From a virus, in IMG/VR virus record IMGVR_UViG_3300033144_002296, positions 1 through 35,653 of that record: a DNA stretch of 35,653 nucleotides; one strand, 5' to 3'. The translations under genes and the position numbers were made by a program. Every line of letters begins with the position of its first letter. Positions within the stretch are counted from its first letter, which is position 1. The notes below the pieces were generated by a model. That model worked only from the letters and a program-made list of their open reading frames with translations. It was not told the DNA's origin and ran no database searches. Shown piece after piece: positions 1 through 35,653 of this stretch.

Positions 1-1710
1 TTATTTACACTAGCAACTCCTGTACTTGCTGGATTAGGAACACCTACTAAACAGTTCAGTTCTTGTGTATTAATTAAAAGTGATGATGACTTAGATAGTA
101 TCTTTGCATCAGGTGAAATGATGGCTAAGTATGCTAGTAAACGTGCTGGCATAGGTCTTGAAATAGGTCGTTTAAGACCCCTAGGAGCGCCTATAAGAGG
201 CGGAGAGATCATGCATACGGGAATGATACCCTTCTTAAAGAAGTGGTTCGGAGACTTACGTTCATGCTCACAAGGTGGCATTCGTAATGCTAGTGCTACA
301 GTCTTTTATCCTATTTGGCATCATCAATTTGATGATTTAATCGTACTAAAGAACAATCAAGGTACTGAAGAAACAAGAGTAAGACATATGGATTATGGCG
401 TATGTCTTAATGCATTCTTTTGGAAACGTTTTAAAAACAAAGAAAACATTACATTCTTTGATCCAAACGAAGTGCCTGATTTGTATGAAGCATTCTATTC
501 AGATACTGCTAAATTTGAGGAACTGTATCTCAAATATGAAAGGTCCCGTAGCCTCAGTAAGAAAGTAATGTCAGCAGAAGAAGTATTTAAATCTGGTGTA
601 TTAAAAGAAAGAACAGATACAGGAAGAATTTACTTAGTGTATGTAGACAACGTATCTAACCAAGGTCCGTTTGATACTACTGAACATCCAATTTATCAAA
701 GCAATCTATGTTGTGAGATATTATTACCTACAAAGCCTTTTAAACGTTTAGATGACGATGAGGGACGTATTGCATTGTGTACATTGGGATCGATCAACTG
801 GGGAGCATTCAGAAACCCTGAGGACATGCGTAGAGCATGTCGTGTACTACAACGTAGTTTGTGTAATATCTTAGATTACCAAGATTTCTTATCGATTCAG
901 AGTCAATTAAGTAACGATGAAATACAACCTTTGGGTATTGGTGTTACTAATTTAGCATATTGGCATGCAAAACGTGACTACATATATGGTGACAAAGATG
1001 CACTACAAGATGTTAAAACTTGGATGGAACATCAAGCATTTTTCTTAACTGAAGCAACAGTAGAACTAGCAAAAGAAAGAGGTAAATGTTTAGATAGTGA
1101 TAAGACATGGTATGGTAAAGGTAAGTTCCCTTGGGAACGTAGAGCAAAAGGTGTTAATAAACTAGCAAACTTTAAGCCAGAGTGTGATTGGGAAGCATTA
1201 CGAAAAGAAATGAAAGAACATGGTGTCAGAAATGCAACTTTGATGGCAATTGCTCCAGTAGAATCATCTAGTGTAGTTATCAATTCTACAAACGGTATTG
1301 AAATGCCAATGAGTTTAATCTCTGTTAAAGAAAGTAAAGCAGGATCACTCACACAAGTAGTACCAGACTATCATATCAAACGTGTAAGAAATTCTTATCA
1401 ATTGATGTGGGAGCAACAAGATTGTGATGCATATTTAAAGACTGCGGCAGTATTAGCGGCTTATGTAGATCAAAGCATATCAACAAATACATTTTACAAT
1501 CCAGCACATTTTAAAGATCAGAAAGTGCCTACAACACTGATCGCAAAGAACTTAATGCAGGCACATCAATGGGGACTTAAGACTTTTTATTATTCTTTAA
1601 TAAATAAAGCAGGAGTCAAAAGACAAGATGAACAAATAGTAGAAATAGCAAAACAATACATTGACGAGCCAGCATTTGATGATGATGACTGTGAAGCATG
1701 TAAATTATAA
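1..1710 (+). CDS. nrdA: Ribonucleoside-diphosphate reductase large subunit, 5'-truncated by the window
   Basis: Class I ribonucleotide reductase alpha chain, which reduces ribonucleotides to deoxyribonucleotides for phage DNA synthesis. The frame is open from base 1 and the start lies outside, so about 569 residues are seen where the family has about 750. Visible landmarks are FSSCVL (redox cysteine) near the start, SNLCCEI (the N-x-C-x-E thiyl-radical site, with Cys where E. coli has Leu), and a C-terminal CEACKL tail whose cysteine pair normally takes electrons from glutaredoxin or thioredoxin. nrdB follows after 9 bases and a glutaredoxin gene after that, a typical T4-like order. Function is essentially certain. 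Confidence 0.97.
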   Translation, partial: LFTLATPVLAGLGTPTKQFSSCVLIKSDDDLDSIFASGEMMAKYASKRAGIGLEIGRLRPLGAPIRGGEIMHTGMIPFLKKWFGDLRSCSQGGIRNASATVFYPIWHHQFDDLIVLKNNQGTEETRVRHMDYGVCLNAFFWKRFKNKENITFFDPNEVPDLYEAFYSDTAKFEELYLKYERSRSLSKKVMSAEEVFKSGVLKERTDTGRIYLVYVDNVSNQGPFDTTEHPIYQSNLCCEILLPTKPFKRLDDDEGRIALCTLGSINWGAFRNPEDMRRACRVLQRSLCNILDYQDFLSIQSQLSNDEIQPLGIGVTNLAYWHAKRDYIYGDKDALQDVKTWMEHQAFFLTEATVELAKERGKCLDSDKTWYGKGKFPWERRAKGVNKLANFKPECDWEALRKEMKEHGVRNATLMAIAPVESSSVVINSTNGIEMPMSLISVKESKAGSLTQVVPDYHIKRVRNSYQLMWEQQDCDAYLKTAAVLAAYVDQSISTNTFYNPAHFKDQKVPTTLIAKNLMQAHQWGLKTFYYSLINKAGVKRQDEQIVEIAKQYIDEPAFDDDDCEACKL

Positions 1711-1719
1711 GGGTTAATT

Positions 1720-2820
1720 ATGAGTAAAGAACAATATGATTTGGCAAAACAAACAAATTATTTAGATAGCACTATGTTTTTGGATCCATCAGGTCCTGTA
1801 ACTATCCAAAGATTTGAAGAAGTAAAATATGATAAGATAGCAAACTTTGAAGAAACTGCTAGAGGTTTCTTTTGGATACCAGAAGAAATTAGTTTAACAA
1901 AGGATGCATCTGATTTTAAAGATGCTAGTGATGCCGTCAAACACATTTTTACTGCTAATCTATTAAGACAAACTGCACTAGATAGTTTACAAGGTAGAGG
2001 CCCTGCACAAGTTTTTACTCCTGTAGTAAGTCTACCTGAAGTAGAAGCATTATGTTACAATTGGTCTTTCTTTGAGACTAACATTCATTCACGTTCTTAC
2101 AGTCACATCATTAGAAACATCTATAATGTACCTAAGGACATCTTTGATACTATCCATGATACTAAAGAAATCGCAGACATGGCATCTAGTGTGGGCGAAT
2201 ACTATGAAGCACTACATCAGATTAATTGCAAAAAAGAAATGGGTCACAAGATTGATGAACATGAGCATATTAAAGCAATTTGGATGGCATTACATGCAAG
2301 TTATGCTTTAGAAGCATTAAGATTTATGGTATCATTTGCTACATCACTGGCAATGGTAGAAAACAAAATCTTTATTGGTAATGGTAATATCATTTCATTA
2401 ATTTTACAAGATGAATTGCTACATAAAGGGTGGACAGGCTGGATCATCAATCAAGTAGTAAAAGAAGACAAACGATTCTTAAAAGCACAAAAAGAATGTG
2501 AACAAGAAGTGTATGCTATGTATATGGATGTAATTAGAGAAGAAAAAGAATGGGCTGATTACTTGTTTCAGAAAGGTCCTGTGATCGGTCTGAACGCAAA
2601 CATTCTTAAAGAATTTGTAGACTACACAGCACTAGAATCACTTAAAGTAATCGGTATAAAATATAACGAACCTGCACCCAAAGCAAGTCCTATTCCGTGG
2701 TTTAACAAGCACAGTGATACTAGCAAAAAGCAAACAGCATTACAAGAAAATGAATCAACTAACTACGTAATCGGAGTTATGTCAGAATCACTTGATTACG
2801 AAGCCTTACCCGAGTTGTAA
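1720..2820 (+). CDS. nrdB: Ribonucleoside-diphosphate reductase small subunit
   Basis: Class I beta chain that houses the di-iron/tyrosyl radical cofactor and activates NrdA. Its 366 residues match the family length. The stretch EVEALCYNWSFFETNIHSRS contains the iron-ligand Glu and the E-x-x-H pattern, and EIADMASS...EALRFMVSF and QDELLHKGW carry the later helix ligands. The C-terminus (ESLDYEALPEL) is acidic and aromatic, as expected for the tail that docks on NrdA. The ATG has a modest AAGGG site and lies 9 bases after the nrdA stop, so the two are almost certainly cotranscribed. Confidence 0.97.
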   Translation: MSKEQYDLAKQTNYLDSTMFLDPSGPVTIQRFEEVKYDKIANFEETARGFFWIPEEISLTKDASDFKDASDAVKHIFTANLLRQTALDSLQGRGPAQVFTPVVSLPEVEALCYNWSFFETNIHSRSYSHIIRNIYNVPKDIFDTIHDTKEIADMASSVGEYYEALHQINCKKEMGHKIDEHEHIKAIWMALHASYALEALRFMVSFATSLAMVENKIFIGNGNIISLILQDELLHKGWTGWIINQVVKEDKRFLKAQKECEQEVYAMYMDVIREEKEWADYLFQKGPVIGLNANILKEFVDYTALESLKVIGIKYNEPAPKASPIPWFNKHSDTSKKQTALQENESTNYVIGVMSESLDYEALPEL

Positions 2821-2893
2821 GAGCCAGAAAATATTATTTGATCGTAATATCACATTAAATAAAGATATAACATTTAACTAACTAGGAGAAAGA

Positions 2894-3136
2894 ATGAAAG
2901 CCATTGTATGGAGCAAAGACAACTGCACTTATTGCGATCAAGCAAAGAAATTGCTTGAAGAAAAAGGCATTGAGTATGAAGAAAAGAAAATTGGACATGG
3001 ATATACACTAGAAGACTTACTAGCCGTAGTACCTAATGCACGAACTGCGCCGCAAATCTTTTTAGGAGACAAGTACGTGGGTGGATTTATGGAACTAAAA
3101 GAAGAAATGATTACTTTTAATACTAACAGTTTATAA
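2894..3136 (+). CDS. Glutaredoxin
   Basis: An 80-residue single-domain glutaredoxin with the CTYC dithiol motif at residues 11-14, the cis-proline segment TAPQIF and the GGFMEL glutathione-side loop. It is the expected electron donor for the neighbouring NrdA/NrdB, analogous to T4 NrdC. A clear AGGAGA ribosome binding site precedes the ATG. The 73-base gap after nrdB is AT-rich and contains a TTAAATAA stretch that could be a weak promoter, but I cannot assign one firmly. Confidence 0.95.
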   Translation: MKAIVWSKDNCTYCDQAKKLLEEKGIEYEEKKIGHGYTLEDLLAVVPNARTAPQIFLGDKYVGGFMELKEEMITFNTNSL

Positions 3137-3147
3137 TAGGAGAAATA

Positions 3148-3459
3148 ATGTCAATATTAAGTGATGTCAAAGTAGGTGGAGTATATACTCTAAAGATAAA
3201 CAGTGGTGAAGAGATTGTATCAAAAGTTGTAGAAGTAGAAGATGATACACTTGTTTTAGAAGATCCAGTATCAATTGCCCCTAGCCCACAAGGTATGGGA
3301 CTTGTTCCTAGTGTGTTTACTGCAAATGCCAAGAAAAACGTAAGACTAAATACTACTAGTGTTTCTCTTGTTGCTGAAACAGCAGACGAAGTTAAAGACA
3401 AATACAGAGAGGCGACCACCGGAGTAACTGTACCGGAGAAAAAAATATTAGTAGGATAA
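3148..3459 (+). CDS. Small beta-barrel (Sm/SH3-like) phage protein, function unknown
   Basis: A 103-residue protein behind a good AGGAGA site, 11 bases after the glutaredoxin gene. The first 70 residues read as short alternating beta strands (VGGVYTLKINSGEEIVSKVV, DTLVLEDPVSI) that resemble an Sm- or SH3-like small barrel. The C-terminal 30 residues are charged and probably flexible. There is no signal peptide or membrane segment. It lies between the nucleotide-reduction genes and tail genes and could belong to either. The fold is read by eye and the function is not known. Confidence 0.75.
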   Translation: MSILSDVKVGGVYTLKINSGEEIVSKVVEVEDDTLVLEDPVSIAPSPQGMGLVPSVFTANAKKNVRLNTTSVSLVAETADEVKDKYREATTGVTVPEKKILVG

Positions 3460-3465
3460 TGTTAC

Positions 3466-3744
3466 ATGGCCAAACTGAGCCGAAAGGGAGATAAAAATAC
3501 TACAGGCGGTAAAATCTTAAAAGGTTCCGAGACTGTGTTTTGTGAGGGGAAACCTGTCGGCTTACATGTAAGTGAAATCACTCCCCACAACCCTAAACCA
3601 AATGAAAAGCCTCATAAAAATGCAAAGACAACTGAAGGTAGCCCTACAGTTTTTTGTGAAGGTAAACCAGTACTCCGAGTAGGATCTGGTAATGATTGCA
3701 AACATAAAATTGTAGAAGGCGCAGAGACAGTCTTTGTTCCTTAG
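3466..3744 (+). CDS. PAAR-repeat tail-spike tip protein
   Basis: A 92-residue protein with two copies of a PAAR-like unit, GSETVFCEGKPVGLHVSEIT and GSPTVFCEGKPVLRVGSG, ending with GAETVFVP. PAAR proteins form the sharp metal-bound cone at the tip of phage and type VI spikes; T4 gp5.4 is the phage example. Conserved Cys and His residues could bind the metal. It is followed 8 bases later by a very large structural gene, which fits a role at the end of the tail. The ATG has a weak upstream AGGATAA site. Confidence 0.85.
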   Translation: MAKLSRKGDKNTTGGKILKGSETVFCEGKPVGLHVSEITPHNPKPNEKPHKNAKTTEGSPTVFCEGKPVLRVGSGNDCKHKIVEGAETVFVP

Positions 3745-3752
3745 GATAATAT

Positions 3753-6700
3753 ATGGCTGATACTGGTAAACAAAGTCCATTAGGCATGAACGTGCTAGGA
3801 GGTATCTTACAAAATAGATGCCTCGAAATTAATAAAAATGCCGAATACTATATGGGAATAAGCACATCAAATAGTTCTTATACGTTTGGTGCACTTGTAA
3901 GAAATACCGTTCTTAGAATGCTTGTATGGTCTATTAATGATGCTTATTTAAGAGGTTATGTAACTGGATCGACCTATAATAATATTATTTCAATTTCAGG
4001 TAATGGTAATGAAGGTTATTCGTTAGGTAATGCTAAACCTCCTACTTATGTTGCAGAAGATCCTAGTGAATCATGGGCAGGAGCAACACCAAACACAACA
4101 GCAAATTGTAAAGCACTTGAGTTTGCAGAAGCACAAGGAGTTACAGGTGCACTTGCCGGACCAGCAAATGCAGGGTATTCTGTAACTGGTAAAACAGATT
4201 ACGGTCAACAAGCCACATGGTTGCCCTACACTAATACAAACCCAAACAGCAGTATTACTCAATGGGGATGGATTAGATGTCATGCTCTACAAGCACATAA
4301 TGAATTCAACTGGCATGCACAAAACGGTAAGGAAGGTCAAGCAGTGCCCCGTTACGAAGATTTTTGTGGATCATTCAATGAAGCGGCTAGTTACTGTCAA
4401 TATACTAATGATACAGTAAACACAGCGGCAAACTCAGAAGAATTTTTAGCAGGGTCATTTAGTAACATGAATGATCTTATTACAGGAGATGTAACTGGTG
4501 TATCTTTGTATACTAACGGTCTTGCATATGATTTAAAACAAATTCAAAAAATCTTTGATTTCAGAAGGCTTGATCGTTTTGGCTTCCCGTCAACTCTATT
4601 GCAACAATTACATGAAGCCGGAGGAATAACACAAGATTTAAATTTAGCATTGGGCGCGGCCGGATTATCTGCTAATGAAATTAAAAAACTTTCTACACAA
4701 AATAAATCTGGAACTTCGGCACAAGAAAGAAAAATATATACAGCCTTTTTAACTATAACAGGAGACAATTTAAAAGTTGTAGCATCATCATTAACAGATA
4801 ATAATTATTTTCTTAATTTTAGAATTGGTTTTAGTAATGTTAATTCTGGATTCTATGATTTTTTAAAAGTACGAACTTTAGCAGATTTATTAGATCCTTG
4901 GTATTTGTTCCTTGATGCTAGAAAAACACTAACTGTTCCTTTATATAATGATACATTAAATTTACCAACAGGCTCAAAAACATATTACTTAATATACAAT
5001 GAGGATGGTTCTACTAATAATGCAATAGGTACTGCAACAGTTAGAGACAGAGTAGGTACTTTATTTACAAAAGGACAACCAGATCCAAGTGATGGCACAG
5101 CAAGACAAACTTTTAGTTCACTATTAACTTTGCCAAAAGGATATGATTCGTATTTAGGATCCCAAAATGAAATTCTTCCTGCACAAGTAGCATTAGCCGC
5201 AGGCGCTCTTAGATATTCTTTTTTACAAATTAGTAATATTGAGCAAATAACTCCTGGTGAATTAGGTGATTGTTTAGAGTTCTTAGAAATATTATCCACA
5301 GACACACCAGGGGCAAACGGTACAGTAGCAACTGCTGATACTTTACAAAAACCAGTTAACGAACTTTTAGTAGATACAGTAGTAGAACAAATGGGATTAG
5401 GATCTGGCTGGAAAGGTAGTTATCGTATGGATGACTTTTTTGGGTGTATGTCAGGTAATCCTTATCCATGGGATCAAATTTATGACTATCTAGCAGGTGA
5501 TGAAGAAATAGAGAATGTTACTAGCCCTCGTTCGGATTTAGCAAGAATATATCAACAACTATTTTTAGCAGTATCTTGGGAACCTGCCGCAATTACTTTA
5601 GAATTAGAGTATACGTGTACTATGGGTTCTGGCACTGCTGGTACTAGGGACGCAGTACAAAATCAACCCAATGGAGATTATCAACCGGATCCTGCACTAC
5701 CAGATTATAATCCTTATCTCTATGTACTCGTAGATCCGGATACTGGTGAGCCATATGATCCTAAACAGTACACAGATAATCAATGGCAACCTTCATTGTG
5801 GGCGGCAGGTTATAGAATTAAACCAAGTCAAGGTGAATATACCCCACTAACTAATGACGGTGGAGGATATGGAAGAGGTGGTGCTCCGGATCCAGCAGTC
5901 ACTATTAATTATACAACATTTAATTCAGACGGGTCAAAAATTAATATCGGCGCTATAGGCAGAAATGATGCACAAACAGGTAGTAATGGCGCCGGGACAT
6001 TTGGAAGAGTTCAAGGAGCAGAAGTTTATGATGGTTTTGCTACTTATTTTGCTACAGGCATCCCCGGCGCAAATTGGGAAGGTTCTGGAATACCAAAGCC
6101 AACTGATCCACCTGTTGGTTTTGAAGATCCAGGTGGTATTTATCCTAACTACCAAGATTCAAATCCAGGATACGGTGCCCCTGTTGCCAACGTAGATGTT
6201 ATTGGAGAGCCTGAATATCCCCCAATAGGCACTTATAGTTGGCAACCCCCTACAGGCGGAACTAACTCACCATTTGGATCTAGTTATAATTATAATTCTG
6301 TTACGCAATATTATATTAATGCCGCCAACTCAGAAATTTCTAGTATTGCAAACTCATCATACAGAGATTCATTAAACGCCCTTGAACTTCAATGGAGAAT
6401 ATTAGGTAAGCAAATGAAAGTTGAGCAACGCAGTAGATATAATGCATTAGGACGAGTTGAAATTCCAAGAGATCCTTTTGTTTATAGTAACCAAGACTTA
6501 GTAACTTTTGTTGACAGTATGCCGGACTATTCAGATTGGAATCAACCGCGAGGAATAGGAGCAAGAGTAACACTAGAACTTATTATAGATAGAAATTGCG
6601 ATGTAGGACAAAATATTATGGCGCAATTACGACAAGAACGCAATGACAGAACTCTAGCAAATTGTGGCATACCAGTAAACAACAATATACCAGATATTAT

Positions 6701-7172
6701 TCCAAACAATATTCATCGAACTCTAGTAAATAATGGAACTGTTGAAGGCGCAAGAGAAGGTATTGAGGTTGATGATGTACAATTTACTAACCCAAGTTGG
6801 CCTCGACCATATGGTCCAGACGGCCCTCCCCCAACAGGAGCCGGGGGTAAATATGTTGATCCTGTTTTTGAACCTATAGACGGTGAAGGTCCTGGTAATT
6901 ACGATCCGATTATTAATAAGGATCCTAATCCTCAAGTAGGACCCACAGTTCCATCTGGTCCTCCTGATTTAGTCGGAGATCCTCCTCCAGGTAATGAAGG
7001 CGACCCCGGAGATGGACCTGACTTCACGCCAGGAAGTGGTGGCGGTGGAGACAATGATGGCGGTGGTGGACCAACAACTGCACCTCCTCCGTTTGTACCA
7101 CCTCAATCAGCAGATGAGGCAATTGAACAAGTTATTCATTGTAACTGTGATTGCTGGGATTTAATTAGTTAA
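3753..7172 (+). CDS. Very large virion (tail/baseplate-associated) protein
   Basis: An 1139-residue protein with no family I can name. The N-terminal half is Asn/Ser/Thr/Gly-rich and mostly beta-like, and an Arg-containing helical segment lies near residue 880. From about residue 1000 it turns into a proline/glycine linker with runs of Gly and Pro, and it ends in a cysteine cluster (HCNCDCWD). There is no signal peptide or transmembrane segment. Size, composition and position directly after the PAAR gene suggest a virion component near the tail tip. The Gly-rich linker and Cys-x-Cys-x-Cys tail look like a flexible arm with a metal- or disulfide-held end. The structural role is an inference. 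Confidence 0.8.
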   Translation: MADTGKQSPLGMNVLGGILQNRCLEINKNAEYYMGISTSNSSYTFGALVRNTVLRMLVWSINDAYLRGYVTGSTYNNIISISGNGNEGYSLGNAKPPTYVAEDPSESWAGATPNTTANCKALEFAEAQGVTGALAGPANAGYSVTGKTDYGQQATWLPYTNTNPNSSITQWGWIRCHALQAHNEFNWHAQNGKEGQAVPRYEDFCGSFNEAASYCQYTNDTVNTAANSEEFLAGSFSNMNDLITGDVTGVSLYTNGLAYDLKQIQKIFDFRRLDRFGFPSTLLQQLHEAGGITQDLNLALGAAGLSANEIKKLSTQNKSGTSAQERKIYTAFLTITGDNLKVVASSLTDNNYFLNFRIGFSNVNSGFYDFLKVRTLADLLDPWYLFLDARKTLTVPLYNDTLNLPTGSKTYYLIYNEDGSTNNAIGTATVRDRVGTLFTKGQPDPSDGTARQTFSSLLTLPKGYDSYLGSQNEILPAQVALAAGALRYSFLQISNIEQITPGELGDCLEFLEILSTDTPGANGTVATADTLQKPVNELLVDTVVEQMGLGSGWKGSYRMDDFFGCMSGNPYPWDQIYDYLAGDEEIENVTSPRSDLARIYQQLFLAVSWEPAAITLELEYTCTMGSGTAGTRDAVQNQPNGDYQPDPALPDYNPYLYVLVDPDTGEPYDPKQYTDNQWQPSLWAAGYRIKPSQGEYTPLTNDGGGYGRGGAPDPAVTINYTTFNSDGSKINIGAIGRNDAQTGSNGAGTFGRVQGAEVYDGFATYFATGIPGANWEGSGIPKPTDPPVGFEDPGGIYPNYQDSNPGYGAPVANVDVIGEPEYPPIGTYSWQPPTGGTNSPFGSSYNYNSVTQYYINAANSEISSIANSSYRDSLNALELQWRILGKQMKVEQRSRYNALGRVEIPRDPFVYSNQDLVTFVDSMPDYSDWNQPRGIGARVTLELIIDRNCDVGQNIMAQLRQERNDRTLANCGIPVNNNIPDIIPNNIHRTLVNNGTVEGAREGIEVDDVQFTNPSWPRPYGPDGPPPTGAGGKYVDPVFEPIDGEGPGNYDPIINKDPNPQVGPTVPSGPPDLVGDPPPGNEGDPGDGPDFTPGSGGGGDNDGGGGPTTAPPPFVPPQSADEAIEQVIHCNCDCWDLIS

Positions 7173-7191
7173 AACTTTTTCTACCTACCCC

Positions 7192-7220
7192 TTGACTCGT
7201 ATTAAATATTAGTATACAAT
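7192..7220 (+). promoter_or_regulatory. Sigma70-type promoter of metK
   Basis: TTGACT at 7192-7197 and TACAAT at 7215-7220 are separated by exactly 17 bases, and the metK start codon follows 18 bases later. This is a good match to the bacterial housekeeping consensus and suggests early expression of the metK-iscU block by host polymerase. Confidence 0.75.
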
Positions 7221-7238
7221 ATACTAAAAGGACCATAT

Positions 7239-8372
7239 ATGAGTTATTATTTTACGAGTGAGAGTGTCTCTGAAGGACACCCGGATAAAGTTGCAGATGC
7301 AATCAGTGATGCTATACTTGATTCGTTTATGCAACATAAAGATCCTACTCTACGTTGTGCCTGTGAAACGTTAGTTACTACTAATCAAGTAGTAGTTGCA
7401 GGTGAATATAAAGGACAAATCGATAGTTTAGATGTTGAATATCTTGTACGCAGAGTAGTAAAAAATATAGGATACGAGCAAGAAGGATTTCATTGGAACA
7501 ATTTAACAATTTCTAATCTGTTGCACGGACAATCTCCTGACATTGCATTAGGTACAGATACATTTGGCGCAGGTGACCAAGGTATCATGTTCGGTTATGC
7601 AACTAAAGATACTGAAACATATATGCCCGCACCTTTGTATTACTCTCATAGAATCGTAGAAATGCTTTCTGTTATTAGAAAGAATGGTATGCTTCCTTGG
7701 TTGGGTCCTGATTCTAAGTCACAAGTCACTGTAGAATATAATGACGATAACACAGTTAAACGCATCGATAAGGTAGTTTGTTCTACACAACACGTAGAGC
7801 AGGTCGATATAGAGACTGTGAGGGCACAGATACAAGAAGTAATTCAGAAAACATTACCAGAAGAACTTTTAGATGAAAACACGCAATACTTAATTAATCC
7901 AACAGGTAGATTTGTTATTGGTGGACCTGACGGAGATTCAGGTCTGACTGGTAGAAAAATTATAGTAGACACATATGGTGGTATGGCGCCTCATGGTGGA
8001 GGAGCATTTAGTGGAAAAGACCCATCTAAAGTAGACAGATCAGCGGCATATATGGCTCGTTATCTTGCAAAAAATATTGTAGCAAGTGGACAAGCAGATT
8101 GGGCTAACATTCAATTAAGTTATGCAATTGGTGTAGAACAACCAACAAGTGTTTATGTAGAAAGTGATAGAGATAGTAGAGATTTAACTAAATGGATTAC
8201 AGATAACGTAGACTTATCACCTAAAGGCATCATTGATAGATTTGATCTATTTTCCCCTATATACGGAGCGACTACAAATTACGGTCACTTCGGAAAAGAA
8301 TACTTACCTTGGGAAAAACTCGACTTGTTCCCAGAAGAAAAGCCAAAGAAGAAAACAGTTAAGAATAAATAG
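7239..8372 (+). CDS. metK: S-adenosylmethionine synthetase
   Basis: Makes S-adenosylmethionine from methionine and ATP. The 377 residues are near the bacterial length (about 384). Family signatures are present: EGHPDK near the N-terminus for ATP and metal, the flexible-loop region GAGDQGIMFGYA, and the phosphate-binding GGGAFSGKDPSKVDRSAAY. No key residue seems lost. It has its own sigma70-type promoter and an AAGGA site. In this window SAM could feed SpeD, several methyltransferases and the radical SAM enzyme. The C-terminus is lysine-rich (KPKKKTVKNK). Confidence 0.97.
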   Translation: MSYYFTSESVSEGHPDKVADAISDAILDSFMQHKDPTLRCACETLVTTNQVVVAGEYKGQIDSLDVEYLVRRVVKNIGYEQEGFHWNNLTISNLLHGQSPDIALGTDTFGAGDQGIMFGYATKDTETYMPAPLYYSHRIVEMLSVIRKNGMLPWLGPDSKSQVTVEYNDDNTVKRIDKVVCSTQHVEQVDIETVRAQIQEVIQKTLPEELLDENTQYLINPTGRFVIGGPDGDSGLTGRKIIVDTYGGMAPHGGGAFSGKDPSKVDRSAAYMARYLAKNIVASGQADWANIQLSYAIGVEQPTSVYVESDRDSRDLTKWITDNVDLSPKGIIDRFDLFSPIYGATTNYGHFGKEYLPWEKLDLFPEEKPKKKTVKNK

Positions 8373-8394
8373 ACTTAGACAAAGGAGTCTAATT

Positions 8395-8448
8395 ATGAAT
8401 CAGACTATCAACGTAGTATCAACGAGAGTTGGTACTCATGGCTTATAG
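8395..8448 (+). CDS. Possible 17-residue leader peptide overlapping iscU
   Basis: A short ORF, MNQTINVVSTRVGTHGL, with the best ribosome binding site in the area (AAAGGAG, 8 bases upstream). Its stop codon lies 8 bases inside iscU, so the two frames overlap by 11 bases. The iscU ATG itself has only a weak upstream site. This arrangement suggests translational coupling: ribosomes loaded on the short ORF would reach iscU. A chance ORF is the alternative. Confidence 0.45.
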   Translation: MNQTINVVSTRVGTHGL

Positions 8449-8818
8449 TGATAAAGTAATCGATCATTATGAAAATCCTCGTAATGTTGGCAAATGGGAT
8501 CCTAACGAAGACGGTATAGGTACGGGAATGGTAGGCGCACCGGCATGCGGAGACGTGATGAGGTTGCAAATCAAAGTTAATGACGAAGGAGTTATTGAAG
8601 ATGCTAAGTTTAAAACGTATGGGTGCGGGTCTGCAATTGCATCAAGCAGTCTCCTCACAGAATGGGTCAAAGGGAAAAGCCTCGAACAAGCAGAAGCAAT
8701 TAAAAACGTTGAACTCGCGGAAGAACTCTCACTCCCTCCAGTCAAGATCCATTGCTCGGTATTAGCGGAAGATGCCATTAAACAAGCAGTCAAAGATTAC
8801 AGAGACAAAAATTGTTAA
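8438..8818 (+). CDS. iscU: Iron-sulfur cluster scaffold protein IscU
   Basis: Scaffold on which Fe-S clusters are assembled before transfer to apoproteins. With the ATG at 8438 (MAYSDKVIDHYENPRNVG) it has 126 residues, and the three cluster cysteines and the Asp fall at C37, D39, C63 and C106, the same numbers as in E. coli IscU. The chaperone-recognition motif LPPVK is intact at 99-103. A TTG three codons upstream is possible but gives a worse family fit. An extra cysteine ends the protein. No IscS partner is seen, so it would use host cysteine desulfurase. The next gene overlaps its 3' end by 47 bases. Confidence 0.96.
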   Translation: MAYSDKVIDHYENPRNVGKWDPNEDGIGTGMVGAPACGDVMRLQIKVNDEGVIEDAKFKTYGCGSAIASSSLLTEWVKGKSLEQAEAIKNVELAEELSLPPVKIHCSVLAEDAIKQAVKDYRDKNC

Positions 8819-8996
8819 ATCACCGTGCAAAGGAATATGCAACTTAGATTTTGAAACACATCAAGTATGTCAAGGTTGTGGTAGAACAATAGATGAAATT
8901 GCTAACTGGCGCATTTTTACGAATGAAGATAAAGCAGAAATAAATAAGAAGGCTATGCAACGTATTAAAGAGATCAGTTTTGATCGAGGAACTTAG
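8772..8996 (+). CDS. DUF1289-family cysteine-motif protein
   Basis: A 74-residue protein with the DUF1289 pattern SPCKGICNLD...CQGCGRTIDEIANW, whose four cysteines suggest metal or Fe-S binding. The only normal start codon, ATG 8772, sits inside iscU, giving a 47-base overlap; the conserved domain begins just after the iscU stop. Close linkage to iscU suggests it may receive or handle clusters, but the family's exact role is not established. Confidence 0.85.
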   Translation: MPLNKQSKITETKIVKSPCKGICNLDFETHQVCQGCGRTIDEIANWRIFTNEDKAEINKKAMQRIKEISFDRGT

Positions 8997-9003
8997 AAAA
9001 AAG

Positions 9004-9939
9004 ATGGACATGACACCTAAAGGATTCGGTCTACCTAAAACTCTGTGGCGCCAACTATTAAAATTTAGAAACAAAACTGTCAAGTACTGTGCATCAGATG
9101 ACATGTTTAGACACATGGCATTCTACAATTCATATATGGAACTACATCCTGAGAGAGATTTTGACTACACGTTCAACTCATGGGGATTTCGTGCAGACTA
9201 TAATTACGAAGACTTAAATGTAGACGGAGAAAAAGCAAAGATCATTTTGGCTATCGGTGATAGTTTTACTATGAACGTAGGTGGCCCTTTAGAACATAGT
9301 TGGCCTAGTCAATTACAAGAACGATGTAATATTCCAATTCTTAACGGTGGAGTTGATGGATTAGGTCCTGAATCATATCATCTTATTGTAGATAAAATGA
9401 GAAAGTACTTTGATGTACAACACACATTCTGTCTATTTAATTTACATGGCGGTGCAACAGCAGATCAACTTGCAGATGCTAATTCAACTGAAGCAAAGAT
9501 ACATATCTTAAAAGAATACGAATGGCCAATGGGATCAGAAATAGCATTTATTCCCCCATGGTGTTGGGACCCGGACATGCAAAAAATCCTGCATTCTCAT
9601 TTCCCTGAGGCTCATGCATATATGCGTGACTATGATTTTAAATATAAAGATATCCCTTATGAAATTTTTATATTATTATGCACACAGGAGTATCAATTAT
9701 ACTCTACACCTAGATGGCCTTCTTTAGAAGCAATCTATCATCAATTAGCGGCACACAATAATTTAGGTGATCTTATAAGTGATAGTGATGCATATTTCTT
9801 TTTACAAAAACTTATACCAAGATGTAAGAGTTATTTTTATCGCAACCGAGATTATAGACACATGAGCAAAATGGCTAATGGTATGGTTGCTGATTATTTT
9901 TACGAGAAACTAGATCCAAAATTTATAAAACTTAGATAG
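9004..9939 (+). CDS. SGNH/GDSL-hydrolase-like protein
   Basis: A 311-residue protein from ATG 9004 (a TTG start at 8980 would add 8 residues and overlap the previous gene). AIGDSFTM around residue 87 is the block I GDS motif; LNGGVDGLGPESY may supply the glycine block, and RDYRHMS near the C-terminus fits the D-x-x-H block V. SGNH enzymes are esterases or lipases, or deacylases of glycans. There is no signal peptide, so it probably acts inside the cell. The substrate is unknown. A second, unrelated SGNH-like gene lies at 25296-26135. Confidence 0.7.
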   Translation: MDMTPKGFGLPKTLWRQLLKFRNKTVKYCASDDMFRHMAFYNSYMELHPERDFDYTFNSWGFRADYNYEDLNVDGEKAKIILAIGDSFTMNVGGPLEHSWPSQLQERCNIPILNGGVDGLGPESYHLIVDKMRKYFDVQHTFCLFNLHGGATADQLADANSTEAKIHILKEYEWPMGSEIAFIPPWCWDPDMQKILHSHFPEAHAYMRDYDFKYKDIPYEIFILLCTQEYQLYSTPRWPSLEAIYHQLAAHNNLGDLISDSDAYFFLQKLIPRCKSYFYRNRDYRHMSKMANGMVADYFYEKLDPKFIKLR

Positions 9940-9959
9940 TTAATAAGGGGACATATCTA

Positions 9960-10082
9960 ATGAGTGCGAGTAGACGTAGGTTTTCAAATCGGTTGCGTTC
10001 CAACCAACAAAGGAATCGTAGAGTTCAGTTATTGAATAAAAAGAAAGAAAATAAAACGGTGATTAAGTTAAAAGAATCTTAA
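9960..10082 (+). CDS. Small arginine/lysine-rich protein (40 residues)
   Basis: A 40-codon ORF starting MSASRRRFSNRLRSNQQRNR with an AAGGGG site nearby and no other gene on either strand. More than a third of its residues are basic. It could bind nucleic acid, but nothing more can be read from it. Position and ribosome binding site support it as a real gene. Confidence 0.55.
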   Translation: MSASRRRFSNRLRSNQQRNRRVQLLNKKKENKTVIKLKES

Positions 10083-10154
10083 TTCTCTAAAGGACACACT
10101 CTGTTCCAAACTTTATGGATTCTTCCTGCCTTCATTATTTTATGTAATTTTTTG

Positions 10155-10200
10155 TATAATCTTATCATATGTCAAAAAATATTTTTACTCTTTATAAATC
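10155..10200 (+). promoter_or_regulatory. Possible promoter elements before peroxiredoxin
   Basis: A perfect TATAAT lies at 10155-10160 without a convincing -35 box, and a late-type TATAAATC lies at 10193-10200, 38 bases before the start codon. Either could drive the peroxiredoxin gene. Confidence 0.4.
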
Positions 10201-10238
10201 AAGTAAATACTACACAATAACTTATTTAGGAGAACATA

Positions 10239-10760
10239 TTGAAAACAGTAGGCGATAAATTTCCCGCATTCTCATTGCCGGGTATTGATGAAAATAACGA
10301 GTTTGTCCAAGTAGACATACATGAAAATTACACACCACACAAAAAAGATTGGTCTGTAGTTTATTTTTATCCTAAAGACTTTACGTTTGTTTGTCCAACA
10401 GAGATTGCTGGTATGGACGTTTTAGCAGAACATGCTAATGTTGTTGGTATCTCAGGCGACAATGAGTTTTGTAAACTTGCATGGAAGAAAGAGAATGCAT
10501 TGATAGGCGGTATCAATCACACTCTAGCCGCAGACTGCGGACTAGCATTATCACGTGAATTAGGTATTGTACATGAAGAAGCAGGTGTTTGTTATAGAGC
10601 AACGTTTATCTTTGATAAAGACAGAACTATTCAACATGCATCGATCAATGCACTAGATACAGGCAGAAATGCAGATGAAGTATTAAGAACACTTAAAGCA
10701 TTACAAGCAGGTGGATTAACTGGTTGTGCTTGGGACGAAGGCGACGAATTATTAGGTTAA
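10239..10760 (+). CDS. Peroxiredoxin (AhpC/TSA family, 2-Cys)
   Basis: Reduces hydrogen peroxide and organic peroxides. The peroxidatic cysteine is C52 in DFTFVCPTEI, the active-site Arg is in CYRATFIF, and the likely resolving cysteine is C163 in GLTGCAWDEGDE. The length of 173 residues is slightly shorter than typical AhpC (about 187). The start is TTG, chosen because TTAGGAGAA lies 6-9 bases upstream. It ends 4 bases into the convergent radical SAM gene with no terminator between. It would protect phage replication or the oxygen-sensitive Fe-S enzymes encoded nearby; that role is inferred. Confidence 0.94.
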   Translation: MKTVGDKFPAFSLPGIDENNEFVQVDIHENYTPHKKDWSVVYFYPKDFTFVCPTEIAGMDVLAEHANVVGISGDNEFCKLAWKKENALIGGINHTLAADCGLALSRELGIVHEEAGVCYRATFIFDKDRTIQHASINALDTGRNADEVLRTLKALQAGGLTGCAWDEGDELLG

Positions 10761-11896
10761 ATATATTGATGTGCAAAGGCATCGTTTGATCCACATGTCT
10801 TTGCACACACTTGAAGTTTACCGTCATTACATGTAGACTTACTCCAACTATCTTCAATCAGATCAAAGTATCCACTCTCTAAAATTTCTTCAATCGTATA
10901 ATTAAGGGCATTGATTTTGTCTTTTCCTACTTCATTAATTACAGACCATATCTGACTACCTTTAGGCGTATGATACCAATTATACATTTGACCTGCTACC
11001 CAACAGCAAGGTTGTAGTATTCCTTCAGCACTTACATATACACTTTTTTCTTCTTTTACTTTGCAAGTAACGGGTGTAGAGTCGTAATGTTGTTGTACAG
11101 GAGACCTAGAATCAAATAATTCTGGGTTTAATTTGCCTAATAAATCTTCTTTTTTTGTTGGAAATATGATGTCTTTTTCTTCGGCTATACTCGACATCTC
11201 TTTAGTGTATAAGTTGTCGTAGGCCGCCCCTCTGGGCTCTCTAATGACGATTTCAGAGCCATGTCTGTCGATTGTTTTGATGTATGACTTAGTGCTTCCA
11301 GACACACTAGAAAAGAATCTACTAGATGTTTTTACTTGAAACTTTTGGAAACCCATTTGCTCTGCAAGTCTTCTGGCCTCTTCTACCTGATGTTCATTGT
11401 GTTCAAAAACTATATACTCCCAATGAGCATTTCCACCGGCATCAATAAACGATCCTGCGTTTTCTATAATCTTTTCCCATATTGTGTTTTTACGATACAA
11501 ATAATTAGTATCTTCTAATCCGTCGATGCTAAAAATTACATATCCGTTACCTATTATTTCTGCTAATTCTTTCCACCATTGTTTAGGTCTTGCAGAACCA
11601 TTCGTATTCATGCTCAAATATATTGTTGGATTAACTTCTCTAAAATATTTGAATACTCTTAATGTATCTTTTGCAACAATAGGATCTCCGTAGTTACCAC
11701 ACATATACATATGCGTAATTTGTTTAATAAACTCAGTAGGGAATATAGTAATAATATCATTGAGAGATAATTCGGCATTTTGTAGCCATGGATTATCTTC
11801 TCCGCCGTTTATATTTCTTGCACACATAGGACATGCCGCATTACATTTTTCTGTAATTTCTAAATGAACTGTCTTAATGTCTGCATAATCGTACAT
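10757..11896 (-). CDS. Radical SAM protein with C-terminal cysteine (SPASM/twitch-like) region
   Basis: A 379-residue protein. CNAACPMC at residues 18-25 supplies the three cysteines for the 4Fe-4S cluster that cleaves SAM. NTNGSARP and FSIDGLEDTNYLYRK match the barrel strands that bind SAM. The last 110 residues hold a further set (TCK, PCCW, TCNDGKLQVCAKTCG), typical of an auxiliary Fe-S cluster domain. Such enzymes often modify peptides or cofactors, but the substrate is unknown. Its ATG overlaps the upstream methyltransferase stop by one base (TAATG), so the two are coupled. Confidence 0.9.
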   Translation of the reverse strand: MYDYADIKTVHLEITEKCNAACPMCARNINGGEDNPWLQNAELSLNDIITIFPTEFIKQITHMYMCGNYGDPIVAKDTLRVFKYFREVNPTIYLSMNTNGSARPKQWWKELAEIIGNGYVIFSIDGLEDTNYLYRKNTIWEKIIENAGSFIDAGGNAHWEYIVFEHNEHQVEEARRLAEQMGFQKFQVKTSSRFFSSVSGSTKSYIKTIDRHGSEIVIREPRGAAYDNLYTKEMSSIAEEKDIIFPTKKEDLLGKLNPELFDSRSPVQQHYDSTPVTCKVKEEKSVYVSAEGILQPCCWVAGQMYNWYHTPKGSQIWSVINEVGKDKINALNYTIEEILESGYFDLIEDSWSKSTCNDGKLQVCAKTCGSNDAFAHQYI

Positions 11897-12447
11897 TATT
11901 TTTTTCCGATGATCATGTAACGATTGTAACTCGCACTCCCGTAATCAAAATATTTTGTTTCAGCAAATAAAAGTTCAGTAAATTGAAATCGTTCTTTTAA
12001 TGCTTCTAATGTGACACAAGGATTTGTTACTAACCACGGTTTTCTGTGTTCAGTGACATCACTTGATTGAATACAAACTAGAGCGCCAGGATCAACGTTG
12101 TTGTACCAATCGTCTTTCATATGCTCTACACTAGTGTTAATAACAACTCTATGTCCTTGCAAATTATACGTATCTGCGTTCTGACAAACGTTTCTAATTT
12201 GTGAGTTTTTGCCCAACATAAAGCCCTGACACAAAATGTCAGCGCCTCTAATCGCCTCTGAGTCAATATCTACACCTAAGATGTGCTGATACATGTCTCG
12301 GTTACGAGTTAAAAGCATAAAACCTAACATATTATACCAGCATCCAAGTATGGCAACCACGGCATCTTTTGGTATATACTGTTCAATAGTATCACATAAC
12401 CAAAGTTTGCTTTGTGTTTGCCCGTGTGAAAATGATAATAAGTCCAT
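11896..12447 (-). CDS. Probable class I SAM-dependent methyltransferase (diverged)
   Basis: A 183-residue Rossmann-type protein. VAILGCWYNMLGFML sits where motif I should be, followed by GVDIDSEAI for the ribose-binding acidic strand and VINTSVEHM for the post-motif loop. Motif I lacks the usual G-x-G-x-G, so SAM binding is probable but not certain. It is the first gene of a two-gene unit with the radical SAM enzyme. The ATG has no good ribosome binding site, and ATTAAATA lies close upstream on the minus strand, so a short-leader transcript is possible. Confidence 0.65.
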   Translation of the reverse strand: MDLLSFSHGQTQSKLWLCDTIEQYIPKDAVVAILGCWYNMLGFMLLTRNRDMYQHILGVDIDSEAIRGADILCQGFMLGKNSQIRNVCQNADTYNLQGHRVVINTSVEHMKDDWYNNVDPGALVCIQSSDVTEHRKPWLVTNPCVTLEALKERFQFTELLFAETKYFDYGSASYNRYMIIGKK

Positions 12448-12474
12448 ATATGTATTTAATGGGTAAAATATACG

Positions 12475-12503
12475 TTGACAAAAAATATTGCGGTTGATAT
12501 AAT
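12475..12503 (+). promoter_or_regulatory. Consensus sigma70 promoter of tRNA cluster 1
   Basis: TTGACA (12475-12480) and TATAAT (12498-12503) are both perfect and are separated by 17 bases. The first tRNA starts 21 bases after the -10 box. It probably drives tRNA-Thr through the flavin reductase gene, ending at the hairpin at 13738. Confidence 0.85.
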
Positions 12504-12524
12504 ATTCAATAAATATATGACATT

Positions 12525-12600
12525 GCTACCGTAACTCAGTTGGTAGAGTAACTGATTTGTAATCAGTAGGTCGTCCGTTCGAGTCGGACCGGTAGCTCCA
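12525..12600 (+). tRNA. tRNA-Thr (anticodon UGU), CCA encoded
   Basis: A complete 76-base cloverleaf. The acceptor GCTACCG pairs with CGGTAGC, the anticodon arm is CTGAT-TTGTAAT-CAG with TGT at the centre, the T arm is GTCCG-TTCGAGT-CGGAC, and the 3' CCA is encoded. Confidence 0.95.
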
Positions 12601-12616
12601 GTTTTAGAGGGATAGT

Positions 12617-12835
12617 TTGAATCTAACAGAGAAGATTAATGATAGAATGGATCAATTGCAAACCTGGATGGAAAGCAATTATCATTTAGATCATGCAGAT
12701 GAAGTCTATGAACACACTCTTTCCATTAGTAAATTTTGGTCTGTCTTATCAGAAGGAGATAGAGAGTATATACAGTGTGCCCAAGATGCATGTGAAGAAT
12801 CTACTCCGTGGGGAGATCCAAATACAAATGACTAG
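12617..12835 (+). CDS. Small acidic protein between tRNA genes, function unknown
   Basis: A 72-residue acidic, probably helical protein read from TTG 12617 with a GAGGG site upstream; ATG 12647 is an alternative that would remove 10 residues. It has no signal or membrane segment. The last base of its stop codon is the first base of tRNA-Ala, showing how tightly the cluster is packed. The family is not recognised. Confidence 0.6.
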   Translation: MNLTEKINDRMDQLQTWMESNYHLDHADEVYEHTLSISKFWSVLSEGDREYIQCAQDACEESTPWGDPNTND

Positions 12836-12910
12836 GGGCCGTAGTTCAGTTGGGAGAACGTCTGGTTTGCAACCAGAAGGTCGGCGGTTCGAACCCGCCC
12901 GGCTCCACCA
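12835..12910 (+). tRNA. tRNA-Ala (anticodon UGC), CCA encoded
   Basis: A 76-base cloverleaf. The acceptor GGGGCCG pairs with CGGCTCC (one G-U), the anticodon arm CTGGT-TTGCAAC-CAG holds TGC, the T loop is TTCGAAC, and 3' ACCA is encoded. Confidence 0.95.
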
Positions 12911-12926
12911 GTGTCATAATAGTTTT

Positions 12927-13013
12927 GCCCGAGTGGTGGAATTGGTAGACACAAGGGACTTAAAATCCCTCGACCTTACGGTCATGCCGGTTCAAGTCCG
13001 GCCTCGGGTACCA
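12927..13013 (+). tRNA. tRNA-Leu (anticodon UAA), CCA encoded
   Basis: An 87-base class II tRNA with a long variable arm (CCTTACGG). The acceptor GCCCGAG pairs with CTCGGGT, the anticodon loop holds TAA, the T arm is GCCGG-TTCAAGT-CCGGC, and CCA is encoded. The flavin reductase ATG begins 5 bases after it. Confidence 0.95.
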
Positions 13014-13018
13014 ATCAC

Positions 13019-13732
13019 ATGTTAACAGAAAACGTATTAGAAATTAAACATTGGTCTGATCGCACATTTAGTTTTACTACAACTAGAAGTGATACATTTA
13101 GATTTAACTCAGGAGAGTTTGCTATGATCGGTCAGATGGTTGATAACAAAAAAGTTATCAGAGCATATAGTGTTGTTAGTCCTCCTTGGGCAGAACACTT
13201 AGAATTTCTCAGTATTAAAAATGTAGGTCCGTTAACAAATCAAATTAGTCAACTGTCAGTAGGAGATGAAGTATTAGTGCTTCCTAAATGTACTGGTACA
13301 TTAAGAAATACGTTTCTTACAGAAGGCGGCAAAAGACTCGTATTATTAGCAACAGGAACAGGTCTTGCTCCGTTCATGTCAACTATTAGAGATATTGATT
13401 TAATAGAATCATATGATAAAATTCATTTAGTTCATAGTGTAAGAAACAGAGACGATCTTGCATATTGGTATGAATTACTGTCTGCGTTTGAAGATGAACC
13501 TGATTTACATGAGTTGCTAAAAGATAAACTAGAATACACTACACTAGTTACAGGTGAGGGAGATCAACGTATAGATGCAAGATTTATACAAGCAGATGAT
13601 CGTGTTATGGCATGTGGTAATTTACAATTCAACTATGATGTTGTTGAGTGGTGCAAAGCATTAGGTATGACTGAAGGCTCAAATAGAGAGCCTGGTCAAT
13701 TCGTTATTGAAAAAGCATTCGTGGATCAATAG
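13019..13732 (+). CDS. Ferredoxin/flavodoxin-NADP+ reductase (Fpr-like)
   Basis: An FAD enzyme that moves electrons between NAD(P)H and ferredoxin or flavodoxin. RAYS at residues 48-51 is the FAD-binding R-x-Y-S motif; ATGTGLAPFM (111-120) is the nucleotide-binding loop; MACGNLQF is the C-G motif, and the C-terminal GQFVIEKAF matches bacterial Fpr. It is 237 residues (E. coli Fpr has 248) and ends without the usual C-terminal aromatic residues, which may affect NADP(H) handling. The start follows tRNA-Leu by 5 bases with no clear ribosome binding site, so tRNA processing may create its 5' end. Confidence 0.9.
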   Translation: MLTENVLEIKHWSDRTFSFTTTRSDTFRFNSGEFAMIGQMVDNKKVIRAYSVVSPPWAEHLEFLSIKNVGPLTNQISQLSVGDEVLVLPKCTGTLRNTFLTEGGKRLVLLATGTGLAPFMSTIRDIDLIESYDKIHLVHSVRNRDDLAYWYELLSAFEDEPDLHELLKDKLEYTTLVTGEGDQRIDARFIQADDRVMACGNLQFNYDVVEWCKALGMTEGSNREPGQFVIEKAFVDQ

Positions 13733-13737
13733 CCAAT

Positions 13738-13763
13738 AAAAAGCAGACCGAAGTCTGCTTTTT
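13738..13763. terminator. Bidirectional rho-independent terminator
   Basis: A perfect 11-base-pair stem, AAAAAGCAGAC and GTCTGCTTTTT, with a CGAA tetraloop. It sits between the convergent reductase gene (+) and small membrane protein gene (-) and has a T run on both strands. Confidence 0.9.
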
Positions 13764-13775
13764 AATATTCTAAAT

Positions 13776-13997
13776 TTACTCTTTCGTAAATAAATGAATT
13801 AGTATGATTGCTACTAGTAGTCCAACTAACCCTTGTTGTCCAAGAGTGTTAACTAAGTTTAGCAATCCGCCGACAACATCGACACCCATTAGGTCACCGA
13901 ATAGAATGCCTGCTAAAACACCAAGACCTAATAGGCCCATAAAGATGTTAGTTAGTCCTTTGACCAAGTCATTGACTATTGCTATTACATTATTCAT
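13776..13997 (-). CDS. Small glycine-rich membrane protein with two hydrophobic segments
   Basis: A 73-residue protein with hydrophobic stretches at about residues 15-40 (glycine-rich, GLLGLGVLAGILFGDL) and 52-70 (GLVGLLVAIILIHLF), ending in charged TKE. The start has a strong GAGGAGGA site. A perfect TATAAATA lies 64 bases upstream, implying late expression. The size and topology would allow a holin or small virion membrane protein, but nothing decides between them. Confidence 0.7.
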   Translation of the reverse strand: MNNVIAIVNDLVKGLTNIFMGLLGLGVLAGILFGDLMGVDVVGGLLNLVNTLGQQGLVGLLVAIILIHLFTKE

Positions 13998-14061
13998 ATT
14001 GAGTCCTCCTCAAATATTTGCATTATTGCATTTCCTCACTAATATTTAGTGGATTTCAGGC

Positions 14062-14069
14062 TATTTATA
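14062..14069 (-). promoter_or_regulatory. T4-type late promoter motif (TATAAATA)
   Basis: A perfect TATAAATA on the minus strand, 64 bases before the small membrane protein start, in the otherwise empty 14000-14120 gap. Confidence 0.55.
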
Positions 14070-14120
14070 AAGAAGTATACTTAAATCCTTGGATTTAGTA
14101 GGAAAAAACGGGTAAAAAAC

Positions 14121-14750
14121 TTATAATTTTCTAATAACCCACATCTTAGACTCTGCTGTAGCATTGTTTTCAGGTAACACAACGAATGGTTCTGTAACTT
14201 CATCAACAACAACTATGTTGTCTTTTTCTAATTGCAATATTTTATCAGCAAAACCATATGACTCATAGATGTTTGTACCTATAGAACAAATTAAATGTCC
14301 ACCTTTGTTTAATATTCTAAACACTTCATCTAATATTTCTGCTCTCATATGTCCTCTACAAAAGAAGCCAGTACACATGATTGCATCAATCACATTTGAA
14401 TCGATCATGTCTATCGGCTTTTTTAAATTTGCTTCAGTAAGGCTTATGTATATATTTTTGCTTTCTGCTTTTGCTAACATGTCTGTAGAGTAATCAATAC
14501 CATGTATGTTTCTATATCCTACTTCATGTAAACTCTTTCCTACGTAACCTGAACCGCATCCTAAGTCTAAAACTTTAGATGTTTGATCAACATACTTTGG
14601 AAATAATTCTACAATGTAATTATTGTATGCATAACCCATCTCTACCATCTCGTCATCATAACATTCTGACCATCCTGTATATAGGTTTTTTAATTTTGTA
14701 TTGTCTGATTCGTCATACGTGACTTTCAGCCAATTAACTTTTTCTGTCAT
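14121..14750 (-). CDS. Class I SAM-dependent methyltransferase
   Basis: A 209-residue methyltransferase. VLDLGCGSGYVGKSL is a complete motif I for SAM; HGIDYSTDML supplies the acidic ribose ligand, and DAIMCTGFF and LNKGGHLICSI give the later strands. It resembles the small-molecule type rather than DNA methyltransferases, since no N/D-P-P-Y or catalytic PC motif is seen. The start has AAGGAGA and a perfect TATAAATA 28 bases upstream. The substrate is unknown. Confidence 0.9.
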   Translation of the reverse strand: MTEKVNWLKVTYDESDNTKLKNLYTGWSECYDDEMVEMGYAYNNYIVELFPKYVDQTSKVLDLGCGSGYVGKSLHEVGYRNIHGIDYSTDMLAKAESKNIYISLTEANLKKPIDMIDSNVIDAIMCTGFFCRGHMRAEILDEVFRILNKGGHLICSIGTNIYESYGFADKILQLEKDNIVVVDEVTEPFVVLPENNATAESKMWVIRKL

Positions 14751-14778
14751 ATTTCTCCTTATATTATGTATTCTTTGT

Positions 14779-14786
14779 TATTTATA
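14779..14786 (-). promoter_or_regulatory. T4-type late promoter motif (TATAAATA)
   Basis: A perfect TATAAATA on the minus strand with its 3' end 28 bases before the methyltransferase ATG; spacing allows a short leader carrying the ribosome binding site. Confidence 0.65.
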
Positions 14787-14925
14787 ATGTAATTAAGTTG
14801 CTCTAAATTATTGTAATAATACGGTTTTTAGATATAATACTATTTAAAACCCCGTTTTTTGACTAAATAATAACACGGGAATGCATTCAGCACCCCGTAT
14901 AGTGAAATCTAATGGAGGAAACAAT

Positions 14926-15081
14926 ATGGATTTTCAAACACTACTAGCAATTGCAATTATTGCCGGCGTTGTGTTCCTTGTTGCTAAAAAACGCAAGGGC
15001 AAAAGTTCAGGTGGTTCCAAACGTGCTAAATCAGGCGCAGGCGGTACAATCTCTAAATATAAAAAAACACATCGCAAGTAA
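14926..15081 (+). CDS. Small bitopic membrane peptide with basic tail (51 residues)
   Basis: Starting at ATG 14926, behind a GGAGGA site, it has one transmembrane segment (TLLAIAIIAGVVFLVA, residues 5-20) followed by a strongly basic Lys/Arg/Gly/Ser tail. The positive-inside rule puts the tail in the cytoplasm. A longer reading from 14881 lacks a ribosome binding site. It could be a membrane anchor or an inner-membrane disruptor; the function is unknown. Confidence 0.65.
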   Translation: MDFQTLLAIAIIAGVVFLVAKKRKGKSSGGSKRAKSGAGGTISKYKKTHRK

Positions 15082-15095
15082 GAACTAACCCATCT

Positions 15096-15103
15096 TATAA
15101 ATA
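15096..15103 (+). promoter_or_regulatory. T4-type late promoter motif (TATAAATA)
   Basis: A perfect TATAAATA 30 bases before the porin ATG, with an AAAGGAG site between. Confidence 0.65.
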
Positions 15104-15133
15104 ATAATATTGCTACATGCAAAGGAGAAAAAT

Positions 15134-15790
15134 ATGTTAGAAAACATAAAGGGCCTTATTTCGGCTCATTTCGATAACGTAATAAAATTAGTGATAGCAC
15201 TATCACTAGTTTGTATTGCATCAGGTGTCAACGCCGCTCCAACAATGAGCGGGACTGTTGGCGTATCATCAGACTATATCTTCAGAGGTCAGTCACAGCA
15301 CATAGGTAACCATCAACTTTCTGCAAGTTTAGATGCAGAATGGTTAGGTATGTATGGAAGTGTATGGGCATCAGAAGTAGACTTCGGTGATGGCAAAGCC
15401 ACACACGAAATCGATACTGTTATTGGTCTTAAAAAAGACTGGGAACATATTGGTTTTAACGTAGCCTATATAGATTACGCATATAGAGGCGATTCGTCTT
15501 TAGACCGCGAAGAAATATTATTGTCTGCAACCCTAGCCGGTGTTACAATGTCGCATTTTATGGGACAAGACGAAGCACCAGACTACACAGAATTTTCAAC
15601 TGGCCTTTTAAAGGTAGTTGATCTGGCGTATGGCGACAGAGAAGGCATAGGAACACATTGGTCAATTTCAAGAGGATTTGATTTGGCGAAAGGTCGTGTA
15701 TCTGTAGGTTGGACAGAATTTTCTGCTGATGATAACTCAGGACATTTAGATGAAGATAATTTATACGTAAGTTACATCTACACGTTCTAA
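15134..15790 (+). CDS. TorF-family-like outer-membrane beta-barrel porin with signal peptide
   Basis: A 218-residue protein from ATG 15134 (AAAGGAG site). Residues 15-34 form a signal peptide core with a likely cut after GVNA. The mature start SGTVGVSSDYIFRGQSQ is the hallmark of the TorF/TIGR02001 putative porin family. Alternating amphipathic strands follow, and the protein ends YVSYIYTF with the C-terminal Phe used by the BAM machinery. It should insert in the host outer membrane. A late motif precedes it and a hairpin terminator follows, so it is its own transcription unit. Confidence 0.85.
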   Translation: MLENIKGLISAHFDNVIKLVIALSLVCIASGVNAAPTMSGTVGVSSDYIFRGQSQHIGNHQLSASLDAEWLGMYGSVWASEVDFGDGKATHEIDTVIGLKKDWEHIGFNVAYIDYAYRGDSSLDREEILLSATLAGVTMSHFMGQDEAPDYTEFSTGLLKVVDLAYGDREGIGTHWSISRGFDLAKGRVSVGWTEFSADDNSGHLDEDNLYVSYIYTF

Positions 15791-15806
15791 GTTAGTTAAG
15801 AACATA

Positions 15807-15838
15807 GGGCGCCTCTCAATCGATTGGCGCCTTTTTTT
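15807..15838 (+). terminator. Rho-independent terminator after porin gene
   Basis: GGCGCC at 15808-15813 pairs with GGCGCC at 15826-15831 around a 12-base loop, followed by seven T residues. It lies 17 bases past the porin stop. Confidence 0.85.
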
Positions 15839-15868
15839 GTGGATAAAATATACTTTTTGTTTTCCAGG

Positions 15869-15876
15869 GATAAATA
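15869..15876 (+). promoter_or_regulatory. Late-type promoter motif (GATAAATA)
   Basis: GATAAATA, one base from the T4 late consensus, lies between the porin terminator and the cluster of tiny membrane ORFs. TTATAAAT and TTTATAAG occur further downstream and could also serve. Confidence 0.45.
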
Positions 15877-15940
15877 GAGTCGAAACATTTATAACCTCAC
15901 GTTATAAATTATTATTAATCACATTTATAAGGGTAATACC

Positions 15941-16042
15941 ATGACAGGGCGACAAAAAGAGGGAGTAGCGGACAAGTTAGAATTGTTTTGCTTGATTACT
16001 CTATTTTGTATTTCTATTATGGCTATTAGTCCATTAGCATGA
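15941..16042 (+). CDS. Tiny membrane protein, 33 residues (cluster member 1)
   Basis: An ORF reading MTGRQKEGVADKLELFCLIT and on, with one hydrophobic segment over residues 14-33. An AAGGG site is about 10 bases upstream. It is the first of five short ORFs in a row on this strand, all with hydrophobic segments. No family is recognised. Confidence 0.5.
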   Translation: MTGRQKEGVADKLELFCLITLFCISIMAISPLA

Positions 16043-16063
16043 ACATACACACAGAGAAATATT

Positions 16064-16204
16064 ATGATGATAAAAACTATTAGGTTAAGTTTCTATTCGA
16101 TGTTAATGGTATCTTTACACATCATGGATAATGGTGGGGCAGGTATCTATTCAACATTAAGACAAGTACAACAATCACAGATTAGACATACAGGAGTATT
16201 ATGA
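16064..16204 (+). CDS. Tiny ORF, 46 residues (cluster member 2)
   Basis: It starts with tandem ATGs at 16064 and has a weak upstream AGAG site. The N-terminal half is mildly hydrophobic (SFYSMLMVSLHIM) and the C-terminal half is polar and Gln-rich. Its stop overlaps the next ATG as ATGA. Coding status rests on that overlap and on the absence of any other gene here. Confidence 0.4.
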   Translation: MMIKTIRLSFYSMLMVSLHIMDNGGAGIYSTLRQVQQSQIRHTGVL

Positions 16205-16332
16205 ATACTATTAAATTAGTAATAGACAAGTCAGGCATTTTCAAAAAGATAGATCAAAAAGTAGAAGCATTATGTTATGCATTGCTTTGGTCATCTATGT
16301 TTGTTTGCATGGCTCAAATCGCATACATATAA
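16201..16332 (+). CDS. Tiny membrane protein, 43 residues (cluster member 3)
   Basis: Begins at the ATGA overlap with member 2; AGGAGT lies 6 bases upstream. Basic residues at 10-20 precede a hydrophobic segment (LCYALLWSSMFVCMAQIAYI), which suggests a single membrane span at the C-terminus. It ends TAATG, sharing one base with the next start. Confidence 0.5.
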   Translation: MNTIKLVIDKSGIFKKIDQKVEALCYALLWSSMFVCMAQIAYI

Positions 16333-16499
16333 TGAAAAACGCAACACCACAAGAACAGAAAGATTGGTTTGAAGAAGACTTCTTTATGAAGGGAGACTTC
16401 AGTGTAATGAAACTGTTCGTAGTAGTTCCCGCAATCATTCAAGTCATGTGCTTGGGTATGATGGGAGCAGTGATGTTACTTAACTCATATTTGTTTTGA
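16332..16499 (+). CDS. Small membrane protein, 55 residues (cluster member 4)
   Basis: MKNATPQEQKDWFEEDFF forms an acidic N-terminal head of about 25 residues, followed by a hydrophobic segment (KLFVVVPAIIQVMCLGMMGA onward). Its one-base TAATG overlap with member 3 chooses this start over an upstream in-frame TTG or ATG. The 5'-TTGA-3' at its end may start member 5. It looks like a single-span protein with the head in the cytoplasm. Confidence 0.6.
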   Translation: MKNATPQEQKDWFEEDFFMKGDFSVMKLFVVVPAIIQVMCLGMMGAVMLLNSYLF

Positions 16500-16660
16500 T
16501 TAAAAATGCAGTAAAAGCCCTGATGGGCTTGGGTAAGCCGAGTGGACCAATTGATGTGACTGCTTCAAATATATTGATCTTTGCATTCCTCCTTGCTTCA
16601 CTATTTTTAGGAACGATCTCAGTTCTTCTGCTCGGTACTTACTTTTTGTCAGGCCAATAG
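16496..16660 (+). CDS. Small membrane protein, 54 residues (cluster member 5)
   Basis: Read from a TTG that overlaps the previous stop. A short basic N-terminus (KNAVKALMGLGKPSGP) is followed by one long hydrophobic helix (ILIFAFLLASLFLGTISVLL). It ends 22 bases inside the convergent GNAT gene. A small hairpin (AGCCC-TGAT-GGGCT) lies inside it without a T run. It is probable because the hydrophobic pattern continues that of its neighbours. Confidence 0.5.
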   Translation: MIKNAVKALMGLGKPSGPIDVTASNILIFAFLLASLFLGTISVLLLGTYFLSGQ

Positions 16661-17205
16661 GGAGATATATCTCCTTTTTCATTTTCAAGTTTTCTAACTT
16701 CTACAGAGTCTATAACTCTAAGACACCTTGAATTTTCTTGACCGTCTTCATTAGATTCCCAACCAAAGTTAAAAGAGTGAGAAGATAGCAAAAAGCCGAC
16801 GTGGTGATAAGTTATCCATGCTTCTCGTCTAGGATAACTCCAAATACCTATTGCTTTTTCATGCACACCTTGTGATATAGTTTTTAACAAAAGTTTTTGA
16901 CCTGCACGTTGACCTCTGTATTCTTCTTTTACATATAATCCTCTTGATCTATATAATCTATCTAGGGTCATATGACCAGAATTACATCCTATCAATTTGT
17001 CTTCATAAAATGCACCCCAAAATGTAGGAGTAAACTTTTGATTTTCTAAGTCATAATGATCAACTTGATTATATTCATCATTCTCATTAAGTACCATTTT
17101 TTTCATACAACTCATTGCACTACATGGTTCTAATGACATATTAGGCAAACCCTCTTTCCATAATATCAACGTATCTTCAAACGTAATCTTTTTTATTTCT
17201 ATCAT
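16639..17205 (-). CDS. GNAT-family N-acetyltransferase
   Basis: A 188-residue protein. The acetyl-CoA motif A is LYVKEEYRGQRAGQKLLLKT (RGQRAG at residues 97-102), with strand four ending in GLYV and a later GFLLSSHSFNFG like motif B. It follows a 2OG oxygenase with a 4-base ATGA overlap, so the two are cotranslated. The acceptor is unknown; an amine on a sugar, a peptide or a small metabolite is possible. Confidence 0.85.
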   Translation of the reverse strand: MIEIKKITFEDTLILWKEGLPNMSLEPCSAMSCMKKMVLNENDEYNQVDHYDLENQKFTPTFWGAFYEDKLIGCNSGHMTLDRLYRSRGLYVKEEYRGQRAGQKLLLKTISQGVHEKAIGIWSYPRREAWITYHHVGFLLSSHSFNFGWESNEDGQENSRCLRVIDSVEVRKLENEKGDISPYWPDKK

Positions 17206-17975
17206 TGATATGTTCCTATGTTGTACAATGCTTTATCAGGTGATCCAGGAAGATATAAATCATCTTTGTGTGCCCAACGAACTGTAAATGCTAGTCTAGG
17301 TTTTTTGTCTGGACTCATATTTGAATTTACACCATGAAATGCTCCGTTGCCATTAATAGATATTGCTTCATTTTGTTTCGGCTTATAGACATACCCACTT
17401 AAGAAATATAATTCTCCGCCATGACCTTCTACATGATCATGTAGATAAAATGTCAATGATCTGGCTCTTGCAAACTTTGCTAAAGGAGTGTTGAAATATT
17501 GATCAGCCATGTCTGCATGTGCGTGAAGATAACTTTGATAGTCTAAGTAATTTAGATGTAAACGAAACGGTATCCAATTATCATCATGTGGTTTTTGTTT
17601 TCTAAATGTATTCAGATGATGAAAAAATACAGGGTGAATTGTCTTTTCTAATTCACTCCAAGACCAATCAATAACAGATTCTGTAGATTGATACCACCAA
17701 TCTTTTTTAAATGTTAAATCATAAACTACTTCTTGTTCTCTTGCATTTTGTTTATGTGAAACTACATGCATGTTTTTGCCACTGTGCGTAAATGAAGTTC
17801 CGTGAGTAAGGTATGTACTTTTATCAGGTCTATCTAAGTACGTTATAACTGTATTCTTTAATGTCTTGTAGAAATGATCATCATACACATCTGTATATTG
17901 ATATGCATGTAAAGGTTGAGCAATGTCTTGCCAATGTTTATTGGGTTCGGTTTCGATATATTGATCAACGAGCAT
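17202..17975 (-). CDS. 2-oxoglutarate/Fe(II)-dependent oxygenase
   Basis: A 257-residue oxygenase. The iron triad is H153-x-D155 (HAHADM) and H214 (GAFHGV), and R227 in PRLAFTV should bind 2-oxoglutarate. GHGGELYF matches the family's strand before the distal His. These enzymes hydroxylate or oxidise small molecules, proteins or bases and are common in marine T4-like phages. A CATAAATA late motif lies 5 bases before the ATG, so its transcript may have almost no leader. Confidence 0.88.
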   Translation of the reverse strand: MLVDQYIETEPNKHWQDIAQPLHAYQYTDVYDDHFYKTLKNTVITYLDRPDKSTYLTHGTSFTHSGKNMHVVSHKQNAREQEVVYDLTFKKDWWYQSTESVIDWSWSELEKTIHPVFFHHLNTFRKQKPHDDNWIPFRLHLNYLDYQSYLHAHADMADQYFNTPLAKFARARSLTFYLHDHVEGHGGELYFLSGYVYKPKQNEAISINGNGAFHGVNSNMSPDKKPRLAFTVRWAHKDDLYLPGSPDKALYNIGTYQ

Positions 17976-17980
17976 AAAGA

Positions 17981-17988
17981 TATTTATG
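17981..17988 (-). promoter_or_regulatory. Late-type promoter motif (CATAAATA)
   Basis: A minus-strand CATAAATA ends 5 bases before the oxygenase start codon, so transcription would begin near or at the start codon. Confidence 0.45.
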
Positions 17989-18004
17989 ATCTAATTTTAG
18001 GTCA

Positions 18005-18658
18005 CTAACATTTACATCCTTCAATAAAACAAGTAGAATCAGAAGCATGTATTACTCCGCATTTACATCTACTAAAATAAGGTTGTTGTTTTATATAAGA
18101 ATACAATTCTATATCCTTTTTGAATTTGTTTTGCATCCAGTTTAAATTGTCATCATTAATTGTACTTGGACCTATACCGATGAAATTGTTGTTAGTCACA
18201 TTTAGTGGTGTGTTAATTATCGGTTCTTTTTCTAAATACGGCATCATTTGTAATACACTATCTTTAAGGTTTGAAAAATCAAAAACTCTCATTATTTTAT
18301 GTTCATGTTGTTTGAAGTCAGCAAGCCATGTATCACTGATAGTATTAAACAAATGATGATTAGGATGACCGTGTTTTCTGTACTCTGTTATACAATCATC
18401 TATTGTAAAACTTTTACGATGTTGAAATACATGTCTTAATGCACTTAGAAATCTTTCAATTGGATCTCTTAATATAAACATAATATTACTGTCTATATTA
18501 TCTAAATGGTATACGTGATTATTGGGCCCAGTTGCATGTACTAACTCTCTGAACCAAGTGCCACCTGTCTTTGGGATATGTAAGAAATTTGCAGTACCTT
18601 CGCAACAAAAGATTTTCCACCTGAAAGTGCATAATCCTGATGCCTGCTGGGCATCCAT
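18005..18658 (-). CDS. Sulfotransferase-like protein with cysteine-rich tail
   Basis: A 217-residue protein from ATG 18658, placed one base after the upstream stop. FLHIPKTGGTWFRELV (around residues 25-40) is the 5'-phosphosulfate loop and FILRDPIERFLSA (61-73) is the 3'-phosphate site of PAPS-dependent sulfotransferases. The last 25 residues hold five cysteines and a His (CKCG...C...CKC), like a small metal-binding knot that I do not associate with this family. The acceptor may be a surface glycan or tail protein; this is not established. Confidence 0.85.
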   Translation of the reverse strand: MDAQQASGLCTFRWKIFCCEGTANFLHIPKTGGTWFRELVHATGPNNHVYHLDNIDSNIMFILRDPIERFLSALRHVFQHRKSFTIDDCITEYRKHGHPNHHLFNTISDTWLADFKQHEHKIMRVFDFSNLKDSVLQMMPYLEKEPIINTPLNVTNNNFIGIGPSTINDDNLNWMQNKFKKDIELYSYIKQQPYFSRCKCGVIHASDSTCFIEGCKC

Positions 18659-18659
18659 G

Positions 18660-19061
18660 TTACGAGTTACTGACTTTGAACCATTGTCCAGGATCATCAA
18701 ACTTCATAAAGTATTTAAAATCATACTTTGGTTTGCTTTTCCAATCATAAGGATTATCATATCTGTTTTCTAAGATGTATGTTTTGCCATCGATAGCAAC
18801 ACCACAAACTAAATGATCCTCACCTGTTTCAGTTACACAGTATATCACAGATACATCTGATTTGTCAATGCCTTCTTTGATTAATAATTCTGCACATGTA
18901 TTAGCAAAACCATCACAATCATCACTGAAGTCTTCTCCTGCTAATACTTCATCAGCATGACTAGTCCAATGTTCGGCTTGCATATATTGCTTGTCATCAT
19001 GTAAGTAAGTGAATTTACTTTCGACTAATGCGTGAACTTTATCTGCGATTTCCTTACTCAT
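18660..19061 (-). CDS. Transglutaminase-like cysteine protease (BTLCP-like)
   Basis: A 133-residue protein. C49 in DDCDGFANTC, H83 in EDHLVCGV and N99/D102 in ILENRYDNP give a Cys-His-Asp/Asn order typical of bacterial transglutaminase-like cysteine proteases. There is no signal peptide. It overlaps the upstream lipoprotein gene by 8 bases and is followed by the sulfotransferase with one base between. Possible roles are proteolysis or peptide crosslinking during assembly. Confidence 0.82.
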   Translation of the reverse strand: MSKEIADKVHALVESKFTYLHDDKQYMQAEHWTSHADEVLAGEDFSDDCDGFANTCAELLIKEGIDKSDVSVIYCVTETGEDHLVCGVAIDGKTYILENRYDNPYDWKSKPKYDFKYFMKFDDPGQWFKVSNS

Positions 19062-19251
19062 CTACTTCTTCCTCTTTACAAAGTATTGATTCAGGTTCAC
19101 GTTCACACATTTCTTTTTGTCCTTTAAGGACAATATTGACGGGCTCCCCTGTCATTTCTGTGGGGCCTTTTGGTTCTTCGGGTAATGATGTGCAACCTAC
19201 AATGAGGCAGATTGCGAATAGACTAATTACTTGCTGTATTCTTTTTTCCAT
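19054..19251 (-). CDS. Small lipoprotein, possible outer-membrane spanin
   Basis: A 65-residue protein from ATG 19251. The hydrophobic signal ISLFAICLIVGC ends in a lipobox with C20, followed by a short Pro/Glu-rich mature part. A 198-base gene that starts inside the upstream small membrane protein gene resembles the Rz/Rz1 layout, where the second gene encodes the outer-membrane spanin subunit. Two further cysteines lie in the mature part. The lipoprotein call is firm; the lysis role is an inference. Confidence 0.75.
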   Translation of the reverse strand: MEKRIQQVISLFAICLIVGCTSLPEEPKGPTEMTGEPVNIVLKGQKEMCEREPESILCKEEEVDE

Positions 19252-19427
19252 AAAGTCCATGCACCGTATGCGATAGCGGCCCAAGCAACTAAAGTTGCAA
19301 TGCCTTTGAACAACAAGAAACAAACTCCTGCTGTAATAAGTGCCGCGCCGTCCCAAGATGTACGTTCTTTAAGTCTGTCTCCGACCCAGCCTTTAACAAA
19401 ATTAAAAATTGATAAAATTTTATCCAT
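19227..19427 (-). CDS. Small inner-membrane protein, possible holin or spanin partner
   Basis: A 66-residue protein from ATG 19427 with a GAGGAAAA site. An amphipathic basic N-terminus (residues 1-25) is followed by hydrophobic stretches at about 29-40 and 43-58, ending WKKEYSK. It is read directly after the subtilisin-like gene and overlaps the lipoprotein gene by 25 bases. It lacks the long coiled coil of a classic Rz, so a holin-like role is as likely as a spanin one. Confidence 0.7.
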   Translation of the reverse strand: MDKILSIFNFVKGWVGDRLKERTSWDGAALITAGVCFLLFKGIATLVAWAAIAYGAWTLWKKEYSK

Positions 19428-19440
19428 AAGATTTTCCTCT

Positions 19441-21240
19441 TTACTTAATGTTTCTAGCCCAGTATGCAAAGAAACTAATACTGTTAACATCAGTCAATGC
19501 TAGTGTTACGTCTGATTGTAGTGTTTCTAAAGCACTCTCGTCATTCCATGAATTACTATGGAAGTAAAAGTTAGTGTTAGTTGATAATTTGACTCTGCTT
19601 GTTTGACCATGTCCAACAAACTCTACCATTTCTAGTTTAGTTTCTGCTGGTAAAACAACATCTTTTGCAGTTGCAATTGTTAAGACACCTGTATCTGTAT
19701 CTAAACTCATATGTTTACCGTACTTTGCTTCAATAGCAGGGTCTAAAAATGTAATTGAATATGTAGGCTTGTCATCTGGGTATAATTTTAACCAGTTACT
19801 AAAGTCTAAGTTTGAGTTCAAGTCTACAATCATTCCACCGTCTTCAACAGAGTTTACAACCCCTAAGTATGATACCATACCTGAGTCTTTATAGTTTGCT
19901 AAAGGATCAGAAGTGAATACATATGCTAATCTGTTTTGATTTTCACTGAATGTAGTATCTTCAAATAACAATGCGTTTGGAGTCGCAGTGTCGAGGATAG
20001 TCTGTTTCATTTCGTTAGCAGTTACCATACCTTCTGTCATTGATCCAACTACGCCACATATACCTGCGACTAGCGGAGCCGCGAATGATGTACCAGATGT
20101 GATACCATATGGGTTAGTTGACCCTGCAGTATGTGCTACCATTACAGACTCGCCTGGGGCAAAGATATCTAATGATAAACCTGCCGCTGTAGTTAAGTTT
20201 TCATCTCCTGGTGAGATATTGTTAAAACCTGCTGGGATATCATATTTGTCACTTGCACCTACTGTGATACAATCATCAATACCTGCTGGAGTAACTAATT
20301 CAACATCAATACCGCTGTTACCTGCCGCCGCAATTACTGTTACACCTGCATCCATAAGTGATTGAAATTTAGCATCTAAGTATGATGAACGTGCAACACC
20401 CCAAGAGACATTTAAAATACGTGTCTTAGTAGGATCTGCCACTACGTCTGCTTCAATTGCATCTAATGCTTGACCTAATTCTAATACAGATGCTGATCTT
20501 GGCTCGCCCGGATCAATTAAGTTTCCGTCTGCGTCTAATTTGTTACCTGCAATTTTACACACTTTAATTTTAACATTGTCTGAAATACCTAAGTTAGTAC
20601 CTACAGCCATTGATGCTACTGAAGTTCCGTGACCTCTTTGATCTCCGTCTTCCCAAATACCAGGTACACACCACCATTTTTCAATTTCTAAATCTGAGCC
20701 TTGAAACTCTGGATGAGTCTCATCAATACCTGTATCCATAATATATAGTTCAGGTTTTTGAACATATGTTGTATCGTTCATTGTGTAAGAAGATACAAGT
20801 GGACGATAAGTAGATGCACATCTAATACGTGCCCATTGACCTTCATCACTAGTTGGTTCTACAGCAGTTTCAGTAACATCCATAGCAGATACAGAACTTG
20901 TACCTAAGAACTCTACGTCAGAATCTGAAATATCAATGCCGTCTACTGCTTCACCTAATGCTAAACCTTTAGTTGACTTAACTCTGAAGAATCCTTTGCC
21001 CAAATCTTCTTCTACACTAGATCCGTCAAGTGCCTCGATAACGGCTTTGTCGCCTTTAACGATAAATTCATGTTCATCTTCATCTTTTTGTTCTAGTGAA
21101 CATGTACTATCTTTGATTGCATCTTCTGCTAGATGCCACTCTAGTTCTAGTGTAACGCCTTCTGGCGCAGACAGTTTCCACTTATCAGCAAACGCCTTAG
21201 CATTTACATCACTGTCAAATGTGACTTTTAATTTACTCAT
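19441..21240 (-). CDS. Subtilisin-like serine protease (S8 family)
   Basis: A 599-residue protein from ATG 21240 (TGGAG site), preferred to one five codons upstream. The catalytic residues are Asp169 (YIMDTGID), His204 (RGHGTSVAS) and Ser385 (TSGTSFAAP), with oxyanion Asn308 (AAAGNSG). About 150 residues precede the catalytic domain and could be an inhibitory prodomain, and about 170 follow it. No signal peptide is seen, so it acts in the cytoplasm, in the virion or after lysis. A GATAAATA late motif lies 38 bases upstream. Candidate roles are structural protein maturation or degradation of host surface protein. Confidence 0.95.
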   Translation of the reverse strand: MSKLKVTFDSDVNAKAFADKWKLSAPEGVTLELEWHLAEDAIKDSTCSLEQKDEDEHEFIVKGDKAVIEALDGSSVEEDLGKGFFRVKSTKGLALGEAVDGIDISDSDVEFLGTSSVSAMDVTETAVEPTSDEGQWARIRCASTYRPLVSSYTMNDTTYVQKPELYIMDTGIDETHPEFQGSDLEIEKWWCVPGIWEDGDQRGHGTSVASMAVGTNLGISDNVKIKVCKIAGNKLDADGNLIDPGEPRSASVLELGQALDAIEADVVADPTKTRILNVSWGVARSSYLDAKFQSLMDAGVTVIAAAGNSGIDVELVTPAGIDDCITVGASDKYDIPAGFNNISPGDENLTTAAGLSLDIFAPGESVMVAHTAGSTNPYGITSGTSFAAPLVAGICGVVGSMTEGMVTANEMKQTILDTATPNALLFEDTTFSENQNRLAYVFTSDPLANYKDSGMVSYLGVVNSVEDGGMIVDLNSNLDFSNWLKLYPDDKPTYSITFLDPAIEAKYGKHMSLDTDTGVLTIATAKDVVLPAETKLEMVEFVGHGQTSRVKLSTNTNFYFHSNSWNDESALETLQSDVTLALTDVNSISFFAYWARNIK

Positions 21241-21278
21241 GTGTTTGGGCTCCAAAATTTGTGTGCATAACTATATTG

Positions 21279-21286
21279 TATTTATC
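21279..21286 (-). promoter_or_regulatory. Late-type promoter motif (GATAAATA) for the protease operon
   Basis: A minus-strand GATAAATA 38 bases before the S8 protease start. It probably drives the five-gene unit from 21240 down to 18005. Confidence 0.5.
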
Positions 21287-21333
21287 ACTAATAGAGAATA
21301 CTCAAGGATAAACACAGTTTAATTTCACATTAC

Positions 21334-21350
21334 TATTTATCGTCTAAATA
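21334..21350. promoter_or_regulatory. Divergent late-type motifs
   Basis: GATAAATA on the minus strand (21334-21341) and TCTAAATA on the plus strand (21343-21350) lie almost back to back. The plus motif ends 5 bases before the ATG at 21356. The 115-base gap between the divergent genes holds no ORF. Confidence 0.4.
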
Positions 21351-21355
21351 ATTAT

Positions 21356-22165
21356 ATGTCCTTTAAAGTGCATCTTATACATGATTTAAACTATGGCTTC
21401 AATGAGCCTACCGATCCTGCTGATTTAAATTTACCTGAATGTGATTTAGTTATTCTTAATGGTAACTTAGCAGAACATGGCAAACGAAGTATGCTTTTTG
21501 CTTATGAACTTGCAAAAATGTATGATAATATACAGTTTGTGTTTAATGAAGGATACAAAGAAAGATACAGAGGTATAGTAGACAAATGTCCATATGAGTA
21601 TGAAGATAACATAAGCATAAGAACACAACAAGCAGACTGGCCTAAAAATCTACATTGGAAAGATCCTAGATCACCCGACGGTTTAGATATATTATTACAA
21701 ACAGGCCAAACTGTTTCTGTATGGCCTGTATTTGGATTTCCCAATATCATAAACTATGAGGGTAGATGGGAAGATACGTGGTTTTATTGCAATATCAGTG
21801 AAGGACAGATACCTGTATATGAGTTAGACTCAGATATTTTACCTGAAACTGATATTAAAATCTTCGGAGACATAGACAAATGGGCATCAGAAGAATACAT
21901 TCAAAAGAAATTTATAGAACAAGAAGATATGATTAGAAACTGGGAAGTAACTGCAAAACATTATTGCATACTTGCATCACATTTAAACCCTCATAAAGAT
22001 CCTAGACTAGAAGGTATCAAGTATAAATCATATAACATACATTTATTTGAACGTTTGTGGGTAACAACACAACAAGAATCAACAGCACAATATGTAGGCG
22101 CTAACTTAGTTGCTAATCCTGGGAGAGGCTCAGGGCCTAGAGGGAAAGTGCTTGAAGTAGATTGA
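21356..22165 (+). CDS. Possible degenerate metallophosphoesterase-fold protein
   Basis: A 269-residue soluble protein. VHLIHDLNYGF, CDLVILNGNLAEHGKR, FVFNEGYKERYRG and ILASHLNPH fall in the order and spacing of the calcineurin-like phosphoesterase blocks (D-x-H, G-D, G-N-H-E, H), but several metal ligands appear replaced: GD reads GN and GNHE reads NEGY. It may be an inactive relative, or the likeness may be chance. It overlaps the convergent PP-loop gene by 36 bases with no terminator between. The start lies 5 bases after TCTAAATA. Confidence 0.55.
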   Translation: MSFKVHLIHDLNYGFNEPTDPADLNLPECDLVILNGNLAEHGKRSMLFAYELAKMYDNIQFVFNEGYKERYRGIVDKCPYEYEDNISIRTQQADWPKNLHWKDPRSPDGLDILLQTGQTVSVWPVFGFPNIINYEGRWEDTWFYCNISEGQIPVYELDSDILPETDIKIFGDIDKWASEEYIQKKFIEQEDMIRNWEVTAKHYCILASHLNPHKDPRLEGIKYKSYNIHLFERLWVTTQQESTAQYVGANLVANPGRGSGPRGKVLEVD

Positions 22166-23131
22166 ATCTAAGAATACTTTTTGATCTTTACTTAAATCTA
22201 ATTTATACTTATTCATGTCTGCATTAGCACCCGGTGCTTTTGCTAATGGATCTCTAAATTGTCTTTCAAATGCCCAACCATCACCTGATTGTTCTTCAAA
22301 ATATTCTTTAACTTTTTCAAATCCTGTATACTTAGTTGGTTGTTGCATAATATCAAAGCCCATGCGTTTGTAACCAATCACTTTTTGTTCATATTTTGCG
22401 TGACGTACTTTCTTATATGTTTCCCAATCTGCATGATCTTCTGTAAGCATCATACCAGACTCTGGAGTTGAAACTGCTAATGCTAATGCTAACTCTGGAC
22501 TAAATGATAAGAAACTACCTTGCATTGCGATTTGAAATTTATCATGGCATTTGACCCAGTGCATCTCATTTTTTTCTAAGTTGCTACCGTACTCTCCGCC
22601 TTCTCTTGCAGGAGCACCTCCACCAAAACACACACCAGTGTAACCCATGTGAGTTAAAATTTCTACAAATCTAAAGTGAGTATTAAATTGTGGACTTAGT
22701 CCACCATAGTGATGCCCTACTTGCATGTTATCTCTGGCTAAGAATGAAATGATATCAAACTCAATTTCTCTGTAAGGTATATCAAATGTATGACAGTATG
22801 ATTTAGCATGATCGACATCATGTGCATTTAAGCCGTCTTTAAATGTAAAAATAATAACATGTGCTTCTAAATCTGCTTCTGCAAAACAATGCAACATTGC
22901 TTGACTATCAATACCGCCACTAAAACATAATGCTGGAAACGGCCCTAGTGTTTTATGGCATCTCGTTGCGGCTTCTATTCTCCATTTCTTTAACTTTTCA
23001 TCGTTAATAGTTTCTATTTCACGTATCGTTTTCATCGGTACATTTAGTTTATGTCCTTTACCATTACCGGCAATAAGACCAGACATGTCTAACCAATCAT
23101 TATAAAAAGGAACTGTTTTATATTGCGACAA
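22130..23131 (-). CDS. PP-loop ATP pyrophosphatase (asparagine synthase-like)
   Basis: A 333-residue protein. ALCFSGGIDSQAMLHCF (SGGIDS at residues 71-76) is the PP-loop that binds ATP and adenylates a substrate, as in asparagine synthetase, GMP synthetase, QueC and tRNA thiolases. FGGGAPAREGG may be the second substrate loop. There is no glutaminase domain, so ammonia, sulfur or an amine would be the nucleophile. It overlaps the upstream oxygenase gene by 14 bases. The substrate is unknown. Confidence 0.85.
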   Translation of the reverse strand: MSQYKTVPFYNDWLDMSGLIAGNGKGHKLNVPMKTIREIETINDEKLKKWRIEAATRCHKTLGPFPALCFSGGIDSQAMLHCFAEADLEAHVIIFTFKDGLNAHDVDHAKSYCHTFDIPYREIEFDIISFLARDNMQVGHHYGGLSPQFNTHFRFVEILTHMGYTGVCFGGGAPAREGGEYGSNLEKNEMHWVKCHDKFQIAMQGSFLSFSPELALALAVSTPESGMMLTEDHADWETYKKVRHAKYEQKVIGYKRMGFDIMQQPTKYTGFEKVKEYFEEQSGDGWAFERQFRDPLAKAPGANADMNKYKLDLSKDQKVFLDSIYFKHFPSRP

Positions 23132-23753
23132 CTTTCTTCACCATTTTATTTAATATATGTTCATCTGTATTAATGTTTAACACTAACATCAAACAATTGT
23201 CAACAAAACTAAACAAACTATGTAGTCTGCTAGTGTTGATAAAGTATGTTGCTCCTAGTTCTAAGTTCAACACACGTTCTTCTTGTATCCATTTGACATC
23301 GTTTATACCGAAGTTATATATAGGCACAAGAATTCTAAAAGTAGGCACTGCTACTAAAGCGCCGTTATCTCTATGCGGTGGAAAAAATCCACCTTGATCT
23401 AGTCTTAAGAAATGTGATCTACCTAAATTCTTGCCCCAAAAGTTTAGAAATTCATCTAACTCAGGAAGCAATGCACAAATATTTGTTCTTGTTGTAAAGT
23501 CTCCTTCTGTAAAAGACTCTCCGTGTATTCTGTGCCATTCTCTTAGACTATACAAATCAGGCTCACCAGTAAATCCTCCGTCTAAACTTGTTACACTTAG
23601 ACCAAATCTATTGTTTGGTTGCTTATGTGCTTGATATTCTTTCCATCCTGGATGTTTACCACATACATCTTTGACTTTATTCAAGTCCATTTTGGGGAAA
23701 TCAAGTTCAACAACTTCTCCCCAGTTAACAATAAAGTCCGTGAGTGATGCCAT
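23118..23753 (-). CDS. 2OG-Fe(II) oxygenase, aspartyl/prolyl-hydroxylase-like
   Basis: A 211-residue protein. The Fe(II) triad is H127-x-D129 (PPHRDNG) and H178 (RLHSLFSF), inside a double-stranded beta-helix pattern (FRILVPIYNF, GATYFINTS). It resembles aspartyl/asparaginyl beta-hydroxylases more than the first oxygenase at 17202. It is the first gene of a two-gene unit with the PP-loop enzyme. An AATAAATA motif lies 7 bases before the ATG. Confidence 0.8.
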   Translation of the reverse strand: MASLTDFIVNWGEVVELDFPKMDLNKVKDVCGKHPGWKEYQAHKQPNNRFGLSVTSLDGGFTGEPDLYSLREWHRIHGESFTEGDFTTRTNICALLPELDEFLNFWGKNLGRSHFLRLDQGGFFPPHRDNGALVAVPTFRILVPIYNFGINDVKWIQEERVLNLELGATYFINTSRLHSLFSFVDNCLMLVLNINTDEHILNKMVKKVVAI

Positions 23754-23759
23754 ATTCTA

Positions 23760-23767
23760 TATTTATT
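23760..23767 (-). promoter_or_regulatory. Late-type promoter motif (AATAAATA)
   Basis: A minus-strand AATAAATA ends 6 bases before the oxygenase start. GTAAATAG follows on the plus strand before ATG 23782, so this 28-base gap may hold two face-to-face late promoters. Confidence 0.4.
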
Positions 23768-23781
23768 CAGTAAATAGTACT

Positions 23782-24216
23782 ATGCAATTAAACTTTATCT
23801 TTCCAAAAGACATCACTGATCCTAACAAATGCAATGTAGCACGTGCAATTTGTGATGGTGTTGCAGAGATGATAACTTTACCTGACACACTTACAATAGA
23901 ATTCTCATTTATGCCTCAGAATGTATATGGAGATTCTACATTAGATAACAAAAGTAATAAACTAGTAAGGTTGAATATAGAGTTACGAGTACAAGATATA
24001 ATGATTCCTCTAGTGCATGAGTTAATACATGTCAATCAAATGCATGAAGGCAAACTGATGATTACTAATGACGGTATTTTTATATGGGACACATTACCCT
24101 ATGAAGTTGATTTGCAAAACATACATTATAAAGACTATCAAATGTTACCATGGGAAGCAGATGTCAGACATAGGCAGTCAAAAATATTAAACGAGTTGCT
24201 TAAATCTTACAAGTAA
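23782..24216 (+). CDS. Zinc metalloprotease-like protein (HExxH)
   Basis: A 144-residue protein from ATG 23782; a longer reading overlaps the divergent gene and lacks support. H79-E80-L-I-H83 in PLVHELIHVNQ is the zinc-binding motif, and E125 in PWEADVRHRQ is a fitting third ligand, in the gluzincin or SprT-like style. There is no signal peptide. It ends 17 bases inside the convergent glycosyltransferase-like gene. Confidence 0.8.
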   Translation: MQLNFIFPKDITDPNKCNVARAICDGVAEMITLPDTLTIEFSFMPQNVYGDSTLDNKSNKLVRLNIELRVQDIMIPLVHELIHVNQMHEGKLMITNDGIFIWDTLPYEVDLQNIHYKDYQMLPWEADVRHRQSKILNELLKSYK

Positions 24217-25066
24217 TAGAAGGTGTATCTTTGTAATCATTTATAGATACGCCATAGTGTTCACACAAATTGGTTTTTGTTTCAGAATCTAATGTTGGCC
24301 ATTCACGTATTGAATCTATTATTTTGTCATTATCTCTCTGATCTTTCCAGTCAAGTTTAAATGCATTGGGTCTTATCATATATGCTTTGACCCAATCGGT
24401 AACACACAACGACATTTCATTTTGACTATAATATTCTCTTAGTTCTATCTGTGTCCCAGGACCATTGCCTAGTTCATATACATATTTGTCTGAATGATAT
24501 CTTAACGTTGTTTTTTCAAACGTATCACTATCGCAGTATAAGAACCAATCTTGTATAGCAATATCTTTACCTTGTGCAATACTACTGAGATTTGTATGTA
24601 TTTCTAATCCTGTTGTATAGACAGTTTCTTTTGCTGGCGCAATTGTGTCTATAGGTGTTCCTGATTTACCTCCCCAAAGATGTTTGAGTCTGACTGGCAT
24701 AACATCAGGTCTAGTATCAAATACACAATCATATTTTTGATTTAATTCTTTTTCTCGTAATCTTTTATACGGTAATATAAGTGTGTTCATAAAAGCAGGA
24801 CCAAGATGTCCATTATAATATTTGCCTTCTGGATCACCTTCTAATATACTATTTTCTAGTTCCCAACTTATAATTTGAAAGTTAATTAAATTTCTATTTT
24901 CAAATGTTTCTTTGACTCCTTTGGTATTAGATATGTCCCAAGTTATAAAGTAATAGTCAACATTGTCTGCAATTGCATCATAAAAATCAAATACTTTTGG
25001 CGCATTGAAGTGCCATGTACGAACATGTCCTCTCAGCACTACAGCAATGTTTTTCATTTTCTTCAT
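24200..25066 (-). CDS. Probable glycosyltransferase
   Basis: A 288-residue protein. IAVVLRGHVRTWHFN opens a Rossmann-like strand with the small R-G-H loop seen in some nucleotide-sugar enzymes. YDCVFDTRPDVMPV carries a D-x-R-P-D element, like the R-P-D motif of GT-A-type glycosyltransferases found in capsule loci. It closes a seven-gene overlapping operon with a nucleotidyltransferase, cupin and phosphosugar genes, which supports a glycan role. A start at the internal ATG (residue 4) is equally possible. Confidence 0.65.
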   Translation of the reverse strand: MKKMKNIAVVLRGHVRTWHFNAPKVFDFYDAIADNVDYYFITWDISNTKGVKETFENRNLINFQIISWELENSILEGDPEGKYYNGHLGPAFMNTLILPYKRLREKELNQKYDCVFDTRPDVMPVRLKHLWGGKSGTPIDTIAPAKETVYTTGLEIHTNLSSIAQGKDIAIQDWFLYCDSDTFEKTTLRYHSDKYVYELGNGPGTQIELREYYSQNEMSLCVTDWVKAYMIRPNAFKLDWKDQRDNDKIIDSIREWPTLDSETKTNLCEHYGVSINDYKDTPSITCKI

Positions 25067-25302
25067 CGTCTTTTCTTTTTAGTCTTCTTTACAGTTTTTC
25101 TCTTTATGGGCGATAATTCATCTATGTAATCCCAATCTTCTCTGAACAAACAAAAACGTCTGTTCTTATCAACTGTTTCATAAACAAATTGCATTGCTAA
25201 CATCTGTACAACTTTACCTTCAAATCTACCGTTGAGTTTACATATGTGATATATTAAGTCTCCTACTTGTGGATTCTTTTTACTTTTCTTTTTGATTACC
25301 AT
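25063..25302 (-). CDS. Small basic SH3-like protein, function unknown
   Basis: A 79-residue protein with Lys-rich ends (KKKSKKN, KKTKKKRR) around a compact core (VGDLIYHICKLNGRFEGKVV) that looks like a KOW/SH3-type barrel. It overlaps its neighbours by 7 and 4 bases within the glycan operon. It may bind nucleic acid or act as an adaptor; its presence in a glycan operon is unexplained. Confidence 0.65.
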   Translation of the reverse strand: MVIKKKSKKNPQVGDLIYHICKLNGRFEGKVVQMLAMQFVYETVDKNRRFCLFREDWDYIDELSPIKRKTVKKTKKKRR

Positions 25303-26135
25303 AACTTACTCTCTATACATTGTTGATATAAATATTCAGCCCAGTGTTTGTGTCCTTTAGCACTAGGATGAAAAATAATAAAAACTTCTTCAGCAGTTCC
25401 TTTAGTTAGCATATGTTGCCATGCTGTCGTATCTCGTATAAATGATTTGTTATCTATTGCTTCCCAAAGTGCTTTATCACCTGGGGTAATCTTATGAAAG
25501 TTCTTTTCATATTCTTCATCGTCCCATTGAGATATCATCTTTTCATGGTGATGATAAAATGCTTGATGCATAATAAACTTTATGTTATACATTTCTAATA
25601 TCTTTGACATCTGCCAAACTTGATTAATGTGTCTATGAATAAACTCAGACTCTGACCAAAACTTATCAAAATATAATCGAAAGAATTGATTTAAATCTTC
25701 ATCTCCTTCATGGTCTTGATCCATACTCCAGGGACCAAAAGGAATATAATGCTCATTAAATCCTGTCTCACTATGTCGCCATGGCTTTCTAGTATAAAAT
25801 TCTCTACGTTCAGGACTAGTCCAGCCTATAGATATGAATAAGTCCGCAGTATCTCTACCTGTAAGATACCCTTCTGTAGACAACCATTCTATTAATCTTC
25901 TAGTTATCGAATCGTTTGACAATGACGGGTCACTTAAATCAATTAGTTCATCAGCATTCATCATGTCTGCAAAACGATTAATATATCTATTCTTTAATCT
26001 ATATTCTATGTTCTCTGGTATGCTTTGTCGTTCAAATCCGCCACCGGGTAAATTCATAATTGGTTCTGGATCTATAGCAGGGTCTACTAATTCTGCTCCC
26101 CAACACCAACTATCTCCACAGCCTACTAGTCTCAT
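25296..26135 (-). CDS. SGNH-hydrolase-like protein
   Basis: A 279-residue protein. VGCGDSWCWG at the N-terminus carries the nucleophile (S9), and FHPSAKGHKHWAEYL near the C-terminus gives the P-S-x-x-G-H form of block V that holds the catalytic His. SGNH proteins in polysaccharide loci often add or remove acyl groups. It overlaps the phosphodiesterase-like gene by 4 bases. It is not closely similar by eye to the first SGNH protein at 9004. Confidence 0.75.
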   Translation of the reverse strand: MRLVGCGDSWCWGAELVDPAIDPEPIMNLPGGGFERQSIPENIEYRLKNRYINRFADMMNADELIDLSDPSLSNDSITRRLIEWLSTEGYLTGRDTADLFISIGWTSPERREFYTRKPWRHSETGFNEHYIPFGPWSMDQDHEGDEDLNQFFRLYFDKFWSESEFIHRHINQVWQMSKILEMYNIKFIMHQAFYHHHEKMISQWDDEEYEKNFHKITPGDKALWEAIDNKSFIRDTTAWQHMLTKGTAEEVFIIFHPSAKGHKHWAEYLYQQCIESKLW

Positions 26136-26587
26136 GCTCTCATCACTTTAATCTTTTGTACGTAGTCACTGCAAATACCTGCACAGTTTACATTTAATGT
26201 ATTCTTTAATGTTTCATCTGCTACTTCTGGCATAACCATAATGCTACGCCCAGTTAAATCTCTGCCGATGTTAGTCCATATATATTTCTTATTAGTTAAT
26301 GTATAGTCATCAACGTTGTGCCAAAATGCATTCGTTTCATTTAGTTCTATTCCACCAAAGAAACGCAATGCTTCTATATTTTTACAATGTAACCAGCATT
26401 TTTTATTTAAATCTAACAGAGTTCCTTTATACTGAGGCCCATCATGTCCATAGAATATCTCTCCATCAACTACCCACACATCAATTTCTACATCAAATCC
26501 TAAGTTCAGTGCTTCTTTAATATGATCAGGATGATTTTCTTGTGCAGACGGCCCGTTGATGTTTCCTCTGTGTGCTATAAGTTTCAT
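26132..26587 (-). CDS. Glycerophosphodiester phosphodiesterase-like protein
   Basis: A 151-residue protein from ATG 26587, chosen because it forms an ATGA overlap with the previous gene. LIAHRGN, ENHPDHI, DVEIDVW and FYGHD follow the GDPD catalytic order (HR...E...E-x-D...H). It is short for the family (usually about 250), so the barrel may be trimmed. The substrate could be a glycerophosphoryl group on a glycan. Confidence 0.75.
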   Translation of the reverse strand: MKLIAHRGNINGPSAQENHPDHIKEALNLGFDVEIDVWVVDGEIFYGHDGPQYKGTLLDLNKKCWLHCKNIEALRFFGGIELNETNAFWHNVDDYTLTNKKYIWTNIGRDLTGRSIMVMPEVADETLKNTLNVNCAGICSDYVQKIKVMRA

Positions 26588-27306
26588 AATGTTTTTAGTA
26601 TTTCCCAAGTTTCTTTGTAGCCGTTATCTATTTTATAAGTTTTGCCTCTATTGTCAGGTAACCACTCTATTTTTGTTACAAGAGGAGTATCGATACCGTA
26701 CTTGCCATACTGGTCACAAAAAAAGATGATATTGTCTTCTCCATTATCTATCAATTCTATTATTTGACCTTTGTTTGCACCACGCAAACAGATATCAATA
26801 CTCACACTTCCACCTGCATATGCTTCAAGTCTAGGAAAATTATCATTTAGTTGAATGATAAAGTTTTCTCTTTCTTTATATAACTTATCATGGTCCATGT
26901 AATGACTTCTAAGTTTTCTGTCTTTGCTTCTAGTTGCTAGAGAAAAGTTATAACTACCTTGTCTTTTTTCTATGACTGTATCGAAATCAGGTTTTTGATC
27001 ATATATACTTCTGCTCCAAAAACTATAGAAGTGAGCCATTTCTTCGTCATTAAATTCAAATTCATTAATCAAAACTTCCCCACCTGCAGGAGGATAGATC
27101 GCATTACCCATACAATGAAAGCCGATATGCTGATGATCAGGAATTGCTTTACCGATTTGATCTATTGTTTTTTCTTTATGACTGCCTGTAATTAGATAAT
27201 ATTCTTTATCTCTTGCCCACCACTCAAAATAGTCTTTAAACTCTTTGTCTATATATTGACCAGTGTCGCAGAGTACACCGTCGACATCAAAAATATATTT
27301 GTTCAT
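26584..27306 (-). CDS. HAD-superfamily phosphatase/phosphomannomutase-like
   Basis: A 240-residue protein. YIFDVDGVLCDTG has the nucleophile D7 and acid D9 of the HAD fold, YLITGSHKEKT is motif II, and GGSVSIDICLRGANKGQII matches the cap region and Lys of eukaryote-type phosphomannomutases and related HAD-IIB enzymes. It probably interconverts or dephosphorylates a sugar phosphate. It has 4-base overlaps on both sides. Confidence 0.82.
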   Translation of the reverse strand: MNKYIFDVDGVLCDTGQYIDKEFKDYFEWWARDKEYYLITGSHKEKTIDQIGKAIPDHQHIGFHCMGNAIYPPAGGEVLINEFEFNDEEMAHFYSFWSRSIYDQKPDFDTVIEKRQGSYNFSLATRSKDRKLRSHYMDHDKLYKERENFIIQLNDNFPRLEAYAGGSVSIDICLRGANKGQIIELIDNGEDNIIFFCDQYGKYGIDTPLVTKIEWLPDNRGKTYKIDNGYKETWEILKTL

Positions 27307-27623
27307 ACAAGGTACTTATCCTTTGAGTCGCCGGGCACTTTAATACAGACAATCGTACAGTCTTCATAAAATGTTGGGTCAGCAACTTCATTGGGTTCGA
27401 TTATAAATGTATCGCCTTCTTCTAATTCAGTATTGCAGACATTCATTCTGCCTTTGATTAAAATATTATACTCTGTGCCTTGTTTATGATAGTGGGCAGG
27501 CCATTGCTCACCTTTAAGATGTGTTAAGATACCTACTTCAAAATCTTTAGTTTTTAATAGACTGGGTTCAAAATCACCAATGACCCAACCTCTAGTTGTG
27601 TCTGATAATTTCCCGGTGATCAC
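27303..27623 (-). CDS. Cupin-domain protein
   Basis: A 106-residue single cupin barrel: GEQWPAHYHKQGTEYNILIKG contains the H-x-H-x(4)-E motif and LEEGDTFIIEPNEVAD is the second motif (with Glu/Asn where His is usual). Small cupins in sugar operons are often isomerases or epimerases, but regulatory ones exist. Position between a nucleotidyltransferase and an HAD sugar enzyme supports sugar metabolism. Confidence 0.82.
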   Translation of the reverse strand: MITGKLSDTTRGWVIGDFEPSLLKTKDFEVGILTHLKGEQWPAHYHKQGTEYNILIKGRMNVCNTELEEGDTFIIEPNEVADPTFYEDCTIVCIKVPGDSKDKYLV

Positions 27624-28327
27624 TTTTGTAGATATTCTTCTAAGTCTTTTGGAGTGCCTATGAATGAGATGTCATCAGGCATAATTTGATAGAAGCCTGC
27701 ATCTCCGTTAAACCAGTTATATACAGGACCTATATAGTATTCTCCTTGAGACTTGACACCTGACTGCATCATTAAACGAGTGCTTACTACAAAGTCTTTA
27801 CCTTTCTTAAAGTAATGAAGACCTGTCAGTGCCATGTTACCTGCTTGAGGTTCTTTTTCAAAGATAGTGCCCGATACTAAATCTAAGAAACTATGTTTTG
27901 GATCATCACTTTCTACCGTAATAATACCTGCATCATGCTCTCTTAGTTTTTCAAATACTTCATCACGTAATTTAGGATCCCAATGCATAATCTGATCACA
28001 GTTTGCAATTAATAATTCTTCATCATTCTCAATAAAGTTTACTGCTTGAATTGCAGTTTGTGCGGCTCCTTCTGTATGACCTACAACAATGAGTACTGTA
28101 CAACCAGGGAACTCATCTTGTAAACGAGTACCCAAATCTCTATGGGTATCATTTATCATATCCTCTGGTAGTAAAAAGATGAACTTGTTGTCTGGGCTAT
28201 CTAGTCCTAGACTTCTAGCGGCCGCTACCAACATAGGGTCGCCATTAACGTCTATTAAGTTTTTAGGTTGGTCATAGTGTCCCTTAAAACGAGACCCTCT
28301 TCCTGCGGCTGGTATTAATATGTTCAT
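27620..28327 (-). CDS. Sugar-phosphate nucleotidyltransferase
   Basis: A 235-residue protein from ATG 28327; a longer reading to 28381 would run past the late motif. MNILIPAAGRGSRF is the nucleotide-binding loop of GlmU/RmlA-type enzymes; QPKNLIDVNGDPML is the Lys-containing signature and ANCDQIM the metal-binding Asp. It activates a sugar or alditol phosphate to the NDP form and is the first gene of the seven-gene operon. Confidence 0.9.
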   Translation of the reverse strand: MNILIPAAGRGSRFKGHYDQPKNLIDVNGDPMLVAAARSLGLDSPDNKFIFLLPEDMINDTHRDLGTRLQDEFPGCTVLIVVGHTEGAAQTAIQAVNFIENDEELLIANCDQIMHWDPKLRDEVFEKLREHDAGIITVESDDPKHSFLDLVSGTIFEKEPQAGNMALTGLHYFKKGKDFVVSTRLMMQSGVKSQGEYYIGPVYNWFNGDAGFYQIMPDDISFIGTPKDLEEYLQK

Positions 28328-28332
28328 GTATA

Positions 28333-28340
28333 TATTTAGT
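28333..28340 (-). promoter_or_regulatory. Late-type promoter motif (ACTAAATA) for the glycan operon
   Basis: A minus-strand ACTAAATA ends 5 bases before the nucleotidyltransferase ATG. Spacing to the start codon is the same as at 17981 and 21343. Confidence 0.4.
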
Positions 28341-28374
28341 AGGTTTTTAGACTGCAAAAAATTTTTAAAAAGGC

Positions 28375-28403
28375 TTGACATTTGGGTTAAAATGCCGTAT
28401 AAT
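28375..28403 (+). promoter_or_regulatory. Consensus sigma70 promoter
   Basis: TTGACA 28375-28380, 17-base spacer, TATAAT 28398-28403; both boxes are perfect. It is preceded by AAAAAGGC, as are the two other early promoters at 33211 and 33796, but its spacer has only part of their palindrome (TTTGGGTTAAA). Confidence 0.85.
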
Positions 28404-28430
28404 GATATATAGATTAAAAAGGATAGAAAA

Positions 28431-29033
28431 ATGTCTCATTTCTTTACAGCAGACTTGCATTTTGGTCACAATAATGTGATCAACTTCACTAATCCGGATG
28501 GCACAAGATGTCGTCCGTACGATACCGTGCAGGATATGGAAGATGCTATGATTCAAATGCATAATGAGATTGTAAAGCCCACAGATAAAGTCTACATGCT
28601 AGGCGATATTGCTTTCAACAACAGAGGACTTGAGAAAGTCAAGCAAATGAATGGCATCAAAATACTTGTCAAGGGCAATCACGACCAATTGAAGTTGAAC
28701 AAGTACGTTGATGTATTCAAAGATGTCCGAGGATGTCATGTAACTAACGGTTTAGTGTTTACACATATTCCAATACATGTTGATCAGTTAGGCAGATTTG
28801 GGTGCAACGTACACGGTCACTTACATGGTGGTAGAGTTAAGCAAGGTGATCAAATTGATCCTAGGTTCTTGTGTGTCTCTGTTGAGCATACTGACTTAAA
28901 GCCTATTTCTTTTGAAGATATGGTTGATAGAATAGTAGCACAAGGTGGAAAAATGGGCATGATAGATGGGAACGGACCACAGAACGAGAAAAAAGTTCAG
29001 GCTACCCAAAATGCTTTATTTAACTCACACTAG
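28431..29033 (+). CDS. Calcineurin-like metallophosphoesterase
   Basis: A 200-residue protein with the full metal-ligand set: TADLHFGH (D8, H10), LGDIAF (D59), GNHD (83-85), FTHIPIH, and HGHLHGG. It is a cytoplasmic phosphoesterase of the kind found in marine T4-like phages. An AAAGGA site and a consensus sigma70 promoter precede it, so it is probably early. Substrates could be nucleotides or phosphorylated ends; not determined. Confidence 0.93.
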   Translation: MSHFFTADLHFGHNNVINFTNPDGTRCRPYDTVQDMEDAMIQMHNEIVKPTDKVYMLGDIAFNNRGLEKVKQMNGIKILVKGNHDQLKLNKYVDVFKDVRGCHVTNGLVFTHIPIHVDQLGRFGCNVHGHLHGGRVKQGDQIDPRFLCVSVEHTDLKPISFEDMVDRIVAQGGKMGMIDGNGPQNEKKVQATQNALFNSH

Positions 29034-29050
29034 GTTATATAATATCACAC

Positions 29051-29175
29051 ATGACACAAAACGTTAAATTGCTATCTATTGCTAAGGGTTGTGTCAAACA
29101 ATTTGAGTCTCGTCAGGCGCCCGCTGAAGGGCTAGGTAAGTCTTAAGATTTACACTGTTTGAGACTCTCTTTTTT
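29051..29175 (+). ncRNA. Candidate structured RNA with intrinsic terminator
   Basis: A TATAAT box at 29038-29043 would start transcription at about 29050. The following 125 bases fold neatly: TGACACAA (29052-29059) pairs with TTGTGTCA (29089-29096); GAGTCTC (29105-29111) pairs with GAGACTC (29161-29167) and encloses two hairpins, GCCC/GGGC (29119-29132) and GTAAGTC/GATTTAC (29136-29153); six T residues end the unit. A 31-codon ORF (29051-29146, no ribosome binding site) covers part of it, so a small coding gene is the alternative. Confidence 0.5.
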
Positions 29176-29184
29176 AAGGAATAA

Positions 29185-29328
29185 ATGGAAGCAGTAAAAG
29201 AATCAAAGCCAACGCAAAAAGGTAGATTTTGGTGTCATATCAGAAAGGACTTTTATAGTTGGGACGAACTCATCGCATATTACAGAATGTGCGATTTAAT
29301 TGAAAAACAAAATCAAAGAAAGGGCTAA
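29185..29328 (+). CDS. Small protein, 47 residues, function unknown
   Basis: ATG 29185 has a TAAGGA site just before. The product starts MEAVKESKPTQKGRFWCHIR and has an aromatic, basic middle (FWCHIRKDFYSWDELIAYYR). It is followed 2 bases after its stop by the next gene. No domain is recognised; the ribosome binding site and tight spacing support it. Confidence 0.6.
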   Translation: MEAVKESKPTQKGRFWCHIRKDFYSWDELIAYYRMCDLIEKQNQRKG

Positions 29329-29330
29329 TT

Positions 29331-29645
29331 ATGACAATAATGACTCCGGATCAAAATTGGACTGATGAAGAATGGAACAGTTTTAGATCACAAGTGAAAG
29401 ATGTACTCGTTAAGGATATTGTAGAAGTTACTTTTACAAAAATCAACGGCGATGAACGTGTAATGACATGCACACTACATCCTGACAATTTACCGAAGCC
29501 AGTTATCAAAGAAGGCGAAGACAAGAAAGAAAGGGTAATTAAGAATCCTGAAAATAGTCTTGCTGTTTTTGATATGAAGGCAGAAGGTTGGAGAAGTTTT
29601 GTAATAAGGAATATCAAATCAGTCAATACAAGCCCGCGCCTGTAA
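29331..29645 (+). CDS. WYL_2-like (Sm/SH3 fold) phage protein
   Basis: A 104-residue protein. VEVTFTKINGDERVMTCTL, LP near residue 54, and a C-terminal VFDMKAEGWRSFVIRNI match the pattern of the phage WYL_2 family (small Sm-like SH3 beta barrel), which I recall as PF10902. These proteins have no settled function. The last 10 bases of the gene form the 5' acceptor strand of tRNA-Arg, so tRNA processing would cut the message at its end. Confidence 0.75.
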   Translation: MTIMTPDQNWTDEEWNSFRSQVKDVLVKDIVEVTFTKINGDERVMTCTLHPDNLPKPVIKEGEDKKERVIKNPENSLAVFDMKAEGWRSFVIRNIKSVNTSPRL

Positions 29646-29712
29646 CTCAGTTGGATAGAGTACCTGGCTACGAACCAGGAAGTCGGAGGTTCGAATCCTT
29701 CCAGGCGCGCCA
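29636..29712 (+). tRNA. tRNA-Arg (anticodon ACG), CCA encoded
   Basis: A 77-base cloverleaf. The acceptor GCGCCTG pairs with CAGGCGC, the anticodon loop CTACGAA holds ACG (needs inosine editing to read CGC/CGA), the T arm is GGAGG-TTCGAAT-CCTTC (one G-U), and GCCA ends it. Confidence 0.95.
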
Positions 29713-29800
29713 AGTTCAATCAACGTAAGGAAACAAAACCAGGAAGTCGGAGGTTCGAATCCTTCCAGGCGCGCCAAGTTCAATCAACGTAAGGAAACAA
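29673..29800. repeat. Tandem 64-base direct duplication including the tRNA-Arg 3' half
   Basis: Bases 29673-29736 are repeated exactly at 29737-29800. Each unit holds the tRNA-Arg sequence from the anticodon 3' strand to CCA plus 24 bases of spacer. The second unit is a tRNA 3' half with no 5' half, so it cannot fold to a tRNA. Confidence 0.95.
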
Positions 29801-29809
29801 AAAGTTTAA

Positions 29810-29885
29810 CCGCTCTTAGTTCAGTGGATAGAACAACTGCCTTCTAAGCAGTAGGTCCCAGGTTCGAATCCTGGAGGGCGGGCCA
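29810..29885 (+). tRNA. tRNA-Arg (anticodon UCU), CCA encoded
   Basis: A 76-base cloverleaf. The acceptor CCGCTCT pairs with AGGGCGG (one G-U), the anticodon loop CTTCTAA holds TCT, the T arm is CCAGG-TTCGAAT-CCTGG, and GCCA ends it. It reads AGA, a common Arg codon in AT-rich phage genes. Confidence 0.94.
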
Positions 29886-29889
29886 GTTT

Positions 29890-29958
29890 GGGGTACGGCT
29901 AGAACAACACTAGCCTCAACCGGATGCTTGAGACATGCAAATCCTGTCACTCTGCCCC
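29890..29958 (+). ncRNA. tRNA-like four-way-junction RNA of unknown type
   Basis: Lies between two tRNA genes and folds into a cloverleaf shape without being a normal tRNA: GGGGTA/TGCCCC closes it; GGCTAG/CTAGCC has loop AACAACA; TCAA/TTGA has an 8-base loop; GACA/TGTC has a T-loop-like TGCAAATCC. The D-loop GG, a 7-base anticodon loop, a variable region and 3' CCA are missing. It may be a decayed tRNA or a distinct small RNA. Confidence 0.45.
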
Positions 29959-29969
29959 TCCCCATAAAT

Positions 29970-30043
29970 AGGCGACTAGTGTAACGGTAGCACGGGACTC
30001 TCCAAAAGTTCTAGTCGGGGTTCAAATCCCTGGTCGTCTGCCA
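29970..30043 (+). tRNA. tRNA-Trp (anticodon CCA), 3' CCA encoded
   Basis: A 74-base cloverleaf. The acceptor AGGCGAC pairs with GTCGTCT, the anticodon stem GGACT/AGTTC holds loop CTCCAAA with CCA, the T loop is TTCAAAT, and GCCA ends it. Phage-encoded tRNA-Trp is less usual than Arg or Leu. Confidence 0.9.
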
Positions 30044-30059
30044 ACTTTAGGAGAAGAAA

Positions 30060-30224
30060 ATGAAAACATTCAAAAGAAGGGTGTATAAATTTAGCAATCA
30101 GTGGACGCACGAAAAAACTATTTACTTGCTTCCGTCAGTTTCTATCAGTATGCATGAGTATTGCTTAGACATTTCGTTTTTGTGTTTTAAGTTTTACACA
30201 TTTGTGGAGTACAAATATGGCTAA
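30060..30224 (+). CDS. Small basic aromatic protein, 54 residues, function unknown
   Basis: ATG 30060 follows a TAGGAGAAG site. The product starts MKTFKRRVYKFSNQWTHEKT; its second half is Cys/Phe/Tyr-rich (HEYCLDISFLCFKFYTFVEY) and moderately hydrophobic. It overlaps the next gene by 8 bases. No family is recognised. Confidence 0.6.
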   Translation: MKTFKRRVYKFSNQWTHEKTIYLLPSVSISMHEYCLDISFLCFKFYTFVEYKYG

Positions 30225-30399
30225 GAAAAAAGAAAGGATCCCCATGAAGGGAGGGGACGAATTTGATGCTCTTACTAAGGCTCGCAAGTATTATGTTTAT
30301 CTAACTCGTTCCGGTGTTGCAAAAAAGATTAAACAGCAATACAACAAACGTTTTAGAAAGAAACAAAAGCAAGACATCAAAAAAGATTTGGGCACATGA
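30217..30399 (+). CDS. Small Lys/Arg-rich protein, 60 residues
   Basis: ATG 30217 has GTGGAG upstream and overlaps the previous ORF by 8 bases. About a third of the residues are Lys or Arg, and residues 20-55 (KARKYYVYLTRSGVAKKIKQ onward) look helical. A nucleic-acid role is possible. Its TGA stop overlaps the ATG at 30396 (ATGA), which links it to the deoxyhypusine synthase-like gene. Confidence 0.65.
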   Translation: MAKKKERIPMKGGDEFDALTKARKYYVYLTRSGVAKKIKQQYNKRFRKKQKQDIKKDLGT

Positions 30400-31345
30400 A
30401 AATGTGTAGGTCCAAAAAGTAGAACATATTGATATTACCAAATTAGATTTAACAGACTACGTTGACTCATTAAAGAACACATCTTTCTCGTCCAGAGAAA
30501 TTTACAATGCTTGCCAAATCTATAAAGATATGATAGATGATCCTGACTGTACAATCATCTTAACGATTGCAGGATCAACGCAAGCCGCAGGTTGTCTTCA
30601 ACTATATAGAGACCTAGTCAAATATAAAATGGTTGACATTATAGTTGCAACTGGTGCTAGTGTTATTGATATGGATTTGTATGAAGCCCTAGGCTTTCAT
30701 CATTATATCGGCACATCAAAAGTTGATGACAATGAACTAAGGGAACAGGGCATTGATAGAATCTATGACACTTATATCTATGAAGAAGACTTAAAGAAAG
30801 TTGATCAATATATTTGTGACATTGCAACTGATTATGGTGAACCCAAGCCACAAAGTTCTAGTGAATTCTTGCATCTATTAGGAGAAAAAACTCCAAACAG
30901 TTTAGTAAATGAATGTTACAAAGCAGATGTACCTATCTTTTGTCCTGCTCTAAATGATAGTGCCGCAGGGTTCGGTCTATTAAAACATAAAGTTGAAAAC
31001 GAACGCCATGTTATTATAGATAGTGTACAAGACTTAAAAGAATTGACAGAATTAAAGATTAACGCAAATAGTACAGGTCTGTTTATGATTGGTGGAGGCG
31101 TTCCAAAAAACTTTGCACAAGATATCGTAGTAGCGGCAGAAATGTTAGGGCATGACGTTCCGTTGCACAAATATGCTATACAGTTTACAGTAGCAGATGT
31201 AAGAGACGGTGCATGTAGCAGTAGTACATTAGACGAAGCAAACAGTTGGGGCAAGGTTAGTGATCAAGCAACACAAATGGTATATGGAGAAGCAAGTAGC
31301 ATTTTACCAATTGTCGCAAATTATGCATACGTTAATAAAAAATGA
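30396..31345 (+). CDS. Deoxyhypusine synthase-family protein (likely homospermidine synthase) with apparent -1 frameshift
   Basis: The long frame encodes the NAD-dependent deoxyhypusine synthase fold: LTIAGSTQAAG, VATGASVIDMD, FCPALNDSAAGFG and LDEANSWGKVS, whose Lys is the catalytic lysine. Family similarity starts at KVEHIDI (about base 30416), before any normal start codon in that frame; the first in-frame ATG (30530) would remove 35-40 conserved residues. An ATG at 30396 (ATGA overlap with the previous gene) reads MKMCRSKK then stops at TAG 30420. A -1 shift on CAAAAAG at 30413-30419 would join both. Bacteria lack the eIF5A substrate; bacterial homologues such as cyanobacterial SpeY make homospermidine, and the neighbours are polyamine genes. 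Confidence 0.85.
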
Positions 31346-32100
31346 ATTTCTTAGGTGTTGAATCTTATTCATATGAGGACTGTAATGTTCTCATAGTACC
31401 ATATGGAACTGAAGAAAACATATCCTATGGTTCTGGTACCTTATATGGTCCTCAAGCAATTATACATGCAAGTCAAGAGGTAGAATTATATCCATACCCT
31501 GAGCATTTAAAAATACATACTTTGTCTAAGACAAACAATCTTAGTCAAACTATTAAACAAGCAAAAGCAGACGGTAAGTTTGTAATGACATTAGGTGGAG
31601 ATCATAGTCTAACATCACATGCATATCAACATTACAATACAGATATTGTACAGTTTGATGCTCATTGTGATTTAAGAGATAGTTATTTAGGTAACCCACA
31701 GAGTCATGCTTGTGCAATGCGTAGATGTATGGAACTAAATGAAGATACTCATCTTTATAGTTTTGGTATACGCAACATGAGTAAAAGTGAACATGAATAT
31801 ATTAAAGAAAACAAACATAGAATACATAGAGACATTACACCACAAGGAAAGGAATTATATCTAACGTTTGATGTTGATGCATTCGATGTGTCAATTATGC
31901 CTGCAACAGGGACTCCAGAACCGGGAGGATTGTTATGGGAAGAAACGATAGAATTAATTAAGACAATTTGTTATCAAAACAAAATTGTAGCAGTAGACAT
32001 AGTTGAACTGGCTCCAATCAAAAATATGCCAGCATATGATTTTGTAGTTGCTAAACTGTGCTATATTATTTTAAAAGAAACAACTAAAAACAAAAGGTAA
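31342..32100 (+). CDS. speB: Agmatinase/arginase-family ureohydrolase
   Basis: A 252-residue manganese enzyme. All six metal ligands are visible: H88 (GGDHS), D106, H108 and D110 (FDAHCD), D177 and D179 (FDVDAFD). The context of deoxyhypusine synthase-like and SpeD genes favours agmatinase (agmatine to putrescine plus urea) over arginase. It is somewhat shorter than E. coli SpeB (about 306), mainly at the N-terminus. Its ATG overlaps the previous stop (ATGA), and speD follows after 4 bases. The gene symbol reflects the family and context, not a proven substrate. Confidence 0.88.
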   Translation: MNFLGVESYSYEDCNVLIVPYGTEENISYGSGTLYGPQAIIHASQEVELYPYPEHLKIHTLSKTNNLSQTIKQAKADGKFVMTLGGDHSLTSHAYQHYNTDIVQFDAHCDLRDSYLGNPQSHACAMRRCMELNEDTHLYSFGIRNMSKSEHEYIKENKHRIHRDITPQGKELYLTFDVDAFDVSIMPATGTPEPGGLLWEETIELIKTICYQNKIVAVDIVELAPIKNMPAYDFVVAKLCYIILKETTKNKR

Positions 32101-32104
32101 AGTT

Positions 32105-32494
32105 ATGGAGAAAGTAGTCCCGGAACATAAGCACCTGATAGTCCGTGCTGAAATACACAATGCCCCCAAAGATCCAGACTGGGTAAAAGACTGGCTAACA
32201 TCATTAGTATCAAAAATAGGTATGAATATATGCAGTGGTCCGCATACAGCATATGTAGACATTCCAGGTAACTCCGGAGTCACTGGTGTAGTAGTTATCG
32301 AAACAAGTCATATTGCAATTCACGTATGGGACGAGCCTGATCCTGCACTCTTGCAATTAGATGTATATACATGTGGTCCATTTGAAATGGATATTATTTT
32401 TGATGAGATTGAACAAATGGATCCTAGCAAAGTTGAGTGGAAGTACCTTGATAGAGAACATGGCTTAACTGAAGTCAGTAAATCTGTCCATTAA
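32105..32494 (+). CDS. speD: SpeD-family pyruvoyl decarboxylase (SAM decarboxylase or neofunctionalised)
   Basis: A 129-residue self-cleaving decarboxylase. Ser68 in IETSHIAIHVW should become the pyruvoyl group; His73 and Cys90 (VYTCG) match the T. maritima processing and catalytic residues His68 and Cys83. It differs from canonical SpeD: Thr rather than Glu precedes the cleavage Ser, Thr60 replaces Ser55, and the usual TWPEYGYAAIDLF reads VWDEPDPALLQLDVY with a two-residue insertion. These lie round the substrate pocket. It may decarboxylate SAM, arginine or ornithine. It is the last gene of the polyamine cassette. Confidence 0.87.
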   Translation: MEKVVPEHKHLIVRAEIHNAPKDPDWVKDWLTSLVSKIGMNICSGPHTAYVDIPGNSGVTGVVVIETSHIAIHVWDEPDPALLQLDVYTCGPFEMDIIFDEIEQMDPSKVEWKYLDREHGLTEVSKSVH

Positions 32495-32581
32495 TACTTG
32501 ATTTGACTAGGCCATTATAGTAAAATATATGAAACTGATGCATTGAGTAAATAATATTACTCTATTGCAAAGGAGACTAAT

Positions 32582-33169
32582 ATGAAAAAGACCCTAATCC
32601 AAGCATGTGTTTTGGTTTTAATGGCCTTCAGTGTGTCAAATCTGATTAAGCAACCACCAGCACCCCAACCAGTTCTTCAAGAGGTAGTGATTGTAGAAAT
32701 TCCAGTTAAAGTATCGGAGCCAATCATTGAAGATTTATCACCTAGTGTCGTAGTTTTAGATAACTCTGATATGGTGTATGAAGATATAGACGTATTCTGT
32801 CTAGCAAAAAATATCTTCCATGAAGCAGGTATAGAGCCAGATATAGGCAAATATGCTGTGGCTCAGGTTACTCTTAATCGTGTAGCAAGTCGCAAATATC
32901 CAAACACTGTATGTAAAGTAGTACTAGACAGATATCAGTTTTCATGGGCAAATAACAGGTCTCGACATTGGACACGCCCAAAAGGTCCTAATTGGGAGAG
33001 ATCATATGAGATTGCCCGTCAAGTTATGGGCGAAGGACATCGTGTAAAAGGACTAGAAAACTCCAGATATTATCATGCAGACTACATAAAACCGCATTGG
33101 TCACGTAAAATGACGCATGTGGCCACTGTAGGAAGGCATGTTTTTTACACAAATGATGCAATCTATTGA
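32582..33169 (+). CDS. SleB-type cell-wall hydrolase (probable endolysin)
   Basis: A 195-residue protein. Residues 5-22 form a hydrophobic signal or signal-anchor, followed by a Pro/Val-rich stalk to about 65 and then the SleB/Hydrolase_2 domain: NIFHEAG with catalytic E81, YAVAQVTLNRVASRKYPNTV, QFSW, and YYHADYIKPHWSR near the end. The domain is a peptidoglycan lytic enzyme. The N-terminal anchor suggests export by the host Sec system, as in SAR endolysins. AAAGGAG precedes the ATG. Its position in an early-type region is a little unexpected for a lysis gene. Confidence 0.85.
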   Translation: MKKTLIQACVLVLMAFSVSNLIKQPPAPQPVLQEVVIVEIPVKVSEPIIEDLSPSVVVLDNSDMVYEDIDVFCLAKNIFHEAGIEPDIGKYAVAQVTLNRVASRKYPNTVCKVVLDRYQFSWANNRSRHWTRPKGPNWERSYEIARQVMGEGHRVKGLENSRYYHADYIKPHWSRKMTHVATVGRHVFYTNDAIY

Positions 33170-33210
33170 TTTTTAAAAGGAAATAATTTCACTTTTTTTG
33201 CAAAAAAGGC

Positions 33211-33239
33211 TTGACATTGGGTACCCATTCCAGTATAAT
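33211..33239 (+). promoter_or_regulatory. Consensus sigma70 promoter with palindromic spacer
   Basis: TTGACA (33211-33216), 17 bases, TATAAT (33234-33239), both perfect. The spacer contains the palindrome TGGGTACCCA (33218-33227). Upstream is AAAAAAGGC, shared with the promoter at 33796. Confidence 0.88.
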
Positions 33240-33274
33240 ATGTATATATTAAACGATAAAGGAACGGAAAATCT

Positions 33275-33514
33275 ATGCAAATCAATACTCAACTAGCAAA
33301 AGCCTTCAACCGAGCAGTCACTACTGCTGAAAATATCAATGAAGATGGTTCTATCAATTGGAACTTTGTTGATGCTGACTGTTACATGGATCTTGCAGAT
33401 AATTTCTACATGGAAATTCCTGCTAACATCAATTACATTGAGCAATTCAACTATCTGGCTGATTGCTACACTGGCAAGATCACTCTTGCTGATCGTATTC
33501 AAATCCCTGCATAA
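33275..33514 (+). CDS. Small acidic protein, 79 residues, function unknown
   Basis: It follows a consensus sigma70 promoter and a weak AAGGAAC site. The product begins MQINTQLAKAFNRAVTTAEN, is acidic, has no hydrophobic segment, and looks largely helical. The next gene starts 10 bases after the stop, so the two form an early pair. No family is recognised. Confidence 0.7.
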   Translation: MQINTQLAKAFNRAVTTAENINEDGSINWNFVDADCYMDLADNFYMEIPANINYIEQFNYLADCYTGKITLADRIQIPA

Positions 33515-33523
33515 GGACTCTTT

Positions 33524-33787
33524 ATGTCATTCTATACGCACACCGTCAATCCTATTGGCGTTTTCACTGAAAAAGATTGTGGCAACTACTTTGAGTGGTC
33601 TGTCAATGATGATCCAATGTCTTGGTGCGAGGACTTCCCTCACAAGATTTGGGTAGGTGACACAATAGGTTCCCCATACCGATATGGTTTGGTCAAAAAG
33701 ACTGTTGCGTATGTCTGTGTCGATGAAGACGAATTTGGTCTTCCAGTAGTCGAAAAATGGGCACTAAAAAAATGTCAAAAATATTGA
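33524..33787 (+). CDS. Small early protein, 87 residues, function unknown
   Basis: An 87-residue protein in the same unit as the previous gene, with AAGGA before its ATG. It is rich in aromatic residues and has three or four cysteines (KDCGN, SWCED, YVCVDED, KKCQK). It ends KKCQKY only 8 bases before the next promoter's TTGACA. No family is recognised. Confidence 0.65.
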   Translation: MSFYTHTVNPIGVFTEKDCGNYFEWSVNDDPMSWCEDFPHKIWVGDTIGSPYRYGLVKKTVAYVCVDEDEFGLPVVEKWALKKCQKY

Positions 33788-33795
33788 AAAAAGGC

Positions 33796-33824
33796 TTGAC
33801 ATTGGGTACCCAATTTAGTATAAT
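33796..33824 (+). promoter_or_regulatory. Consensus sigma70 promoter with 12-base palindrome
   Basis: TTGACA (33796-33801), 17 bases, TATAAT (33819-33824), both perfect. TTGGGTACCCAA, a 12-base perfect palindrome at 33802-33813, fills the 5' two-thirds of the spacer. It is nearly identical to the promoter at 33211 over 28 bases. Confidence 0.9.
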
Positions 33825-33855
33825 AGTTGTATAAATTAAATCAAAGGAGAAGTTT

Positions 33856-34131
33856 ATGTCAATAACTAGCAATCAGAAACTTGACGATATCAAGTCAGCA
33901 ATTAGTAAAGGTCATTTTGATCTGCAACAACTAAATGAGTTGCGTTCTTTTATCGTTTCTGTGTCTGTTACTAACGCCAAACGTTCAATCTCAGTAGGAG
34001 ATAAAGTTTGGGTTGTTCAAAAAACCAAACGTGAGCAAGGTGTTGTTGAGAAAGTAAACATCAAAAAAGCAATTGTTAATATGAGAGGCGGACGATATAA
34101 TGTTCCCCTGTCAATGTTGGAGATAGTGTAA
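33856..34131 (+). CDS. Small protein with KOW/SH3-like C-terminal domain
   Basis: A 91-residue protein behind AAAGGAG and a consensus promoter. Residues 1-45 appear helical. Residues 46-91 (VGDKVWVVQKTKREQGVVEK and on) read as a five-strand small barrel of the KOW/SH3 type found in ribosomal and transcription-associated proteins. It may bind RNA or polymerase. Its stop overlaps the next ATG (TAATG). Confidence 0.7.
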   Translation: MSITSNQKLDDIKSAISKGHFDLQQLNELRSFIVSVSVTNAKRSISVGDKVWVVQKTKREQGVVEKVNIKKAIVNMRGGRYNVPLSMLEIV

Positions 34132-34304
34132 TGCAGGCATCAAGTAGTTATAGCAACGCATTAGTTGAATGGTGGACAGTTGCAAACATCAACGGGTATC
34201 CTCAAAGGGTATACTGCACTGCGGCAAATGCATTTGAGGCTAGTAATATCTTCAAATCACTGTACGGCAGTCAGTTAATCAACGAGTACGCCACTAGGGT
34301 GTAA
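34131..34304 (+). CDS. Small protein, 57 residues, function unknown
   Basis: The start shares one base with the previous stop (TAATG), suggesting coupled translation. The product has an aromatic N-terminal half (LVEWWTVANINGYPQRVYCT) then a helix-like AANAFEASNIFKSLYG, compatible with a small alpha/beta domain. No family is recognised. A hairpin follows 8 bases downstream. Confidence 0.6.
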   Translation: MQASSSYSNALVEWWTVANINGYPQRVYCTAANAFEASNIFKSLYGSQLINEYATRV

Positions 34305-34312
34305 AGAATTTT

Positions 34313-34332
34313 GGTAGGGTTTCGGCCCTACC
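34313..34332 (+). terminator. Hairpin, possible weak terminator
   Basis: GGTAGGG (34313-34319) and CCCTACC (34326-34332) form a 7-base-pair stem with loop TTTCGG. Only two T residues follow, so termination is uncertain; it could instead protect the 3' end of the upstream message. Confidence 0.45.
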
Positions 34333-34404
34333 TTAATAAGTGTGCAATGGGAGTTGCATGTATTTTAATGAGTTAAACTTAGTTTATATTTTAGGAGAAA
34401 CATT

Positions 34405-34758
34405 ATGACAACTCAAACCTTTTCAGTAATCGGTATTACTGAGCATAACGGAAATTCAAAAGTCCGTTTCACAGATGACATGGTAAGGCGTGTCAAACAG
34501 TTCAGCAAGGGCGGAGCGACTCGTTGCGAGTTTATCTCTCTTCCTGAAGCAATGACTAAACTAGATGGATTGGAGTATATGCTTACGCATCCTTCTTTTC
34601 AATCACCTGAAGATCAGGCCACAATCTCTGATGCGATTGCTGATCGTTCTAAAACATCTGGTAAAGTAAAAGTGACCATGTCACTTGATGCTATCCGTGA
34701 ACGCGGTAAGCAAGATGCTGATACACTGGAATCAGTGTTAAATGCAGTGGTTAGTTAA
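34405..34758 (+). CDS. Small protein, 117 residues, function unknown
   Basis: AGGAGAAAC precedes the ATG. The 117-residue product begins with a beta-rich part (TFSVIGITEHNGNSKVRFTD) and ends with helices (LDAIRERGKQDADTLESVLN). There is no signal or membrane segment. It is the last gene of the plus-strand block and is closed by a strong terminator. No family is recognised. Confidence 0.7.
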   Translation: MTTQTFSVIGITEHNGNSKVRFTDDMVRRVKQFSKGGATRCEFISLPEAMTKLDGLEYMLTHPSFQSPEDQATISDAIADRSKTSGKVKVTMSLDAIRERGKQDADTLESVLNAVVS

Positions 34759-34791
34759 GAACAACATACTCAATTAGAATCAACAACCACA

Positions 34792-34817
34792 AAAAAAGGG
34801 CTTTCGGGCCCTTTTTT
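34792..34817. terminator. Bidirectional rho-independent terminator
   Basis: AAAAAAGGGC pairs with GCCCTTTTTT over ten bases around loop TTTCGG. It separates the plus-strand early genes from the convergent minus-strand tail-fibre genes and works in both directions. Confidence 0.92.
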
Positions 34818-34829
34818 ATTGGATAAATT

Positions 34830-35541
34830 TTATACTGTTGGAGCGGCGTTTTTATATGGGTGACTTACTGGTAAATTACCTTGTAGTCCCCACTTCCATG
34901 CTAAGTAACCTTCTGCTTTCTCTACATTAGAGACATCAGTACCACCTGTACCTGTAGGTCCTGCTACCCAAAAGAATTCAGCGGCTTTACCTTGCAATTC
35001 AACAGAGGCTCTGTTACGCATTAATCTAAAGTCTGCTGTAGAACTCATAGAGTTACTATATGGATCACCTGCTGATGCAACTGCCCCGTTTATTCTACCA
35101 AAGATTTCATTACCTGTTTTATTGAAGGTTGTAGAAACTATAGCCCAAGTGTTTATTGAAATTGGTACTGTAAAGTCTTGTTTTGCTTTACCAGATGAAA
35201 TTTGATTAGATCCATCATAATCAATTTCGCCTGGCCAACTGCTACTAGCATTACTACTGCTGAGGGCATATGTTAGTCCTGCATCAGCACTCCAAAAACT
35301 ATCTCTTGTACTAGTGGTCACGTTAAACTGAAAAATGCCTGCGGCATAATGATTTCCACTACTTGCATAAGGACCGTTTCCAGTACTAATAATTATCTGT
35401 TAAAGCAGTGATGTTGCTCCCTGCTAGAGTGTATGAAGATGCATCACCGAAGTCAACCCAGACATCAGGGTTAAGATTTTCTGCGGTTAATAATTCAGCA
35501 CTATGCCAAGACATTTGCGCCATCATCATTGCGCCAGCCAT
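34830..35541 (-). pseudogene. Tail-fibre-like (LamG/concanavalin-type) gene split by a frameshift
   Basis: The first part, from ATG 35541 abutting the upstream stop (TAAATG), reads MAGAMMMAQMSWHSAELLTA and on through VWVDFGDASSYTLAGSNITA, then hits TAG at 35386. The sequence resumes in another frame from about 35395 (IISTGNGPYASSGNHYAAGI) and runs to 34830. The combined product looks like a lectin-type beta-sandwich; its end, EGYLAWKWGLQGNLPVSHPY, is typical of marine phage tail proteins. One base gained or lost near 35388-35400 would repair it. It may be an assembly error, a real mutation, or phase variation. Confidence 0.7.
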
Positions 35542-35653
35542 TTAACTTACTCCAGTGCCGCTAATAAACCATGTATCAGTGTCAACTTTCATTAATGTAG
35601 CAACTCCATATGTTGAAATAACTCTGTTACCTGCAGTTGAATTACCTGCATGA
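35542..35653 (-). CDS. Tail-fibre-like protein, C-terminal end only
   Basis: A minus-strand frame enters from the right edge and ends at 35542. The last 36 residues include NRVISTYGVATLMKVDTDTW then FISGTGVS, a hydrophilic beta-type ending common in phage tail-fibre or receptor-binding proteins. It stops one base before the ATG of the next (frameshifted) gene, so the two form one operon. The rest lies outside the window. Confidence 0.6.
   Translation of the reverse strand, partial: HAGNSTAGNRVISTYGVATLMKVDTDTWFISGTGVS

Follow-up and report, generated by a model that had tools for sequence, protein, structure and literature searches.

The put element of phage HK022 is an RNA located near the 5′ end of its transcript, and no phage protein may be needed for its action. 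Phage T4 encodes the small stable RNAs C and D (species 1 and 2), for which we know of no function. Other structured phage RNAs include the manA, wcaG and PhotoRC-II motifs of marine T4-like phages or cyanophages (Weinberg 2010; PMC2864571), and the RNA anti-CRISPRs (Racrs), reported to be phage-encoded small RNAs directed against a host machine (PMC10651486). Here we consider a candidate small RNA from a 35,653-nt stretch of viral DNA, the whole of which is referred to below as the window. A literature search that reached parts of the relevant texts (PMC2864571, PMC12197685) returned no description of the 5′ hairpin of this RNA, which we call the head.

The window RNA and its close relatives

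The candidate lies between a phosphoesterase gene and a 47-aa ORF, and its parts are as follows (positions in the window; + marks the strand where assigned).

28431–29033: phosphoesterase gene (PHROG 547), 5′ neighbour of the RNA
29038–29043, +: −10 box TATAAT; the best −35 at the correct spacing is weak (TTTATT, 3 of 6 positions)
29051–29146, +: ORF of 31 codons, judged not to be a gene; no Shine-Dalgarno sequence
29052–29059, +: 5′ strand of the head stem, TGACACAA (fold and covariation)
29062–29063, +: conserved loop CG, 2 nt 5′ of the core, not imposed by the scan
29066–29084, +: conserved core, AAATTGCTA-TCT-ATTGCTA, with two A[T/C]TGCTA copies at a 10-nt period
29086, +: conserved G, 2 nt 3′ of the core, linked to the CG among scan sites
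29089–29096, +: 3′ strand of the head stem, TTGTGTCA, forming 8 bp with 29052–29059 (fold and covariation)
29105–29167, +: clade-specific three-way-junction domain, closed by a stem of terminator type
29105–29112/29160–29167, +: closing stem of this 3′ domain (computed fold)
29119–29122/29129–29132 and 29136–29142/29147–29153, +: inner hairpins of the junction (computed fold)
29170–29175, +: T-run TTTTTT, an intrinsic-terminator-like end (from the sequence)
29185–29328: 47-aa ORF, 3′ neighbour of the RNA

A first-pass annotation had described a −10 box, a 5′ stem at the predicted transcript start and a multi-branch domain with two inner hairpins, a closing stem and six T residues, next to a tRNA cluster. 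Each of these was recovered here: the head stem begins 8 nt past the −10 box, at the expected transcript start, the junction and its hairpins appear in the computed fold ahead of the six T residues, and the first tRNA follows about 460 nt downstream, at 29636. The folding comparison that the annotation had proposed also came out in its favour, with the whole stretch (−39.0 kcal/mol, z = −3.46) matched by 0 of 200 shuffles. By itself, the 3′ domain gave z = −3.78 (0 of 200 shuffles as good) and the 53-nt head region z = −2.19 (8 of 200 as good). A perfect TATAAT occupies the same place in five relatives (L003, L004, L006, L007 and L008).

Close relatives were sought with the phosphoesterase protein, which led to 43 loci. 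Eight of these (L001–L008) carry the RNA; in the other 35, the covariance model R1 (introduced below) gave no believable match. The surroundings of the RNA vary, with a 653-codon ORF inserted between the phosphoesterase gene and the RNA in L007, and the 47-aa gene absent 3′ of the RNA in L004, L007 and L008. In the window's own clade, a short ORF begins about 10 nt past the T-run. The 3′ domains of the window and L001–L007 adopt related junction-plus-terminator folds, the outer stem being re-paired by different letters in L004 and L007, and a conserved strand of this domain was found in the window's clade only (6 loci). L008 keeps only the 5′ hairpin, and a plain terminator-like hairpin replaces the 3′ domain.

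A covariance analysis had been suggested as a further check, and compensatory pair changes are indeed present in these relatives and, massively, across the wider family described below. The proposal of a self-contained small RNA is therefore supported at the level of sequence, compensatory stem changes being present and the 31-codon ORF not being kept. We consider it about an even call that roughly 29050–29175 would constitute a phage small RNA gene of about 125 nt with its own putative −10 box and terminator. Beyond what the first reading could see, the 5′ hairpin is a module in its own right with a wide distribution, and the 3′ domain was found in the window's own clade alone.

Several other features of this part of the window were recorded. 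Two genes downstream of the RNA (29331–29645) lies a gene for a WYL_2/Sm-like SH3 protein (PF10902), and a protein similar to it by eye is encoded near the element in L103. Genes for a deoxyhypusine synthase (PF01916) and an arginase-family protein (PF00491) adjoin at 30530–32100. A tRNA-like sequence between tRNA-Arg(TCT) and tRNA-Trp (29889–29965), left unnamed by ARAGORN and Rfam, is 94–100% identical in four of the eight relatives (L002–L005). Positions 29673–29802 form a tandem duplication of period 64, in which the 3′ half of tRNA-Arg(ACG) and a spacer are repeated exactly, giving a 66-nt identical run.

The head module across phages

The first hairpin carries a nearly invariant 16-letter core that is found in dozens of unrelated uncultured phages, usually as a single copy per viral sequence and within stems that differ in sequence yet keep their pairing. 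Its loop, CG-N(1-2)-AAAUUGCUA-NNN-AUUGCUA-NG, recurs in unrelated phage contigs, and the head as a whole spans 29–30 nt in which the letters CG-N(1-2)-AAAYUGCUA-NNN-AYUGCUA-NG hardly vary, set on a stem whose sequence is free. When AAATTGCTANNNATTGCTA was the only pattern sought in IMG/VR, at least 119 stretches were obtained; among the matches listed, 117 had enough flank, with 64 distinct core sites, a count made without hand selection. CG was present in 37 of the 64 distinct sites listed, at −3 (23) or −4 (14), compared with about 10 expected. The G at +2 accompanied 35 of the 37 CG-bearing sites versus 5 of the 27 without CG, again among the matches listed, and in the same matches a stem score of at least 5 was reached by 23 of 37 CG sites (4.7% with swapped 3′ flanks) and by 1 of 27 sites without CG. 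These counts in the sites listed identify the CG, the +2 G and the free-sequence stem as a package that the scan had not requested. L008 is a family member on the side without CG. A list of 45 distinct sites remained after 42 loci had been taken out by hand because they were judged to be coding, to lack a stem or to be chance matches; two of the grounds for removal (no CG, no stem) are features that were later counted, and the gene-list, promoter and T-run counts given below use representatives of this hand-filtered list. The pattern GTTTGAGACTCTCTTTTTT returned 24 loci, none beyond the 19-nt match except one short piece.

Loci not chosen by the core came from three neighbour-protein searches, which gave 9, 80 and 12 loci. 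R1 was run on 98 of these 101 and matched 26, and the exact core is present too in the three on which it was not run (L211, L255 and L258). By group, the element occurs in 9 of 9, 8 of 80 and 12 of 12 loci, with a patchy presence in the T4-like group and a steady one elsewhere. Because the query proteins had been taken from element-bearing loci, the first and last groups overlap in part with the contigs considered before. The 12 loci found by neighbour protein that all keep the element (L289–L300) show a single kind of core change, in which C replaces the first U either in repeat 1 (L291, L292 and L300) or in repeat 2 (L293–L296 and L298). In L123 and L094, a long stem closes a larger structure that includes the head as one of its arms. 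On this comparison of sequences, the head is under strong constraint.

Stem covariation was measured in two alignments. In A2, whose 21 sequences were chosen for pairing in one register and from which R1 was built, pairing was 91.8% versus 45.8% after shuffling, and all seven pairs had changed on both sides. In A8, which comprises 55 sources fitted to R1, pairing was 91.6% versus 41.8%, all seven stem pairs covary, and the covariation score was 1.099 compared with 0.207 for shuffled sequences and at most 0.266 for slid controls; 54 of its 55 sequences have the +2 G. A further pair was detected inside the head, between the first nucleotide after the CG and the first after the core. Where one nucleotide separates CG and core, the two can pair in 25 of 28 cases (A-U 14, U-A 7, G-U 2, U-G 2), a value reached by 0 of 2,000 shuffles; where two nucleotides separate them, pairing (15 of 26; shuffle mean 13.3) gave no signal. 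An inner hairpin of UUGCUA/UUGCUA with two U-U mismatches would fit the symmetric U-to-C changes, as tandem binding sites might.

The element appears to be single-copy. One strong match per record was found in 44 of 44 viral records (15.7–200.7 kb, some possibly incomplete), with a weak second match, lacking the core, in G041. The exact core plus CG occurs at 7 loci in 84,980 bacterial species genomes, one match each and in no array; only two of the seven (L192 and L193) are convincing, each of them a viral contig within a genome bin. R1 searches of bacterial classes, with stricter filters and part of the candidates scored, gave 1 of 190 and 0 of 185, the single match being the genome bin that holds L193. 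BLAST of the element regions of the window, L071, L152 (two lengths) and L129 against named phages gave no recognisable core match among the matches listed, a search of 10 named phage records with R1 turned up nothing credible (its best T4 match lies inside gene 23), and the neighbour proteins of two groups had no relative in the named-phage set. The nearest relatives of the window's ribonucleotide reductase beta subunit are from Xanthomonas and Stenotrophomonas phages (62% and 55%). Permuted tmRNA genes of the alphaproteobacterial type are present in L150 (10311–10687), L070 (9036–9354) and L125 (700–1056), close to the element in the first two, which suggests alphaproteobacterial hosts for some of these phages. 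The phages bearing the head comprise T4-like and other phages and are apparently largely aquatic.

Possible modes of action

Transcription signals were counted around the element. A −10 box matching at least 5 of 6 positions was found in 25 of 43 loci versus 27% at random, and together with a −35 of at least 4 of 6 in 13 of 43 versus 7.7% in the control. T-runs within 45 nt occur on the sense side in 19 of 45 loci and on the opposite side in 1 of 45, compared with 10.7% at random. L082 is a complete minimal unit (TTGACA, TATAAT, hairpin and T7). The full set of promoter and terminator is thus present in L082, the window has a −10 box, a T-run and a weak −35, and many members miss one of these parts.

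The reading that we favour, over one in which the element acts in cis, is a small, autonomous phage RNA that would bind a host component in trans through its folded head; we give this function about half of our belief. No protein family was common to more than 7 of the 22 phage groups (records may be incomplete), and letters that are nearly frozen across phages lacking a common detectable protein point to a conserved partner in the hosts. The head would be folded rather than merely open, as the covarying inner pair of one class suggests, and would be the working part that docks onto the host component, for which an RNA-binding protein or a factor in transcription, translation or RNA decay is the likeliest candidate. 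During infection, the phage RNA might occupy or redirect this partner, with the stem, terminator and extra domains serving as exchangeable scaffolding that would start, end and stabilise the transcript. That the RNA stays while its neighbours change (L004, L007 and L008) speaks for action in trans; against it are the many members without a clear promoter, the weak −35 of the window and the missing inner pair of the second class. More tentatively, the folded tandem-UUGCUA head may define a new RNA class in which it would serve as a general key to a single conserved host machine, making the RNA an agent of host takeover or counter-defence. Identifying the partner would open a route to understanding host takeover by poorly studied phages, a new Rfam family could annotate many viral contigs, and the alignment is informative enough for designing direct tests.

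A cis-acting leader or terminator is possible, if somewhat doubtful. The head, at an mRNA 5′ end or on a terminator, would then decide whether transcription runs on into the next gene once RNA polymerase, a host factor or a ligand had bound it, as an attenuator or an antiterminator resembling HK022 put. In many loci the stem begins 1–11 nt past the −10 box and 40–60 nt further on comes an ORF that has a Shine-Dalgarno-like sequence, T-runs lie directly 3′ of the stem, and the short ORF just past the T-run in the window's clade fits the same arrangement. In the 12-locus group, the element always lies about 50 nt 5′ of the same 85-aa gene, with a Shine-Dalgarno-like stretch, a leader-like placement that also counts against action in trans. 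However, downstream genes vary between groups and are constant only inside a clade, the gene list for L129, L150, L125 and L170 has no same-strand ORF start within about 180 nt, and loss or exchange of the downstream gene leaves the RNA in place.

We consider it improbable that the two AYUGCUA repeats are open seeds of an antisense RNA or sponge that pairs with UAGCARU in host or phage RNAs. The repeats are identical and their sole changes, U to C, keep pairing with G, but in an exploratory count over the phage contigs examined TAGCAAT/TAGCAGT showed no consistent excess, and no further tandem site was found. Observed/expected values for target sites were about 2 for the window, higher in some short loci and about 1 in most long contigs (the L162 row is invalid). 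No conserved tandem complement was found on either strand of the 84,980 bacterial species genomes, and the covariation inside the head argues for a fold.

Less probable by far is a DNA-level site, in which a regulator or initiator would recognise the direct repeats, phased at 10 bp, in double-stranded DNA: the repeat period and single copy would suit it, but stem covariation, one-sided T-runs and promoter placement all track the RNA strand. Almost no credence attaches to the conserved feature being the 31-codon ORF itself. An overlapping short ORF lacking a ribosome binding site had been noted as an alternative and does exist; its frame is open in three of nine sequences (the window, L002 and L005), but its ATG is kept in only four (those three and L001) and lost in five, its frame is broken in L001, it has no Shine-Dalgarno sequence and its product has no PHROG match. 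A coding ORF was rejected as not conserved over the nine sequences. The annotation had named codon-biased change in the ORF, without compensation in the RNA, as evidence against its proposal, and the reverse was found.

Comparison with known RNAs

None of 4,227 Rfam models matched the element at a permissive threshold in the window, L082, L123 or L129: across 451 nt of the window there was one sub-threshold match, located elsewhere, and the element regions of the other three gave chance-level matches only. At the gathering threshold, Rfam 15 identified only tRNAs in the window and nothing on the element in 28 further loci. A tRNA or tmRNA was rejected, as neither ARAGORN nor Rfam matches the element, and a metabolite-sensing riboswitch leader was rejected because the downstream ORFs belong to no single functional class between groups. 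The abiF RNA (RF03085) is likewise a small RNA found in phage contigs, and in L089 its model matches not the element but positions 3180–3211, where two tRNAs adjoin and the element core lies some 440 nt away.

Racrs mimic host CRISPR repeats; no array of repeats with the core plus CG was found among the 84,980 bacterial species genomes scanned, and Racr identity was rejected. The head resembles HK022 put in lying near the 5′ end of a predicted transcript, but kinship was rejected, R1 finding nothing in HK022 and the core with two mismatches occurring at chance level. T4 RNAs C and D, small stable RNAs of a T4-like phage, likewise lie beside tRNA genes, and here too kinship was rejected (cmsearch of R1 against AF158101, 70908–71171; 0 matches at E up to 10). 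With the manA, wcaG and PhotoRC-II motifs the element shares being a structured phage RNA, and their Rfam models miss it. Phage small RNAs are a known kind and this one, which as an RNA family matches nothing tested, looks like a real RNA gene belonging to a widespread and apparently previously undescribed class of phage RNA.
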